Origin: Myxococcales bacterium | GTDB taxonomy: Bacteria; Myxococcota_A; UBA796; GCA-2862545 | Direction of reading: 5' to 3' | DNA: 64,000 bases | Assembly (NCBI GenBank): GCA_019634415.1 | Contig: JAHQVJ010000100.1 | Coordinates: forward strand, 62,001 to 126,000 | Program-made: the position numbers and the translations under genes | Shown here: positions 1-64,000 of the stretch, piece after piece | Layout: every line of letters starts with the position of its first letter | How positions within the stretch are numbered: the first letter of the stretch is position 1 | Notes under the pieces: generated by a model | Databases searched by the model: none | What the model was told of the DNA's origin: nothing | The model's input: only the letters and a program-made list of their open reading frames with translations

Positions 1-299
1 CGACCGGTGGTGTTCAGCAACACGTGGGACTCGTCACCGGGGTTGCCGATCACCACGTCGGTCCAGCCGTCGTTGTCGAGATCGGCCGCCAAGCAGGCGC
101 GCCCTCGCTTGTGATGGCCGAAGGCGTCGTCTTGGAAGTTGGCTTCGACGGCAACATCGCGCACCGTGAGGGGGCCTGCCAACGACATGCTCGGGCCCGC
201 GAGGGAGGCTCGCGGCTCCCGGATCTGCACGGGGTCGTGGCTGCAGGCCGCCGCGACCACGATTGCCAATCCCGCTCTGATGTGTGCCGTCGTGGCCAT
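1..299 (-). CDS. FG-GAP/VCBS-repeat lipoprotein, 3' part beyond the left edge
   Basis: Reverse strand reads MATTAHIRAGLAIVVAACSHDP... (lipobox-like VVAAC) then ADLDNDGWTDVVIGNPGDESHVLLNTTG, an FG-GAP motif. Confidence 0.7.
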   Translation of the reverse strand, partial: MATTAHIRAGLAIVVAAACSHDPVQIREPRASLAGPSMSLAGPLTVRDVAVEANFQDDAFGHHKRGRACLAADLDNDGWTDVVIGNPGDESHVLLNTTG

Positions 300-330
300 G
301 CTGGGGCATCCTCCCACCCCAAGCGTAGCC

Positions 331-780
331 TCACCAGCCGCACACCGGCGAGCACAAAGGACGATCCTGGCAGCCCGACCGGGACTCGCATCGGATCACG
401 CTGCTGATGGCGGCCAGACAGCGTGGGTCCGTGCTGGCTCCGCCCGCCATGCAGTGCTCCTGGTACAGGCCGAAGCTGGACCATTCCTGTTTTGCTGATT
501 CGGCCAGCGCCAGGGTGATCCGAGGCAGTTCACACTGCAGGCTCAGGTACCGCAGGTCCAGGGTACGCGGATCCTCTGCCGTGATGCCCATGGCGAGGTC
601 GAGCAGCCGGTCTCGGCGGGCGCGCACGGCCATGCAGGCACTGCGGTCCGGCCAGCTCGCCAGGATCGGAGCCTTCAGCGCCTGAAGTGCCCGCATCTGG
701 GCGACCACGTCGCTGCCGTACAGATCTGCGTCGGTCGGCACCTCCACGGGTTCGCACGCCGTCCACAACATCCAGATCAT
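331..780 (-). CDS. Small Cys-rich secreted protein of unknown function
   Basis: 149-aa ORF in a run with the downstream FG-GAP gene; short hydrophobic N-terminus MIWMLWTACEP. Confidence 0.5.
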   Translation of the reverse strand: MIWMLWTACEPVEVPTDADLYGSDVVAQMRALQALKAPILASWPDRSACMAVRARRDRLLDLAMGITAEDPRTLDLRYLSLQCELPRITLALAESAKQEWSSFGLYQEHCMAGGASTDPRCLAAISSVIRCESRSGCQDRPLCSPVCGW

Positions 781-912
781 CGCTCCTCCAGCGGTGTGGG
801 AGCGACCGTGGCGGAGCGGGTTGCTGGAGAGGCCACCCGTGACGCCGCCACGGACGTCCCACGCGCTGGAGATTCAAGGTCCGGGCCAAGGGTCCGGCAC
901 GGTCCGAACTGC

Positions 913-1038
913 CAAATCACGCGTGTCCCCGACCGACGTCCGTCAGTTCGCCGACGACTGTCGTCGGTTCATGGGGCTGCTCGGTTTAGAACTCGGGGTC
1001 GCGATACGCCTGCTCGCCGTCCAGCAGTGTCTACAGGA
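913..1038. repeat. Direct repeat copy 1 (about 126 bp)
   Basis: Near-identical to 2552-2676: caaatcacgcgtgtccccgaccga[c/t]gtccgtcagttc...cagcagtgtc[t/c]acagga. Confidence 0.9.
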
Positions 1039-1541
1039 CCAGGCCCCGAGGACCGGCGTAGCCTTTGCTCTCGTAGGGCTCGAGCAAGGCCCCCGTGGTG
1101 AGCCACACGATCCCGTCGCTGTAGACCTTCACCTGCTGCACACGGAGCCGATCCTCTGGCTCGCCGTGTCGCAGGCCGACGAGGGTGGCGAGCTGCGTGT
1201 CGTCGTCGGCGTCCGGGGCTGCCCACAGCGAGGCGACCACCCGAAAAGTAAGGTCCCCTGCCCTGTTCACGGCCTCGTATGCCTCCTGGTAGCCCCGCTC
1301 GTGGTAGGTCCGACCGTCGGTGATGGAGGTGAGCCCGTTGCGCCCACCGGATCGAGGGTGTTCGCGTCGAACCCCAGACGACGCAGTGCCTCGCTGTTGA
1401 CCCACGCGGCGTGCGAGGTGGACTCCATCATCACCGCGGGCCGAGCGACGCGCCCCCAGGGACCTCGATGATCTCCTCTGGGGGTGGCGGATCTGCAGTG
1501 CACGCCAGCAGTCCTGCCACAGTCCCTGCGATCCACGACAT
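986..1541 (-). pseudogene. Remnant of a secreted lipoprotein amidohydrolase (YtcJ-like)
   Basis: Pieces in different frames: signal peptide MSWIAGTVAGLLACTADPPPPEE (from 1541), ESTSHAAWVNSEALRRLGFDANTLDP, TSITDGRTYHERGYQEAYEAVNRAGDLTFRV...VKVYSDGIVWLTTGALLEPYE, in-frame TAG at 1031-1033, then TLLDGEQAYRDPEF*. Confidence 0.75.
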
Positions 1542-1593
1542 CGTGACCTTCGTCGAGGCAACATAGAGGGCGTTCCTCAAAGGAAGCTGGAGC

Positions 1594-1728
1594 ATGCGGA
1601 TCTTGTGTGTCGAGGACGAGAGGACCCTGCGGGGGGCCGTGCCTCGGCGCCTGCGAGCGGTGGGGCACGTGGTCGACGAGGTGGGCACGATGTCCGATGC
1701 GCTGGACCAGCTCCACACCGCCTGGTGA
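1594..1728 (+). pseudogene. N-terminal fragment of an OmpR-type response regulator receiver domain
   Basis: MRILCVEDERTLRGAVPRRLRAVGHVVDEVGTMSDALDQLHTAW*; receiver-domain start with acidic pair, then an early stop. Confidence 0.75.
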
Positions 1729-1749
1729 AGCCCGCCTATTGCCGGGCTT
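1728..1749 (+). other. 7-bp stem hairpin at the truncation point of the response regulator
   Basis: AAGCCCG-cctattgc-CGGGCTT, perfect arms, no T-tract. Confidence 0.4.
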
Positions 1750-1796
1750 GTCGATCGGTGGAGCGGGCTCGAGAACGAGGAGCGGAAGGGTCGCTG

Positions 1797-2324
1797 ATGA
1801 TCTGTTGCGAGGACATGATGCACGCTGGTAAGGCCGCCTTGATCACGACCCTTGTGGCAATTTGCGTGTTCTTGCTGATGAAACTCGACAAAAGCAACGA
1901 CAGCCAAGCTGAAGCTCAACAAGCCCCGCAACAGGAAGTTGTTCCCGAGCTTCTGTCCAAAGAGGAGCCGCCAAGCTCGATCGAACGGGGCGCCCCATAC
2001 AACCTCCCCGCGCCAAGCCAGCACGACGCGCGCACCGATCCGACAGCAGAAGAGCTGCCACGGGTAGAAGGAGCGCTGCCAAACCAACAATCCGCTCTGG
2101 ATCTCGACGCGGCGGCTGAGGAACTCGAAGAGCTCGCGGAAATCTTCGCTAACTGCCCTGAACTAGACAGCAGTCGCAGTATGCAAAGGTACTTGGTGAT
2201 GGCGGATAGGTCGCTGAATCAAGATTCGATCAGTCCAGAGATCCATGACGTGATGGCTGAGGCAATGGCAAAGCTGTCATCCATGATGCGAAGCGAGGCT
2301 GAGGGATCGCCTTGTTGGCCATGA
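1797..2324 (+). CDS. Small single-TM protein of unknown function, low GC
   Basis: MICCEDMMHAGKAALITTLVAICVFLLMKLDKSNDSQAEAQQ...; RBS-like ggaaggg upstream; 1861-1920 has 28/60 G+C, far below the surrounding sequence. Confidence 0.55.
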   Translation: MICCEDMMHAGKAALITTLVAICVFLLMKLDKSNDSQAEAQQAPQQEVVPELLSKEEPPSSIERGAPYNLPAPSQHDARTDPTAEELPRVEGALPNQQSALDLDAAAEELEELAEIFANCPELDSSRSMQRYLVMADRSLNQDSISPEIHDVMAEAMAKLSSMMRSEAEGSPCWP

Positions 2325-2447
2325 TTTGCGCGATCTGCGCTCCGCGACTTCTGCTGGTGCATGACCAGATCTGAGTGTGGTGCCCGGACTCGGTTCGAGT
2401 ACCGCCTCCTGTCACCCTGAGGGCCGACCACCAGACCGGGCCAGCGC

Positions 2448-2543
2448 AGACTCGGCCGCCGGGACCTGGGCTCCAACGTGGTGGAGGTGACGCTGCCGTC
2501 GCTGCGCCGGAAGTTGGGCTTCGGCTACGTCCTCGACGCATGA
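2448..2543 (+). pseudogene. C-terminal fragment of an OmpR-type winged-helix DNA-binding domain
   Basis: RLGRRDLGSNVVEVTLPSLRRKLGFGYVLDA*, resembling the SNVVEVHVxRLRRKLG...GYRL end of OmpR-family regulators. Confidence 0.7.
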
Positions 2544-2551
2544 TGCGCTCG

Positions 2552-2676
2552 CAAATCACGCGTGTCCCCGACCGATGTCCGTCAGTTCACCGAAGACTGT
2601 CGTCGGTTCATGGGGCTGCTCGGTTTAGAACTCGGGGTCGCGATCGTCTGCTCGCCGTCCAGCAGTGTCCACAGGA
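2552..2676. repeat. Direct repeat copy 2 (about 125 bp)
   Basis: Matches 913-1038 with one 1-nt deletion and few substitutions; extends into an amidohydrolase-like tail DLARTKILWTLLDGEQ on the minus strand. Confidence 0.9.
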
Positions 2677-2774
2677 TCTTGGTGCGAGCGAGGTCGCGGG
2701 GCGCTGCCCTTCGTAGCTCGGTGGCGGATCTGCCGAGATGCCGGTCACACTCCAACACATCCTTGGAGGTACTC

Positions 2775-3983
2775 GTGCGTCGGTATTGGCTGGCTACCGC
2801 GTTGATGGCTGCTTGTGCGAGCAAGCAGGGAGACACGAACGAACCACCGTTCCCGACGGAGGTCGCGTATTCAGGACCGCACTGGCAGGCCTCCGAGGGA
2901 TGGCAGCTCGACGTGGTGGTCCTTGTCGGCGACATGGACGGCGATGGTTACGACGAAGCTCTCGTCGGAGCCTTCCGCGGGGAGGAATGCTGCGACGAGG
3001 CCGGGTTCGCGCTAGTTCGCGGCCCGCTGCACGAAGGACGCGAGCTTCCCGCCCAAGCCGAGGCTTGGTTCGAGGACGTTCCCTGGGATTGGTATGCAGG
3101 GGACGTCGACGGAGATGGACTCGCCGACATCACGATGGACGCGCTGCTGCCCGGGTTGCCCAACGGCACCTGGACCCAGAAGCGGCGCCTGGCCGAGGGG
3201 CTCCCACTGGCAAAGGGGACCCTCGAGGATGTCGACCAAGACGGTGTCCTCGACCTCTACAGAACAGACCCGGCCGGGGACACGCTGCAAGTCTGGTGGG
3301 GCCCGCACAGCTCGGCCTGGGAGGCGGAACCCGACGTCACGGTGACGGGCTCCACCTGCGGGTACGAGGGAGAGCAAGGCATCACCCACACCGGCTGGCG
3401 ATCGCTTCCCGACGTCACGCAAGACGGCCGCCCAGAGTGGCTCACCACGGTGGATCCGAACTGTAGGTTCGTGATCCCGGTGCCGGAGGGTCAGGCCGCC
3501 CTGTCGCTGGACGGAGAGCCCCCTGGTCCTCCATCGAGACACTATCCGAGGGCCATCGGCGACCAGAACGGGGATGGGATTCGAGACCTGCTGATCTGGG
3601 ACCACGACAGCCACACCCTGGACGTTCGCTTCGGACCGATCTCGATCGAGCCCGATGGCGCTTGGCTAGGAACGGGTCACGTGACGGGCTTGCTACACGA
3701 GGGCGACGTCTCTCTCGAGCCCTTGGGCTTCGATGCCGATGGCGACGGCATCGACGATCTGCTCGAGCGGACCAAGCACCCCAGCCTGGACACCACACAG
3801 CTGCGGATCGTGTTCGGCGGCCCAGATCCCAACTCCTCGAGATCGCAGCGCGCCGCGCCCTACGAGGTCGACCAAGGCACCGAGATCCACGGACCCTTCC
3901 AGGAGGACGGGCGCACCTGGGTCCTGCAGTCCGTGGAGTGGGGTGGCGCGGAGATTCGCGTGGTGGAGATCCCCGTCGACTGA
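2775..3983 (+). CDS. FG-GAP-repeat lipoprotein
   Basis: GTG start after ggaggt; VRRYWLATALMAACASKQ lipobox; repeated DxDGDGxxD motifs (GDMDGDGYDEALVGAF, GDVDGDGLADITMDA, DADGDGIDDLLER). Confidence 0.8.
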   Translation: MRRYWLATALMAACASKQGDTNEPPFPTEVAYSGPHWQASEGWQLDVVVLVGDMDGDGYDEALVGAFRGEECCDEAGFALVRGPLHEGRELPAQAEAWFEDVPWDWYAGDVDGDGLADITMDALLPGLPNGTWTQKRRLAEGLPLAKGTLEDVDQDGVLDLYRTDPAGDTLQVWWGPHSSAWEAEPDVTVTGSTCGYEGEQGITHTGWRSLPDVTQDGRPEWLTTVDPNCRFVIPVPEGQAALSLDGEPPGPPSRHYPRAIGDQNGDGIRDLLIWDHDSHTLDVRFGPISIEPDGAWLGTGHVTGLLHEGDVSLEPLGFDADGDGIDDLLERTKHPSLDTTQLRIVFGGPDPNSSRSQRAAPYEVDQGTEIHGPFQEDGRTWVLQSVEWGGAEIRVVEIPVD

Positions 3984-4120
3984 TCCGACGCGCGCAAGAC
4001 CTCATGTGAAGCGGATGCAGCAACGCCCGCGACCCCATCGGGTTGCTTCCTCGAGGCAGCGCGACACGGTCTGGGTCAACGCAGCTTGCCCCTGCGCTAA
4101 GCTGGGCACAGGAGGGGACG

Positions 4121-4660
4121 ATGACGAGAATCGCAGCGTGGCTGTCGGTGCCCGCGGGGCTGTTGATCCTAGGTACGGCCTGCGAGATCGACGCAGGAGC
4201 CGAGGACGGGAACCCTCCGTCCATCCTGGTGACGGTGGGGGGGCACAACATCAGCTCCAACGATCCCGCCCCTGCCGAGACCGCCTGCTACGAGGTGCCC
4301 GACGACCCCACCCGCGTGAACGTGGTGGCGTCGGACTCGGGCGGGCTGCAGCGGCTGTTCGTGCACCTCCTGGAAGGGAGCGTGGTGGACGGGGTGGTGG
4401 ACGTGCGGCCCGACGCCTCCGACATCAGCTGGCTGGTGGCTCCGGGGGAGTCGCCGGCGGACATCGGCGACGACACCATCGACATCACGCTCACGCAACC
4501 CACGGCGGGCACCGTGCGCAACGGGGTGAACCTGACCTTCGACCTGGAGGGCGGTGTGCCGTTCTCCCTCGAGACACGGGCCAGCGACTATGCTGGCTAC
4601 GAGACCGTGATCGCCCCGTTCGTGCTGCACCAGGTCGACGTTCACGGGGCCTGTCCGTAG
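4121..4660 (+). CDS. Lipoprotein of unknown function
   Basis: MTRIAAWLSVPAGLLILGTACEIDAG signal/lipobox; ggaggggacg RBS-like sequence directly upstream. Confidence 0.65.
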   Translation: MTRIAAWLSVPAGLLILGTACEIDAGAEDGNPPSILVTVGGHNISSNDPAPAETACYEVPDDPTRVNVVASDSGGLQRLFVHLLEGSVVDGVVDVRPDASDISWLVAPGESPADIGDDTIDITLTQPTAGTVRNGVNLTFDLEGGVPFSLETRASDYAGYETVIAPFVLHQVDVHGACP

Positions 4661-4669
4661 GGCTGGAAC

Positions 4670-5236
4670 TCAGAACAGGCCGGGTATGAAGCGCGCCTTG
4701 TGGGCGAAGGCCTCCCGCCACGCCGGCAGCTGCCGCAGCGTGGCTTCCTCGGTGCGGATCCGCACCGCCAGCACCGCTGCGTTCCACAGCGACAGCACCA
4801 CGGCCGAGATCCAGGCCGTGTGCAGCAGGGGGAGGGCTGCGATCTCCAGGATCACGCACAGGTAGTTGGGGTGGCGAATGAGACGGTAGGGGCCTCCGAC
4901 TGCCACGGCGTCGTCTTCGGGCTTCACCACGCGGACGTTCCAGGCGCCGCCGATGGTGAAGAGCGTCCAGATCCGCAGCAGCGTGGCCAACACGAGCAGG
5001 GCCAGCGCCGGTCCTGCCACCGTCCAGGTGAAAAGGCGTCCCAGCCACACCACCTCGGCGATGGGCCCGACGATCAAGGCCGCATGCAAGCCCGCCATGG
5101 CCGGGAACAGCTGTGGCTCCTGCACCAATGCGTCGCGCCGGGCGGCCAGCCGGCGCACCGACACCCCGAGCTCCACCAGCCTCATCACCCCAGTGGCCAG
5201 CAGCACCGCCACGAATGCCCAGAACGTCGTCGTCAT
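4670..5236 (-). CDS. Isoprenylcysteine carboxyl methyltransferase-like membrane protein
   Basis: Multi-TM; C-terminal GGPYRLIRHPNYLCVILEIAALPLLHTAW is the ICMT/phospholipid methyltransferase motif. Confidence 0.75.
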   Translation of the reverse strand: MTTTFWAFVAVLLATGVMRLVELGVSVRRLAARRDALVQEPQLFPAMAGLHAALIVGPIAEVVWLGRLFTWTVAGPALALLVLATLLRIWTLFTIGGAWNVRVVKPEDDAVAVGGPYRLIRHPNYLCVILEIAALPLLHTAWISAVVLSLWNAAVLAVRIRTEEATLRQLPAWREAFAHKARFIPGLF

Positions 5237-5258
5237 GCGTCGATCCCCTGGCGATCCT

Positions 5259-6260
5259 ATGATCGTGGCGGACGAGGGGGGAGGACCGTTGGCGCGTCGA
5301 GGAGAGGATCAGCTCCAGGCCAAGCTCAGGCGCTTGGCCGCTGCCGACCCACAGACCGAGGAGGGCAAGGCCGTCGTCGTGGAGGCACTGTCGAGCAGCA
5401 CCAATCACGTGGTGGGCAAGGCCGCTGGGCTCGTGGCGGAGCACGGCCTGGACGGCTGCTGGGATGCACTGCTCAAGGCCTTCGACCGGTTCATGGAGCA
5501 GCCCATCAAGCGGGATCCGGGCTGCGTCGCCAAGCTGGCGGTGGTCGAGGCCCTGATCGAGACACGCTATCCGCATCCCGACGTGTTCCTTCGGGGGGTG
5601 CATCATCGTCAGATGGAGCCCGCCTGGGGCGGCTCCGTCGACAGCGCTCCAGGATTGCGGTCCCACTCGGCCATGGGGCTCGTGGCCATCGGATGGTCGG
5701 ACGCGCCCGTGGCCATCGCCGATCTGCTGCACGATCCGGAGGTCCCCTGTCGGGTGGGGGCGGCGCGGGCGCTGGCGGCCTGGGGGGATCCCGTGCTGGC
5801 CTCGGCGCTGGTCCACCTGCGGCTGGGGGTGGGGGAGGAGGAGCCCGACGTGGTGTCGGAGTGCTTCGACGCATTGCTCGCCCTGGAGGCCGCCACGGCT
5901 CTGCCCTGGGTGGTGGCGCGGCTGTTCGACGACGACGACCTCTACGCGGAGTGCGCGGCCATCAGCCTGGGATCGTCGCGCCACGACGATGCGCTCGGCC
6001 CGCTGCAAGCTTGGGTGGAGCAGCGTCCGCAGCCGCAGCTGCGTCGGATCGGACTCGTGGCCATCGGCCTGTTGCGCTCCGAGGCCTCCATCGAGGTGCT
6101 GCTCCGCTGGCTCGCCGAGGGCGGCGAGCGCGAGGCGGAGGCGGCGCTGGAGGGACTCGGGGTACACGCCCACGATCCCCGGCTGGCGGAGCGCGTGCGC
6201 GACGTGGCGCACGATGCGGGGAAGGGGACGCTGCTCGGTCCGACCTGGGGAGGTCGATAG
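5259..6260 (+). CDS. HEAT-repeat protein
   Basis: MIVADEGGGPLARRGEDQLQAKLRRL...; repeating helical units such as PCRVGAARALAAWGDPVLASALVHL. Confidence 0.65.
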   Translation: MIVADEGGGPLARRGEDQLQAKLRRLAAADPQTEEGKAVVVEALSSSTNHVVGKAAGLVAEHGLDGCWDALLKAFDRFMEQPIKRDPGCVAKLAVVEALIETRYPHPDVFLRGVHHRQMEPAWGGSVDSAPGLRSHSAMGLVAIGWSDAPVAIADLLHDPEVPCRVGAARALAAWGDPVLASALVHLRLGVGEEEPDVVSECFDALLALEAATALPWVVARLFDDDDLYAECAAISLGSSRHDDALGPLQAWVEQRPQPQLRRIGLVAIGLLRSEASIEVLLRWLAEGGEREAEAALEGLGVHAHDPRLAERVRDVAHDAGKGTLLGPTWGGR

Positions 6261-6332
6261 GGCGGCACGAGGGCAGCGGTGGATGTCGGTCCGAGAGGCT
6301 GGCTCGACCTGTCGCATGAACTATGGTGCGCC

Positions 6333-7202
6333 ATGCTCTGGATCTGCATCGCCATGGCCCACGCTACGCCCACCGACGACATCGACGCCGTGCTCGACGG
6401 ACTGCACCGAGCCGCTGCCGACGCCGATGCCTCTGCCTACTTCGGTGCCTTCACGGACGACGCCGTGTTCCTCGGAACCGATCCCGGGGAGCGGTGGGAG
6501 CTCGAGGCGTTCCGCACCTTCGCAGCCCCGCACTTCGAGCAAGCGCCCGCCTGGGTCTACACCCCCGTCGAGCGCCACGTGACGCTGGACGCCAAGGGCA
6601 AGGTGGCCTGGTTCGACGAGTCGCTCGATCACGAGCGCTACGGCCGCGTGCGCGGCTCGGGTGTGCTCGTGCGCCAAGGCAAGGTCTGGCGGGTGTCACA
6701 GTACGTGCTGTCCTTCACCGTGCTCAACGAGGTCTCCGCCCTGGTGGTGGCCGCGAACCAGGGGCAGGCCTGGCTGCCCACGCCCTTCACCGCCGCTCAG
6801 ATCCGGCAGGCCATGCCCGTCGGGCTCGCCACGCGGTGGCGTCAGATCGGCGAGGCGGGGGAGTCCCAGGTCACCTGGAAGGTGGTGGAGGCCGACGAGG
6901 AGGGCATGACCCAGGAGCACCTCACCGAGGGGTCCGACGCAGCTCCGCGGACGTCGGCTTCGTGGGTGCAGCTGCGGGATCACGCGCGGTTCCCTGCCGC
7001 CCACACCGAGGTGGTGGACGAGGTCGTGGACACCGCCCTCGGGCCGCTTCCCTGCCGGCGCTACACCGTCACCCGAGACGACGAGGTGACCACGTTCTGG
7101 TTCTCCCCGAGCCATCCCGGGCCACCCCTGCGCTACACCTCCACCAAGGGCGACACCGTCACGCTGGTCCACGAGCTGGTGTCGCGCGAGGAGCCGCGGT
7201 AG
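6333..7202 (+). CDS. Exported NTF2/SnoaL-like protein with C-terminal extension
   Basis: MLWICIAMAHATPTDDIDAVLDGLHRAAADADASAYFGAFTDDAVFLGTDPGERW pattern. Confidence 0.6.
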   Translation: MLWICIAMAHATPTDDIDAVLDGLHRAAADADASAYFGAFTDDAVFLGTDPGERWELEAFRTFAAPHFEQAPAWVYTPVERHVTLDAKGKVAWFDESLDHERYGRVRGSGVLVRQGKVWRVSQYVLSFTVLNEVSALVVAANQGQAWLPTPFTAAQIRQAMPVGLATRWRQIGEAGESQVTWKVVEADEEGMTQEHLTEGSDAAPRTSASWVQLRDHARFPAAHTEVVDEVVDTALGPLPCRRYTVTRDDEVTTFWFSPSHPGPPLRYTSTKGDTVTLVHELVSREEPR

Positions 7203-8428
7203 TGCCCACCCTCCGGGCACGGGTGCTGACCTGCGTCAGCGCCGACGAGCTCACCTTCCTCGACGATGCCGTGGTCTGCATCGACGGCGCCCAGATCGCC
7301 GAGGTGGCCCCCTACGATGGGCGTCCGGTCGACGAGGACCTACGCCCCGGCGTGCTGCTGCCCGGCTTCGTGGATGCGCACGTGCACTATCCACAGACGC
7401 GCATCGTGGGCTCGGCCTCCGGTCCGCTGCTGCAGTGGCTCGAGCGCAGCACCTTCCCCGAGGAAGCACGGTTCGCCGACGAGGAGCACGCCCAACGGAT
7501 CGCAGCCACCTTCGTGGATCGCCTGGCTGCGGCCGGCACCACGCTGTCCATGGTCTACGGCTCCGTGCACCCCGCCGCTGCGCACCAGCTGTTCGCAGCC
7601 CTCGCGGGTCGCGGGCTGAAGGCCATCGCGGGCCCCGTGCTCATGGACAGGGACTGCCCGCCGGCACTGCAGCTGCCTGCCGATCCCGCCTTGGCTGGCC
7701 TCGAGGCGCTGCGGCAGCGCTGGCACGGCCACGACGCCGGCCGGCTGCAGCTCGGCGTCTTCCCGCGGTTCGCGCTGTCGTGCAGCGCTGCCCTCATGGA
7801 GCGCGCGGGCGCGTTCGCGGCCGAGCACGAGCTGTTCGTGAGCACCCACCTGGCGGAGACGCCCGAGGAGTGCCGCGTGGCCCGCGAGCGCTTCTCCGCC
7901 GCCGACTACCTCGAGGTGTACGAGCGAGCGGGCCTGGTACATGCGCGTGCCGTGTTCGCTCACTGCGTGCACCTGTCGCCCAGCGAGTGGGAGCGGCTGG
8001 CGGCCGCCGGCAGCGTGGTCGCCCACTGCCCCGACAGCAACGACTTCCTGGGCTCGGGCGGCATGCCCGTCTCCGACGTGCGCGGCCGACGCATCCCGGT
8101 GGCCATCGGCACCGACGTGGCCGCCGGCCGCAGCTTTCGCGTGCCCCGGATCTTGTCGTCGGCCTACGACAACGCGCTTCGGCAGGGGATCACGCTGAGC
8201 CCTGCCCAGCTGCTGTGGTGGGGCACGCGGGGAGGCGCCCTCGCCCTCGGTCACGCCGACACGGGCCAGGTCGCCCGTGGCATGCAGGCCGATCTGTGCC
8301 TCTTCGACGCCGGCCCCTGGGCCGAGGATGCCGCTGCCGTGATCGCCTCGCTGCTGTTCGACCACGACGCGGGAGGGATGCGGTGCACCTGGGTCCGCGG
8401 TCGCCAGGTGCACCCTGCGCCAGGGTGA
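7202..8428 (+). CDS. guaD: Guanine deaminase
   Basis: GTG overlaps the upstream stop (TAGTG); PGFVDAHVHYPQTRIVGS, FVSTHLAETPEE, AHCVHLSP, AHCPDSNDFLGSG, AIGTDVAAG match guanine deaminases. Confidence 0.85.
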   Translation: MPTLRARVLTCVSADELTFLDDAVVCIDGAQIAEVAPYDGRPVDEDLRPGVLLPGFVDAHVHYPQTRIVGSASGPLLQWLERSTFPEEARFADEEHAQRIAATFVDRLAAAGTTLSMVYGSVHPAAAHQLFAALAGRGLKAIAGPVLMDRDCPPALQLPADPALAGLEALRQRWHGHDAGRLQLGVFPRFALSCSAALMERAGAFAAEHELFVSTHLAETPEECRVARERFSAADYLEVYERAGLVHARAVFAHCVHLSPSEWERLAAAGSVVAHCPDSNDFLGSGGMPVSDVRGRRIPVAIGTDVAAGRSFRVPRILSSAYDNALRQGITLSPAQLLWWGTRGGALALGHADTGQVARGMQADLCLFDAGPWAEDAAAVIASLLFDHDAGGMRCTWVRGRQVHPAPG

Positions 8429-8431
8429 GCG

Positions 8432-10429
8432 CTAGCGGCGCCGCCTCAGGGCCAGCACGCCCAGCAGCACCAGCCACCCGCCGGCCGACCCGCCCGAGGT
8501 GCAGCCGCATCCGCTGTTGGCGGCGTCGTCCGTCGCTGGGTCTCCGCCCGTGTCCGTGCCGTCCGTTCCCGTCACGCCGTCCGTCGGCTCGGTGGGGGCG
8601 TCCACCGCTTCCGTGCTCGCCGAGGCCGTGGCGAACACCTGCGCGATCCCGAAGCCCCCCAGCCCGCCGTCGTTCGCCGGCGCGATGGCGAAGTAGTACC
8701 GCTCCCCCGACTCCAGGGGCACCTCGGAGTCGGCGTCCACCACCACGGTGTCCGTGCCGCTGCCGTCCACGAAGAAGTCGTAGTCCTGGGCCTGGGGCAG
8801 ATCGAAGCCGAACACGGTCTTGGCGGCGAACCGAACCGGCTCCCCCCGTCGCACGAACACGCGCCAGACCAGCCCGGCACTGCTGGAGTCCCACTGATCG
8901 ATGCTCAGGGTCGCTCGGCCGTGCTCGGCGGGCACGTCCACGCTCACCTGGTTCTGCAGCGGCATGTAGCCGATGGCGTCCGCCAGGGTCAGGTAGAAGC
9001 CCAGCTGCGTGTGGGTGTTGCCACCGTCCAGCGGCACCACTCGCTCGCACCCCACCATGTTGGCCGCCGTCAGGTGGCCCTGGATGGCGTCGTGGGTGGC
9101 CTGGTCGATGGTCTCGTCCGCCAGGAACGCGGCAGCCGCGTCCGTCAGTGACTGGCCGGCGTCGTCCCAGCTCACGTCCGATGGCCAGTCCAGGATCGCG
9201 CGGTAGAACAGATCCGCTGTCACCTCGGTGCCCACCTGCGGATCGTCGATCAGGTTCCAGGCCGTGGAGCCCATCACCAGCCCGTCCTCGTGGGACTGTC
9301 CCAGCAGGTCGTCGGGGCAGCGACGGTCGGCCTCCAGATCGCGCACCGCACCCAGACCGAGTCCCTGTCCCACGAACTCGCCGAGCACCGGGTCTTCCGT
9401 GAGCAGGGTGGAGAACACGTCCGCGGCGCCCTCGTTGATGGCCCCCGTGGCCCAGGAGATCCCGTACTCGTCCGCCTCGAACAGTCCGGTGGGGGGCCCG
9501 ATGGTGTCCACCAGCACCGCGTGGGTGTACTCGTGGTAGATGACGTCGGCGTCGTAGGCGAAGTCCGTCTTCCCCGTCTGGCCGAAGGCCACGTCCCCGA
9601 TGGTGTCGCCGTTCACGTCGCCGTAGAAGGCGTTGACCACGTCCAGGTTGGCCACGCTCAGGATGGGCTGCGGCAGCACGAAGCCGTAGCGGTCGTCGAA
9701 CCAGCGCGCAGCGGTGTCGACGTGGTGGTACATCTGGACCTCGGCGAACGGATCGGGCGTGCCTGCCGGATCCGGATCGAACAGGAAGTCCCCATTCTCG
9801 TCGGCGATGGCCTGCACGCCGAACTTGGTGCAGGCACCGACCCCGAAGTTGGCGTTGGGATCCCACGCGTCGCACGACTGGGTGTACGTGTACTCGCCCG
9901 ACAAGCTGGGGGCGCCCTTGTCGAGGCCCAGCAGCTCCACGTCCTCCACCTTCGAGACCACGGGGTTGAAGGGGTAGATCCGACCCTGGGCGTCGAAGGA
10001 GGTCCGGGTGGCGTTCAGCACCTCGCCCGTGTGGGCGTGCACCACGAAGCGCCAGGTGGACATCGGATCGGCGAGGCTCGCGTGTACCGCCCACACGAGG
10101 TGGGCCTGATCGTCGTCGTCGGCCCACAGGGCGAGCTGTGCGTGCGGAGCCCACAGCGTGCCGCGGCCCAGCGACTGCAGCGCTGGTGCGATGGACGTGA
10201 TGGCCACGGCGTTCGACTGGGTGGGGATCAGCGAGGCGGGCGCGCGAACGGCGGGAGCGGGGGTGGGGGCCCCCACCCGGTGGCGACGGTTCAGCACGGG
10301 CAGGCCATCGAGGACGGGCTGCTGGCGGACCAGCGTGTGGCCGCGGACGTGATCCGTCCGCACCGTCGTCAGTGGAATCGTGGGGGTGGCGTGGGCAGGT
10401 GCGGCCAGCGCGACAAAGAACAGTGACAT
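8432..10429 (-). CDS. Thermolysin/fungalysin-like secreted metalloprotease with MYXO-CTERM-like tail
   Basis: Signal peptide MSLFFVALAAPAHA; zinc motif YHEYTHAV and downstream NEGAADVFS; C-terminus NSGCGCTSGGSAGGWLVLLGVLALRRRR. Confidence 0.8.
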   Translation of the reverse strand: MSLFFVALAAPAHATPTIPLTTVRTDHVRGHTLVRQQPVLDGLPVLNRRHRVGAPTPAPAVRAPASLIPTQSNAVAITSIAPALQSLGRGTLWAPHAQLALWADDDDQAHLVWAVHASLADPMSTWRFVVHAHTGEVLNATRTSFDAQGRIYPFNPVVSKVEDVELLGLDKGAPSLSGEYTYTQSCDAWDPNANFGVGACTKFGVQAIADENGDFLFDPDPAGTPDPFAEVQMYHHVDTAARWFDDRYGFVLPQPILSVANLDVVNAFYGDVNGDTIGDVAFGQTGKTDFAYDADVIYHEYTHAVLVDTIGPPTGLFEADEYGISWATGAINEGAADVFSTLLTEDPVLGEFVGQGLGLGAVRDLEADRRCPDDLLGQSHEDGLVMGSTAWNLIDDPQVGTEVTADLFYRAILDWPSDVSWDDAGQSLTDAAAAFLADETIDQATHDAIQGHLTAANMVGCERVVPLDGGNTHTQLGFYLTLADAIGYMPLQNQVSVDVPAEHGRATLSIDQWDSSSAGLVWRVFVRRGEPVRFAAKTVFGFDLPQAQDYDFFVDGSGTDTVVVDADSEVPLESGERYYFAIAPANDGGLGGFGIAQVFATASASTEAVDAPTEPTDGVTGTDGTDTGGDPATDDAANSGCGCTSGGSAGGWLVLLGVLALRRRR

Positions 10430-10514
10430 GCGTCTCCCATAGATCGGGGAGATGTTAGCGCGAACCACGTCCACCGAACCTCCGCGCGACGCGGTCGCGC
10501 TTCCGGAGACTCCG

Positions 10515-11087
10515 ATGGCCCAGCGCGATCCCATCGACCGCACCTATGCCCACGGAACCCTGCGCCTGGTGCAGGGAGACATCGTCACCCAGCAGGTCGA
10601 CGCCATCGTCAACGCCGCCAACTCCGCCCTCGCCGGCGGGGGTGGGGTGGATGGCGCCATCCATCGCGCAGCGGGACGGCGCCTGCTCGAGGCCTGCCTC
10701 GCGCTGCCCACCGACGCCAACGGGCAGCGCTGTCCGCCCGGTCAGGTGCGGATCACCGATGCCTTCGACCTGTCCGTGGGCTGGGTGATCCACGGCGTGG
10801 GGCCCGTCTTCGATGCGCGCCAGGCCGACGCCTGCCGCTCGGTGCTCCGCAGCGTGGTGCGCAACGCGCTGACCGCAGCGAGCGAGCTCGGCGCGCGCAG
10901 CGTGGCGTTTCCCGCCATCTCCACCGGGGTGTACCGGTTTCCCCTCGACGAGGCGGGACGCATCCACCTCGACGAGGCCGTGCAGGCGCTTCAGCGAGCG
11001 GAGGAGCCGAGCGAAGTGCGCTTCGTGCTGTTCGACGAGCGGGCCTTCGACGCCTTCGCCAGCGAGCTGGCGGCACGCCGGGATTAG
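10515..11087 (+). CDS. Macro-domain protein (O-acetyl-ADP-ribose deacetylase-like)
   Basis: GDIVTQQVDAIVNAANSALAGGGGVDGAIHRAAG...FPAISTGVYRFPLDEA. Confidence 0.85.
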   Translation: MAQRDPIDRTYAHGTLRLVQGDIVTQQVDAIVNAANSALAGGGGVDGAIHRAAGRRLLEACLALPTDANGQRCPPGQVRITDAFDLSVGWVIHGVGPVFDARQADACRSVLRSVVRNALTAASELGARSVAFPAISTGVYRFPLDEAGRIHLDEAVQALQRAEEPSEVRFVLFDERAFDAFASELAARRD

Positions 11088-11908
11088 TCGCGCAGCGCGT
11101 CCTCGCCCACCTCGCGCACCTGGGCCAGCAGCTGCCGCGCCACCACCGCCGCTGGCACGTCGCGTGCGTAGTCGCTCGCCCGCCGCACCTCCCCGAAGGC
11201 GATGCGGATGTCCGGCCCGCGGTGTTCTCCGCCGCGGAAGTTGCTGATCACCTCGCTCACGAAGTCGTTGGTGATCCCGCACAGGAAGAACGGCAGCACC
11301 TGCACGTCCGGGCCGCAGGCCTGCACCAGGCGGCCCGCGCCGCCCTTCGCCGGCAGCAGGTCCAGCGGATCGGCGCGATGGTTGCGCGTGCCTTCGGGGT
11401 GGATCCCCGCCAGGGTGCGCGGACGTTCCAGCATGTGCGCCAGCTGGGTCAGCGCGGCGGCGTTGCGTCCCGCGCGGTCGAAGCCCGCTCGGATGGGGGG
11501 CCACATCGACCCGGCACTCACCGCCACGTTCAGCAGCGCACCCACCGGATGGGTGTAGAAGAACCGCGCGCGCACCGGGAAGTACAGGCTGCGGTGGCCC
11601 GACACCAGCGACGCGATCACCGACGTGGCGATGTACATGTCCCAGAACGTGCGGTGGTTCGCCACCAGCACCACGCCCCGGTCGTCGTCGATGGCGCGCA
11701 CGTGGTCTGCACCCGTGATCACCAGCCGATTGGAGATGGCCGCCTGGATCCAGGTGTGGCTGATGGTGCGCGCGAACCACCACGATGCTCGCTTCGCCGC
11801 CAGCGAGGTGTTCCAGGCGGTGAAGGCACGAACCGCCCACGCCTCGAAGGTGGGGAGGCCCTTGGTGGGGATGGGAACGGGGAGTGCCCTCGGAAGACCT
11901 GAGCCCAT
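11084..11908 (-). CDS. 1-acylglycerol-3-phosphate acyltransferase-like protein
   Basis: HRTFWDMY (HX4D) and HPEGTRNHR motifs. Confidence 0.8.
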   Translation of the reverse strand: MGSGLPRALPVPIPTKGLPTFEAWAVRAFTAWNTSLAAKRASWWFARTISHTWIQAAISNRLVITGADHVRAIDDDRGVVLVANHRTFWDMYIATSVIASLVSGHRSLYFPVRARFFYTHPVGALLNVAVSAGSMWPPIRAGFDRAGRNAAALTQLAHMLERPRTLAGIHPEGTRNHRADPLDLLPAKGGAGRLVQACGPDVQVLPFFLCGITNDFVSEVISNFRGGEHRGPDIRIAFGEVRRASDYARDVPAAVVARQLLAQVREVGEDALRD

Positions 11909-11954
11909 GATGTCGGAGTAGCCGGGGGCCGACCTGCGGTCACGCGACCAGTTG

Positions 11955-12875
11955 TCACCGTTGGATCAACTGCGCCACCGCCTCGTCGTACTCGGCCCGC
12001 GTCAGCTCGCCCCGCTCCAGTCGGTCCGCCAGGGCCTCCAGGTTGCGCAGGTGCTCCGTGCGGGCCGCATCGAAGCCCGGCTTCTCCGACTCGAAGCGGG
12101 TGCGCCCCTCGGCCGCCGCGTCGCGGAACAGGCCCCGCAGCTCGGAGGTGTCGAGACCCCGATCGCCCTCGAAGTGGTGCTTGGCCACCATGCCGATGGC
12201 GTAGGTCGAGGCGAAGCTCGTGGTCGCCCCCACCGCCGAGCCCCAGCCCGGCACGAACCGCGCCAGGTTGTTGATGGCGATGCGCAGGCCCGTGGAGCCC
12301 GCAGCCGCCACGACGAAGCCCCGGATCGCCGCGCGGTCCAGCGAGTGGCCGCAGTACTGGCCGATGTCGTGGACCAGCTTCGTCTGAATGGAGATCACCG
12401 CGAGATCCGCCAGCACGCCCACGCCCGGTAGGGGCATGGCGCCTGCCACCGCCGCCAGGAAGGCGTACTTCATGGTGTCTTCGATGATCTCGGAGTCACG
12501 CTGCACCGGATCGGCGATGGGCAGCAGGCGGGTGGGCACCACGGTGTCGAGCACCTCTCCCATCACCTGCTGCAGGGTGCCCTCCTCCCCCTCGTCGGGC
12601 ACGATCTGCTTGAGCAGGGCCACCTCGGCGGTGGCGGCGTGGCCGTCTGCGTGGGTCAGCGCGAAGGCCGACTGGTAGAGCCTGCGGCGCTCCTCGTCCG
12701 ACAGCAGATCGAGCTCCGTTTGCACGTCCACGTCGTCGGCCAGCAGGCTCTCCATCGCATCCGCCCGCGCCCCCAGCATCTGACGCAGGGTCTCGATCTC
12801 ACGCTCGTCGAGGTGGCCGTCGGCGCGCGCCACCGCCACGAGGAGTCGGAATTGGGCAAGGGTGGTTCGATCCAT
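11955..12875 (-). CDS. TerB-like + DUF697-like + SHOCT-like protein
   Basis: N-term LLVAVARADGHLDEREIETLRQML (TerB-like); middle AFLAAVAGAMPLPGVGVLADLAVISIQTKLVHDIG (DUF697-like); C-term LADRLERGELTRAEYDEAVAQLI (SHOCT-like). Confidence 0.6.
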   Translation of the reverse strand: MDRTTLAQFRLLVAVARADGHLDEREIETLRQMLGARADAMESLLADDVDVQTELDLLSDEERRRLYQSAFALTHADGHAATAEVALLKQIVPDEGEEGTLQQVMGEVLDTVVPTRLLPIADPVQRDSEIIEDTMKYAFLAAVAGAMPLPGVGVLADLAVISIQTKLVHDIGQYCGHSLDRAAIRGFVVAAAGSTGLRIAINNLARFVPGWGSAVGATTSFASTYAIGMVAKHHFEGDRGLDTSELRGLFRDAAAEGRTRFESEKPGFDAARTEHLRNLEALADRLERGELTRAEYDEAVAQLIQR

Positions 12876-12971
12876 GCGGAGGCTCCAGCTGGGCCGACTC
12901 TACCAGCGTGCTCGGGTTCGGAGTCCGCCTTCGAAGAGTGAGGGGTATCCTACAGCCACAACGGAGGTCGG

Positions 12972-14681
12972 ATGCGCTGGCTGTGGGTGATTCTGGGAAC
13001 GGGATGCCTCAACGGTGGGCAGCTACCCACCACATCGTCGCCGACCTCTCCGCCCACCGAGCCCTGCGACGCGCCCGTCGAGGGATGGACGCTGGACGCC
13101 GACGGCGATGGCTACGGCGACCCGATGCAGCCGAGCTGCCCCGACGATCCTCGGGCAGTCCGGCTCTCTGGGGACTGCGACGACACCGATGCCGCCGTGC
13201 ACCCCGATCGCACCGAGATCTGCGCCATCGGTGATGCCCGCGACGACGACTGCGACGACGCCACGGCCGATCCGGTGGCCAGCGTGGGCGACCAGCCCTT
13301 CGCCGACGTCGCCCTGGCGATGAAGGCCGCCGACGGTGGCGGCGAGGTGGTGGTGTGCGACGGGCAGACGCTGCGGCTCGATCCCGTGCCCGTGGGCGGG
13401 AGCCTCGCCGTGCGCTCCGCCTCCGGGCAGCCAGGCGGGGTCACGCTCCGCGCCAAGGGCGGCGCCCTCTTCGAGCTGCAGGGTCAGACCAGCTCGCTGA
13501 CGCTGCAGGGGCTGACGATCACGGGAGGAAGTGCCCCCGTCGGCGGCGCCGTCGTCGGCGGTGTGCAGGGTACGGTCAGAGACGTGGACCTGTACGGTGA
13601 GGTAGCACTGATCGACGTCGTGGCGCAGGGCAACGATGCCACCTACGGCGGTGTCGTGGCCGCCGATCGCATCACCGTGGAGGGAGGCGAAGCCAGCTCC
13701 AACAACGCCGTGCTGGATGGCGGTGCCTTCTATGGCAACACGGTGACCGTGCGAGGCTCACAGCTGTCGGCGAACCGAGCCCAGCGCGGCGGAGCCGTCC
13801 ATGTGTTCGGAGGAGCGAGCTTCACCGCGTCGACCTTCGCCGAGAACTTCGCGAGCAGCTGGGGAGGAGCCATCTATGCCAGCAACCCGAGCGAAGATCT
13901 GAACCTGCGCCTGGACGTGTCCAAGAGCGTGTTCGTGGCCAACAAGGCGTGGCAGGGCGGGGGCGCGGTGTTCGCCAGCCGCGTCGCCGTGCTGGAGGCG
14001 ACGGGTGCGCAGTTCGACCGCAACGTGGCCCTCGACGACGTGCTGGGGGACGTGGGCGAGGGGGGAGCCATCTACCTGCTCACCTTCAAGAAGGTGAAGG
14101 GCAGCGACCTGCTGGGGGGCACCTACGACGACAACGAGGCCTGGTTCGGCGGGGCCGTGTACGTGGGCTGCGACGAGGACGACGTCTTCGTGCTGAACGG
14201 CCTCACGGCCCAACGCAACGACGCCCAGTTCGGCGGAGCCGTCTACCTCGGTGGGGGGTGCACCACCACGCTCCGCGCGCCCACCCTGAGCGACAACACG
14301 GCCGATCAGCTCGGCGGTGCACTGTTCGTGGCCTCGGGCACCAACGTACGGGTGGAGGAGGGCGTACTCGTCGACAACACCGCCGTGCTCGGGGGGGCGA
14401 TCTACCTGCGGTACAACACCGACACCACGCTGCAGGACACAGCACTGCTGCGCAACGAGGCCACCAACCCCATCTCCGGCGCGGTGCACGCCTACGACGG
14501 GCCCGGCACGTTCGCCCTGCGGGGGGCCCAGATCGACCTCGGACTCGACCCCGACGACAACGAAGCCTGGGATGTGGCCATGGGGCCCCAGGACCTCGGC
14601 GCCGTGGCCGGTGCATGGGCCTTTGAGGCGGGATTCCTGGCCACGTTGTCCTGTACGCACGCGGGGTGCACGGGTTCCTGA
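12972..14681 (+). CDS. MopE-motif plus beta-helix (GGA-repeat) lipoprotein, paralog A
   Basis: MRWLWVILGTGCLNGGQ lipobox; DADGDGYGDPM...DCDDTDAAVHPDRTEICA; repeated GGA[VI] units. Confidence 0.75.
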   Translation: MRWLWVILGTGCLNGGQLPTTSSPTSPPTEPCDAPVEGWTLDADGDGYGDPMQPSCPDDPRAVRLSGDCDDTDAAVHPDRTEICAIGDARDDDCDDATADPVASVGDQPFADVALAMKAADGGGEVVVCDGQTLRLDPVPVGGSLAVRSASGQPGGVTLRAKGGALFELQGQTSSLTLQGLTITGGSAPVGGAVVGGVQGTVRDVDLYGEVALIDVVAQGNDATYGGVVAADRITVEGGEASSNNAVLDGGAFYGNTVTVRGSQLSANRAQRGGAVHVFGGASFTASTFAENFASSWGGAIYASNPSEDLNLRLDVSKSVFVANKAWQGGGAVFASRVAVLEATGAQFDRNVALDDVLGDVGEGGAIYLLTFKKVKGSDLLGGTYDDNEAWFGGAVYVGCDEDDVFVLNGLTAQRNDAQFGGAVYLGGGCTTTLRAPTLSDNTADQLGGALFVASGTNVRVEEGVLVDNTAVLGGAIYLRYNTDTTLQDTALLRNEATNPISGAVHAYDGPGTFALRGAQIDLGLDPDDNEAWDVAMGPQDLGAVAGAWAFEAGFLATLSCTHAGCTGS

Positions 14682-14715
14682 CGTATGCTCCCCGGAGCAC
14701 GGATTGGAGACCCGG

Positions 14716-16428
14716 ATGAGATGGTGCATGTGGCCCTTGGCCCTATCTGCCTGCCTTCACGGTGGGCAGGTGACGGACAGCACCGAGACCTCCACGTCCC
14801 CCCCCTGCGACGATGCCGTGCCGCCGTGGTACGTCGACGCCGACGGGGACGGCTTTGGCGACGTGACGCAGCCGTTGTGCGCCGGTACCTCGGGGGCGGT
14901 GGTCGACGCCACCGACTGCGACGACGGCAACGCGGCGGTGCACCCGAACCGCAGCGAGATCTGCGCCGAGGGTCCTCCGCGCGACGACGACTGTGATCCG
15001 CGCACGGCCGATCCCGTGGCCAGTGTGGGCGATCTCCCCTTCGATACGTTGGCCGAGGCGGTCGCCCACGAGACACACGGGCCCCGGACCGTGGTGGTGT
15101 GTGACTGGCAGGATCTGGCCGTCGCCCCGCTCGGTGTCGAGGGCGATCTCACGGTCCGCTCTGCCACCGGCCAGGCGGAGCGCGTGTCCCTGACCCCCTC
15201 GACTGGCGCCATCTTCGTGCTGGGGGAGCAGGACGCCTCGCTGACGGTGCGTGGGCTCACGTTGGCTGGTGGTCGGGGGAAGATCGGGGGCGCCATTGCG
15301 GCGGCCAGCACGGGGCTCGCCGAGCCGCTGTTGTTCGGCGAGGTGGTGCTCGTGGACGTGGTCGCGAAGGGCAACGAGTCCCAGTACGGCGGGGTGGTTG
15401 CCGCCGGCACCGTCACGGTGCTGGGCAGCGAGCTCACCGGCAACGTCGCCCTCGACGATGGGGGGGCGGTTCTGGCGAACCAGCTCACGATGGATGCCTC
15501 CACCCTGTCCGACAACAATGCCTTCCGTGGGGGAGGGGTCGCGGTGCGGGGGGCTGCCACGATCACGGCTTCCACCTTCGGCGGCAACGATGCCCGCGCC
15601 ATCGGGGGAGCCCTGTTCGCCAAGAACACCGACTCGGATCCGGACATCACGCTCCAGCTCATGGGCGGCTGGTTCCGCCACAACGAGGCGCGGCAGTCCG
15701 GCGGAGCGCTGTACGTCAGCAACTTCCGGGTCATCGACGCCACGGGCACGTCCTTCGTGGACAACGAGGCTCGCAGCCTCGAGAACCCCAGCCTCGGGAC
15801 CGGTGGGGCCGTGTTCGTGGACGCCCTCGGCGACTCCGTGGGAACCACGCTCGTGGGAGGTGCCTTCGAGGACAACGACGCGCCGGACGGAGGAGCCGTG
15901 TACGCGGTGTGCTCTGGGGGGGAGACCGTCGAGCTGCAGCAGGTCCTCGTCGACAGCAACACCGCGAACGCAGGGGCTGCGGCCTACTTCCACAATGGCT
16001 GCCGCGCCGTGCTCACGGAATCCGACCTGCTGAACAACCACGCGGCCTTCGTGGGCGGAGGGGTGTACGTGGGCTTGGGCGGCACCACCTTGCAGGTCAC
16101 GGATGGCAGCATCACGGACAATCAGGCCAACCTGGGCGCCGCCCTCTTCCTCGTGGAGGGTGCTGCCGCCACGCTGACGCGCACAGATGTGTGGCGCAAC
16201 AACAACAACGACGCCTCGGGGGCCATCCACGCGCTGCCCGACAAGGGGCTGTCGCTGAGCTTCGCCGAGGTGAGCCTGGGGAGCGGGCCCGAAGACAACG
16301 CGCCCTTCGACGTGATGATGAGGAGCTACGACTCCACCACGCCCGACAACGAGTGGACGCTGCGGGCCGACTACCTGGGCAGCCACGAGTGTGACTTCCT
16401 CGGCTGCTACAAGCCGCCCGTGAAGTAG
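14716..16428 (+). CDS. MopE-motif plus beta-helix (GGA-repeat) lipoprotein, paralog B
   Basis: MRWCMWPLALSACLHGGQ lipobox; DADGDGFGDVTQPLC...DCDDGNAAVHPNRSEICA; same architecture as 12972-14681. Confidence 0.75.
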   Translation: MRWCMWPLALSACLHGGQVTDSTETSTSPPCDDAVPPWYVDADGDGFGDVTQPLCAGTSGAVVDATDCDDGNAAVHPNRSEICAEGPPRDDDCDPRTADPVASVGDLPFDTLAEAVAHETHGPRTVVVCDWQDLAVAPLGVEGDLTVRSATGQAERVSLTPSTGAIFVLGEQDASLTVRGLTLAGGRGKIGGAIAAASTGLAEPLLFGEVVLVDVVAKGNESQYGGVVAAGTVTVLGSELTGNVALDDGGAVLANQLTMDASTLSDNNAFRGGGVAVRGAATITASTFGGNDARAIGGALFAKNTDSDPDITLQLMGGWFRHNEARQSGGALYVSNFRVIDATGTSFVDNEARSLENPSLGTGGAVFVDALGDSVGTTLVGGAFEDNDAPDGGAVYAVCSGGETVELQQVLVDSNTANAGAAAYFHNGCRAVLTESDLLNNHAAFVGGGVYVGLGGTTLQVTDGSITDNQANLGAALFLVEGAAATLTRTDVWRNNNNDASGAIHALPDKGLSLSFAEVSLGSGPEDNAPFDVMMRSYDSTTPDNEWTLRADYLGSHECDFLGCYKPPVK

Positions 16429-16429
16429 C

Positions 16430-17530
16430 TCAGCGAGCGCCGCCGTACACGCAGCGCACCACGTCGTTGAAGGTGTCGAACACGAACAGGTCATCGTCGT
16501 GGACGAGCACCTGCTGCGGTCGTGAGAGGACGGCGTCGGCGCCGGGACCGAAGTCCCCCTCGAAGCCGAAGTGCTCGGGCTGCCCCACCACCGTGGTCAC
16601 CGTGCCGTCGAGATCGATCCGGCGCACCACGTGGTTGCCGGTGTCGGCCACGTACACGATGCCCTCGGGCGAGACCGTCACGCCCTGAGGGGCGTCGAGC
16701 CGAGCGCTCGACGCAGGGCCACCGTCTCCCGAGAACCCGGCGATCCCGGTGCCCACCACCGTGGTGACCTCGCCCGTCTGCACGTCGATGTGGCGGACAG
16801 CGTGGTTGCCGGTGTCCGCGACCCACACGGCACCCTCGTGCCAGGTGAGGCGCTGGGGCTCTGCGAGCTGGGCATCTGCACCCACGCCGTCGACGAAGCC
16901 CGGCAAGCCGTTGCCCGCCAGCGTGTCGATGATCCCGTCCGGCGTGACCATGCGGACTGCGTGGTTGCCGGTGTCGGAGATGAACAGGGTGCCGTCGTCG
17001 GCCAGGGCCAGCCCCGTGGCCTGCGACATCAGCGCCTCGCGGGCCGGGCCGCCGTCGCCCTCGTAGGCCTCGGTCCCCGGCTGGGTGACGCTGCCGGCGT
17101 AGACCGTGAGCCAGCCCGTCGGATCCACCTGCAGCACGCGAGCCCCGTGCAGCTCCATGATGAACAGGGTGCCGTCCTCGGCCGCCGCCACGTCGATGGG
17201 GTTCTCCATCGGGGAGCTGTGCGCCTCGGAGCCGTCCGTCGCGTAGGCGTGACGGCCCACGCCCACCACTGCTGGCAGATCGCCGTTCGGCTCGAGCCGG
17301 CGGATCACCATGTTGTTGTGATCCACCACGAGCAGCAGCGCGTCGGGATCGAAGTCGCCGCCGGTGGGGAGGAACAGGTGGGTCTCGAGGGCTGCGCCGT
17401 CGCCGTTGAAGCCGCGCTGGCCCGTGCCCGCCACCGTGCAGATCTCCCCGTCGGCGCGCGAGCAGGTGGGCTGCACCGGCACCTCGGGGGCGCAGCCCGC
17501 CCACAGCAGTCCGGCCACCCCCCACCGCAC
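16430..17530 (-). CDS. NHL-repeat lipoprotein 1
   Basis: MRWGVAGLLWAGCAPE lipobox; repeated ADTGNHAVRxIDxxTGxVTTVVGTGxxGFSGDGGPA. Confidence 0.8.
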   Translation of the reverse strand: MRWGVAGLLWAGCAPEVPVQPTCSRADGEICTVAGTGQRGFNGDGAALETHLFLPTGGDFDPDALLLVVDHNNMVIRRLEPNGDLPAVVGVGRHAYATDGSEAHSSPMENPIDVAAAEDGTLFIMELHGARVLQVDPTGWLTVYAGSVTQPGTEAYEGDGGPAREALMSQATGLALADDGTLFISDTGNHAVRMVTPDGIIDTLAGNGLPGFVDGVGADAQLAEPQRLTWHEGAVWVADTGNHAVRHIDVQTGEVTTVVGTGIAGFSGDGGPASSARLDAPQGVTVSPEGIVYVADTGNHVVRRIDLDGTVTTVVGQPEHFGFEGDFGPGADAVLSRPQQVLVHDDDLFVFDTFNDVVRCVYGGAR

Positions 17531-17531
17531 G

Positions 17532-18782
17532 CTAGCGCCGCACCCGGCGGATCACCTGGTTCAGGGTGTCGGCGATGTACACGTTGCCGTCTGGGTCCAC
17601 GCCCACCCCGAAGGGTTCGTTCAGCAGGGCCGCTGTGGCGGGGCCCTCGTCGCCCGAGAAGCCCGACTCGCCGCAGACGCCCGCGAAGGTGTCGATCTGA
17701 CCATCGGCGATCACGCGCACGCAGTGGTTCTTGGTATCGGCCACGTACAGCTCGCCGTCGATGCCCACCGCCACGTCGCGCGGCGTGTTGAACACTGCGT
17801 CGATAGCCGGCCCGCCGTCGCCGGCGTAGCCAGCCACGCTGCCCGCATCCACCACGGTCTTCTTCTCCGTGACCGCGTCCACCACGGTCTCGGTGCCGGC
17901 CGAGGTGTAGGCGCCCGCGAAGGTGTCGATGGTGCCCTCGGCCAGATCCACCACGCGGATCACGCCGTTGACGGTGTCGGCGACGTAGAGCAAGTCACCG
18001 TCCAGCGCCAGCTTGCTGCCCGGATCCGCCTTCTGATCGGTGTGGCCGTGCAGCGAGGCGTCGATGGCCGGGCCGCCGTCTCCCGCGAACCCGGGCTGGC
18101 GCGGCTGCCCCGCGATGGTCTCGAGCTGTCCGCCCGAGATCCGGCGGATGATGTGGTTGGCCTGGTCGCTGAAGTACAGCGTGCCGTCGGGGGCGAAGGC
18201 CAGGCTCGAGGGCAGGTCGAGGATGGCCTCTTCCAGCGTGTCGGCCTCGCCGAAGAAGCGGGCGCCCGTGCCTGCGTACCAGGTCAGCGTCTCGGCCTCG
18301 GTGTCGATGACGTTGATCCGGGAGTTGTGCCAGGCCGCCACCCACACCTCGTTGGGCCGCTGGGGATGCACCGCCACCTGGGTGGGGTGGTTCCAGGCGC
18401 TCGCCATCGTGTTGCACGGCTCCCAGCAACCATCGCTGCCGATGGGTCCGTCGCCCAGCGTGCCCGTGCCCGAGATCGTGTCGACGATCCCCTTGGTGGT
18501 CACGCGCCGCACCCGGTGGTTGTTGAAGTCCGGGAAGTAGGCGGTGCCGTCGGGGCCGAAGTCGATGTCCTGCGGCAGGTAGCTGTGGCTGTCGAGGCGG
18601 TGCAGCCCGTCTTCGTCGAACAGTGCCTCGCCGGGGACCCCCAGCCAGGTGCAGATGGTGCCGTCGGACTCGCAGGGGTTGCACCCCGACGCCATCGTCA
18701 GCAGGACGGCCCAGATCATCCATGCAGCCCTCGGCTTCGCCGGCAGGCTCTCCGAAATCGACATTGGGATTACCTCGGTCAT
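17532..18782 (-). CDS. NHL-repeat lipoprotein 2
   Basis: Starts MTEVIPMSISESLPAKPRAAWMIWAVLLTMASGCNPC, ATGA overlap with the upstream gene; repeated ADTxNHxVRVI...FAGxxGxxGFxGDxGPA. Confidence 0.8.
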   Translation of the reverse strand: MTEVIPMSISESLPAKPRAAWMIWAVLLTMASGCNPCESDGTICTWLGVPGEALFDEDGLHRLDSHSYLPQDIDFGPDGTAYFPDFNNHRVRRVTTKGIVDTISGTGTLGDGPIGSDGCWEPCNTMASAWNHPTQVAVHPQRPNEVWVAAWHNSRINVIDTEAETLTWYAGTGARFFGEADTLEEAILDLPSSLAFAPDGTLYFSDQANHIIRRISGGQLETIAGQPRQPGFAGDGGPAIDASLHGHTDQKADPGSKLALDGDLLYVADTVNGVIRVVDLAEGTIDTFAGAYTSAGTETVVDAVTEKKTVVDAGSVAGYAGDGGPAIDAVFNTPRDVAVGIDGELYVADTKNHCVRVIADGQIDTFAGVCGESGFSGDEGPATAALLNEPFGVGVDPDGNVYIADTLNQVIRRVRR

Positions 18783-20005
18783 CGGTACACGATGCGGAAA
18801 CGTTGGTTGTAGGTGTCGGCGATCACGAGGTTGCCCTCGAGATCGAGGTCCACGCCGAAGGGGCGGTACAGGGTTGCCTCGGAGGCGGGCCCGCCGTCGC
18901 CACCGGTGTGCTGGCCCTCGCAGATCTCGGGCACCAGCAGCCCCTCGTCCAGCTCGCAGCTGGGCTGTCCCGTGCCCACGGCCGTGCTCACCTCGTCCGT
19001 GGCCAGATCGATGGCCCGGATCACGTGGTTGTTCGAGTCGGCGACGTAGAGCAGGCCAGCGTCCTCGTCCAGCGCGAAGTCTGCCGGGTAGTGCCAGCGG
19101 GCGTCGGCGGCGGGTCCGTCCACGTAGCCGGTCTGAAGCGGTGCCCCGCTGTACAGCTCGATGGTGCCCGCGGCCAGGTCGATCTTGCGGATCACGTGGC
19201 TCTCGGAGTCCGCCACGAACATGGTGACCCCGTCCGAGAGGATGGCCATCGCGCCACCGGGCTCCGGGTTCTTGCTCTTCGGGAAGTTGAAGCAGGTCTC
19301 GAGCGCGTTGCCCTCGCCGCAGTAGCCCTTCTCGCCCGTGCCCGCGACGGTGTTCACCACCCAGCGATCCCGGTCCAGCACCCGGATGCGCTCGTTGCGC
19401 ATGTCCAAGATGTAGACGAGGTTCTCGTCGCCCGGATGGAAGATCACTTCCTTGGGCTGGTCGAGCAGGGTGTCGTCGGCAGGCTCCTCGAAGTCCTCGT
19501 GGAAGCCCGGCGGCCCGCCCAGGTACACGCGCACCTTGCCGGTTTCCGGATCCCAGGTGCGTAGCTTGTGGGTGTGCCACGAGGCCGACAGCAGCGTGCC
19601 GTCCTCGAAGTAGATCTGCTGCGTGGGGTGGTTGAGGTTGACGTCGGTGCCGGCTGCACCCGCCTCCGTCAGGTCGAGCTGCTCGGCATCTCCGTCGCCC
19701 AGGAAGTCCGTGCCCATGATGGTCTGATAGCCATCGGCCGGATCGTCGAGCACACGGCGGAGCTTGTGGTTGTTCCAGTCCGCGAGGATCGGCGGACCGC
19801 GCTCCGAGAAGGTCACGCTCATCGGAAACGAGAACCAGGCGTCGAGTCGGTGGACGTCGTCTCCGTTCCAGCCGTTGTAGCCGTCGCCCGCCCAGGGGCA
19901 GATCCGGCCGGGTGCGGGCTCGCAGTCCCGCATCACGTGCTCGATCTCGGCGGGGCCCGAGCCATCGCCCGAGCAGGCAGTAAACAGTGCGATCAGTGGC
20001 AGCAT
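18779..20005 (-). CDS. NHL-repeat lipoprotein 3
   Basis: MLPLIALFTACSGDG lipobox; ADSNNHVIRAIDLATDEVSTAVGTG-type repeats. Confidence 0.8.
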   Translation of the reverse strand: MLPLIALFTACSGDGSGPAEIEHVMRDCEPAPGRICPWAGDGYNGWNGDDVHRLDAWFSFPMSVTFSERGPPILADWNNHKLRRVLDDPADGYQTIMGTDFLGDGDAEQLDLTEAGAAGTDVNLNHPTQQIYFEDGTLLSASWHTHKLRTWDPETGKVRVYLGGPPGFHEDFEEPADDTLLDQPKEVIFHPGDENLVYILDMRNERIRVLDRDRWVVNTVAGTGEKGYCGEGNALETCFNFPKSKNPEPGGAMAILSDGVTMFVADSESHVIRKIDLAAGTIELYSGAPLQTGYVDGPAADARWHYPADFALDEDAGLLYVADSNNHVIRAIDLATDEVSTAVGTGQPSCELDEGLLVPEICEGQHTGGDGGPASEATLYRPFGVDLDLEGNLVIADTYNQRFRIVYR

Positions 20006-20019
20006 GAGGAGGCTCCCGT

Positions 20020-21057
20020 TCACAGCGAGATGTCCGGTGCGTCGGAGCCGCCGTACACCACGACGCCCTCCGACAGTCCAGTGAGATCTCCGCCCACGGC
20101 CCACACGTCTCCTGCGTCGTCGAGCAGGCAGGCGTGGAAGTCGTGCGCCGTGGGGCGGGGTCTGGGATCGAGCGTCCACTCGTCGGACCTCCGCCAGAAG
20201 ATGGATCCGTTGCCCCCGCAGGCGACCACACCGCGATCGGTGGTGGTGAACACGCCATTGAAGAACGGGGCCACGGCTTGGGGGGGCGGGGAGTCGTCGG
20301 TCCAGTCCGTGCCGTCGAAGCGGGTCACGGCGGCGTTGCCGAAGCCGCCCACGGCGATCGCCTCGTCGGGCCCCGAGGCGTGCACGGTGGTGAGTGGCGT
20401 GCTGCCGAACAGCGGCGCTTCCACGTCTTCCCAGGTCGCGCCGTCCCAGTGCATGATCAGGGCGCCGGTGCCCACCACCCACACGTCGTCCGGGCCCGAG
20501 CCTGCCACCTTGAACGCGGACCGCACGGTGACCTGCTCGCCCGGCGACGCGGTGGCCACCTCCGACCACTTCGCGCCGTCGTAGTGCAGCACCACGCCGT
20601 CGAGGTTGCCGTTGATGTCCCCACCCACGGCGTACACGTCGGTGTCGGAGGTGCCCCACAGTCCGAACAGCTTGTAGGCGGTGTTGGTGATCACCGTGGT
20701 CTCGCTGGTGCCGGTGGCGCGATCGTAGGTGACCACGCGGCCTCCGTCGCCCGCCATCCACACGCGATCCGAGCCGCTCGACCAGACCCACCACAGATCG
20801 CCGGGGCTGTCGACGTCGATGCGGGACCAGGCGCCCTGTTCCAGGTGCAGCACCACGGGTCCCGCGCCGTCGTCGGATCCCACCATCCACAGGTCGCTCG
20901 GGCCCGGCCCCCACACCGAGAGCAGGGCTGCTGCGGGCAGCGACGCGTCGTCGCCCAGCACGGCGAACTCCTCTCCCGAGGCGGTCGTCGTGTCCGTGTC
21001 CGTCTCGGTGGGTCCAGTGCAGCCGAGTAGGGTCGAGGTCACCCAGACAATGCGCAT
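20020..21057 (-). CDS. Kelch/beta-propeller-like lipoprotein
   Basis: MRIVWVTSTLLGCTGPTETDTDTTTASGE; repeated SVWGPGPSDLWMVG / ASGPDEAIAVGG / SGPDDVWVVGTGALIMHWDGATW units. Confidence 0.7.
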   Translation of the reverse strand: MRIVWVTSTLLGCTGPTETDTDTTTASGEEFAVLGDDASLPAAALLSVWGPGPSDLWMVGSDDGAGPVVLHLEQGAWSRIDVDSPGDLWWVWSSGSDRVWMAGDGGRVVTYDRATGTSETTVITNTAYKLFGLWGTSDTDVYAVGGDINGNLDGVVLHYDGAKWSEVATASPGEQVTVRSAFKVAGSGPDDVWVVGTGALIMHWDGATWEDVEAPLFGSTPLTTVHASGPDEAIAVGGFGNAAVTRFDGTDWTDDSPPPQAVAPFFNGVFTTTDRGVVACGGNGSIFWRRSDEWTLDPRPRPTAHDFHACLLDDAGDVWAVGGDLTGLSEGVVVYGGSDAPDISL

Positions 21058-21181
21058 CGTCGTCCTCCGCGGGCGTTCGTAGAGTGCCTGGCTAACCTCG
21101 CGGTAGTCCAGTGTTTCGCATTCTGATGTGCTAGGGATGTCGTGGCGCTGGGGGCCATCTCCGTCCACCCGGAAGGAACAG

Positions 21182-21910
21182 ATGTACGTACGGCTCGCAT
21201 GGGTATCGATCGTCTTGGCCGGCTGCTTCGACATGGGCCGCGCGCCCGACGAAGTGCCCGAGCAACCCGCAAAAAGCGACGCAAAGCCCGAGCAGACCCT
21301 GGCGGTCCCGGGTCCGAGCGGTGCTGCCGCCGAGAAGAAGACGGAGCGGCTGGGGGCGGTCAAGGAGGTGCTGACGTCGGCCGGCTACACCTACGCCTTG
21401 CTCGAGAACTGTGGTGAGGAGGCCTGGGTGGCGGGTCCCGAGACCGAGCTCGAGGTGGGAGCCGTGGTGGTGATGCCCGAGGGGATGGGCATGGAGAACT
21501 TCCGCAGCCCCTCGCTCGACCGCACCTTCGACACCATCTTGTTCGTGGACTACCTGCGGCCCACCACCGACGAGATCACCTGTGCCGAGAAGCCTCCGCC
21601 GGCGCCTGTGGGGCGTCAGGGCACGTCGGGTCACGACAACGAGGAGAAGCCCCCTCCGCCGAAGGCCTACCACGGCAAGGTGGTGGAGACGATGGAGTCC
21701 GCTGGCTACACCTACGCCAAGCTCGAGCACTGCGGTCAGGAGACCTGGCTCGCGGCGCCGCGGATCCCACTGCAGGTGGGTCAGTTCGTGAAGGCGCGCA
21801 AGGGCGACGAGATGAACGGCTTCACGAGCAAGTCGCTGGGCCGTACCTTCGACTCGATCTTCTTCGTGCCGTCGATGGCGATTGCGCCGAACGGTCCAGC
21901 CTGCCGCTAG
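21182..21910 (+). CDS. Lipoprotein with two tandem NrfJ-like domains
   Basis: MYVRLAWVSIVLAGCFDMG lipobox; VLTSAGYTYALLENCGEEAWVA...NFRSPSLDRTFDTILFV and TMESAGYTYAKLEHCGQETWLA...GFTSKSLGRTFDSIFFV. Confidence 0.65.
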   Translation: MYVRLAWVSIVLAGCFDMGRAPDEVPEQPAKSDAKPEQTLAVPGPSGAAAEKKTERLGAVKEVLTSAGYTYALLENCGEEAWVAGPETELEVGAVVVMPEGMGMENFRSPSLDRTFDTILFVDYLRPTTDEITCAEKPPPAPVGRQGTSGHDNEEKPPPPKAYHGKVVETMESAGYTYAKLEHCGQETWLAAPRIPLQVGQFVKARKGDEMNGFTSKSLGRTFDSIFFVPSMAIAPNGPACR

Positions 21911-21976
21911 CGGAACGTCACACTCTCCTGACGAACCGCTCCGGGACGGACCTGTCGGACGGGGTCGGGAGGCGCG

Positions 21977-24934
21977 ATGGGCTGGCGTCGGATCGCAGCG
22001 GTGTGGCTCGTCGCGATGCTCTCGGTGCATGCACTGTACGGCCCCGACACCTGGAGCTTCCTGCGGTGGGGCATCCTGCCCCTCGGCGCGCCTCTCGGCA
22101 CTCCGCGGGCCGCCGTCGGTGTGTACGCACACCAGGTCGGCCACCAGGTCCACATCGCCGTGCGCGCCCAGGCGTTCTACCTGTACGACGGCCGGGGCCG
22201 TAGGCAACGGGGCCTCGCCACGGTGCATCGATTCCGGGTGGATGCGGCGATCGCCGTCGAGGGCGCCGACCGGGTCTCGCTGACGTGTCGGTGGCGTTGG
22301 GCTCGGGCCGGCGAGCAGACCTGCATCACCGACCTGCCCGCGTTGCCGGACGGCGAGCACACGCTGCTGCTGACGGTCCGCTCGCCCCTGCCAGAGTCGC
22401 CCACGGTCGAGGTTCCCCTGCCCGTGTTCGAGAGCGCCAAGGCGCACCTGCTCACCGATCGCACCCGGTATGCACCCGAGGAGACGCTGCTCGCACGTGC
22501 CCTCACCTATGCGCGCGCCGATCTCGTCCCGCGGCCCCACCGTCGCGGCGTCTGGCAGCTGCGTCGCGACCACGACGTGTTGCTGGAGGAGGGAGGAACC
22601 ACCGACGCGCGGGGCGTCGCAGCGCTGACGTTGACGCTGCCGCCCTCGATCGTGCCCGGTGACTACGTGCTGTCGTGGACGAGCGGGGACGCCATGGACG
22701 AGGTCGTCGTCACGGTCGACGACGTCGAGCTGCCGTGGCTGCTGGTCGACGCCGAGCCCACGCGCGGTTGGTTCGGCCCGGGAGACCAGCCGTCGGTCCG
22801 GGGCTCGGTTCGCACGGCCGCCGGTCGGCCTGCGGGCGACATCGAGATCACCCCCACGGTGCAAGTCTCGGGAGGCTGGCCCCTGCCGTTGGCGTGGAGC
22901 GAGCTGGCTGCGCTGCGCACCGATGCGCGTGGCCGGTTCGAGCTTGGCCTGCCTGCCGTGCCCGCGGACCTCGGCGCGCTCGGCACCCTCCGCCTCGATC
23001 TTCATGCCCACGACGCAGTGGGGGGGACGAGCACGGGCCGAGTGGTGCTGCCGCTGTCGCCGGATCCGCTGCTGGTGCACGGGGTCACCGAGGCCGGAGG
23101 ACGCCTCTTCGAGAGCCGCTCCAACCGCGTGTTCCTCCGGTTGACGACGCCGGATGGACGGCCGCTGGCTCACCAGGCGGCGCACATCGTGAGCCAGATC
23201 GACCCGCGCGATCCTGGACGGACGGCAACCACCGACGACGACGGCGTGCTCGCGATGCAGCTCGATCCCGGTCCTCCCCTGGCGATCGTGCAGCCGCTGC
23301 CGCCTCGCCGCGAGGAGCCGACACAGCGCCGCGCGTTCACCCTGGCGGAAGGGACGTCGGTGCTCACGCAGCGGGGCTTGGGTCTGGCAGAGCGCACCGC
23401 GGTCCGAGCCCTGGTGGAGCGCATGGACGAGGCGTGTGGGGGACTCGTGGGCGCGCAATCCCAGGTCGGGCGCCTGGTGTCCGTCGAGCGTGGCCGAGTC
23501 ACGGCCGTGACCCCCGACGCGTCGGCCCTGGACGGGTGCGTGGCCGAGGTACTGGAGGGGCGTCGATGGCCCGGTGACGGGTTGTGGAGCCTGACCTTCG
23601 ACCAGGTGCCCGACCCCGCCCGACCGCGCATCGTGGTCGGTCACGACCCGGAGAGTCAGCTCGTCGATCCATTGAGCGTGGCATTCGCGGAGGCCGCCGC
23701 TCGGGCGGGAGCGTGTGTCCGCGGGGCGACGGCCTCTCGCGCCTCGCTCGGTCACGTGCGCTGGCTCGTCGAGGCCGCGGAACGTCGTCCACAGCTGTGG
23801 TTCTCCCAGGATGTGGCGCCGTGCGTGCGGCGGCACATCGCTCGAGTCACGCTGCCAGAGCCTGTCGAGCGTGATCTTCAAGGCGTGGTCTGGCTCTCTG
23901 TGGAGGTGCCGTGGACGCGGCCGCCGCCCGAGCCCGAGCCGGAGACGACGCGTGGATGGACGTACGAGGTCCACGTGGGCGACCGTGTGGGGCATTGGCA
24001 GGTCGAGCCCGCCAATCACTTCCCGACGAGGCTCCGTCCCAGCGAGCCCATCGTCGACGCAGGATCTGTGGTCACCATGCGGTTGATCCGGGGTGACGAC
24101 TTCGGAGGCGTGCCCCCCGACACCCTCACCTTGCACGGCCCGCGGTCGTGGTCCCAGACGTGTGCGCGTCGAGGGGTGCGCGCCCGGTCCGATGCCACGT
24201 GTCCCGTCGCTCCCGAGGCAGGCTGGCGGTTCCAGCCGCCCGAGGATCACAGCGGGTTCTTCTGGGTCGACGATCTCGCCGAGGCCGTGGTGTACGTGCG
24301 CCCCTCGCAGCCGGCCGACCTGTCGCTCACCGCTGACCAGTCCCGATATGCGCCCGGCGACCGCGGTCGGATTCGGGTGCGGACCCACGGTCCGGCAGTG
24401 GTCAGCTTGGTGGGGGTGGACGCGCGACTCGAGCGGGTGTTGGACCTGCCCCAGCCCGACGACCTGCAGCGAGCCGCCCACGACATGGCGTCCCCACGGG
24501 TGTTCGGGGTGTTCACGCTGCTGGACGTGGTGAGCGGCCGCATCCGCGGGGAGGCAGCAGCCCTCGCCGTGATGTCGCAAGCTCGGCTCGACGAGCCCGA
24601 CGAGCCGCCTCTGCTCGATCCCTTCGTGACCGTCCACCATCCCGATCTCGATGGTGAGGAACGTGCGGCTGTCGCCCTCGTCGCTGCCGAGGCGCGCTCC
24701 GCGCTCCGGGCGTTGCCGGGTGATCGGATCACCTACGAGGACTTCGTGGAGCTGTGGGACGAGATCGTCGCGGTCCAGGGGGCCCAGGGCCCCTGGCGGC
24801 GCCCACTGGCGCTGTCGTCGTTGAGCGAATCGAGCCTGAGGCGAGTCGATCCACGCGTTCTGATCGGAGATGCCACGCGAATGCCGGAGGATCTCCAGCC
24901 TTGGCTGCAGTGGGTCGCGGAGGCCACGCCATGA
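21977..24934 (+). CDS. Alpha-2-macroglobulin-like protein, N-terminal half (MG domains)
   Basis: MG-domain patterns (FESAKAHLLTDRTRYAPEETLLARA, GVAALTLTLPPSIVPGDYVL, DQSRYAPGDRGRIRVRTHGPAVVSLVGVDARL); followed in an ATGA overlap by the A2M-domain gene. Confidence 0.65.
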   Translation: MGWRRIAAVWLVAMLSVHALYGPDTWSFLRWGILPLGAPLGTPRAAVGVYAHQVGHQVHIAVRAQAFYLYDGRGRRQRGLATVHRFRVDAAIAVEGADRVSLTCRWRWARAGEQTCITDLPALPDGEHTLLLTVRSPLPESPTVEVPLPVFESAKAHLLTDRTRYAPEETLLARALTYARADLVPRPHRRGVWQLRRDHDVLLEEGGTTDARGVAALTLTLPPSIVPGDYVLSWTSGDAMDEVVVTVDDVELPWLLVDAEPTRGWFGPGDQPSVRGSVRTAAGRPAGDIEITPTVQVSGGWPLPLAWSELAALRTDARGRFELGLPAVPADLGALGTLRLDLHAHDAVGGTSTGRVVLPLSPDPLLVHGVTEAGGRLFESRSNRVFLRLTTPDGRPLAHQAAHIVSQIDPRDPGRTATTDDDGVLAMQLDPGPPLAIVQPLPPRREEPTQRRAFTLAEGTSVLTQRGLGLAERTAVRALVERMDEACGGLVGAQSQVGRLVSVERGRVTAVTPDASALDGCVAEVLEGRRWPGDGLWSLTFDQVPDPARPRIVVGHDPESQLVDPLSVAFAEAAARAGACVRGATASRASLGHVRWLVEAAERRPQLWFSQDVAPCVRRHIARVTLPEPVERDLQGVVWLSVEVPWTRPPPEPEPETTRGWTYEVHVGDRVGHWQVEPANHFPTRLRPSEPIVDAGSVVTMRLIRGDDFGGVPPDTLTLHGPRSWSQTCARRGVRARSDATCPVAPEAGWRFQPPEDHSGFFWVDDLAEAVVYVRPSQPADLSLTADQSRYAPGDRGRIRVRTHGPAVVSLVGVDARLERVLDLPQPDDLQRAAHDMASPRVFGVFTLLDVVSGRIRGEAAALAVMSQARLDEPDEPPLLDPFVTVHHPDLDGEERAAVALVAAEARSALRALPGDRITYEDFVELWDEIVAVQGAQGPWRRPLALSSLSESSLRRVDPRVLIGDATRMPEDLQPWLQWVAEATP

Positions 24935-26991
24935 TCCGCCGCATCGTCCTCGTCGTGGGTGCGTTCGCACTCCTCGGGGTGCCCCCGCTGGCTCAGTGGT
25001 GGCTGACTCGGCTCGACGTCGTGCCGTTTCAGGCAGTCGCCAAGGCCTCGCTGGAGCGCCGAGACCTGTTCCTGAGCGCACCGCGGACTGGACACTTCGC
25101 CATCGAGGAGATCCCGGACCGGTTCGTCGAGCTGCTCCTGGAGAAGCCCGAGGAGGGCGCCCCTCGTCGGCGAGCGCGGACCTGGTTTCCATCGACGTTC
25201 CTGTGGGCGCCGAGTGTGGTCACCGACGCCACGGGCCACGCCGAGGTTCCGTTCACCGTGCCGGATGCCCTGACCGAGTGGCGCGTGCTCGGGCTCGCCA
25301 TGACGGAGCATGGGGAGCCCTCGGGCCAGATCTTGCGCTTCTCGTCGGGCCAGCCACAGCAGGTCCGTCTGTGGCTCCCGCCCAGAGCGAGGGTCGGCGA
25401 CGAGATCGCGCTGCCGATCCAGGTGATCAACGACGGTCCCGATCCCGTGGCCGCGCCACTCACGGTCGATGTGGATGGCCGCGTGGTGCACTCGAGCAAG
25501 GTGCGCTTGGCGTCGGGTGAGGCCACGACGGTGACGGTGCCGATACGGGCCGACACACCTGGACGGCGATCCATCACGGCACGCTGGACGGAGCTGGACG
25601 AGATCCGGCGGCCGCTGACGGTGGAGCCGCGAGGGTGGGTGTCTCGAACGGTGCTCGGCGGCCCGGTGGTGCCGCGGCGGACGATCCGCGTGCCTTCGGG
25701 TGAGCCGGGCTTCCTTCGGCTGCGGATGCTCGCGGTCCGGGACGTCCTGGAGCGGGCGCGCGCCGTGTCCCACGGGTCTGCGGACCCCGAGCACGCCGTG
25801 TACCGCTGGGCGCTGGCCTGTGTGCTCGAGGACGACGCGCTCCGCCGCAGCGCCTCCATCGCGATCCCCGTCGACCACGACCTGGAGTCCTTGCAGGTGC
25901 TGGCCACGCTCTCGGGCATCCGCTGCTCCACTCACGCGTCGCCGTGGCTCCGAGACCGGTCGCACGAAGCGCATCAGCTCGCAGACGGGAGCTGGACGGT
26001 GCCGAGCGGAGCGCCGCTGTCCCACCTGCTCTCCCTCGCCGCCATTCGAACCGTGGCCGCGAGCTCCCAAGCCGTGTCGCTGCAGAGTGCGAGTCTCTTC
26101 GAGCGGCACGGGGACCGGGTCACGGACCCGTTCTCAGCGGGGTTGGTGCTATGGGCGGGCCTGCGCGACGAGGGGCTCGAGGAGCGCTTGCGGGAGCAGG
26201 TGCGGTCCGGGGCGCGAATCGAACCAGACGGCACCGTGAGGGTGCTCGGCGAGGGGACGCGTCCGGACGGCCGTCGTGCGACGGACGTGGACGTGCTGGC
26301 GGCGGCGGCCCTCGGCATGCCGCCTGCGGAGGCGGCGACGTACCGAGCCGCGCTGGCGGGTCGTCTGGATCCCGCGACCGGGTGGGGGGATGCCATGTCG
26401 AGCCTGCTCGCGATGACGGCCATGGCTGGTGCGCCCCCGGTGCACTCCGCCACCTCGTTGCACCTGGCGGGGCCGGATGGCGTGCAGGGCAGCGTGATGG
26501 TGGGGCAGGAGACGTCGGTGCCCCTGCCGGGGGACGCCCGCGTCTACACGCTCGCTGCAGATGGCCCGGCGTCCGACGTGGCCTGGCAGCTCGTGGTCGA
26601 GCGGTGGCACCGACGCGACTCGGAGAGCCCGCGCCTCGAGGCCACCATCCGACGTCCACGGTACCTAGCGCTCGGCACACCCGGGCTGGTGGAGGTGTGG
26701 GTCTCCGCTCCGCGAGACGTCAGCGTCGACGTGCACCATGCGTTGCCCGCCGGCGTCGATCTGGTGCCGGGAACCGCCACCGTCGACGGTGAGCCGGTGG
26801 ACGCGCGGACGGTCGACGGTGGGGTCACGCTCTCCCTTCGCCCCGGTCGACCTCAGACGGTGCGGGTGCGGTACGAGGTCCGGGCGACCTTGGCTGGGAC
26901 GGTGCACGACGGAGGCGTGCGGGTCGGGGACGCCGAGGAGCAGATCTGGCGTGGTGCAGCAGATGCGTGGCGTGTCGTGGGTGGGGGGTGA
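24931..26991 (+). CDS. Alpha-2-macroglobulin-like protein, A2M-domain half without CGEQ
   Basis: TWFPSTFLWAPSVVTDATGHAEVPFTVPDALTEWRVLGLAMTEHG matches the A2M domain; start overlaps the upstream stop (ATGA); no GCGEQ in the translation. Confidence 0.7.
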   Translation: MIRRIVLVVGAFALLGVPPLAQWWLTRLDVVPFQAVAKASLERRDLFLSAPRTGHFAIEEIPDRFVELLLEKPEEGAPRRRARTWFPSTFLWAPSVVTDATGHAEVPFTVPDALTEWRVLGLAMTEHGEPSGQILRFSSGQPQQVRLWLPPRARVGDEIALPIQVINDGPDPVAAPLTVDVDGRVVHSSKVRLASGEATTVTVPIRADTPGRRSITARWTELDEIRRPLTVEPRGWVSRTVLGGPVVPRRTIRVPSGEPGFLRLRMLAVRDVLERARAVSHGSADPEHAVYRWALACVLEDDALRRSASIAIPVDHDLESLQVLATLSGIRCSTHASPWLRDRSHEAHQLADGSWTVPSGAPLSHLLSLAAIRTVAASSQAVSLQSASLFERHGDRVTDPFSAGLVLWAGLRDEGLEERLREQVRSGARIEPDGTVRVLGEGTRPDGRRATDVDVLAAAALGMPPAEAATYRAALAGRLDPATGWGDAMSSLLAMTAMAGAPPVHSATSLHLAGPDGVQGSVMVGQETSVPLPGDARVYTLAADGPASDVAWQLVVERWHRRDSESPRLEATIRRPRYLALGTPGLVEVWVSAPRDVSVDVHHALPAGVDLVPGTATVDGEPVDARTVDGGVTLSLRPGRPQTVRVRYEVRATLAGTVHDGGVRVGDAEEQIWRGAADAWRVVGGG
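26862..26906. repeat. 45-bp direct repeat copy 1, inside the A2M 3' coding region
   Basis: gcgggtgcggtacgaggtccgggcgaccttggctgggacggtgca; 42/45 identical to 28591-28635. Confidence 0.85.
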
Positions 26992-26993
26992 CC

Positions 26994-28523
26994 TCAGCAG
27001 CTGGGATCGATCCCGTCGCAGTCCTCGTCGACGCCATTGTCACAGACCTCGGTGTTGCCGGGGTAGCGGTCGTCGTCGCCGTCGTCGCAGTCGAGGTCGT
27101 TGCCGACGAAGTCGGGGGGCTGTGAGCAGGACTGGGCGTCCTGCACCGCGTCACCGAAGCCGTCGCCGTCGAAGTCGGCCCACCAGGTGAGGGCCGTGGT
27201 CAGATCCACGTCCGCGTCGTCGTCGTCCACGTTGGTGTCGCAGTCGTTGTCGACTCCGTCGCAGACCTCGGTGGCGTCTGGGTTGACGTCCTCGTCGTCG
27301 TCGTTGCAGTCGGTGTCGTCGGCCACGTAGTTCGAGGGGGGCGCGCACGCCTGTGTGGTGACGCTCGCATCGCCGAAGCCGTCGGCGTCGAAGTCCAGGT
27401 AGTACGTATCGGAGAAGGCAGGATCCAGACTCGGGTCCGCGTCGTCCGCCAGACCATCGCAGTCGTTGTCCTCGCCGCCGTCACAGATCTCGTTTCCGAT
27501 GGGCGACGTGAAGGGATCGGCGTCGTTGCAGTCCTCGCCCAGGATGGCCAGGACGTGGTCGGGGGAGGGAGCCGTGCACGTCGGCTTGCTGGCTGCTCCG
27601 GCTCCGAACCCGTCGCCATCTGAGTCCAGTCGCCACTGAGCCGGTCCCTGCAGCAAGGGCTCGGTGTCGTCGCAGTCGTCGGCGTTGGACACGTGGAACC
27701 AGGGCTGAAAGCAAGCGAACTTCGAAGAGTCGGGGTTGCCGGCCCCGTCGACGTCGGCGTCCTCGTACCACAGGGACTGACCCGCCGTGTCCAAGGTGTC
27801 GTCGGAGTCGTCGGTCAGCTGATCGCAGTCGTCGTCGACGGCGTTGCAGACCTCCTGAGCCGTCGGGTTGATGGTGGGGTCGTCGTCGTTGCAGTCCTCT
27901 CCGTTGAGGACCGTGGTCTCCGTGCTGGGGGCCACACAGGTCACGAAGGTGACGTCGGGGTCGCCGAAGGTGTCGCCGTCCGCGTCCAGGTAGTGGACGG
28001 GTGCCGAGCTCGGATCGAGGAACGGGTCCTCGTCGTCGACGAGCTCGTTGCAGTTGTTGTCGACGTCGTCGCAGACCTCGGTGGCGTCCGGGTTGACGCC
28101 GTCGGACGAGTCGTCGCAGTCCTGCCGGTTGTCGACGTAGCCGGGAGGGGCGAGGCAGGCGGTCACTCCGAATGCAGGATCGGGGTTGCCGAACCCGTCG
28201 TCGTCGTCGTCGAGGTAGAAGATGGCCTCGCGCAAGCCCTCGTCGGCTTGGCCGTCGCAGTCGTTGTCGATTCCGTCGCAGGCCTCGAGGGCACTGGGGT
28301 TCACGGCGGCGATGGCGTCGTCGCAATCGCTGTCGTTGGTGGCGAACCCCCGCAGTACCTCACACACGGGCTGATCCGTGCCAGGGGCTCCGAAGCCGTC
28401 GTTGTCGGCATCGGTGTAGACGACGATCCGTGCGGGCTCCGGGCAGTCCCCGGGCCCCGCTGTCCGATCGCCGCTGCAGGCGACGAGGACTGCGAGGGAG
28501 AGGGAGAGATGACGTGTGCGCAT
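26994..28523 (-). CDS. MopE-type multi-repeat lipoprotein (putative metal-binding motif)
   Basis: MRTRHLSLSLAVLVACSGD lipobox; repeats of DxDxDGFG...DCDDxxxxVNPxAxEVCDxxDNDCD. Confidence 0.85.
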   Translation of the reverse strand: MRTRHLSLSLAVLVACSGDRTAGPGDCPEPARIVVYTDADNDGFGAPGTDQPVCEVLRGFATNDSDCDDAIAAVNPSALEACDGIDNDCDGQADEGLREAIFYLDDDDDGFGNPDPAFGVTACLAPPGYVDNRQDCDDSSDGVNPDATEVCDDVDNNCNELVDDEDPFLDPSSAPVHYLDADGDTFGDPDVTFVTCVAPSTETTVLNGEDCNDDDPTINPTAQEVCNAVDDDCDQLTDDSDDTLDTAGQSLWYEDADVDGAGNPDSSKFACFQPWFHVSNADDCDDTEPLLQGPAQWRLDSDGDGFGAGAASKPTCTAPSPDHVLAILGEDCNDADPFTSPIGNEICDGGEDNDCDGLADDADPSLDPAFSDTYYLDFDADGFGDASVTTQACAPPSNYVADDTDCNDDDEDVNPDATEVCDGVDNDCDTNVDDDDADVDLTTALTWWADFDGDGFGDAVQDAQSCSQPPDFVGNDLDCDDGDDDRYPGNTEVCDNGVDEDCDGIDPSC

Positions 28524-28590
28524 AGGGCTCTCGGAAGGCGGCTGGGCATACCCCCATACCCGGACCCGTCCGCGGTCGTCACGCCTGATT

Positions 28591-28635
28591 GCGGGCACGG
28601 TACGAGGTTCGGGCGACCTTGGCTGGGACGGTGCA
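28591..28635. repeat. 45-bp direct repeat copy 2, noncoding
   Basis: gcgggcacggtacgaggttcgggcgaccttggctgggacggtgca, 3 mismatches to 26862-26906. Confidence 0.85.
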
Positions 28636-28666
28636 AGGTGTCGGCGCAGGCCCGGCCAGCCATCAC

Positions 28667-28860
28667 TCGTCGGTGACGAGCTGCCCCTGCAGGATGGGGA
28701 CTCCGATGTCTCGGTGGCCCACCACGATCTGCGCTTCCGTCCACGGTCCGAACATGGCCAAGATGTGGTCGTGTTGCTCGGACGGGTCGCGCCCGAACGC
28801 TACCAGCGCGTCCCGTCCCATGTCTGCGAGCACGTCGCCCAACTCGGTGTCCAGGACCAG
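28667..28860 (-). pseudogene. 3' remnant of an unidentified protein-coding gene
   Basis: Minus frame reads protein-like VLVLDTELGDVLADMGRDALVAFGRDPSEQHDHILAMFGPWTEAQIVVGHRDIGVPILQGQLVTDE*, then switches to plus-strand coding sequence at about 28855. Confidence 0.35.
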
Positions 28861-29387
28861 GACGCGTTCACCAAGTTCTACCGGACCCTTCCACCGTGGG
28901 TCGACGAAGTGCCCATGGGCAGCCCCGCCTTCGTGGCTGCATTCCTTCGAGATCAGCAGGGGCGTACGCCGGTGCGAACCGTGGCGGACCGGATGGGCAC
29001 GAACCGGTTCTCCGTCGCGCGATGGCTGTCTGGAGCTGTGGAGCCCCGGTTGGTGTCCTTCCTGGGCATGATCAGGTTCGGCGCGGCCACCGGGGATGGC
29101 GCGTGCAGTCCCGACCCGAGATGGTGGACACCCGGCGCGACGAGGCGTCCGCACGCACGCTCAAGGCCTTCTGGTCGAACGTGGGGCGAGAGCGGATGCG
29201 CGACGGGGCGACCGGGCGCTGGGCGTACACGGTGTGTGCGGTCTCGGAGGAGCAGCTGGCTCGGCTGGAGGCGCTCCAACAGGCGATGTTCAAGCAGATG
29301 CGGGCGATCATCGCGGAGCCCGAGCCAGCCACTGCGGTGGCGCTGCTGAACCTCCAGATCGTCCGACTGGACGAGCCCGATGCCTGA
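28855..29387 (+). pseudogene. Remnant of a DUF4423/TIGR02147-like HTH regulator
   Basis: Frame 1: FYRTLPPWVDEVPMGSPAFVAAFLRDQQGRTPVRTVADRMGTNRFSVARWLSGAVEPRLVSFLGMI; frame 3: DTRRDEASARTLKAFWSNVGRERMRDGATGRWAYTVCAVSEEQLARLEALQQAMFKQMRAIIAEPEPATAVALLNLQIVRLD*. Frame change plus missing middle. Confidence 0.6.
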
Positions 29388-29444
29388 GGTGACGCCATGG
29401 GCTGTGTGCGGTGTCTAGCCTCCACCGATCTTCCTGGAGCCGTC

Positions 29445-30182
29445 ATGCGTGCCTGTTCACTGTTGCTCCTCGCCCTGCCTGGTTGCACCATCGTGCTCGA
29501 GAACGACTTCGCCACCAGCACCCTCGAGATCGAGCCCCCCGAGGAATCCACCGCGCTCCAGCTCCGCATGGAGGTCGGCGACATCGACATCGTGTCGGGT
29601 GACCGCCATCGCATCCAGGCCGACTTCGAGTGGACGGGGCAGGCCACCGGCAGCCCCCAGCTGGTCCGTGACGAGCGCGACGGGGTGGCCGACTACGCGC
29701 TGTCCTGCCCCGACGGGTCCCACAACTGCAGGGTGCACCTCTCCGTCACGTTGCCCGACGAGGTCGCCACCACCACTCTCGACGTCGCCTTCCTCGACCT
29801 CGAGACCTTCGGTCTCGCCACCGATCTCGTGGTGCGCTCCGACGTCACCAGCATCGCGCTGTCGGGACACGACGGCGACGTCGACGTGCAGATGGCTCAG
29901 GGTGACGTGACCGCCCTCGACGTCTGCGCCGAGGAGATCTCGGTGCAAGGCCAGACCGCCGACGTGGAGCTCGACGTGTGCGACCGGCCGAGGCTCGTAC
30001 AGGTCGGCCTCGACCTCGGCGACATCGAGATCGTCGTGCCCACGGGTGGCTACGTCCTCGAGACCGACGCCGGAGCCTTCGGGGAGGTCACCCTCGTCAA
30101 CGTGACCCAGGACCCACAGGCCGACGCCGCCCTGCGAGCCATCCTGCGAGAGGTGGGCGACATCGAGATCATGGGCCGATAG
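29445..30182 (+). CDS. DUF4097-like (adhesin-type beta) lipoprotein
   Basis: MRACSLLLLALPGCTIV lipobox; repetitive beta pattern EVGDIDIVSGD...LDLGDIEIVVPTGGYVLETD...EVGDIEIMGR. Confidence 0.6.
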   Translation: MRACSLLLLALPGCTIVLENDFATSTLEIEPPEESTALQLRMEVGDIDIVSGDRHRIQADFEWTGQATGSPQLVRDERDGVADYALSCPDGSHNCRVHLSVTLPDEVATTTLDVAFLDLETFGLATDLVVRSDVTSIALSGHDGDVDVQMAQGDVTALDVCAEEISVQGQTADVELDVCDRPRLVQVGLDLGDIEIVVPTGGYVLETDAGAFGEVTLVNVTQDPQADAALRAILREVGDIEIMGR

Positions 30183-30216
30183 TCTGGCGGGACCCATCCC
30201 TTCGGCGGAGGTCCCC

Positions 30217-30804
30217 ATGCAGCACGAAGCCTTCGTGGAGCGCGTTCTGAAGCGTCTCCCGGCGACTCCCCCCACGGACTTCGCGTTCCAGCACTGGAGC
30301 CACGACGGCCGGCCCACCGACGAGGGCTTCGGGATCATGGCCGTGCCCGGAGCCGATCCGGAGAAGGTGATCGCGGCGGTGATGGACGTGGACGCCTACG
30401 TGGGCAACGTCGAGCACGTGGACCAGTGCCGCTCCATCGCCGACGACCGCTTCGAGGGCACGCGCTTCTACCAGCGCGTGTCGATCCCCGTGCTCGGTGC
30501 GGTTCAGCACGAGCTGGTGATCACCGACCTGGGGGAGCGCCAGGGCTATCGGATCGCCGCCTGGGACGTGCTGCGCAGCGAGACGGATGCCCTGAGCACG
30601 CGCGACGGCTTCCGCAGCGACTACAACAGCGGCGCCTGGCTCGCTGCCCCGGGCGTGGTGGGCTACGCCCTGGCCTCGGCTCCCAAGCGCGGCGACGTGG
30701 GCTTCCTGAAGTGGAAGGCGCTGACCACCGGAGCGGACGCCGCGGCCTCTCGGGTGCTCAAGGCGAACATCGAGGGGCTGGTGGCCTGGTCGAATCGGCG
30801 ATGA
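30217..30804 (+). CDS. SRPBCC/polyketide cyclase-like protein
   Basis: VPGADPEKVIAAVMDVDAYVGNVEHVDQCR... START-like beginning. Confidence 0.5.
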   Translation: MQHEAFVERVLKRLPATPPTDFAFQHWSHDGRPTDEGFGIMAVPGADPEKVIAAVMDVDAYVGNVEHVDQCRSIADDRFEGTRFYQRVSIPVLGAVQHELVITDLGERQGYRIAAWDVLRSETDALSTRDGFRSDYNSGAWLAAPGVVGYALASAPKRGDVGFLKWKALTTGADAAASRVLKANIEGLVAWSNRR

Positions 30805-30880
30805 GGGCCGTGATTGTTACCCCGGGGATGCCCTCGCGCCTCCATCGGTTACGCGGGCTTCGGGGGCTGGGGATCGTGAT

Positions 30881-31669
30881 TTGGACGTTCGAGTTTCTCC
30901 CAAGAGCTTAGTGCTCGACTTGATGTGCAGCTTGGACCGGCCCGACGTGCCGGTCGCCTCCCTCGTGCGCGCCGGCGCCTTGTTCGACTTCGAGCCAGGT
31001 GCGGTGCGGGTGGCGCTGTCGCGCCTGCGGCAGGAAGGGCTCGTCGAGTCGGTGGATCGGGGTCAGTGGCGGCTGGCGAGAGCCGCCGAAGAGGTGGCGA
31101 GCCACGTGGCGCTGTGGCGTGAGCGAGAACACCAGGTCCGCCCCTGGGAAGACGGCTGGATCGGGGTGTCCACCGGCGGCTTGTCGCGCACGGACCGACG
31201 CGCCCTGCGGCGTCGCTCGAAGGCGTTGGCCCTGTGGGGTTTTCAGCGCCTGCGGCCGGGCCTGTGGGTGCGGCCCGACAACCGCGTGCAGCGAGCACCG
31301 GAGGTAAGGGAGCGGCTGGTGGCCCTGGGCCTCGAGGACTCCGCCCCCGTCTTCGAGATGGGGCACCTCGGCCCGCAGCAGCAGGAAGCCCTGCGACTGT
31401 GGTCGGGCCCGGATCTCACCGAGTCCTATGTGCAGATGCGATCCGAGCTGTCGGACTGTGCAGCGGCGCTGCCCGACATGTCTGCCGAGGAAGCGGCGCG
31501 CGAGGCCTTCCTGCTGGAGGGGCGCGTGGTGCGGCTGCTGGCCTACGATCCGTTGCTCCCCGAGCCCATCGTGGACGTGGCCGCCCGATCGGCCCTCATC
31601 GAGCAGATGCGGGGATTCGATCGCGTCACGCGGCAGCTGTGGGACGTGGTGCTCGACGCAGCGGCGTGA
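30881..31669 (+). CDS. PaaX-family transcriptional regulator
   Basis: ASLVRAGALFDFEPGAVRVALSRLRQEGLVESVDRGQWRLA...WGFQRLRPGLWVRPDNR. Confidence 0.75.
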   Translation: MDVRVSPKSLVLDLMCSLDRPDVPVASLVRAGALFDFEPGAVRVALSRLRQEGLVESVDRGQWRLARAAEEVASHVALWREREHQVRPWEDGWIGVSTGGLSRTDRRALRRRSKALALWGFQRLRPGLWVRPDNRVQRAPEVRERLVALGLEDSAPVFEMGHLGPQQQEALRLWSGPDLTESYVQMRSELSDCAAALPDMSAEEAAREAFLLEGRVVRLLAYDPLLPEPIVDVAARSALIEQMRGFDRVTRQLWDVVLDAAA

Positions 31670-31700
31670 CGGTGTGGAGCCGTAGAGGTACCTGGCTCGC

Positions 31701-33338
31701 ATGAGCCGCCTCGCCGTCGGTCTGCTGACCGTTGTCCTGTTGTTCCTGGGGCCCTTCGCCCCGCTGATCTACATGCGGCCGAAGTACGCCACCTGGATCG
31801 CGCTGGACGTGGGCATGGCGCTGGGCGTGTTGTTCGCCCTGCTGTGGGTCTCTGGAGGCTGGAGCCGACCATCCGAGGGTCGCTTCGGCACGTGGCGCTC
31901 CTGGGCCCTGGGCGCCGTCTGGGGAGGTCTGGCCACCTTCGGCTGGCTGATGTCCGGCTCGCGCATCGCCACCAACGAGCCGCTGCCCCTGTACGATCTG
32001 TCGTTGCTGCTGCGCCACGTCTGGATCCTGGGGATGGATCTGTACGGTGCCTGGTCCACGGTGGCGGCGGTGGCGGCGGCGTTCGTGCCGCTGCTGCTGG
32101 CGGTGGCGGGGGCGTGGCTGTTCGGCAGCCTGGAGCGGGAGGCCCGGCAGCTGGGGAAGGTCCGCTCGGGGCAGGCCCTCGCCGGGGTGCTCGCCTTCAC
32201 GGCGCTGGCTGCCTGGCTGCCCGTCTCGGAGTGGCTGGTGCCGTCCCTGACCCGCAACCTCCGCGAGTCCGCCGAGCTGTACGGCCAGGTGCGGTCCGAC
32301 ATCGACGGCAGCCTCGCCGCCGAGCTCGCCACCCTCGAGATCACGCGGCGCCCCGACGTTCACATCTACATCGTCGAGAGCTACGGCGACATCGTGCGGC
32401 GGGGGCGGCTGGCGCGGCACTGGGAGCCCATGGTCGACCGCCTCGACTCGGAGCTGACGGAGGCGGGCTGGGCCACCGCTTCGGGGATGTCCCACGCACC
32501 GGTGCACGGCGGTCGATCCTGGATGGCCGATGCCGCCGTGCTCTTCGGGATCTCCGTCACGCGGCAGGTCACCTACGAGCACCTGATCTCGCTGGTGGAC
32601 GAGCTGCCCCACCTGCCGGGCTTCATGGCCGAGCAGGGCTACGAGACGGTGCTGGTGCGGCCCAAGGACCGGGCGCGACCGGGCGTGGAGCTGGTGAACT
32701 ACTTCGACTTCTCCACGACCGTGTTCTTCGACGACCTGCAGTACCGCGGACCTGTGGTGGGCTGGGGCCACATCCCGGATCAGTACACGGTGGACTACGT
32801 GCACGAGCACGTGCTCGACGGCATGCAGGCGCCGTCCTTCGCGTTCTTCCACCTGGCCACGGCCCACATCCCCTGGCTCGACGCCCCGCCGATCCTCGAG
32901 CCCTACACGCTGTGGCAGCAGCAGGAGGGGCGCACCGAGCCCATCTACAAGGAGCGCAGTCGCTACAGCGAGTTCCGCATGCGGATGTCCCGCTTCAAGC
33001 GGCGCAACGAGGGCAAGCACAAGCCCACCGCCACCGCCGATCCCGAGAGCTACCTCGACAACGTGCTGTACGATCTCGAGGTGCTGTCGAGGCAGCTGGC
33101 GTCAGGCCCGCAGCGAGAGCAGCTCGTGGTGATGATGGGAGATCACCAGCCGCCGCTGATCGCGAACGGCCGGCGTCCCGACGTGCCCATCCACCTGCTG
33201 GCGTCGTCTCCCGAGCTGCTGGAGCCGTTCCTGCAGGCGGGCTTCGAGCGGGGGCTGCGGCCCGCGAACCTGGGCCCTGCCCCCATTCGTCACCGCGATC
33301 TGTTCCCGCTGCTCGCCCGCACGCTGACGATCAAGTGA
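31701..33338 (+). CDS. Sulfatase/LTA-synthase-like membrane protein
   Basis: N-terminal TM helices, then RRPDVHIYIVESYGDIV and FAFFHLATAHIPW / MMGDHQPP patterns. Confidence 0.7.
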   Translation: MSRLAVGLLTVVLLFLGPFAPLIYMRPKYATWIALDVGMALGVLFALLWVSGGWSRPSEGRFGTWRSWALGAVWGGLATFGWLMSGSRIATNEPLPLYDLSLLLRHVWILGMDLYGAWSTVAAVAAAFVPLLLAVAGAWLFGSLEREARQLGKVRSGQALAGVLAFTALAAWLPVSEWLVPSLTRNLRESAELYGQVRSDIDGSLAAELATLEITRRPDVHIYIVESYGDIVRRGRLARHWEPMVDRLDSELTEAGWATASGMSHAPVHGGRSWMADAAVLFGISVTRQVTYEHLISLVDELPHLPGFMAEQGYETVLVRPKDRARPGVELVNYFDFSTTVFFDDLQYRGPVVGWGHIPDQYTVDYVHEHVLDGMQAPSFAFFHLATAHIPWLDAPPILEPYTLWQQQEGRTEPIYKERSRYSEFRMRMSRFKRRNEGKHKPTATADPESYLDNVLYDLEVLSRQLASGPQREQLVVMMGDHQPPLIANGRRPDVPIHLLASSPELLEPFLQAGFERGLRPANLGPAPIRHRDLFPLLARTLTIK

Positions 33339-34674
33339 TGCCGTAGGCGAGCATGGTGTCGGCCACGCGCTTGAAGCCTGCCACGTTGGCGCCCTTGATG
33401 TAGTCCACCCCGTTGGCGCCTTCTCCGGCGGCCTCCAGGCTCTGCTGGTGGATGTTCGCCATGATGCCCTGCAGGCGGCTGTCCACCTCTTCGCGGGTCC
33501 ACTGCAGGCGCAGGCTGTTCTGCGACATCTCGAGGCCGCTGACGGCCACGCCGCCTGCGTTGGCGGCCTTTGCCGGAGCCACCACCTTGCCCGCCGAGCG
33601 CAGGCGCTCCACCGCCGGGAGCGTGGTGGGCATGTTGGCGCCCTCGGACACACCCATCACGCCGTTGGTGACCAGCTGCTGGGCATCGCCCGTCTCGATC
33701 TCGTTCTGCGTGGCACAGGGGAACGCCCAGTGGCACGGCACCACCCACGGCCGCTGCCCCTCGTGGAAGGAGCTGCCCGGGAAGCGGCTCGCGTAGGCCG
33801 AGATCCTGCCGCGCTCCACGTTCTTGAGCTGCATCACGTAGGCCAGCTTCTCGGTGTCGATGCCGGCCGGATCGTGGATGAAGCCGCCGGAGTCCGACAG
33901 CGTGACCACCTTGGCCCCCTGCTGGATGAGCTTCTCGGTGCAGTACTGCGCCACGTTGCCCGAGCCCGACACCGTGCAGGTCAGCCCCTGCAGCGAGCGG
34001 CCCATGTGCTTGAGGATCTCCATCGTGTAGTAGACCGCGCCGTAGCCCGTGGCCTCGGGGCGAATGCGCGATCCGCCGTAGTCGAAGCCCTTGCCCGTCA
34101 GGGTGCCCGTCCACTCGTTGGCCAGGCGCCGGTACTGGCCGTAGAGGTAGCCGATCTCCCGGCCGCCCACGCCGATGTCGCCCGCGGGCACGTCGGTGTC
34201 GGGGCCGATGTGGCGATGCAGCTCCGTCATGAAGGCGTGGCAGAAGCGCATGACCTCGCGGTCGCTGCGCCCCTTGGGGTCGAAGTCCGAGCCGCCCTTG
34301 CCGCCCCCCATGGGCAGGCCCGTGAGCGCGTTCTTGAAGATCTGCTCGAAGCCCAGGAACTTCAGCACCGACAGGTTCACCGAGGGGTGGAACCGCAGGC
34401 CGCCCTTGTAGGGGCCCAGCGCCGAGTTGAACTGGATCCGATAGCCCTTGTTGACCTCGATCTCGCCACGGTCGTTCTCCCACACCACCCGGAACTGGAT
34501 CACGCGTTCCGGCTCGGTCACTCGCTCCAAGATCCGCTGGCTGCGATAAGCAGGGATCTGCTCCATCAAGCTCCAGACGCTGTGTACCAGCTCCTCTGCG
34601 GCCTGATGGAACTCAGGTTCGTTGGGGTTGCGCTGCTTGAGACCGTCGAGAAACGCTTGGGCGTGATCGGACAT
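33331..34674 (-). CDS. gdhA: NADP-type glutamate dehydrogenase
   Basis: NKGYRIQFNSALGPYKGGLRFHPSVNLSVLKFLGFEQIFKNALTGLPMGGGKGGSDFDPKGRSDREVMRFCHAFMTEL. Confidence 0.95.
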   Translation of the reverse strand: MSDHAQAFLDGLKQRNPNEPEFHQAAEELVHSVWSLMEQIPAYRSQRILERVTEPERVIQFRVVWENDRGEIEVNKGYRIQFNSALGPYKGGLRFHPSVNLSVLKFLGFEQIFKNALTGLPMGGGKGGSDFDPKGRSDREVMRFCHAFMTELHRHIGPDTDVPAGDIGVGGREIGYLYGQYRRLANEWTGTLTGKGFDYGGSRIRPEATGYGAVYYTMEILKHMGRSLQGLTCTVSGSGNVAQYCTEKLIQQGAKVVTLSDSGGFIHDPAGIDTEKLAYVMQLKNVERGRISAYASRFPGSSFHEGQRPWVVPCHWAFPCATQNEIETGDAQQLVTNGVMGVSEGANMPTTLPAVERLRSAGKVVAPAKAANAGGVAVSGLEMSQNSLRLQWTREEVDSRLQGIMANIHQQSLEAAGEGANGVDYIKGANVAGFKRVADTMLAYGIT

Positions 34675-34767
34675 GGACGCTCCTCCCGAAAAGGCGTGCA
34701 CTCTACCGCCGATGGGTTCACCGTGTTGTTGCCGTGCGATACAAATGCGCCGCCGCGGAGTACGGAC

Positions 34768-35814
34768 ATGCGCAGAGCACCATGGATCCTGCTGGTCATG
34801 GCATGCATCCTTTCGATCGGGTGCGGGGAGATCTGGAGGGACGTGCAGGCGCGATCCTTCTCGGAGCTCACCGTGGAGCTTCAGGACTGGATCGATCTGA
34901 ACGACCCGCACCGCGAGGAGGTGCAGTCCATGATCGAGAACGGTTGGATCGCCGCGCACGAAGGCAGGGTGGGGTTCTTGAGGGCCATCGCCTTCGAGGT
35001 GGCCTTCGAGGACTGTGCCGAGGACGGGATGTTCGACGACGCGGAGATCAAGCTGCTCCGTGGCAAGTCCGCCGGCTTCTCGGGGAGCACGATCCCCGAC
35101 GATCGGCGGGCCCGCCTCATGGAGCGAAAGGCTGCGATGGACGCGGAGGTCCGGGCCAAGCGCTTCGCGCCCATCCAGCGTCGCGGCCGTCGGGGTGGCG
35201 GAGACCTGGCGAACTGGAAGCTCCCCGACGACGTGCAGGATGCCATCGAGTCCGCGGGGTGGGAGGTGGAGCGCTGCCGCGACGACGAGATCGACGGGAT
35301 CCTGTTCGTGTTCTGCAACGCTCGGAAGGGGCCGCTGCACGCCGAGGTGCAGGTGGATCGCTACCCGCGCATCGAGGACGCGCGCGCCATCGCCGAGGCG
35401 CCCCGCGCCACGGCCACGGTGCGGCAAGACGGCGACACCGTGATGACGGTGACGGTCCTCGACGGGCAAGCCGCGATCACCCTGCGCGACGCCATCGTGC
35501 CCAAGGGCGACACGCTCAACAAGTTGCGGGCAGGTCCGGTTCAGGCGGCGCTTCGCGGCGGCGGCTGGGACGTGGAGGGCTGCGATCCCATCAAGGACGG
35601 CAGCCTCATGCAGGTGTCCTGTGCCGCGAAGCAGCGGGGGCGTCAGGCGCTGGTGGACGTGGTGCTCGAGATGAGCGTCGCGGGCGACGCCGAAGGCGAG
35701 GAGCGGATCCTGCGCGAGGGTCAGGCCACGGTGGTGCAGGCCAGCAGCAGCTTGACGGCCTCGGTGACGGACACGGCCCCAGCCAACGAGCTGGTGGAGG
35801 CCATCCTCAAGTAG
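34768..35814 (+). CDS. Lipoprotein of unknown function
   Basis: MRRAPWILLVMACILSIGCGEIW lipobox; two similar blocks starting LPDDVQDAIESAGWEVERCRDD and KLRAGPVQAALRGGGWDVEGCDPI. Confidence 0.6.
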   Translation: MRRAPWILLVMACILSIGCGEIWRDVQARSFSELTVELQDWIDLNDPHREEVQSMIENGWIAAHEGRVGFLRAIAFEVAFEDCAEDGMFDDAEIKLLRGKSAGFSGSTIPDDRRARLMERKAAMDAEVRAKRFAPIQRRGRRGGGDLANWKLPDDVQDAIESAGWEVERCRDDEIDGILFVFCNARKGPLHAEVQVDRYPRIEDARAIAEAPRATATVRQDGDTVMTVTVLDGQAAITLRDAIVPKGDTLNKLRAGPVQAALRGGGWDVEGCDPIKDGSLMQVSCAAKQRGRQALVDVVLEMSVAGDAEGEERILREGQATVVQASSSLTASVTDTAPANELVEAILK

Positions 35815-36169
35815 TCACGCGCTTCAGCGCCCGAACGAGGGTCGCGGGGTTGAAGGGCTTGATGATCCAGGCAGTGGCACCCACGGCCTTGCCCTTCGCC
35901 TTCAGCACGGGGCTTGCCTCCGTGGTGAGCACGAAGATGGGTGTGCGTGCGTGCCCCGACTGTGTCCTGAGCGCCTTGATCAGCTCGAAGCCGTTCATGT
36001 CGGGCATGTTGATGTCGGTGATCACGGCGTCGATCTGAGAGTGGCTCACCACCCGCAGGGCTGCCCGACCGTTGGGGGCCAGGTGGACCGTGAAGTGCGC
36101 GGCCGTCAGCGCGAGCTCGAGCTGGGTCCGCATGGTCACCGAGTCGTCGACGACGAGGATGGACGCCAC
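35807..36169 (-). CDS. CheY-like response regulator
   Basis: MASILVVDDSVTMRTQLELAL...DAVITDINMPDMNGFELIKAL...PIFVLTTEASPVLKAKGKAVGATAWIIKPF. Confidence 0.9.
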   Translation of the reverse strand: MASILVVDDSVTMRTQLELALTAAHFTVHLAPNGRAALRVVSHSQIDAVITDINMPDMNGFELIKALRTQSGHARTPIFVLTTEASPVLKAKGKAVGATAWIIKPFNPATLVRALKRVTT

Positions 36170-36177
36170 GGGCGCTC

Positions 36178-37035
36178 CTAGAAGAAGTCCACCTCGCCGG
36201 CCTGCCCGTCGCCGTCGGCGTCGGGCACTCCGTAGGTGGGTGGGTCTGTGAGCTGGATCGATCGACGGGTGTGATCGGCGATGGCATCCCGTCCGGCGAG
36301 CAGCGCACGTGCCCGATCCAGCATCTGCTGGCTGCGATCCTCGAACTGGAGCCGCTGCAGGGCCTCGTGGGCGCTGTTCGTCAGGGCGTTGGCCTCTTCC
36401 CGGGCGGTGTTCACCGACTCCGTGGCGTGCTCCTGGGTACGGGCCAGCGCCTCCTCGACATTGCCCAGGGCGCGCAACGCCCGGTCGCCCTCCGAGCGAC
36501 TGAGGTCCGCCAGTGTCGAGGACTGCCCGTGGATCTCGCCGAGCAGCCGCATGAGCCGGTCGGCGAGCTCGAGGATCTGATCGGTGACCTTGCTGGTCCG
36601 AGCGCTGTGGCGCTGCATCTCGTCGGCCACCGTTCCGATGGCACCCGCGGTGGCGCCCAGGCGGCTGGCCTCCACCGCTACGTTGAGCGCCAGCAGCTTC
36701 GAGGCGAAGTTGAGCTTGTCCATGAACTGGCCGACGCTGCGGAGCGACCCCACGACCTCCTCGATCTCGCTGACGCGGGACTGCTGCGCGGTGGACACCT
36801 CGTCTACGCCGCTCGCGAGGGTGCGGATGGCCGTGGCCTGTTGATCGAGCTGTCCCGCCAAGGAGCTGGAGGTAGCGTCGGTGAGCTCCTGCTCGAGCTG
36901 GGTCAGCGCGTGGACCTGCGCGTTGCTCTGGTGGAAGACGGTGCGTAGGGACTCCGTGGCCGCCGTCACCTCGCCCCGCGACAGGACCATGACCGCCGCC
37001 AGCAGCTCGTCCAGCTCTTCGAGTGCGCCGGGCAT
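36178..37035 (-). CDS. Soluble methyl-accepting-chemotaxis-like signalling protein
   Basis: FASKLLALNVAVEASRLGATAGAIGTVADEMQRHSARTSKVTDQI resembles the MCP hairpin tip; no TM helix. Confidence 0.75.
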   Translation of the reverse strand: MPGALEELDELLAAVMVLSRGEVTAATESLRTVFHQSNAQVHALTQLEQELTDATSSSLAGQLDQQATAIRTLASGVDEVSTAQQSRVSEIEEVVGSLRSVGQFMDKLNFASKLLALNVAVEASRLGATAGAIGTVADEMQRHSARTSKVTDQILELADRLMRLLGEIHGQSSTLADLSRSEGDRALRALGNVEEALARTQEHATESVNTAREEANALTNSAHEALQRLQFEDRSQQMLDRARALLAGRDAIADHTRRSIQLTDPPTYGVPDADGDGQAGEVDFF

Positions 37036-38961
37036 CTAGAGTCGCTCGTGGTCGGTGACGGGCAGGCGCAGCTCCACCACGGTGCCACGCCCCAGCGTCG
37101 AGGAGATCTGGACCTGCCCCCGGATCTGCACCATGGACGTGCGGACCACGTCCATGCCGATCCCCCGGCCCGACACCGTGTTGATGGTGTCGCTCAGGCT
37201 GAAGCCCGGGAGGAACAGCAGGTCGAGGAGAGCTGCGTCGTCGGCGCAGTCGAGCTGGGCCGGTGTGCGGATCCCTTGCGCCAGCGCGACGCGTCGTATG
37301 TCGTTCACGTCCACGCCTCGACCGTCATCGATCACCTCCACGACGAGATCCCCTCCATGCCGCGCACACCGGATCTCGATGCGCCCTCGTGCGGGCTTGC
37401 CCGCTGCCACCCGAACCTCCTCGGGCTCGATTCCGTGGTCCACGCTGTTGCGAAGGGCGTGGAGCAGCGAGTCCCGTACGAGCTGGGCGGCCTTGGCGTC
37501 CACCAACAGCTCCTCCCCCACGAGCACGACGTCCTCCAGGCTCTTCCCGAGGTCGCGGGCCAGGTCCCGGCACATGTGCGCCATGCGGGTCAGCAGCCCA
37601 CGGAGGGGCACCTGCGTCAGCGCGCGCACGGCCTGTCCCACGGCCTCGAGCTCCGGGGTAGGATCCACCTGCGCCGCGAGTACTGCGTACCGTCGCCTGA
37701 GGTCCACGATCTTGGCCTGCGGCACCGACGTGCCGGCGGCGGGAGCTGCCGAACCTTGGCTCGAGGCGAGCATTCTGCGACCGACGACCTCGAACTCCGA
37801 CAGTGCGGTGCGGATCTGCTCCAGGCAGTCGTCCACGGCGTGGAGCTGCGCCGAGTCGGGTGGGCCAGGCGTGTCGCGGATCTGCTGGACGTGGTCCTCT
37901 GCATGGTGGGCCAGGTGCTGCATCGAGGCGATCTTGAAGATCCGGGCGTTCCCCTTGAGGGTGTGCAGCCCTCGCAGCAGGCAGTCCACCTGCGACGCGT
38001 CGTCGGGCGCCAGCGTCAGCGCCGTGCAGGACTGGTCGCAGCTGGCGAGGATCTGCCTGGACTCTTCGATGAAGGTCTCGAACAGCGCAGCGTCGAGCTG
38101 GGTGGCTTCGCTGGCCATGTCGAGGTTGCGCTGGTTGCGCGCCTCTGTCTCCACGACCTGTCGACCCAGTCGCTCCACCTCCGTCAGATCCTCCGCCACC
38201 ATCAGGATCCGTTTGAGGAGCTGCTCGTCGTCGTAGATGGGCTGGTACTCGACCCGCAGCTGCCGGATCTGGCTGTCGGGGTGGCGATAGGTGATGCGCC
38301 TGGGGAGGTTCTCCTCCATCAGGTCCCACTGCAGATCGTCTTCGCCGAAGACGGTGGTGAACACCGAGTCCACGACGGACCGCTGGTCGTCCGTGAGGTT
38401 CGCCAGCACGCTGTCGAACACGTCCGAGCGGGCGATCCCCGTCCCGAAGAGGTGCTGGCACCAAGCGCTCACGGGATCGGTGACGGTGCCCTTGCTGTTC
38501 ACCGAGAAGATCCCGCACCGCATGTGGTCCAGCAGCTCTTGGATCCGTGCCTTCTGGTGACGCAGCTTGCGGTTGCTGACGTCGATGACCTTCGAGAAGG
38601 ACTGCAGCATCAGCCGCTGCTCCATCACGGCCTCCACGCTCCGCCCGTGCACGAGGAGGTGGAGATCTCCGTCCAGTGCGTGCCGCCGCAGGGTGTACTG
38701 CACGGGGAAGGCGCGCTGCTGGGCCGGGGTCGCCTCCGCGTCGAAGACGTGCGGGCCGTCGCCGCTCGCGAGGGCTTCTCGGACCTGATCCTCGGATACG
38801 CCGAGCAGCGCGGGAAGGGTGGCTGCTGGACTCCAGCGCTGCAGGGCGGGGTTGCGGACGACGAGGCTGAGGTCGGCCGTGGAGGCCACGCCCAGTCCGT
38901 CTTCGACCCACTTCCAGCCCGCCGTCGCGGCGCGAAGTGGCTCAGGGACGACCAAGCTCAC
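37036..38961 (-). CDS. CheA-like hybrid: PAS-like N-terminus, HPt, HATPase, no CheW-like domain
   Basis: HPt HTLKGNARIFKIASMQHLAHHAED; LVRDSLLHALRNSVDHGIEPEEVRVAAGKPARGRIEI; VIDDGRGVDV; FSLSDTINTVSGRGIGMDVV; protein ends just after GRGTVVELRLPVT. Confidence 0.85.
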   Translation of the reverse strand: MSLVVPEPLRAATAGWKWVEDGLGVASTADLSLVVRNPALQRWSPAATLPALLGVSEDQVREALASGDGPHVFDAEATPAQQRAFPVQYTLRRHALDGDLHLLVHGRSVEAVMEQRLMLQSFSKVIDVSNRKLRHQKARIQELLDHMRCGIFSVNSKGTVTDPVSAWCQHLFGTGIARSDVFDSVLANLTDDQRSVVDSVFTTVFGEDDLQWDLMEENLPRRITYRHPDSQIRQLRVEYQPIYDDEQLLKRILMVAEDLTEVERLGRQVVETEARNQRNLDMASEATQLDAALFETFIEESRQILASCDQSCTALTLAPDDASQVDCLLRGLHTLKGNARIFKIASMQHLAHHAEDHVQQIRDTPGPPDSAQLHAVDDCLEQIRTALSEFEVVGRRMLASSQGSAAPAAGTSVPQAKIVDLRRRYAVLAAQVDPTPELEAVGQAVRALTQVPLRGLLTRMAHMCRDLARDLGKSLEDVVLVGEELLVDAKAAQLVRDSLLHALRNSVDHGIEPEEVRVAAGKPARGRIEIRCARHGGDLVVEVIDDGRGVDVNDIRRVALAQGIRTPAQLDCADDAALLDLLFLPGFSLSDTINTVSGRGIGMDVVRTSMVQIRGQVQISSTLGRGTVVELRLPVTDHERL

Positions 38962-39335
38962 GCGATGACCTCGTCGGCGTGGCTCGCCACCACCCCGAGG
39001 ATGGTGTCGATGTCGCCTTGCTCCACCCCCGACTCGCGCAGCGCGGCCTCGAGGTGGGCGGCCACCTCGGCGAAGGCCTCCGGCGTCACGTTCAGCGACT
39101 TGTGCGCTGCGGCCAGCCCTCGCCCCGTGTAGGCCTTGGGGCCCCCCAGCACGCCGCAGAGGAACTGCGTCTGGTGATCGATCAGTCGCGCCATGTCGAC
39201 GGTGGCGAAGTAGTGCGCCAAGCTGTCGGACTGCTTGATCTTCGCGTAGAAGAGGTGGACGACCCCGGAGATCCCCGCGAAGCCACCGTACTTGTCGTAG
39301 AGAGATGTTCCCACACCAGCTCCTGTGTTCCTCAC
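38958..39335 (-). CDS. Group 1 truncated hemoglobin
   Basis: YDKYGGFAGISGVVHLFYAKI...FLCGVLGGPKAYTGRGLAAAHKSLNVTPEAF, with proximal-His motif AAHKSL. Confidence 0.9.
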   Translation of the reverse strand: MRNTGAGVGTSLYDKYGGFAGISGVVHLFYAKIKQSDSLAHYFATVDMARLIDHQTQFLCGVLGGPKAYTGRGLAAAHKSLNVTPEAFAEVAAHLEAALRESGVEQGDIDTILGVVASHADEVIA

Positions 39336-39359
39336 AGGTCGGCAGGAAGCGTCAGACCT

Positions 39360-40505
39360 TCAGGGTCCGTTCCCCTCGATTTGCACTTCGCCCACCACAG
39401 TGACGCGCTCGGCCAGCATCTCGACCTCGCTCGTGGGCAGCGCGGGGTTGTCGATCACCACGAAGTCCCCGGCCACGTCTTGGAGGCCTCCGAGGGCCAG
39501 TCGCTGCAGCGCGTCGTTGCGACACACGGTGAAGCTGCCCTCGACGGTGGTCACCCGATCGAGGGCGCTGATGGAGCGCAGCGCCGGGTTGTCGCAGATC
39601 TCGAGGTCGCCCGACACGATCTGGAGCGGCCCCGCCAGCAGCTCCGTGGCGCCTACCTCCACCAGGCGCACGGAGCCCTCCGCCCGGGCCAGGCGAGACA
39701 GCCCCACCCGCGACAGGCTCGGCAGCGTGCGCAGCGACAGCGACCCCACCGACGTCACCTCGTCGAGCGCCAGCGTGCCCGTCAGCGGGAGCTGCTCCAG
39801 GATCAGCGCTTGCTGAACCTCGGACAGATCGGGCAGCTGCAGTCGGCCGAGCCCGCTGTCTCGCACCTCGAGCCAGCCCACGGACTGCAGGGTGGGCGCC
39901 TGCAGGGTCTGCAGGGTGGGGTTGCCCACGACCTCGAGCCCCTCGGTCACCACGGCGAGGTTCGGCAGCTCCACCGTGCCACCCGCAGTCACCTCCACCG
40001 ATCCCTCGACCCGACACAGACAGTCGATGCTGCCCGACCAGGCGATCTGGAGATCGCCCTGCACGGTGGAGCCCTCGGTGCACAGCCGCTCGGCGTCGGC
40101 TCCGGTGGAGATCTGCAGAGGGCCGGCCACGGTTCCGGGTGCGCATGCCGGGGGGGTGTCGCCCCCCTGGCGGGGGAGGCCACAATCGAGCCACTGCAGC
40201 AGGCGGTCCCGCTGGGCGGCGGTGGGACCGCCGCCTGGCGGCATGCGGGCCTGCTCGCCCGTGGCTGAGGAGCGGATCAGCACCTCGAGGGCTGCCACCT
40301 CGTCGTAGGTGTCGAAGTTCATGCCGGCGGGGGCACCGCCGCGCAGCGTGTCTTGCAGGGCGGGGTGATGGCAGGAGGTGCACCAGCTGGTCATGTAGGC
40401 GTCGCCGAAGGTCTCCCAGGTCAGGTCGTCGGGGCAGGCCTCCGGCGCGCCCGAGCCCCCACAGCTCAGGGCCAGCAGCCCCCACCACCAGGTCGTGCGC
40501 CTCAC
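39360..40505 (-). CDS. CxxCH lipoprotein with receptor-L/LRR-like repeat region
   Basis: GTG start overlaps the upstream stop (GTGA); VRRTTWWWGLLALSCGG lipobox; WCTSCHHPAL heme motif; C-terminal repeats such as GDLEICDNPALRSISALDRVTTVEGSFTVCRNDALQRLALGGLQDVAGDFVVIDNPAL. Confidence 0.7.
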   Translation of the reverse strand: MRRTTWWWGLLALSCGGSGAPEACPDDLTWETFGDAYMTSWCTSCHHPALQDTLRGGAPAGMNFDTYDEVAALEVLIRSSATGEQARMPPGGGPTAAQRDRLLQWLDCGLPRQGGDTPPACAPGTVAGPLQISTGADAERLCTEGSTVQGDLQIAWSGSIDCLCRVEGSVEVTAGGTVELPNLAVVTEGLEVVGNPTLQTLQAPTLQSVGWLEVRDSGLGRLQLPDLSEVQQALILEQLPLTGTLALDEVTSVGSLSLRTLPSLSRVGLSRLARAEGSVRLVEVGATELLAGPLQIVSGDLEICDNPALRSISALDRVTTVEGSFTVCRNDALQRLALGGLQDVAGDFVVIDNPALPTSEVEMLAERVTVVGEVQIEGNGP

Positions 40506-41758
40506 GCCTGCAGGCCGCCCCAGGGGGTCACCCCGGGTAGCCACGGCTCCGGATCCACGTCCATTGCGCTCAAGATCCCGGCCACCACGTTGTCGTGGCG
40601 AGGCACCTGACCAGCACGATCGGCCTGTCCGGTGGCCAGGTCCACGGCGACGCCCTCCATGCGCTCGTCGGTGCCCCCCAGCAGGCGGTTGCGGGGGGTG
40701 GAGGCCCCCAGGAACAGGTAGCTGACGTAGGGCCAGTGGTCCTTGCCACCCATGGAGTTGCGCACCGGGGTGCGCGTCATCTCGGAGGTGACCACCACCA
40801 GGGTGTCGTCGAGCAGCCCGAGGTCGTCGAGCTCCCTCACCAGCGCGTGCACACCGCCGAACAGCTCCTCCTGCAGCGTGTTCTGCTTGGCCGTGGCTCC
40901 GTGGGTGTCGAAGCCGTCCAGCGACAGGAACACCGAGCGCGTCAGCCCGGCTGCCAGCACGGCGGCGGCGTTGCGGCTGCGCTGGAGGAAGGAGGGCACG
41001 TTGGTCAGATCGAGCTCTGCCTGCAGGGCCGTGTCGCGCATGGTCTTGGCGCGCTCCTCGGCGATCCAGTGGTCGGCCAGACGGGCATCGTTGTGCCCAC
41101 CCCGGTCGGACCAGTGCTTGGCCATGCGCTCGTTGCGGTGCTTCAGGTGGTCCAGCACCTCGCGCTCCTGCACTTCCGAGGGCAGCCAGCGCGGATCGCG
41201 CGGGCGCACCAGGGCCTCGAACTGCAGCGTGCCGCCGGTGCGCGCCGTGCCCGACTCCAGGGCACCCAGGTGCTGCCAGCGCGAGAACGCGAAGGAGGCC
41301 ACGGGCAGGTCGCCCCCTGCCTCGGCGCCGTAGATCACCGCCAGATCCGGTCGGTGCTCCAGGTCGGTGCCCGTGAGCACGCGGGTGCGGGCCAGCGGAT
41401 GCCCCACGGCACCGCAGAACACGCCGTTCACGAGGCAGCTGCGGGCGCCGTACTCGGCGAAGAAGGAGCCCACCGCAGGGCGTCGCACCTCGTTCACCAC
41501 CACCGGTAGCTCGCCGAAGCGCTGTAGCTCGTCGACGTCGGCGGGGTTGTTGCGGTTGGCGTCCACCATGGGGCCCACGATCTCGGTCACGTCGAGCTTG
41601 GGATCGAGGGAGTAGGTGGTGTCCCAGCCTCCCTCGGCGAACACCACCACGAGGTTGCGGGGCGCGTTGGACGCTCGGGCGTTGCGCAGCTGGCTCGCGG
41701 CGAGCAGCGCCGCACCGGCCCCCAGCAGGCCGCGTCGACTGTAGCTGTGCGATCCCAT
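40502..41758 (-). CDS. DUF1501-family (sulfatase-like) protein with Tat-like signal
   Basis: MGSHSYSRRGLLGAGAALLAASQLRNARA; LVVVFAEGGWDTTYSLDP...VVTSEMTRTPVRNSMGGKDHWPY. Confidence 0.8.
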   Translation of the reverse strand: MGSHSYSRRGLLGAGAALLAASQLRNARASNAPRNLVVVFAEGGWDTTYSLDPKLDVTEIVGPMVDANRNNPADVDELQRFGELPVVVNEVRRPAVGSFFAEYGARSCLVNGVFCGAVGHPLARTRVLTGTDLEHRPDLAVIYGAEAGGDLPVASFAFSRWQHLGALESGTARTGGTLQFEALVRPRDPRWLPSEVQEREVLDHLKHRNERMAKHWSDRGGHNDARLADHWIAEERAKTMRDTALQAELDLTNVPSFLQRSRNAAAVLAAGLTRSVFLSLDGFDTHGATAKQNTLQEELFGGVHALVRELDDLGLLDDTLVVVTSEMTRTPVRNSMGGKDHWPYVSYLFLGASTPRNRLLGGTDERMEGVAVDLATGQADRAGQVPRHDNVVAGILSAMDVDPEPWLPGVTPWGGLQA

Positions 41759-41811
41759 GGGCCCCTCGCGGAAGCCCGAGTGTATCTCGGGCACCACGGC
41801 AGCCGCGACGC

Positions 41812-42381
41812 CTACCGCTTCAGGCTGTAGGTGCCGGTGAACGCTGCCGCGATGTGACCGGCCTCGTCCAGCAGCCACGGCAGCTTGGGGGCGTGTCGCG
41901 GCGGCACGCGCACGTGAGCAACGCGCTCGTGGGTGCCGAACACCCAGTCCCAGAGGGGCGAGGTCACGCCGTGGTTGGTGGCTGGGTTGCCGAAGTGGTG
42001 GTGCAGGTGGTGCCGTCGTGCCCAGGCGCCGTAGCCGTTCAGCGGTGCCGCGACGTGGATCCGGCGATGGAGCAGCTCATAGCCGAGCCAGCCGCCCACG
42101 ATCCCGCCCACGTAGGCCAGCGCCGTGCCTCCGCCACCCAGAGCCCAGCCCGCGAGCGCGAGCGGCGTCAGCACCGCCGCAGCCAGCCGAAGCTTCGACG
42201 ACCACGGGGCGAACCAGCTGACCTCCTTGTGGTGGCGCGTGTGCTCCCGGGCTGCTGCCCGTCCCCACATACCGTGGTGGAACACGTAGCGATGGAGCCC
42301 GTACTCGAGCAGCGTCCAGGTGAGCAGGCCGAGGACCAGCGGGATCCATGGATGCAAGACGATCATGCGCCATGATGACAT
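41812..42381 (-). CDS. Sterol desaturase/fatty acid hydroxylase-family protein
   Basis: His clusters HRYVFHH, HTRHH, HRRIH, RRHHLHHHFG. Confidence 0.8.
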   Translation of the reverse strand: MSSWRMIVLHPWIPLVLGLLTWTLLEYGLHRYVFHHGMWGRAAAREHTRHHKEVSWFAPWSSKLRLAAAVLTPLALAGWALGGGGTALAYVGGIVGGWLGYELLHRRIHVAAPLNGYGAWARRHHLHHHFGNPATNHGVTSPLWDWVFGTHERVAHVRVPPRHAPKLPWLLDEAGHIAAAFTGTYSLKR

Positions 42382-42395
42382 GGGGAGGGCGACCG

Positions 42396-44126
42396 TCAGT
42401 AGTGCAGGAACTGCGGATCGCGCAGCAGCGCCCAGATCACCAGGCGCCACGCGTCCTCGGCGTTGCCCGAGCGCGCGATCTCGCCGTCGAACAGGGCCAG
42501 CAGCCCCTCCGTGTCGGCCTTGTCGGGAGGCGCGTGCAGGAAGTGCTCGAAGAGCCCCTCGATCTGTGCGAGCACCATGTCACCTCGCTCCTCCGTGCCC
42601 TGCACCTCCGTCAGGAAGAGCCGATCCGCCATGGGCCGATCCAGCTCCCGCTGCACTGCCGCCTGCGCGATCTCGGCGGCGATCCGACTCCAGGCCATGC
42701 TGCGGATCGGCGTGGAGGTGAGCACCGGATCGAGGTTGTAGGCCCCGTCCACGCCACCCAGCATCGACAGGTAGCCGTACTGCTCGGTGACCACGAGGTC
42801 TACGATGCCCAGGCAGTAGGGCTCGCAGGGCAGGGCCTGGGGGGAGGCCAGATACGCTTCGCCGGTGACCGCCCGCAGCGTGCGCGCCAGCTGCTCGGGG
42901 CGCACCAGCTGCAGCCCTGCTGCCCACTGCTCGTCGGTGCTCTGCCGGCGCTGCAGCACCTGCGACAGCACGATGTCGCGCACCAGCCCCTTGGCGTCGA
43001 GATCGCTCGCGCGGAAGGGGGCCTCGAAGGTCGCTACCACGTCGTCGGGCACCTCGTGCACCGAGGTCTGGGTGAAGTAGCTCACGAAGCGCCGCACGCT
43101 GCAGGTCACGAAGCGTGGATCGGCCGCGAAGGCGGCCCCCAGATCCTCCAGATCCTCCACCGGCTGCCCGTAGAAGCCCGGGGGCCGCAGCCCGAAGCTG
43201 CGCCACAGGTCCTCGTTCTCGGTGTGGTACGTGGTGATCGGGTAGCAGGCGTCGTTGCCGCGCACGAACCCGTCCTCGGGGGCGGCAGGGACCACGCCCG
43301 GTCCGCAGCCCGAGGCGAAGGCAGCCTGGATGGTGGTGCCCGGCAGGTCCCGCTTGAAGCCGAAGAAGGTGCTCGCGATGGGGTCGAGCGTCTGGTGGCA
43401 GCCCACGCAGGTGTCGATCTCGAGCAGGGCGTTGGCCACGGTGGAGGGATCGTCCCACAGCGGCAGATCCACCTGGGAGATGTCGAGCGGCCGGTCCGAC
43501 ACTGCGTCGCAGAGCAGCACCTTGGTGAGCAGGTTCGAGCGGCCGCGGTTGAAGTCCTGGGCCACCGAGCCGTGGCGGCGCCACAGCTGGGTGCTCGAGA
43601 GGATCCCCGCCTTGGGCCGCCCGTCCACCCACTCCGAGCGCTGCCACTCGCCCGCCGCCGGATCGAAGGGCACGCCGTAGGCGTCCGACAGGATGCGGTC
43701 CGTCATCATCCAGTCGGCGGTCACGATCTCGGTGTAGGGCGCACCGCTGCGCACCACCTCCTCCACCAGGCGCACGGGCGCGTCGGCGCGGGACTGGTTC
43801 ACGGCGGACATGGAGGTGCCCTCGAGCCTGCCCAGGGCGGGCATCCAGTTGGCACTCTGCCCGTCGTCGCGCACGGCCAGCTGCTCGGCGTGCATGTCGC
43901 GGAGGGTGGCGCCGAACTCCTCCGAGTCGAGCCACTCGTCCACCAGCGCCTCGAGTGCCCGCTCGCTGCGGGTGCCCTGTGCGCGCTCGGCAGGGGTGGG
44001 GGGGATCCCCCGTAGCGCCATCGACACCCGAACCGTGCGCTCGGCGTCGCTGAGGGTGGCGTCGCCGCGGCCCCCGCAGCCGGCCGCGAGCAACAGGAAG
44101 AGGCTGGCTGTGCGTGCGCGTCCCAT
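42396..44126 (-). CDS. PSCyt2/DUF1549-like cytochrome lipoprotein
   Basis: MGRARTASLFLLLAAGCGG lipobox; LVDEWLDSEEFGATLRDMHAEQL; heme motif CVGCHQTLDPIASTFFGF. Confidence 0.65.
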   Translation of the reverse strand: MGRARTASLFLLLAAGCGGRGDATLSDAERTVRVSMALRGIPPTPAERAQGTRSERALEALVDEWLDSEEFGATLRDMHAEQLAVRDDGQSANWMPALGRLEGTSMSAVNQSRADAPVRLVEEVVRSGAPYTEIVTADWMMTDRILSDAYGVPFDPAAGEWQRSEWVDGRPKAGILSSTQLWRRHGSVAQDFNRGRSNLLTKVLLCDAVSDRPLDISQVDLPLWDDPSTVANALLEIDTCVGCHQTLDPIASTFFGFKRDLPGTTIQAAFASGCGPGVVPAAPEDGFVRGNDACYPITTYHTENEDLWRSFGLRPPGFYGQPVEDLEDLGAAFAADPRFVTCSVRRFVSYFTQTSVHEVPDDVVATFEAPFRASDLDAKGLVRDIVLSQVLQRRQSTDEQWAAGLQLVRPEQLARTLRAVTGEAYLASPQALPCEPYCLGIVDLVVTEQYGYLSMLGGVDGAYNLDPVLTSTPIRSMAWSRIAAEIAQAAVQRELDRPMADRLFLTEVQGTEERGDMVLAQIEGLFEHFLHAPPDKADTEGLLALFDGEIARSGNAEDAWRLVIWALLRDPQFLHY

Positions 44127-44170
44127 GGGGGCGTAGGGTAGCATCGGCCGCGCCGAGTCGCTGCCCTGCG

Positions 44171-44605
44171 TCAGCGCACCACCAACACCGGGATCGGGGC
44201 GTGCCGCACCACGCGCTCCGCCACCGAGCCGATCAGGATCTGCGACAGGCCCGTGCGCCCGTGGGTGCTCACCACCACCATCTCGTAGCCGTTGTCGGCC
44301 TCGGTACAGATGGCGTCCGCCGGTGCTCCGCGCCGCAGCAGGATGCGCCCCCGGCAGTCCTCGGGCACGTGGGCCTCCATCAGCTGCTGCAGATCCCGCA
44401 AGGCGCTGACCTCCTCGCCCTGCCGGATCTTGGCGAGCACCTCGGCGGGCGCATGGGCCTGGGCGTGGGCCGGCAGGCTGCCGAGCATCACGTGCAGCAG
44501 ATCCACCTTCGTGGCAGAGCCTTGGGCTACGCGCACCGCATACTCCAGTGTGCGCTGGGTCAGCTGCGAGAAGTCCACGGCCACGAGCAGGGGTTGGGCG
44601 TCCAT
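44171..44605 (-). CDS. Universal stress protein
   Basis: MDAQPLLVAVDFSQLTQRTLEYAVRVA...MVVVSTHGRTGLSQILIGSVAERVVRHAPIPVLVVR. Confidence 0.9.
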   Translation of the reverse strand: MDAQPLLVAVDFSQLTQRTLEYAVRVAQGSATKVDLLHVMLGSLPAHAQAHAPAEVLAKIRQGEEVSALRDLQQLMEAHVPEDCRGRILLRRGAPADAICTEADNGYEMVVVSTHGRTGLSQILIGSVAERVVRHAPIPVLVVR

Positions 44606-44641
44606 GTTGGGAGTGTACCCTCGGTGAGGGTATGTACGGGC

Positions 44642-45184
44642 ATGACCGACGCAGCACCCAGCACGCCGTCCTCCTGGACCTTCCTTCGCGGCCTGGCCCG
44701 CGATTGGGGCATCGCCGCGATCGTGGTGGTGGTGGTGTTCATGGGCTACAACCTGTTGTTTCCTCCGAGGCCACCGGGGCTCGGGCCCGCGCCCGACTTC
44801 ACCCTGAACAACCTCGAGGGCCAGCAGGTGACGCTGTCGAGCGTGGATTCCGATCTGGTGGTGCTCAACTTCTGGTTCACCACGTGTCCGCCCTGTCGCG
44901 CCGAGATCCCGGAGCTCACGGCCTTCGCCAGGGACAACCCCGACATCGAGCTGTACGGCGTGAGCACCGACGTGAACATGCCGCCGGGGCGGCTGCAGCG
45001 CGAGTCCCACAAGCTGGGCATCCGCTACCCGGTGCTCCACGACGTGCGCGCCGACGTGGCCCGTCGCTACGGCGTCTCGGTGTTCCCCACCACCCTGGTC
45101 ATCCGCGACATGCAGATCGTGCAAGCCCGGGTGGGCATCGTGAACCGCGAGCAGCTCGACGAGATGGTGGCCGCTTCCCGGTAA
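44642..45184 (+). CDS. TlpA-like membrane-anchored thiol-disulfide oxidoreductase
   Basis: N-terminal TM helix; PDFTLNNLEGQQVTLSS...LNFWFTTCPPCRAEIPEL. Confidence 0.9.
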   Translation: MTDAAPSTPSSWTFLRGLARDWGIAAIVVVVVFMGYNLLFPPRPPGLGPAPDFTLNNLEGQQVTLSSVDSDLVVLNFWFTTCPPCRAEIPELTAFARDNPDIELYGVSTDVNMPPGRLQRESHKLGIRYPVLHDVRADVARRYGVSVFPTTLVIRDMQIVQARVGIVNREQLDEMVAASR

Positions 45185-45205
45185 ACGGGCCTGACCGTCA
45201 CTGGC

Positions 45206-45964
45206 CTATTTGCGCTCGAGCAGCTCCTGCAGCTCTTGGCGCTCGTCCGTCAGCGCCGCCAGATCCTGGGTGTGCTGCAGTATGCGTCGCTGGGCGCGCC
45301 GCGTCTCCTCCACCAGCGTGGTCCACCCGTCATCCTGGGGAGGGGGAGGCAGCCGCAGCAGCGCTCCGTCCTTCAGGTGCAGGGTGACGCCGCTCGGATG
45401 CTCCACCAGGTCTTCGATCTCGCCCAGCTCGATGCGCTTGCCGGAGCGCATGGGGCGCTCCAACCACAGCGCCCCTTCGGTCAGGGTGACGCTGTAGGGG
45501 CGGGGGAAGAGCGCGGCCAGCACCATGCCGAGGCCCAACGGCCAAGAGAAGGTGAACAGGGCCATCAGCACGCCGAACAGCGTCTCCGCGAGCGCGGGCA
45601 TGCCCGACAAGTACACCGCCCCAACCACGAGCGCCGCCAGCTGCAGCACGAGGAACGCGCCGCCCACCAGCGAGCCCAGCCAGGTGAACGCCGACACCGA
45701 GTAGGGGACGGTGGCCGCCTTCCAGGTGACGCGCAGGCTGTTGGCGCCCCAGGTCACGTCCAGCGCCGGTTGTGCGTCGTCCTCGGGTACCGTGGCTGCT
45801 GCGAGCACGTAGCCAACGAGCACCGGGGTGCTCATGAAGACCAGCAGCACCACCGCGCCGATACGCACCAAGCCGACGTCCACGTCCAGGTACTTCGCGA
45901 TCCCCGCGCACACGCCCGAGATCTGACGATCCGAGGTCGAGCGTCGCAGGGATCTGTCTGCCAT
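45206..45964 (-). CDS. PspC-domain membrane protein
   Basis: LRRSTSDRQISGVCAGIAKYLDVDVGLVRIGAVVLLVFMSTPVLVGYVLAAATVPEDD. Confidence 0.8.
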   Translation of the reverse strand: MADRSLRRSTSDRQISGVCAGIAKYLDVDVGLVRIGAVVLLVFMSTPVLVGYVLAAATVPEDDAQPALDVTWGANSLRVTWKAATVPYSVSAFTWLGSLVGGAFLVLQLAALVVGAVYLSGMPALAETLFGVLMALFTFSWPLGLGMVLAALFPRPYSVTLTEGALWLERPMRSGKRIELGEIEDLVEHPSGVTLHLKDGALLRLPPPPQDDGWTTLVEETRRAQRRILQHTQDLAALTDERQELQELLERK

Positions 45965-47517
45965 CACCACAGGCCGTTGAAGGTGAAGTAGGCCGACACC
46001 GCAGCCACGGCGCCGATGATTCCCATTGCGTCGGCGGTGAGGGCGGCCGCCATCCCGTGGCGGATCCGATTCACCTGGACGGCTCCGAAGTACACCGCGA
46101 GCACGTAGAAGGTGGTCTCCGTGGATCCCTGTAGCGTGCTCACGATGTAGCCGATGTAGGTGTCGGCTCCGTGATCCTCCATGATGGCGATCATGATGCC
46201 GTTCGCGCCGGAGCCCGACAGCGGACGCAGCAAGGCCATGGGCAGCGCCTCGGCCGGCATGCCCAGCTGCATGGTGTAGCTGCCCACCGCGTTCACGAAC
46301 AAGTCGATGGCGCCTGCACCGTCGAGCATGCCCACGGCGGCGAGGATGGCCACCAGGTACGGCACGATGCGCACGGCCACTTCCCAGCCTTCCTTCGCAC
46401 CCTCCACGAAGGCCTCGTAGACAGCCACGCCCTTCACCGCGCCGAAGGTCATGAAGCCCACCACGATCATCGGCACGAGCCACGGCCCGATGGCATCTCC
46501 GTAGATCAGGGTGACGGGCACCATGGCCAACAGCCCCGCCAGGGCGGTCAGGGAGACCCACAGCGGGTAGGCGTCGTCGTCGTCGGTCGCGACGTGTGCC
46601 GGATCGGGGGTCACGGTGCCCTGGGGAGCGGGACTGAACCGCTGGTAGACCTTGGCGGCGATGATCGCGGTGCTGGTGGACAGGATCGTGGCCGCGAGGG
46701 TGGTGGGGAGGATGCCGGCGGCGTTGGTGGAGCCCAGGGCCTCTCGAATGGCGATGACGCCCGTGGGCAGCAGCGTGACGGAGCTCGTGTTGATGGCCAG
46801 GAACAGACACATGGCGTTGGTGGCCGTGCCCTTCTCCGGGTTGAGCTTGTCGAGCTCCTGCATGGCCTTGATCCCGAAGGGCGTGGCGGCGTTGCCCAGC
46901 CCCAGCGCGTTGGCCGACATGTTCAGGATCATCGCCCCCATGGCCGGGTGGTTGGGGGGCACGTCGGGGAACAGGGTGACCATCAGCGGCCGCAACAGCT
47001 TGGCGATGATCTTCATCGCGCCGGCCACCTCGGCCACCTTCATCAGCCCCAGGAAGAAGGCCATGGCACCGATCAGCGGGATGATCACCGACAGGATGGC
47101 CTTCTTCGCCCCGCTGAACAGCCCGTCGTTGAAGCGCTTGATGGCGCTGGTCTCCCCGACCGTGAAGTCACCCACCGTCTCGAGCTGGGTGACCACGGCT
47201 TCCGCCGTGAGGTCGGGTCCCGCCTCACCCAGCGCCCGGGTGAGCGCAGCACCGAGATCGCCCTGGCCGCCGCTGTGCTCGATGCGCTCCACGACGTCGT
47301 CGACGCCGCGCTTCTCGCCCAGATCCGTGACCCGTCGCTGCAGGAAGGCCGCCATCTCTGCCGGCGCGACCTGACCCCGAGCTTCGATCTCGGCTGCCAC
47401 GGTCTCGACCAAGGTCTCGCGATCCGCCGGCTTCAGGGGGACCGCCGGATCCGAGAGCGTGAGGAACGCGGCCACGAGGAAGGCCACGAGGATCATCAGA
47501 TAGAAGATGCGATTCAT
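45964..47517 (-). CDS. Fused SpmA-SpmB-like nucleoside-recognition membrane protein
   Basis: MILNMSANALGLGNAATPFGIKAMQELDKLNPEKGTATNAMCLFLAINTSSVTLLPTGVIAIR followed by a second SpmB-like half (AFVEGAKEGWEVAVRIVPYLVAILAAVGML). Confidence 0.8.
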   Translation of the reverse strand: MNRIFYLMILVAFLVAAFLTLSDPAVPLKPADRETLVETVAAEIEARGQVAPAEMAAFLQRRVTDLGEKRGVDDVVERIEHSGGQGDLGAALTRALGEAGPDLTAEAVVTQLETVGDFTVGETSAIKRFNDGLFSGAKKAILSVIIPLIGAMAFFLGLMKVAEVAGAMKIIAKLLRPLMVTLFPDVPPNHPAMGAMILNMSANALGLGNAATPFGIKAMQELDKLNPEKGTATNAMCLFLAINTSSVTLLPTGVIAIREALGSTNAAGILPTTLAATILSTSTAIIAAKVYQRFSPAPQGTVTPDPAHVATDDDDAYPLWVSLTALAGLLAMVPVTLIYGDAIGPWLVPMIVVGFMTFGAVKGVAVYEAFVEGAKEGWEVAVRIVPYLVAILAAVGMLDGAGAIDLFVNAVGSYTMQLGMPAEALPMALLRPLSGSGANGIMIAIMEDHGADTYIGYIVSTLQGSTETTFYVLAVYFGAVQVNRIRHGMAAALTADAMGIIGAVAAVSAYFTFNGLW

Positions 47518-48146
47518 GTCGGTTCCTGTTCTCGGCCCGAGTCGTCGCCCAGGTGACGACGGAGGAAGGCATGGATGGCGGAGAGCACGTCGGCGTCTTC
47601 GTCCTCTTGGGTGCGTCCGGTCTGCTTGGTGTGGGTCTTGGTGACCTGCAGGCTGTGGTCTCCGGTCTGCACGACGTGCAACTCGGAGGCCGCCTTCATC
47701 TGATCCCGCACATCGGCCAGCAACGGCAGCGGGCACAGCTTGTCGCGCGTGCCCTGCACGAACAGGATCGGGGTGGACAGGTCGCGGAGCACCTGGTCCC
47801 GCAGCTTGTCGGGGTTCCCGCCTCCGGCCAGCGGATAGCCGAAGCACACCAGCGCATCCACGGGGTGCTCGAGGGAGACGTGGCAGCCCACCCGCGACCC
47901 CATGGACTTACCCATCAGCACCATGCGCGAGTCGGGGTGGGCCTCCCGCAGGGCGGCGAGCTGCGCTGCGTGGTGGGCCACCAGCACGGGCATCCGATCC
48001 GGTCCGCCACGCCCTCGCTGCTGGTAGGGGTAGTCGAAGGGGGCCACGGGGCCGAGGGTGCCCAGGGCCGTGGCCCATGCCACCATCCAGTCCGAGCTGG
48101 ACGGCTTCCCGGCGCCCGGGGCGAACAGGATCGCGGGTGACGTCAT
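47514..48146 (-). CDS. Alpha/beta-hydrolase (KANL3/Tex30-like)
   Basis: AILFAPGAGKPSSSDWM...RMVLMGKSMGSRVGCHVS...PILFVQGTRDKLCPL; ATGA overlap with the next gene. Confidence 0.75.
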   Translation of the reverse strand: MTSPAILFAPGAGKPSSSDWMVAWATALGTLGPVAPFDYPYQQRGRGGPDRMPVLVAHHAAQLAALREAHPDSRMVLMGKSMGSRVGCHVSLEHPVDALVCFGYPLAGGGNPDKLRDQVLRDLSTPILFVQGTRDKLCPLPLLADVRDQMKAASELHVVQTGDHSLQVTKTHTKQTGRTQEDEDADVLSAIHAFLRRHLGDDSGREQEPT

Positions 48147-48169
48147 GGCCGCCACCCTACCGCAGCCGA

Positions 48170-49303
48170 TCACCCTCCATCGCACTCCTGCAGGTAGAGC
48201 GCGAACCGGGCGTAGGCCACGTAGGTCGGATCGCAGACCGATCCGATCGTCCGGCAGAATCCCTCCGAGCACACCTGCCCATCGGGGCACGGCACGTCTC
48301 CGCAGCGCTGCTCCGTCCGGCAGTCCACTGGAGCCGCGTCGAGGCATGGCGGATGGTGGCACCCGAAGTTGAACTTGCTCGTCCCGCCGTGTGCCACGCC
48401 CGTGCCCGTGGACACCGAGCTCAACGAGATCCCCGGTCCGTGGATCTGGGTGGGGGTGAAGTCCTCGAGCAGAGGCTTGGTGAGCAGGGGGGAGTCCAGG
48501 GGCGAGCTGGTGCTCACGAGCCCCAAGGCCACCACGTTGTACATCGTGTTGAGTCCGATCTGGCGGTGCTCGGCGTCGGACCACTGCAGCGCTCCCGTCG
48601 TCCCCTCGAAGAAGTGGGGTGCCAGCAGGGGACCCGGTGCGTAGCAGGTGCCCTCCTCACAGATCTGCTGGAGCTCGCAGTCCTCGGTGGTCTCGCAGGG
48701 CCCGAACGTGCCTTGCTCCTGGCCGACGTCCGAGTGGCAGATCAGGCAGCGCCCTCGATCCACGATCACCGAGTCCCAGAACACCCCGAGCAGATCCTCC
48801 TCGGAGCAGTCTCCGATGGGCGTTCGACCAGTGGAGGCCGCCCCCGTTCCCGCAGCGCAGGCGTCCTCCACGCTTCCGCAGACCTCCTCGTGGCAGCTGG
48901 CATTCCAGCGAATCCAGGCCTCCATGGCTGATGCCTCGGCCTCCACGTCGAACACCGACGACTGCGGGTCCCCCATGCGGATCTGGGCGAGGATCGTGCT
49001 GCTCGACGGGTCGTCGGCGTCGACCACGCCGAGCTGCTCCATGCAGGCGAAGGTCTCACACGGGGTGTCCTGCACGTACAGGCCCAGATCCACCCCCGTC
49101 ATGTGGCACTGACCGCAGCTCGTCGCAGTGGTGCCCGACACGAAGGGCTCCACGTAGCGCCCGTAGCTCGTCGCGAGGTCCTCCTCGGTGCACTGAAGCG
49201 CGGCTGTGTCCACGATGGGCGGATCTGGCCCCCTGTCGACCACTGTGGCCGCCCCACGACAGGCCACACCCACCAACGCAGCGACCAAGCCGATCCATCT
49301 CAT
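48170..49303 (-). CDS. Diheme c-type cytochrome-like lipoprotein
   Basis: MRWIGLVAALVGVACRG lipobox; SCGQCHMTG and CLICHSDVG heme motifs. Confidence 0.65.
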   Translation of the reverse strand: MRWIGLVAALVGVACRGAATVVDRGPDPPIVDTAALQCTEEDLATSYGRYVEPFVSGTTATSCGQCHMTGVDLGLYVQDTPCETFACMEQLGVVDADDPSSSTILAQIRMGDPQSSVFDVEAEASAMEAWIRWNASCHEEVCGSVEDACAAGTGAASTGRTPIGDCSEEDLLGVFWDSVIVDRGRCLICHSDVGQEQGTFGPCETTEDCELQQICEEGTCYAPGPLLAPHFFEGTTGALQWSDAEHRQIGLNTMYNVVALGLVSTSSPLDSPLLTKPLLEDFTPTQIHGPGISLSSVSTGTGVAHGGTSKFNFGCHHPPCLDAAPVDCRTEQRCGDVPCPDGQVCSEGFCRTIGSVCDPTYVAYARFALYLQECDGG

Positions 49304-49317
49304 GCGTCCTCCTGTAC

Positions 49318-49330
49318 GCAACTTTTTGCG
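49318..49330 (+). promoter_or_regulatory. Operator-like element A
   Basis: gcaactttttgcg; inside the larger palindrome TACGCAA-cttt-TTGCGTA (49315-49332). Confidence 0.5.
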
Positions 49331-49375
49331 TATGTGCGATGATAGATCAGCTTTCTCTGTGGTGTGGGATGAATG

Positions 49376-49388
49376 CGCAGAAAGTTGC
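49376..49388 (-). promoter_or_regulatory. Operator-like element B, inverted copy of element A
   Basis: Plus strand cgcagaaagttgc = reverse complement gcaactttctgcg, 12/13 identity to element A. Confidence 0.5.
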
Positions 49389-49419
49389 TTGTCCTGTGGG
49401 ATGGGCGTAGGATGGGTTC

Positions 49420-50160
49420 GTGGCCGAGTCCGACGCCGGTGCCTTCCTAGAGCTCAAGCAGCGGGTCGTGTACTCGCTGCTGCGGGCCGCCACGCGTACT
49501 GCTCTGCGACTGCGCATGCCCCTGAAGCAGCTCACCGAGCTGGTGCAGATGGCCTACTTCCAGGAGGCGCGAGAGCAGCATGGTCTGCAGCTCGAGGCCA
49601 TCGCGCAGCTGTTCGGGCGATCCCTGCGCACCGTCAGTTCGCTGCATCGTCGCTACCGAGGGGACTTCTTCGCACCCGAGCGTGAGGTGTCGCTGCGCAG
49701 GGCGGTGGCTGCTCTCGTCAACGAGTCTCCCGCCACGGACGAGCGACTGGCTGCTGCCTTCGCCCACATCCCGGAGGCGCAGCTCGCCGCGGCGCTGTCG
49801 GATCTGGAGCAGCAGCGTGTGCTGCATCGTCGCCAGGGCACGTGGCATCGCAACCCCGATGCCCATGACTTCTCGGGCAACGACTGGCGGCGACGGGTGG
49901 ATGGACTGAATCGTCAGCTGGACGTGCTCGCCGAGGCTGTATGGCACCGCATCGTGGTGGACGACGCCGAGCCGGCACTGGCCCGGACCTATGTGTTCCG
50001 GGGGTCCGACGAGGACGTGCAGCAGCTGCTGGCGCGGCTCGATCAGCTGGCGCAGTCTGGCGCCATCGAGTCCGACGATCGGGTGGACGCCACCGGTCGC
50101 GGGCGTCGCTTCGGCGTCACCTTTGCTGCGGGACCCATGCCTGTCGAGGAGTCGTCATGA
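49420..50160 (+). CDS. HTH-type regulator of unknown family
   Basis: GTG start; IAQLFGRSLRTVSSLHRRYRGDFF HTH-like segment. Confidence 0.5.
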   Translation: MAESDAGAFLELKQRVVYSLLRAATRTALRLRMPLKQLTELVQMAYFQEAREQHGLQLEAIAQLFGRSLRTVSSLHRRYRGDFFAPEREVSLRRAVAALVNESPATDERLAAAFAHIPEAQLAAALSDLEQQRVLHRRQGTWHRNPDAHDFSGNDWRRRVDGLNRQLDVLAEAVWHRIVVDDAEPALARTYVFRGSDEDVQQLLARLDQLAQSGAIESDDRVDATGRGRRFGVTFAAGPMPVEESS

Positions 50161-50789
50161 TCCGCTGGATCCTTCCCATGGTGTGCTGTGCCTGGTCCTG
50201 CGAGCTGTCGGAGCCAGGCGATCCTGGTGCCATCGAGATCACGGGCTACCTAGACGCGAGCCGGGTGACGTGGACCAGCGATGCCGACACGGTCCAAGCG
50301 GCCGGCGGCGAGGGGGTGGCGCCAGCCAGTGCCTGGCTGCTGCTGTCGAACCTCACGTCGGGAGACGCAGAGCGAGCGCGTGCCTCGGCGGTGGGCGCCT
50401 TCGCGGTGGGGGTGCAGGCCATCGCGGGCGATCGGCTGGAGCTGTCGCTGCTCGACGCTCAGGGCAGCGACGTCGCGGCCCACGACGTGCCCGTGGAGCG
50501 GCCTCCCTTTCCGGAGACGGTTCAGGCCCTCGCACGAGTGGATCCCCATGCCGACGCTGCTGCTGTGGTGGAGGTGGTGTTCGAGCCGCCCCAGTGGCGT
50601 GGCCACGTCTGGGCAGTGAACCGCAGCCTCGACGGGGTGGTGGAGATCCTCACGGTGCTCGATGCAGGACGGATCCACGGAGGGCGGCTGCGGGCGCTGC
50701 AGGGCCACGAGGTCTGGCTGTACTGGGTGCCCGTGGAGGGGCAAGAGAGCCGACCGCTGGCGCTGACGGTGAGGCCAGCGGATCCGTGA
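50157..50789 (+). CDS. Lipoprotein/exported protein of unknown function
   Basis: MIRWILPMVCCAWSCELSEPG signal; ATGA overlap with the upstream HTH gene. Confidence 0.6.
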   Translation: MIRWILPMVCCAWSCELSEPGDPGAIEITGYLDASRVTWTSDADTVQAAGGEGVAPASAWLLLSNLTSGDAERARASAVGAFAVGVQAIAGDRLELSLLDAQGSDVAAHDVPVERPPFPETVQALARVDPHADAAAVVEVVFEPPQWRGHVWAVNRSLDGVVEILTVLDAGRIHGGRLRALQGHEVWLYWVPVEGQESRPLALTVRPADP

Positions 50790-50928
50790 GCGACCACCTC
50801 CTCGCGGACGATGTCTAGCGATTCTGCACATGACGCCGCAGGCGCGCTACACGCTTTCTAGCTCGATCCTTAGACGTAGAGGAAGAAGGCTGTCATCCTG
50901 ATGCTGCGAATCAGCACGGGGGCAGGAG

Positions 50929-52563
50929 ATGATCTGGATGATGGCAGCGCCCGCTTGGGCCTGCGGGGGCTTCTTCTGCGACGGTACGCAGGGCACGCCT
51001 GGGGTGAGCCAGGCGGGTGAGATCGTGGTGTTCGGACAAGACGGCGAAGAGGTGACGGCGCACATCTCCATCGCCTACGAGGGGCCTGCCGACGAGTTCG
51101 CCTGGGTGGTGCCCGTGCCTGCGGAGCCCACCCTCGAGCTCTCCAGTCAGGTGCTGTTCGACCAGCTCCAGGCCACCACCCAGCATCGGGTACGGCTGCA
51201 GCAGATCGTGGAGGGGTGTGCGTCGCCTTCGGCGGCCGACGCCGACACCGACTCGGACACGGACTCCGACGCCGACGTCGATACCGACGGCTTCGACACG
51301 GGCATCGGCGGCGTGACGGTGGTCTCGGAGCAGCAGGTGGGCCCTTACGACTCCGCCGTGCTGCTCGCCGAGGACGGCACGGCGCTGGTCGACTGGCTGC
51401 AGGCCAACAAGTACGGCGTGCCCGACACCTTCGCGGACGCCGTGTCGCCCTATCTGGCGCCGGGCATGCACTTCCTGGCGCTGCGGCTGTCGAAGGGCAA
51501 CGACACCGGCGATCTCGCCCCCGTCTCCCTGAGCTACACGGCGCGCCAGATGTCCATCCCGCTACAGCTGACGGCGGTGGCGGCCACGCCGGACATGCCC
51601 GTCACGGTCTACGTGCTCGGCGAGCAGCGGGCGGTGCCGCTGTCGTATCTGCACGTGCAGCTGAACCCCGTGTACTGGTTCGTGGATGGCTTCGGCTCCA
51701 TGGACGACACCATCGCGGGTGCGGTGGACGAGGCGGGCGGCCGCGCGTTCGTCACGCTGTACTCGGATCCGCACGGCATCCAGCTGCGGGCGATCACCAT
51801 GCCGCTGCAGTCGCTGTCGGAACACGCCACGGCGGCGGACTTCGTGTTCGGCCTGCAGCAGGGAGCCTGGCTCGCTGAGCCGGGGGTGGTGGGGGTGTTG
51901 CTCGACCACCTGCCGCCTCCGGAGGGCATCACACCCGCCTACTTCTACGGATGCCCGAAGTGCTTCGAGGAGGAGTATGCGGCCTTCGTGGAGTTCGATG
52001 CCGTGGCGGTGACCGAGGATCTGCGCGAGCGCGTGGTGCGGCCCGCGACCCGGGCTCAGCGCATGCTCAACGGGGGCCCGGTGGCCACCCGGATGCAGAC
52101 CGCGCTCTCCCCCGAGGAGATGACGGTGGATCCGGTGTTCGCGTTCAACCCGGACCTACCGCGGGTGGCGGCGGACCGGTCGATCCTCCTCTCCACGCGC
52201 TGCCTGGACGACAGCCAGCTGATCGAGGATGGCCCTCGGTACCTGTTGCTGCCCGGTGGCTACGAGGTGCCCGTTCCCGTGTCGAGTGACGCGATCCCCA
52301 TCGGGTCGTGGCTCGAGGAGCGCGTCGACTACCGCAGGGCCATGGTGGTGGAGCAGCTGTCAGAGACGGGGGAGGGATCGGTGCTGGTGGACCACAGCGC
52401 TGATCTGGTCTGGCCGGCTCCCTTCGACGAGACCTGGGTGGGACCCATCGGTCGGTACGCCGGGGGTGGCGCCTGCGGGGGCTGCCAATCGGGCCCGGCG
52501 TTCCCAACAGGGATGTCGATGCTGGTGCTGCTCGGCGTGCTCAGCCGTCGCCGTCGAGGCTGA
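50929..52563 (+). CDS. DUF2330-family secreted protein with MYXO-CTERM-like tail
   Basis: ACGGFFCDGTQ...EEVTAHISIAYEGPADEFAWVVPVP; Asp/Ser/Thr linker DADTDSDTDSDADVDTDG; tail GACGGCQSGPAFPTGMSMLVLLGVLSRRRRG. Confidence 0.8.
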   Translation: MIWMMAAPAWACGGFFCDGTQGTPGVSQAGEIVVFGQDGEEVTAHISIAYEGPADEFAWVVPVPAEPTLELSSQVLFDQLQATTQHRVRLQQIVEGCASPSAADADTDSDTDSDADVDTDGFDTGIGGVTVVSEQQVGPYDSAVLLAEDGTALVDWLQANKYGVPDTFADAVSPYLAPGMHFLALRLSKGNDTGDLAPVSLSYTARQMSIPLQLTAVAATPDMPVTVYVLGEQRAVPLSYLHVQLNPVYWFVDGFGSMDDTIAGAVDEAGGRAFVTLYSDPHGIQLRAITMPLQSLSEHATAADFVFGLQQGAWLAEPGVVGVLLDHLPPPEGITPAYFYGCPKCFEEEYAAFVEFDAVAVTEDLRERVVRPATRAQRMLNGGPVATRMQTALSPEEMTVDPVFAFNPDLPRVAADRSILLSTRCLDDSQLIEDGPRYLLLPGGYEVPVPVSSDAIPIGSWLEERVDYRRAMVVEQLSETGEGSVLVDHSADLVWPAPFDETWVGPIGRYAGGGACGGCQSGPAFPTGMSMLVLLGVLSRRRRG

Positions 52564-53647
52564 TCTCGGCCACTCGCTTGCGCTTGATCAGCTTGTCGAG
52601 CTTGGCTTGCTCGACGGCCATGATCTGCGACTGACCTGCGAACTCGGCGTGGGACACCTCGGCCACCGTGGTGGTGTCGGCCACCACGGTGACGGAGCCG
52701 TGGCCCGAGGGCGAGGCGGCGGTCAGGCCCTCGGGGGCCTCGAGGCAGACGTAGGTGCCGGTCCCCATGCGCAGCGGCTGACCCCCCAGATCCACGGGCA
52801 TGGGCGACCAGTCCTGGTGCTTCTTGCGGAACAAGCACAGGGTACCCAGGGCGGCCTCGTCGAGCTTCGGATCATCGGTGGGGGCGGTCAGATCCTGCTG
52901 ACCCAGCAGGTTGCCGAAGGCGTCGTGGACCAAGGCCTCGGGGGTGTCGAGCACCATCGGCCCCAGCGCCACGCTCCGCGTGACCACGGAGGCGTCTCCC
53001 ACCGTCCAGCGAACGTCGACGGCCCAGCCGGCGCGGTCGTTCCACGCCGCACCGTACAGTCGCTCCACCACGCCCGAGACGGGCACGATGGTGGGTCGTG
53101 CTTCGGCGGTGCCGTCGTCGACGGCCTCGTCGGCGGGGGCCTCGGGCTCGGGGCCGTCGTCGGCCAGCGTCCACCCCGCAGCTGTGGCGCGCATGGTCAT
53201 CGCTGCTTGCACGGCGCCGTCGTCGAGGCCCTTGGCGGCCAGCGGCCCGAGGTCGAGGGCACCCAGGCTCAAGGCGATGTCGGCGGAGACCTCGGCGGGT
53301 AGGCGGGCGTACCAGCCCTCCGGATCGGGCACGACGGGCAGCTCGAGCCCCGAACGTGCGGCGCGCTCCGCTTCCTGTCGGATGTTGGCGTGGCGGTCCA
53401 CCGCGGCGTTGCACAGGTCCCGCAAGCGGCCCCGAGGCACCTCGGGCTGCAGCTCCTGGAGTAGCTCCAGCACGGTGGCTGCGGCGTCCAGGCGCTCGAT
53501 GATCACCGGGTCGTCGGACCCGTCTCGCCGGGCCGTCAGTGCGCGGAAGCGCGCGTCCCAGTGCTGCAGCGACGCCATCTCGGCGCCAAGACCCTTGGTG
53601 CCCTCACCGGCGTGTGCGGCGAGTCCCCACAGTGCGAGGGTGATCAT
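52541..53647 (-). CDS. Exported protein of unknown function
   Basis: MITLALWGLAAHAGEGTKGL signal peptide; ATGA overlap with the upstream phosphatase gene. Confidence 0.6.
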   Translation of the reverse strand: MITLALWGLAAHAGEGTKGLGAEMASLQHWDARFRALTARRDGSDDPVIIERLDAAATVLELLQELQPEVPRGRLRDLCNAAVDRHANIRQEAERAARSGLELPVVPDPEGWYARLPAEVSADIALSLGALDLGPLAAKGLDDGAVQAAMTMRATAAGWTLADDGPEPEAPADEAVDDGTAEARPTIVPVSGVVERLYGAAWNDRAGWAVDVRWTVGDASVVTRSVALGPMVLDTPEALVHDAFGNLLGQQDLTAPTDDPKLDEAALGTLCLFRKKHQDWSPMPVDLGGQPLRMGTGTYVCLEAPEGLTAASPSGHGSVTVVADTTTVAEVSHAEFAGQSQIMAVEQAKLDKLIKRKRVAEISLDGDG

Positions 53648-54741
53648 GGAAGCTCCAAGCCGAGGGCGGCTGCGATGCGCTCGGCGATCTCGGTGTTGTC
53701 GTAGATCCCGCTGAAGGCCTCGGAGCCCGGACCTGTCGCGAACACGGGCACCATCGCAGCGCTGTGCCCGTCGGTGGCGAAGGTCAGTCGGGTGCCCTGC
53801 GGGTCGCCCTCTGCGGGCAGCAGCGACAGCCCACCGGTCTCGTGGTCCGCAGTCACCACCATCAGCACGTCTCCGCGGGCGGCTGCCCGCTGCTGCAGGC
53901 CGTCCACGGCGAGGTTCAGATCGGCCATCTCCTCGAGGAGCCACGTGGCATCGTTGGCGTGTCCAGCCCAGTCCACCTGCGATCCCTCCACCATCAGGAA
54001 GAAGCCCGCCTCGTTGGCGGCGAGCAGGTCGAAGGCGTGTACGGCGGCCCGGTGCAGCTGGCCCTCCCGCCCCTCGCCCGCCTTGCCCGGGTCCTTGCCG
54101 CCGAGGAAGCCGTAGAGGGGAGGGGCGTCGACGGTGGTGATGGCGTCGATGCCGTTCACCACGGTCACGCCGGCCTTGCTCAGCTCGTCGGTGAGCACCC
54201 GGCCGTCCTCGCGCTCGTCGAAGTGGGTGCGACCGCCGCCGATGGCCACCTCCAGCTGCACGTCGAGGAAGTCCGCAGCGATGGCCTGCTCCTCGTAGCG
54301 CACCGGGTGATGGGCCACGAAAGCTGCGGGGGTGGCGTGGGTCAGGGTGCTCGTGGCCACCACCCCGGTGGACAGGCCCTTGGCCTCGGCCAGGTGGAGC
54401 ACCGAGGTCAGCGGCTGATCGTCAGCATCCACACCCACCGCACCGTTCTTGGTGCGCTGACCGCTGGCCATGGCGGTGGCCGAGGCGGCCGAGTCGGTGA
54501 CGGCATGGGTGCTGGAGCCGGTGCGCTGCAGCCCGACGTGGTCGAAGTCGGCGACGGCCAGCGGCATCTGGAGCGCGTGATCCGCCGCGGAGAGCTGCGC
54601 GAGCCCCATGCCGTCGCCGATCACGAGCACCACGCCCCTGGGTGTGCTCCGGGGCGTGGGCGTGAGCAGCTCCGAGGGGGCCACCTCCGCCTGCTTGGCT
54701 CCGGTGCACCCGAGCCATGCCCCCAACATCCACAGCCTCAT
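53644..54741 (-). CDS. Alkaline phosphatase (PhoA-like) lipoprotein
   Basis: MRLWMLGAWLGCTGAKQ lipobox; VVLVIGDGMGLAQLSAA, VTDSAASATAMASG, MVEGSQVDWAGHAND, VVTADHETGGL. Confidence 0.9.
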   Translation of the reverse strand: MRLWMLGAWLGCTGAKQAEVAPSELLTPTPRSTPRGVVLVIGDGMGLAQLSAADHALQMPLAVADFDHVGLQRTGSSTHAVTDSAASATAMASGQRTKNGAVGVDADDQPLTSVLHLAEAKGLSTGVVATSTLTHATPAAFVAHHPVRYEEQAIAADFLDVQLEVAIGGGRTHFDEREDGRVLTDELSKAGVTVVNGIDAITTVDAPPLYGFLGGKDPGKAGEGREGQLHRAAVHAFDLLAANEAGFFLMVEGSQVDWAGHANDATWLLEEMADLNLAVDGLQQRAAARGDVLMVVTADHETGGLSLLPAEGDPQGTRLTFATDGHSAAMVPVFATGPGSEAFSGIYDNTEIAERIAAALGLELP

Positions 54742-54766
54742 GCCGCCCCCCGATGTGCGGGCCGAC

Positions 54767-55327
54767 TTATCGGCTCATCAGGCTCTGCGCAGTGACCGCG
54801 ATCTGGGCTGGGGTTCCCGCGTCGTCGTAATAGGAGTCGAAGCGCAGCTTGAAGTAGGCGCCCTCGGTGGTGCGGATCACCCACGTCTGCTCGGCGGGTG
54901 CCAGCTCGTGGGTGTCGTAGTCGTAGATGTACCAGGTGCCGAGCGCGTACTCGGGTACATCGTCGTCGTTGGCGTCCTCCAGGTCCACCACCCAGCCGTC
55001 CGCTGGAGCGTTCACCACGTCTGCGAAGGGCAGCTCGCTCGGTGCCACCTCCACACCGCCGTCGCCCGACACGCCGCCGTTGATCTTCACCTCGAACCGT
55101 CGGGCGGCCAGATCCCAGTCGGGGCCCTCTTCGTCGGTCACTCCGAGGGCATCCAGGTCGATGGCGACCCAGTCGTCGTAGCTCGCGGCGTTGACCACGA
55201 AGGCCGACGCGCCGTCCTCGGTGAGCACGGGCTCGATGCCGCCGGTGGTGCCCGGACCAGGATCGAGGGAGTCGGACAGGTCCGGGTAGCAAGCGGCGAC
55301 ACACAACAGGATCGGGAATCGTCTCAT
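54767..55327 (-). CDS. HmuY-family heme-binding lipoprotein
   Basis: MRRFPILLCVAACYPDLS lipobox; WDLAARRFEVKINGGVSGDGGVEV, W.IYDYDTHELAPAEQTWVIRTTEGAYFKLRFDSYY; directly downstream of a TonB-dependent receptor. Confidence 0.8.
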   Translation of the reverse strand: MRRFPILLCVAACYPDLSDSLDPGPGTTGGIEPVLTEDGASAFVVNAASYDDWVAIDLDALGVTDEEGPDWDLAARRFEVKINGGVSGDGGVEVAPSELPFADVVNAPADGWVVDLEDANDDDVPEYALGTWYIYDYDTHELAPAEQTWVIRTTEGAYFKLRFDSYYDDAGTPAQIAVTAQSLMSR

Positions 55328-57327
55328 CTCGAGATCTCCGAGGTTCGTCGGTCTCTGGCTCGCGCCAGCCGGGCGTCCAGGCCACCGTAGAAGAGCCGAG
55401 GAGCGGTCTGCAGGTACCTGGCGTCGCCTGCGTCGAGGAGGTTCTCCACCCCCGCGAACAAGGTGATGGTATCGGACGCGTCGAGGGGCTGGCGCACCTT
55501 GAGGTCCACCAGGGCGTAGGGATCGGCGTCCACCCGGATCTCGCTGCCCCCGTCGCTCTCGTAGAAGGGCCGCGGGCCGAAGCCCACGGCCCGCGCCGTG
55601 AGATCTGGTCCCCGGCGCACGGGCACGTCCACCCGGATCGCCGCCGTGCCCTGGAGCAGCGCGCGGCCCTCCAGCGGTCGCTGTAGATCGAGGTCGACAG
55701 CGTCGGTGATGGTGGTGGACAGGTCGATCCCGAGCCAGTGCACGGGCTTCATGCCGAGGGAGCCCTCGAGGCCGCGGGTGCGAGCGCGGGCGACGTTGAC
55801 GTAGCCGAAGCGGATGGTGGGCCCCTCCTCCAGCGTGCCGATCTGGATGAGGTCGCGCAGCTGGTCGTACCAGCCCGACACCGAGATCGACCAGCTCTCG
55901 GCAGGCACCCACTCGAGCCCGGCGTTGGCTCCCAGGGAGCGCTCCGGGCGCAGGTCCGGGTTGCCCTCAACGGTGTATCCCACGGCACTGTTGGCGAAGC
56001 GCAGCAGCAGCTCGCGGAACTCCGGTGCGCGCCAGCCATTTCCGGCAGAGGCGCGCAAGGTCACGTTGGACACCGGATCGAAGCGCACCCCGAGCTTCGG
56101 CGCCACGGTGCCGCCGAACCAGCTGTCGCCGTCTGCGCGCACCCCCGGCACCACCACCAGGGGGGCCGAGCCCGACAGCACCTTCCACTCGTCTTGGGCG
56201 TACAGGCCACCGCGCATGCGGTTGCCGCGACCCTCCTCTCCGAGTCGTGGAGAGGCGAGGGCCGACAGGAATCCCTCCGCCCCCACCGACAGCACGTGGC
56301 CCCCGAGCACGCGGTCGAGCTGGCTCGTGAGCTGCACCAGGGTCTCGCGTGTGTCCTCGTAGGCGTCTTCGGCCCCCGCGTTGCGTTGATCCCAGAGGAA
56401 CTGGTCCCGGTAGATGGAGACGCCCACCGTGTTGCTGAAGCGGGACTGCTCGTCGAAGAGCCAGTCCGCCGTGGCTCGGATCAGCCCGTCCTCGGTGACG
56501 TTGCGTCGGTCGAAGATGCCGCCCGTGGGCGCGAGCTCCACGCCACTCGTGGGCCTCAGCCCGAGGGGGCCCGAGCGTCCCAGCTCCACCCCCGTGGAGT
56601 CTTGAAGCGCGTAGGAGCCCGAGGCGCGCAGCGTGAGGTTGGGGTTGGGCTTCGTGTCGGCGGCGCCCGAGAGCTGCAGCTGCCACACGGCGTTGCCGTT
56701 GGTCTGCGGCGACTCCGGATCCAGGCGGAAGGCAGCGTTGTTGTGCCAGCCTGCGTCGAAGCGGAACCCCGAGCGGCGGCCGCGCGCGCCCACACCTGCC
56801 GTGGTGTCGATGGTGGTGAGGGTGCCTCCGCGGGCGTGCAGGCTGCCCTCGATGGGCTGCTTGGACTGCCGCGTGATGATGTTGATCACGCCTCCCATGG
56901 CGTCCGAGCCATACAGCGCGGAACTCGCGCCCTTCACGATCTCGATCCGCTCGATGGAGTCGGCGGGAATGCGCGACAGATCGAAGGTGCCATCCTTGCG
57001 GCCCACCACCCGCTGGCCGTCCACCAGGATCAGCACGTGCTCTGGGTTCAGCCCTCGGAGCTGCACGCTGGCTCCGAACAACCCACGGTTCACCACCACA
57101 CCGGTCTGCTGATCCAGCACGTCGGCGACGTCTTCGGCTCCAGAGGCCTCGATGGCGTCGCGATCCACCACCTCCACGGCCACGGGAGACTCCCCGAGGC
57201 GGCGCGGTGTGCGGGTTCCGGTGACGACGATCTCTTCTGCGTCATCTGGCTCTTCGGGTTCCTCGGATTCCTGAGCGAATGCTGGCGGAGCGAGGAGTAG
57301 CCAGATGAAAATGGATTTCATTTTCAT
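55324..57327 (-). CDS. TonB-dependent receptor, HmuR-like by context
   Basis: Signal peptide MKMKSIFIWLLLAPPAFAQ; TonB box/plug EIVVTGTRTPRRLGESPVAVEVVDRDAIEASGAEDVADVLDQQTGVVVNRG...IEIVKGASSALYGSDAMGGVINIITR. Confidence 0.9.
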   Translation of the reverse strand: MKMKSIFIWLLLAPPAFAQESEEPEEPDDAEEIVVTGTRTPRRLGESPVAVEVVDRDAIEASGAEDVADVLDQQTGVVVNRGLFGASVQLRGLNPEHVLILVDGQRVVGRKDGTFDLSRIPADSIERIEIVKGASSALYGSDAMGGVINIITRQSKQPIEGSLHARGGTLTTIDTTAGVGARGRRSGFRFDAGWHNNAAFRLDPESPQTNGNAVWQLQLSGAADTKPNPNLTLRASGSYALQDSTGVELGRSGPLGLRPTSGVELAPTGGIFDRRNVTEDGLIRATADWLFDEQSRFSNTVGVSIYRDQFLWDQRNAGAEDAYEDTRETLVQLTSQLDRVLGGHVLSVGAEGFLSALASPRLGEEGRGNRMRGGLYAQDEWKVLSGSAPLVVVPGVRADGDSWFGGTVAPKLGVRFDPVSNVTLRASAGNGWRAPEFRELLLRFANSAVGYTVEGNPDLRPERSLGANAGLEWVPAESWSISVSGWYDQLRDLIQIGTLEEGPTIRFGYVNVARARTRGLEGSLGMKPVHWLGIDLSTTITDAVDLDLQRPLEGRALLQGTAAIRVDVPVRRGPDLTARAVGFGPRPFYESDGGSEIRVDADPYALVDLKVRQPLDASDTITLFAGVENLLDAGDARYLQTAPRLFYGGLDARLARARDRRTSEISR
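57307..57325 (-). promoter_or_regulatory. Fur-box-like element at the receptor start codon
   Basis: GAAAATGAAATCCATTTTC on the minus strand, 14/19 to GATAATGATAATCATTATC; outer 8-bp arms ATGAAAAT/ATTTTCAT. Confidence 0.35.
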
Positions 57328-57369
57328 GATCGGCATTGTGTCGTGCCTGAGGCGCCGGGTCAAGCGCTC

Positions 57370-57726
57370 TCACCTCGGGCGCACGGCGAGCTGCTCGTGC
57401 AGTCGCGCGGCGAGCTGCGCCACCTCGGCCGTCGGATCGCCCTGCCCCCCGAGGGCGGCATGGATCACGGCGAAGCGATGCTCTGTGGCGACGACCTCTT
57501 CGGGCGACACACGCTCGCGCAATGCTGGCTCCACCGCCTTCTCGAAGCGGTCGAAGGCACGGCTCCAGGCCTCGAAGGCGGCCTGATCCTCTTCGGAGGC
57601 GAGCCGTGCGGCGTCGTCGAGGGCCTTGATCACCTCCACGGCGGCCACCTCCGGAGGTGGGCCCTCGGGCTCCTCGAAGGCCTCGCAGGCGGACAAGCAC
57701 GTGATCCACGCCAGCAGGCTCACCAT
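57370..57726 (-). CDS. Small helical lipoprotein
   Basis: MVSLLAWITCLSACEAFEEPEG lipobox, then helical sequence; TGACATG junction with the upstream ATPase. Confidence 0.6.
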   Translation of the reverse strand: MVSLLAWITCLSACEAFEEPEGPPPEVAAVEVIKALDDAARLASEEDQAAFEAWSRAFDRFEKAVEPALRERVSPEEVVATEHRFAVIHAALGGQGDPTAEVAQLAARLHEQLAVRPR

Positions 57727-57727
57727 G

Positions 57728-58960
57728 TCAGGGCCCGAAGGATTCGGCGAACAGCGCGTCGATCGCGCGCCGGCCGGCGTCGGTGATCTGTCGGGTGCCG
57801 GTGCCGCAGATGTGGGCGGCGTGGATCTTGGGAACGCCGGGCGTCCAGCCTTGCTCGGCGTGCCACTGGTGCCAGGTGGCGCGTGGCTCGTCGAACACCC
57901 ACAGCTCCCGGCTCCACATGCGAGCGAGCTCCACGGACCAGCCCGTTCCGCCGCGCACTGTGCCGTCCTGCTGGATGGTGCCCACCACGAACACCTGCTG
58001 CGACCGCCGAACCATGTGCCACAGCGTCTGAAGCACCCCGCGGATCAGCCCACCGGCGTCGTTGTAGCTTCGGTTGAGCTGCTTGCTCACGTAGGTGAGG
58101 CTCACGTCGCCCATGGCGAGCTCCTGGGGCGACAGCTCTCGCCGCCCCACGGTTCGGCTCTGCAGGTGCCCTTCGAAGGTGAAGGCGACCTCCTGCACAC
58201 CCCTGCGCTCGGCTGCCTCGCCGAAGGCCGCCTCGGAGCCCGCTGCCCCGCCAGAGAACAGCGTGCAGTCCTCGGGGCGCAGCTGCCCCGCCGGATCCAC
58301 CTCGGAGGGGGCTGCGTCGTAGGACTCGAGCAGGGTGGCCGGATCGAGGATCTGCGGCGACGCAGAGTCTCCGCCGTGCACGGCGCGCAGCCGCAGCACG
58401 TCCCCGTCGTGCACGAGCCGCAGGACCAGCTGCACGTGCCCGAAGATCTCGCTGGGCACGGGTGCCTCGGATCGCACGTCCACCCAGCAGCGCAGGGACC
58501 GGTCGTGGGCGAGTCGAGACAGGTCGGGTAGGGCGCTCTGCAGGTCCTTGCCTTGCAAGCCGTCGACGATCACGGCCTCGGGCACGAACTCGGCGGCGTC
58601 CGCCAGCATGTCGAGGTGGCGCCCGAGCATGGCAGCGTCGAAGTCGGCGCTGCGACCGCTATGGATCACGCGCCCGCGCTCCACCTGTAGCTTGCTCGCG
58701 TCGTCGGCTCCCACCACGCGAAGCACCTCGTCGTAGTGCGCTCGCACGTGGTTCACGGACTCGGCGATGGTCAGGTGCAGCACCTGCTGTCCACGCAGCA
58801 GCGCATCGAGCGCGGCGTGGCACAGCAAGGCCGTCTTGCCCACGCCAGGCTGCCCCGCCACCAGCGCCACCGCCCCGACAGGTAGCCGAACGCTCCAACG
58901 AGCGGTGGGATGGCCGGCGTAGGGGGGGGCGCCAGGAGTCGCGAGGGAGCCAGGAGTCAC
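57728..58960 (-). CDS. RecA/KaiC-like P-loop ATPase fused to a possible SLOG-like C-terminal domain
   Basis: Walker A AGQPGVGKTALL, Walker B-like EAVIVDGLQ; C-terminal FSGGAAGSEAAFGEAAERRG and GGTGWSVELA...LWVFDE. Confidence 0.6.
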   Translation of the reverse strand: MTPGSLATPGAPPYAGHPTARWSVRLPVGAVALVAGQPGVGKTALLCHAALDALLRGQQVLHLTIAESVNHVRAHYDEVLRVVGADDASKLQVERGRVIHSGRSADFDAAMLGRHLDMLADAAEFVPEAVIVDGLQGKDLQSALPDLSRLAHDRSLRCWVDVRSEAPVPSEIFGHVQLVLRLVHDGDVLRLRAVHGGDSASPQILDPATLLESYDAAPSEVDPAGQLRPEDCTLFSGGAAGSEAAFGEAAERRGVQEVAFTFEGHLQSRTVGRRELSPQELAMGDVSLTYVSKQLNRSYNDAGGLIRGVLQTLWHMVRRSQQVFVVGTIQQDGTVRGGTGWSVELARMWSRELWVFDEPRATWHQWHAEQGWTPGVPKIHAAHICGTGTRQITDAGRRAIDALFAESFGP

Positions 58961-58961
58961 G

Positions 58962-61058
<2,097 letters not shown>

Positions 61059-61240
61059 GGCTGGTCCATGGAGTTGGGGGGCGATCAACCGCCCGGTGGA
61101 GGCTGGCCTTAGCGGGGTTGTCACGGCAAAGCAAGGGGCCTGCCGCTGCATACTGCACGAGCCGCTAACGCTGCTACGCCGCTGCTCGGCGAGTCCGAGA
61201 CGGCAACCGTGCCCGTGCGTCCCCACGCGGGCAGGCTGCG

Positions 61241-61705
61241 CTACTTAAGCGCCGCCGTCGTCGCGGCAAGCCCAGCAGCCTCGGCCGCCGTTCGCACGGC
61301 GAGATCGTCGATCCACTCGGACAGCCGGTTCCAGTCGCCGTCCGAGCCTCCGCGGCTGAACGCAGCCATCACCTGGAACTCGCGGCTGTCGACCTCCATG
61401 CGCACCACGTGCGCCCACAGGCGCATGCCCTCGATGCCGGCCTCGCGGGCCGACTCGCTGTAGGTGACGATGATGCGCAGCGCGTCGCCCCAGTGCAGCA
61501 TGGGGCGAGCGGTGGGAGGCGCGACGATGCGCACGCCGGAGTCGCTGATGTCGGCGATGTGGCCCGCCGTGGGCACCCCGGCGCTGGGGTGGGCGAAGAA
61601 GACCGGTACCAATGGGTCTGGGCTGTATCGGACCGCGCTGCGGCGCTCGCCCGGGCCGAGCTCCTCGGAGGTATCGAGGACCGTGGGCTGTCCCGCGGTG
61701 GTCAT
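61241..61705 (-). CDS. PilZ-domain-like protein
   Basis: [18 protein letters not shown]...[18 protein letters not shown], PilZ-type RxxxR and D/NxSxxG motifs. Confidence 0.7.
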
Positions 61706-61813
61706 GGTGCTCCCTCGCACCCGCATTCATCGGCTCGGGTGCGGGTCAACTTGACACGAAGGGAGTCCAAAGAACGTCCAACCCATCGGTTAGACGACCC
61801 GGCGGAGTGCCAC

Positions 61814-62890
61814 ATGCCGAGTTCCTACCTTTCTCTATCGGCCGATCTCCAGGAACTTCCGTTCCTCGGTGGAACGCTGGGGCAGCACTGGGCTTCGCTG
61901 TTGCGCCAAGCTGCGCTCACGCCAGCCTCGTCGGTGCGGTCCCAGGTGGTGGTGGATGGCCGCTTCGCCGCCTTGGATCCGGCGCGCCTGCGTCAGCTCG
62001 TGCAGGCCTTGGGCGACGGCGGCGAGGAGAGCGTGGCCCTGGTCACCCCGGAGGGGCAACGCGTGGCGGTGGCGCGCGCGGAGCCCGCGTCCGACGACGA
62101 TCCCCTGAAGGCCGCAGCCGACGGCCCCTCCATCGCGCTCACGCCCGCCGAGGTGGTCGATGCCACCGATCCCTGGGGTCGATCCCTGGCGGAGCGGCAG
62201 GTGGTGGACCGCAGCCTCCGCCGGCTCGCCGCGCTGGGCGTGCGGCTGGTGGACCCAGCTCGGATCTGGGTGGAGCCCTCCGTCCGCGTGGCGGCCGGTG
62301 CCACCCTCTGGGGAGGGAGCGTGCTGCTGGGGCGCACGTCGGTGGCCCGGGGGGCGCAGGTGCATGCAGGCGCCTGGCTCCGCGACACCACGGTGGGGGA
62401 GAACACCGTCATCAAGCCCCACACCGTGTGCGACCGGGCTGAGATCGGGGCGGACTGTGCGCTCGGGCCCTCCGCCCACCTGAGGCCAGGCGCCGCTCTG
62501 CACACCGACGTGAAGGTGGGCAACTTCGTCGAGGTGAAGGCGGCCGTGCTGCGTTCGGGGGTGCGCGCGAGCCACCTGTCCTACATCGGAGATGCCGAGG
62601 TGGGGGAAGGTGCGAACGTGGGCGCGGGCACCATCACTTGCAACTACGACGGGTTCGGCAAGCACCGCACGGAGATCGGTGCAGGCGCATTCGTGGGCTC
62701 CAACACGTCGCTCGTGGCGCCGGTGCGCATCGGAGACGGCGTGATCATCGGTGCCGGAAGCACCATCACGCGGTCCGTGCCCGATCAGTCCCTGGCGGTG
62801 GAGCGGGCCGAGGAGCGGGTGCTGGAGGGGCGGGCTCCGAGGCTGCGGGAGCGCAACCGGCGCCGTGCCGAGGCACGTCGGGATGGCTGA
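61814..62890 (+). CDS. GlmU-like left-handed beta-helix acyltransferase lacking the pyrophosphorylase domain
   Basis: [97 protein letters not shown]; no GlmU nucleotidyltransferase motif in the N-terminus. Confidence 0.75.
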
Positions 62891-64000
62891 AGACGAGGTC
62901 CCCGAGCACCTGGTGCGCCTCAACCCCGAGCAGGAGCGCGCCGTCACCACGCTGTCGGGCCCGCTCCTCGTGCTGGCGGGGGCGGGCTCGGGCAAGACCC
63001 GCGTGCTCACGCGCCGGATCGCCCACCTGCTCTACACCGGGGTGGATCCGAACAACGTCATCGCCCTCACCTTCACCAACAAGGCCGCTGCGGAGATGCG
63101 GGAGCGCGTGGCGGAGCTCATCGGTGATGCCGCCGAGCGGGTGTGGGTGAGCACCTTCCACTCCTCTTGTGCCCGCATCCTGCGCATGGACATCGAGGCG
63201 CTGGGGTTCACCAAGCGCTTCGCCATCTACGACGACGACGACCAGGTGCGTCTGCTGAAGTCCATCGTGGTGGATGCCGGCTACGACCCCACCCGCGTGG
63301 TGCCCCGCGACGTGCTGTCGCAGATCGACGGCTACAAGAACCAGATGCGCACCCCCGACCAGGTGGTGCAGGAGCGCCGCACCCACGTGGGCGATCCGGT
63401 GATCCGGGTGTGGCGCGACTACGAAGAAGCGCTCAAGGCCTCCGACGCCCTGGACTTCAACGATCTGGTGGGCAAGACCGTCGAGCTGTTCCAGGATCAT
63501 CCCGACGTGCTCGAGAAGTGGCGGGATCGCTTCCAGTACGTGCTGGTGGACGAGTACCAGGACACGAACCGCGCGCAGTACCTGTTGCTCAGGCTCCTCG
63601 CGGTGGAGCATCGCAACATCGCGGTGGTGGGCGACGACGACCAGTCCATCTACGGGTTCCGCGGCGCCGACGTCTCCAACATCCTCAACTTCCAGGAGGA
63701 CTACGCCGAGGCCAAGGTGGTGCGACTGGAGCAGAACTACCGGTCCACCGGCTACATCCTCACCTTGGCCAACGCCGTGGTGGCGCACAATCCCGACCGG
63801 CTCGACAAGCGGCTGTGGACCGAGAGCGCCAACGGCGCCAAGGTGCAGCTCATCGTGCGGCGCACCGTGCTCGAGGAGGCCACGCGGGTGGCCGACGCCA
63901 TCCTGAAGCTCCGTCGCATGGGCCACGAGTACAAGGACATCGCGATCATCTACCGCACCAAGTCCATCGCGCGGCACTTCGAGGGCGCGCTGCGGCGCAA
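62883..64000 (+). CDS. pcrA: UvrD/PcrA-type DNA helicase, cut by the right edge
   Basis: [38 protein letters not shown]...[19 protein letters not shown]...[21 protein letters not shown]. Confidence 0.93.

Follow-up and report, generated by a model that had tools for sequence, protein, structure and literature searches.

The four-gene operon described here quite likely specifies a gas sensor of two subunits that feeds a phosphorelay derived from chemotaxis; it lies in a 64,000-nucleotide stretch (the window) of the genome of a Myxococcales bacterium. From sequence comparisons it also appears fairly probable that its truncated hemoglobin (trHb) belongs to a subfamily—His at E10, KYGGF N-terminus—serving as a dedicated gas-sensor subunit, which acts in trans on one family of PAS-coiled-coil receivers, themselves joined to five or more classes of output in Myxococcota, Bdellovibrionota, Acidobacteriota and Pseudomonadota. 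In the window this module would take a chemotaxis-derived form, combining a P5-less kinase with an MCP/CheZ-like regulator of CheY, and the module itself would be an undescribed heme counterpart of RsbQ-RsbP. A full-text literature search returned no report of a trHb coupled to PAS effectors. To our knowledge most bacterial trHbs have no known function, NO detoxification being the usual guess; the consistent link of one trHb subfamily to one PAS receiver whose outputs are interchangeable opens a sensing role to direct test.

The operon and its products

The window carries four tightly coupled minus-strand ORFs, in the order globin, kinase, MCP-like protein, CheY:

38958..39314, minus strand: group-1 trHb (ORF as first called 38958-39335); Pfam Bac_globin
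37036..38961, minus strand: CheA-like cytoplasmic kinase without P5, PAS1-coil-PAS2-HPt-HATPase; Pfam Hpt and HATPase_c, motif positions, alignment of relatives
38497..38961, minus strand: PAS1 and coiled-coil helix, kinase residues 1-155; profile match, AlphaFold2, PDB matches
36178..37035, minus strand: soluble MCP-like helical hairpin; sub-threshold MCPsignal, CheZ-like motif, all-helical model
35807..36169, minus strand: stand-alone CheY-like receiver; Pfam Response_reg, motif positions

The ORF listing agrees with the initial annotation on the coordinates of the four genes, on the direct abutment of the kinase stop to the ATG of the MCP-like gene (37036/37035) and on the 8-nt gap (36178/36169) separating the latter from CheY, whose start is GTG. 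The globin stop and the kinase start do share a 4-nt overlap (38961/38958), but it reads GTGA and not ATGA as annotated. As also annotated, no cheW is adjacent to the operon, the CheW domains of this genome sitting on other contigs; neither cheR, cheB nor a reductase gene is present in the operon. A hydrophobicity scan of the four proteins found no 19-residue stretch at the level usual for a TM helix (highest mean 1.17), so that the MCP-like protein indeed lacks one. Nothing was found in the viral contigs searched.

Translation of the globin probably starts at GTG 39314 rather than at 39335, because an AGGAG lies 5 nt upstream and the resulting 118-aa product fits the N-termini of the homologues. 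By its sequence this globin is a group-1 trHb and a predicted heme and gas binder: it matches Bac_globin with 79.5 bits (Pfam cut-off 21, E=2.9e-22) and its heme pocket comprises, in the numbering of the 125-aa ORF, Tyr30 (B10), Phe43 (CD1), Leu51 (E7), Gln55 (E11) and His78 (F8). The pocket residues are kept throughout the linked globins (82 linked compared with 7 unlinked), the F8 His, B10 Tyr and CD1 Phe being invariant in the 82; His54 (E10) and Asp108, in the same numbering, are the marks of the subfamily.

The kinase shares with CheA an HPt phosphodonor (Pfam Hpt 45.8 bits; HTLKGNAR at 333, with the phosphorylatable His333), a CheA-type ATPase or P4 (HATPase_c 58.7 bits; N505, DDGRG 545, GRGIGMD 598) and a stand-alone CheY; the NCBIfam models it most resembles are those of CheA, with scores under the cut-off. 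It differs from CheA by its own PAS inputs and by the lack of P5: Pfam finds no CheW/P5 domain and the protein stops 5 residues past the HATPase match, as the initial annotation had seen. A divergent CheA with a hidden P5 was ruled out, since nothing is left after the ATPase and the full-length relatives checked are also without P5. By comparison, a survey of 13,673 CheA sequences found the CheW/P5 domain in 100% of them (PMC10542144).

The N-terminus of the kinase is modelled by AlphaFold2 as a PAS fold (pLDDT 90) followed by a helix at 110-154, and this PAS1 with its coil is the proposed docking site for the globin. The best PDB matches of PAS1 are general PAS/LOV structures, and Pfam gives no HNOBA match in the window kinase; PAS1 as a true HNOBA or heme PAS is thus unsupported.

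The CheY matches Response_reg with 93 bits (Pfam, E=1.6e-26) and displays D8/D9, the phospho-acceptor D52, T82/T83 and K104. Its target is probably not a flagellar switch, since FliM was not found in the genome, an absence that is not conclusive as the genome is 82% complete.

One globin subfamily, one PAS receiver, many outputs

This kinase is absent from the nearest relatives within its genome family, and conservation was therefore sought more widely, among 85,000 species genomes. The scan patterns were taken from the KYGGF and YFxxVDM motifs, which by construction restricts the sampled globins to one subfamily; the figures given here cover the best 80 loci. In 74 of these the globin gene adjoins a gene with PAS1 and a coiled coil at the N-terminus, and in 2 more both lie in the same cluster. 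The gap is of 20 nt or less in 70 of the 74 scored pairs; 50 overlap, most commonly by 4 nt (30 cases). Among 55 partners the output domain is a cyclase (33), a HisKA kinase (16; 12 members with a response-regulator domain), SpoIIE (4) or GGDEF (2). Beside PAS1 only this output domain varies: class III cyclase, histidine kinase, SpoIIE phosphatase, diguanylate cyclase or P5-less kinase.

With a first PAS profile the window kinase scored no more than 31 bits, about the level of unrelated PAS kinases; a discriminating profile was therefore built from three other globin-cluster kinases. It matches the window kinase with 88 bits (E=4e-25; profile-profile probability 99.7), then globin-linked effectors, many at 60-85 bits, while ORFs outside globin clusters reach at most 24 bits. 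This clean separation rules out generic PAS matching as the source of the link.

The initial annotation had proposed the globin as the input of a non-canonical, array-free kinase, to be checked by the synteny of both genes in relatives. The proposal is strongly supported: the pairing is conserved, it ties the globin to one N-terminal PAS, here and in four further output classes, and the association of globin and P5-less kinase recurs in other phyla, namely in Bdellovibrionota and in one bin assigned to Sericytochromatia (an assignment that may be a binning error). Besides the window, the P5-less kinase occurs in the globin clusters L099—where globin, MCP-like protein, CheY, CheX and kinase form one run—L105 and L098; together with a globin, this subtype was observed in only four clusters and one fragment, all from uncultured genomes.

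P5-less kinases also exist apart from globins, as in G159, which has the order kinase-MCP-CheY. These globin-less kinases are devoid of PAS1, align with the window kinase only from about residue 103 on, and have CHASE, 7TMR-DISM or HAMP-like inputs instead. Neither this swap of inputs, nor the dedicated PAS1 receiver, nor the breadth of the globin-PAS family was foreseen by the initial annotation.

A sensory or a metabolic globin

Since the pairing with PAS1 is conserved, the outputs vary and the globin-less P5-less kinases carry other inputs, the globin most likely serves as sensory subunit in a bipartite globin-PAS module, of RsbQ-RsbP-like build, which would feed a CheA-like, array-free HPt-to-CheY relay. 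More generally, this type of globin looks like a plug-in gas sensor placed beside many signalling enzymes. Alternatively the globin might have a metabolic task, as NO dioxygenase, O2 buffer or heme store, by which it protects or supplies the signalling proteins without signalling itself, co-transcription reflecting a common need. Group-1 trHbs are indeed known NO dioxygenases, and the window globin keeps Tyr B10 and Gln E11, a pair usual in globins of high O2 affinity. A trHb gene of Legionella is paired with a ferredoxin reductase gene under the control of NsrR (PMC3820574); the window operon, on the other hand, has no reductase gene, and the partners of this subfamily are signalling enzymes of five output classes, translationally coupled to the globin and sharing one N-terminal PAS, which makes a metabolic role unlikely.

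With the globin as sensory subunit, the gene content and coupling of the operon, the conserved pairing, the common PAS1 and the swapped inputs and outputs would be explained as follows. The trHb would bind O2 and/or NO, and its ligand or redox state would alter a physical contact with PAS1 of the kinase. The coiled coil of PAS1 would relay this change and thereby set the autophosphorylation of His333 by the ATPase domain; the direction of this control we can only infer. The phosphate would then pass from the HPt to D52 of CheY, and the MCP-like protein, as a cytoplasmic CheY-binding hairpin, would end the signal as a CheZ-type phosphatase or tune the kinase. Having an input of its own and lacking a P5/CheW domain, the kinase would not need receptor arrays. 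The initial annotation had admitted that a CheW-like domain, or separate chemotaxis partners, might already explain the kinase: the genome does encode a separate canonical CheA (at C65), in frame with a CheW domain, but it does not account for this kinase. The window operon would thus show how HPt, CheA-type ATPase, MCP hairpin and CheY can work without arrays, as a relay controlled by a soluble gas sensor.

Relation to known sensors

In RsbQ-RsbP an alpha/beta hydrolase is associated with a PAS module whose outputs are a PP2C-type phosphatase, a histidine kinase or a diguanylate cyclase (Nadezhdin et al. 2011, PMC3183031). The globin-PAS module has the same build, i.e. a small separate protein encoded directly upstream of a protein with an N-terminal PAS, then a coiled coil and interchangeable outputs; this likeness is drawn from the architecture. 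The partner here is a globin and not an alpha/beta hydrolase, and class III cyclases and P5-less HPt kinases are not among the RsbQ-RsbP outputs.

H-NOX with HNOBA, in soluble guanylate cyclase, and H-NOX/HnoK operons also combine an NO/O2-binding heme protein with a PAS-like domain and a coiled coil ahead of a cyclase or kinase, which is the arrangement found here with a predicted heme protein. Similarity to HNOBA appears in 30 of the 55 globin partners; it is weak, and among the matches listed it is below cut-off and covers only the end of the profile. At the opposite, the heme protein here is a trHb and the window kinase has no HNOBA match. In globin-coupled sensors (HemAT, GReg, AfGcHK), as proposed here, a globin controls a signalling output; there a 3/3 sensor globin is fused to the output in one chain, whereas here a 2/2 trHb is encoded by a separate ORF, with the GTGA overlap. 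The globin-PAS module would add a separate-chain globin class to the heme sensors.

The MCP-like protein

The MCP-like protein has a recognisable hairpin tip, LLALNVAVEASR, in which the F, L, N, V, E and R positions are conserved as in the tips of receptors such as Tsr. It matches MCP structures in the PDB and by fold, the best being soluble Thermotoga maritima chemoreceptors, and the genome does possess CheW as well as a CheW-bearing CheA. One might therefore see it as a real soluble chemoreceptor, reading a cytoplasmic signal and working via CheW and the canonical CheA from elsewhere in the genome, with globin and kinase as a separate input to the same CheY. This seems improbable: the MCPsignal score, 28.4 bits, is below the Pfam cut-off of 34.6, no other Pfam domain is above cut-off and no hydrophobic segment exists, hence no recognisable sensor domain or membrane anchor, and short MCP-like proteins accompany P5-less kinases in other lineages.

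A CheY phosphatase or an adaptor is likelier than a receptor, a weaker claim than those made above for the globin, because the protein carries FEDxxxQ, a motif of CheZ type, and has a disordered tail. Near the C-terminus, FEDRSQQ (Asp233/Gln237) compares with FQDLTGQ of E. coli CheZ and is followed by a disordered linker and an EVDFF tail. The structure model is all-helical, with the DxxxQ in a helix and the last 23 residues disordered; it was built from two sequences, and its hairpin geometry is therefore not relied on. The features shared with CheZ are thus a helical hairpin, F[QE]DxxxQ, a disordered linker and a short acidic-hydrophobic C-terminal tail; the hairpin differs in resembling an MCP tip, and overall similarity to CheZ is not significant. 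NCBIfam CheZ aligns at 195-242 with E=0.005 and 16.3 bits against 350, Pfam CheZ gives no match, and homology to CheZ by pairwise alignment was rejected as not significant.

The initial annotation had suggested a scaffold or adaptation factor, which is possible; a CheZ-like phosphatase or adaptor fits the C-terminus better. An adaptation factor acting on the kinase rather than on CheY is a tentative reading, somewhat doubtful as the operon has no cheR or cheB. Moreover, in a small sample, DxxxQ is present in the two clusters without CheX (window and L090) and absent in those with CheX (L099 and Burkholderia), which also speaks against this reading. On the other hand, the MCP-like hairpins persist next to P5-less kinases in clusters that already have CheX phosphatases, again L099 and Burkholderia, and would therefore need a role besides dephosphorylation.

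The operon in its genome

An ORF check of the window recovered the four genes of the initial annotation, at their positions and on the minus strand:

38958..39314 (-), globin, a group-1 truncated hemoglobin (trHb)
37036..38961 (-), kinase, PAS1-coil-PAS2-HPt-HATPase without P5, the CheW-like domain of canonical CheA
36178..37035 (-), MCP-like protein, a soluble helical hairpin
35807..36169 (-), CheY, a stand-alone receiver

The kinase stop lies directly against the ATG of the MCP-like gene, an 8-nt gap separates the MCP-like stop from the GTG of CheY, and the kinase ends directly behind its ATPase (Pfam), all as first described. The MCP-like protein had been said to lack a TM helix, and indeed none of the four proteins carries a membrane-like segment. 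The globin and kinase genes do overlap, but through GTGA and not the ATGA first read. The globin probably starts at GTG 39314, preceded by AGGAG, since homologous globins begin 2-4 residues ahead of a conserved L-[FY]-[ED]-K-Y-G-G-F. Pfam assigns Bac_globin to the globin, Hpt and HATPase_c to the kinase, the MCP signalling domain (sub-threshold) to the MCP-like protein and a receiver domain to CheY.

The genome (9.8 Mb, 254 contigs) encodes elsewhere a canonical CheA with its CheW domain, plus further CheW domains; no FliM was found in this assembly, which is 82% complete. Directly upstream of the globin, on the same strand, the stretch 39360-44657 (-) encodes a secreted-looking protein with a single CxxCH motif, a DUF1501 protein, a fatty acid hydroxylase and a PSCyt/PSD (DUF1549/1585/1588/1595) protein. 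About 25-45 nt separate the CxxCH-protein gene from the globin start, so that co-transcription of the two is possible.

A globin linked to exchangeable outputs

Two globin relatives from the same phylum (46-48% identity) lie directly upstream of class III cyclases. Scanning 85,462 species genomes with a globin alignment gave 80 loci, and a profile of partner N-termini found the N-terminal partner domain in the adjacent gene at 74 of them; at L098 and L099 the PAS1 gene belongs to the same cluster as the globin without being adjacent. The gap between globin and partner is 20 nt or less in 70 of the 74 scored pairs, with 50 overlaps, 30 of them of exactly 4 nt. Pfam outputs of 55 partners are class III cyclase (33), HisKA kinase (16), SpoIIE (4) and GGDEF (2).

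At L081 (4392-5471 (+)) and L110 (7494-8594) PAS1 occurs in a second protein too: a HisKA kinase without a globin of its own, convergent to the globin-cyclase pair; a single globin may serve two outputs there. Besides, many alphaproteobacterial globin-cyclase loci (L131, L135, L143, L148, L154, L156, L164, L165, L166 and L171) have a putative PAS kinase and response regulator pair a few kb upstream, encoded on the other strand (at about 0.5-5 kb of these loci, (-)).

Tyr B10, Phe CD1, Gln E11 and His F8, also present in the O2-binding trHbN, are invariant among 82 effector-linked globins. His54 (E10) occurs in 82/82 linked globins against 0/7 unlinked trHbs, and Asp108 in 81/82 against 2/7. 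The near-invariant KYGGF motif is not independent evidence, because it was part of the search pattern. In the globin tree (125 columns; many forks open) a branch with support 94/86 has all seven unlinked globins on one of its sides, and partner types cluster strongly.

PAS1 as the constant partner

The pairing of a globin with a P5-less kinase, noticed in the window, is kept outside it at three loci. At L099 (bin label: Candidatus Sericytochromatia), genes for globin, MCP-like protein, CheY, CheX and kinase form one run, and this kinase matches that of the window with 388 bits. At L105 (Silvanigrellales) the kinase precedes the globin; at L098 (Bdellovibrionales) the globin is divergent to a cluster of a weak CheX-like gene, a second kinase, CheY and the PAS1 kinase. 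At L097 (Myxococcales) only a C-terminal kinase fragment stands in front of the globin: behind a sigma-54-type regulator, the final part of a CheA-type ATPase runs in frame into the globin (5425-6351), which may be what is left of a kinase or else an assembly join.

Trained on cyclase, kinase and phosphatase partners, a first PAS1 profile scored the L098, L099 and L105 kinases at 72-90 bits but the window kinase at just 31 bits, no higher than some unrelated PAS proteins. A second profile, built from these three kinases without that of the window and searched against 12,342 ORFs, scored the window kinase at 88 bits (E=4e-25); next came globin-linked cyclase-type and phosphatase-type partners, and ORFs outside globin clusters reached 24 bits at most. 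The two profiles aligned with 99.7% probability. The AlphaFold2 model of PAS1 (50 homologues, pLDDT 90) shows with confidence a PAS fold that ends in a long C-terminal helix, and it resembles LOV and further PAS sensor domains in the PDB that are linked to coiled coils. The constant partner of the globin is therefore PAS1, which globin-less kinases lack.

RsbQ-RsbP shares this anatomy. There too a small protein is encoded separately, upstream of its partner, in which an N-terminal PAS and a coiled coil are joined to exchangeable outputs; direct contact of RsbQ with the PAS was shown (PMC3183031). By analogy, the globin would bind PAS1 of the kinase and its ligand state would set kinase activity, phosphate then passing from HPt to CheY; contact, ligand and sign of control are inferences. 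Globin-coupled sensors and H-NOX systems resemble the module in function but belong to other families. Full-text searching of open-access papers turned up no trHb-PAS module, and on this scope its novelty is provisional.

The kinase core and the MCP-like protein

For full-length kinase relatives from the phylum search, the alignment to the window kinase starts no earlier than about residue 113. Ahead of this point stand CHASE (L034), 7TMR-DISM (L090, without globin) or, in Burkholderia and Ideonella, membrane and HAMP-like regions, HAMP being read from sequence; PAS2, HPt and HATPase are common to all, and P5 is absent from every relative checked. The kinase core is thus an interchangeable chassis. 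As CheW was present in every CheA of a survey (PMC10542144), the window kinase is CheA-like and not a CheA.

A short MCP-like gene and CheY accompany several P5-less kinases (L090, Burkholderia), and the Burkholderia clusters carry CheX-type phosphatase genes. The window MCP-like protein has MCP matches for helices and tip, a weak CheZ match at residues 195-242 (FEDRSQQ against FQDLTGQ in E. coli CheZ) and a disordered C-terminal linker followed by EVDFF; its overall CheZ homology is not significant. DxxxQ occurs in the MCP-like proteins of both CheX-less clusters (window, L090), whereas among CheX-bearing clusters DxxxR replaces it in L099 and the motif is absent from the Burkholderia proteins. 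In this small sample, such complementarity suggests that the window MCP-like protein supplies the phosphatase function.

Two further loci may be mentioned. The Ideonella dechloratans plasmid NZ_CP088082.1 (L046, 553825-565288) has a diversity-generating retroelement (Avd, reverse transcriptase) ~2 kb away from a module of P5-less kinase and MCP-like protein. At L038 (G063:C112:1-19000), two divergent P5-less kinase ORFs of ~1985 aa enclose genes for a CheX-like protein and a receiver.
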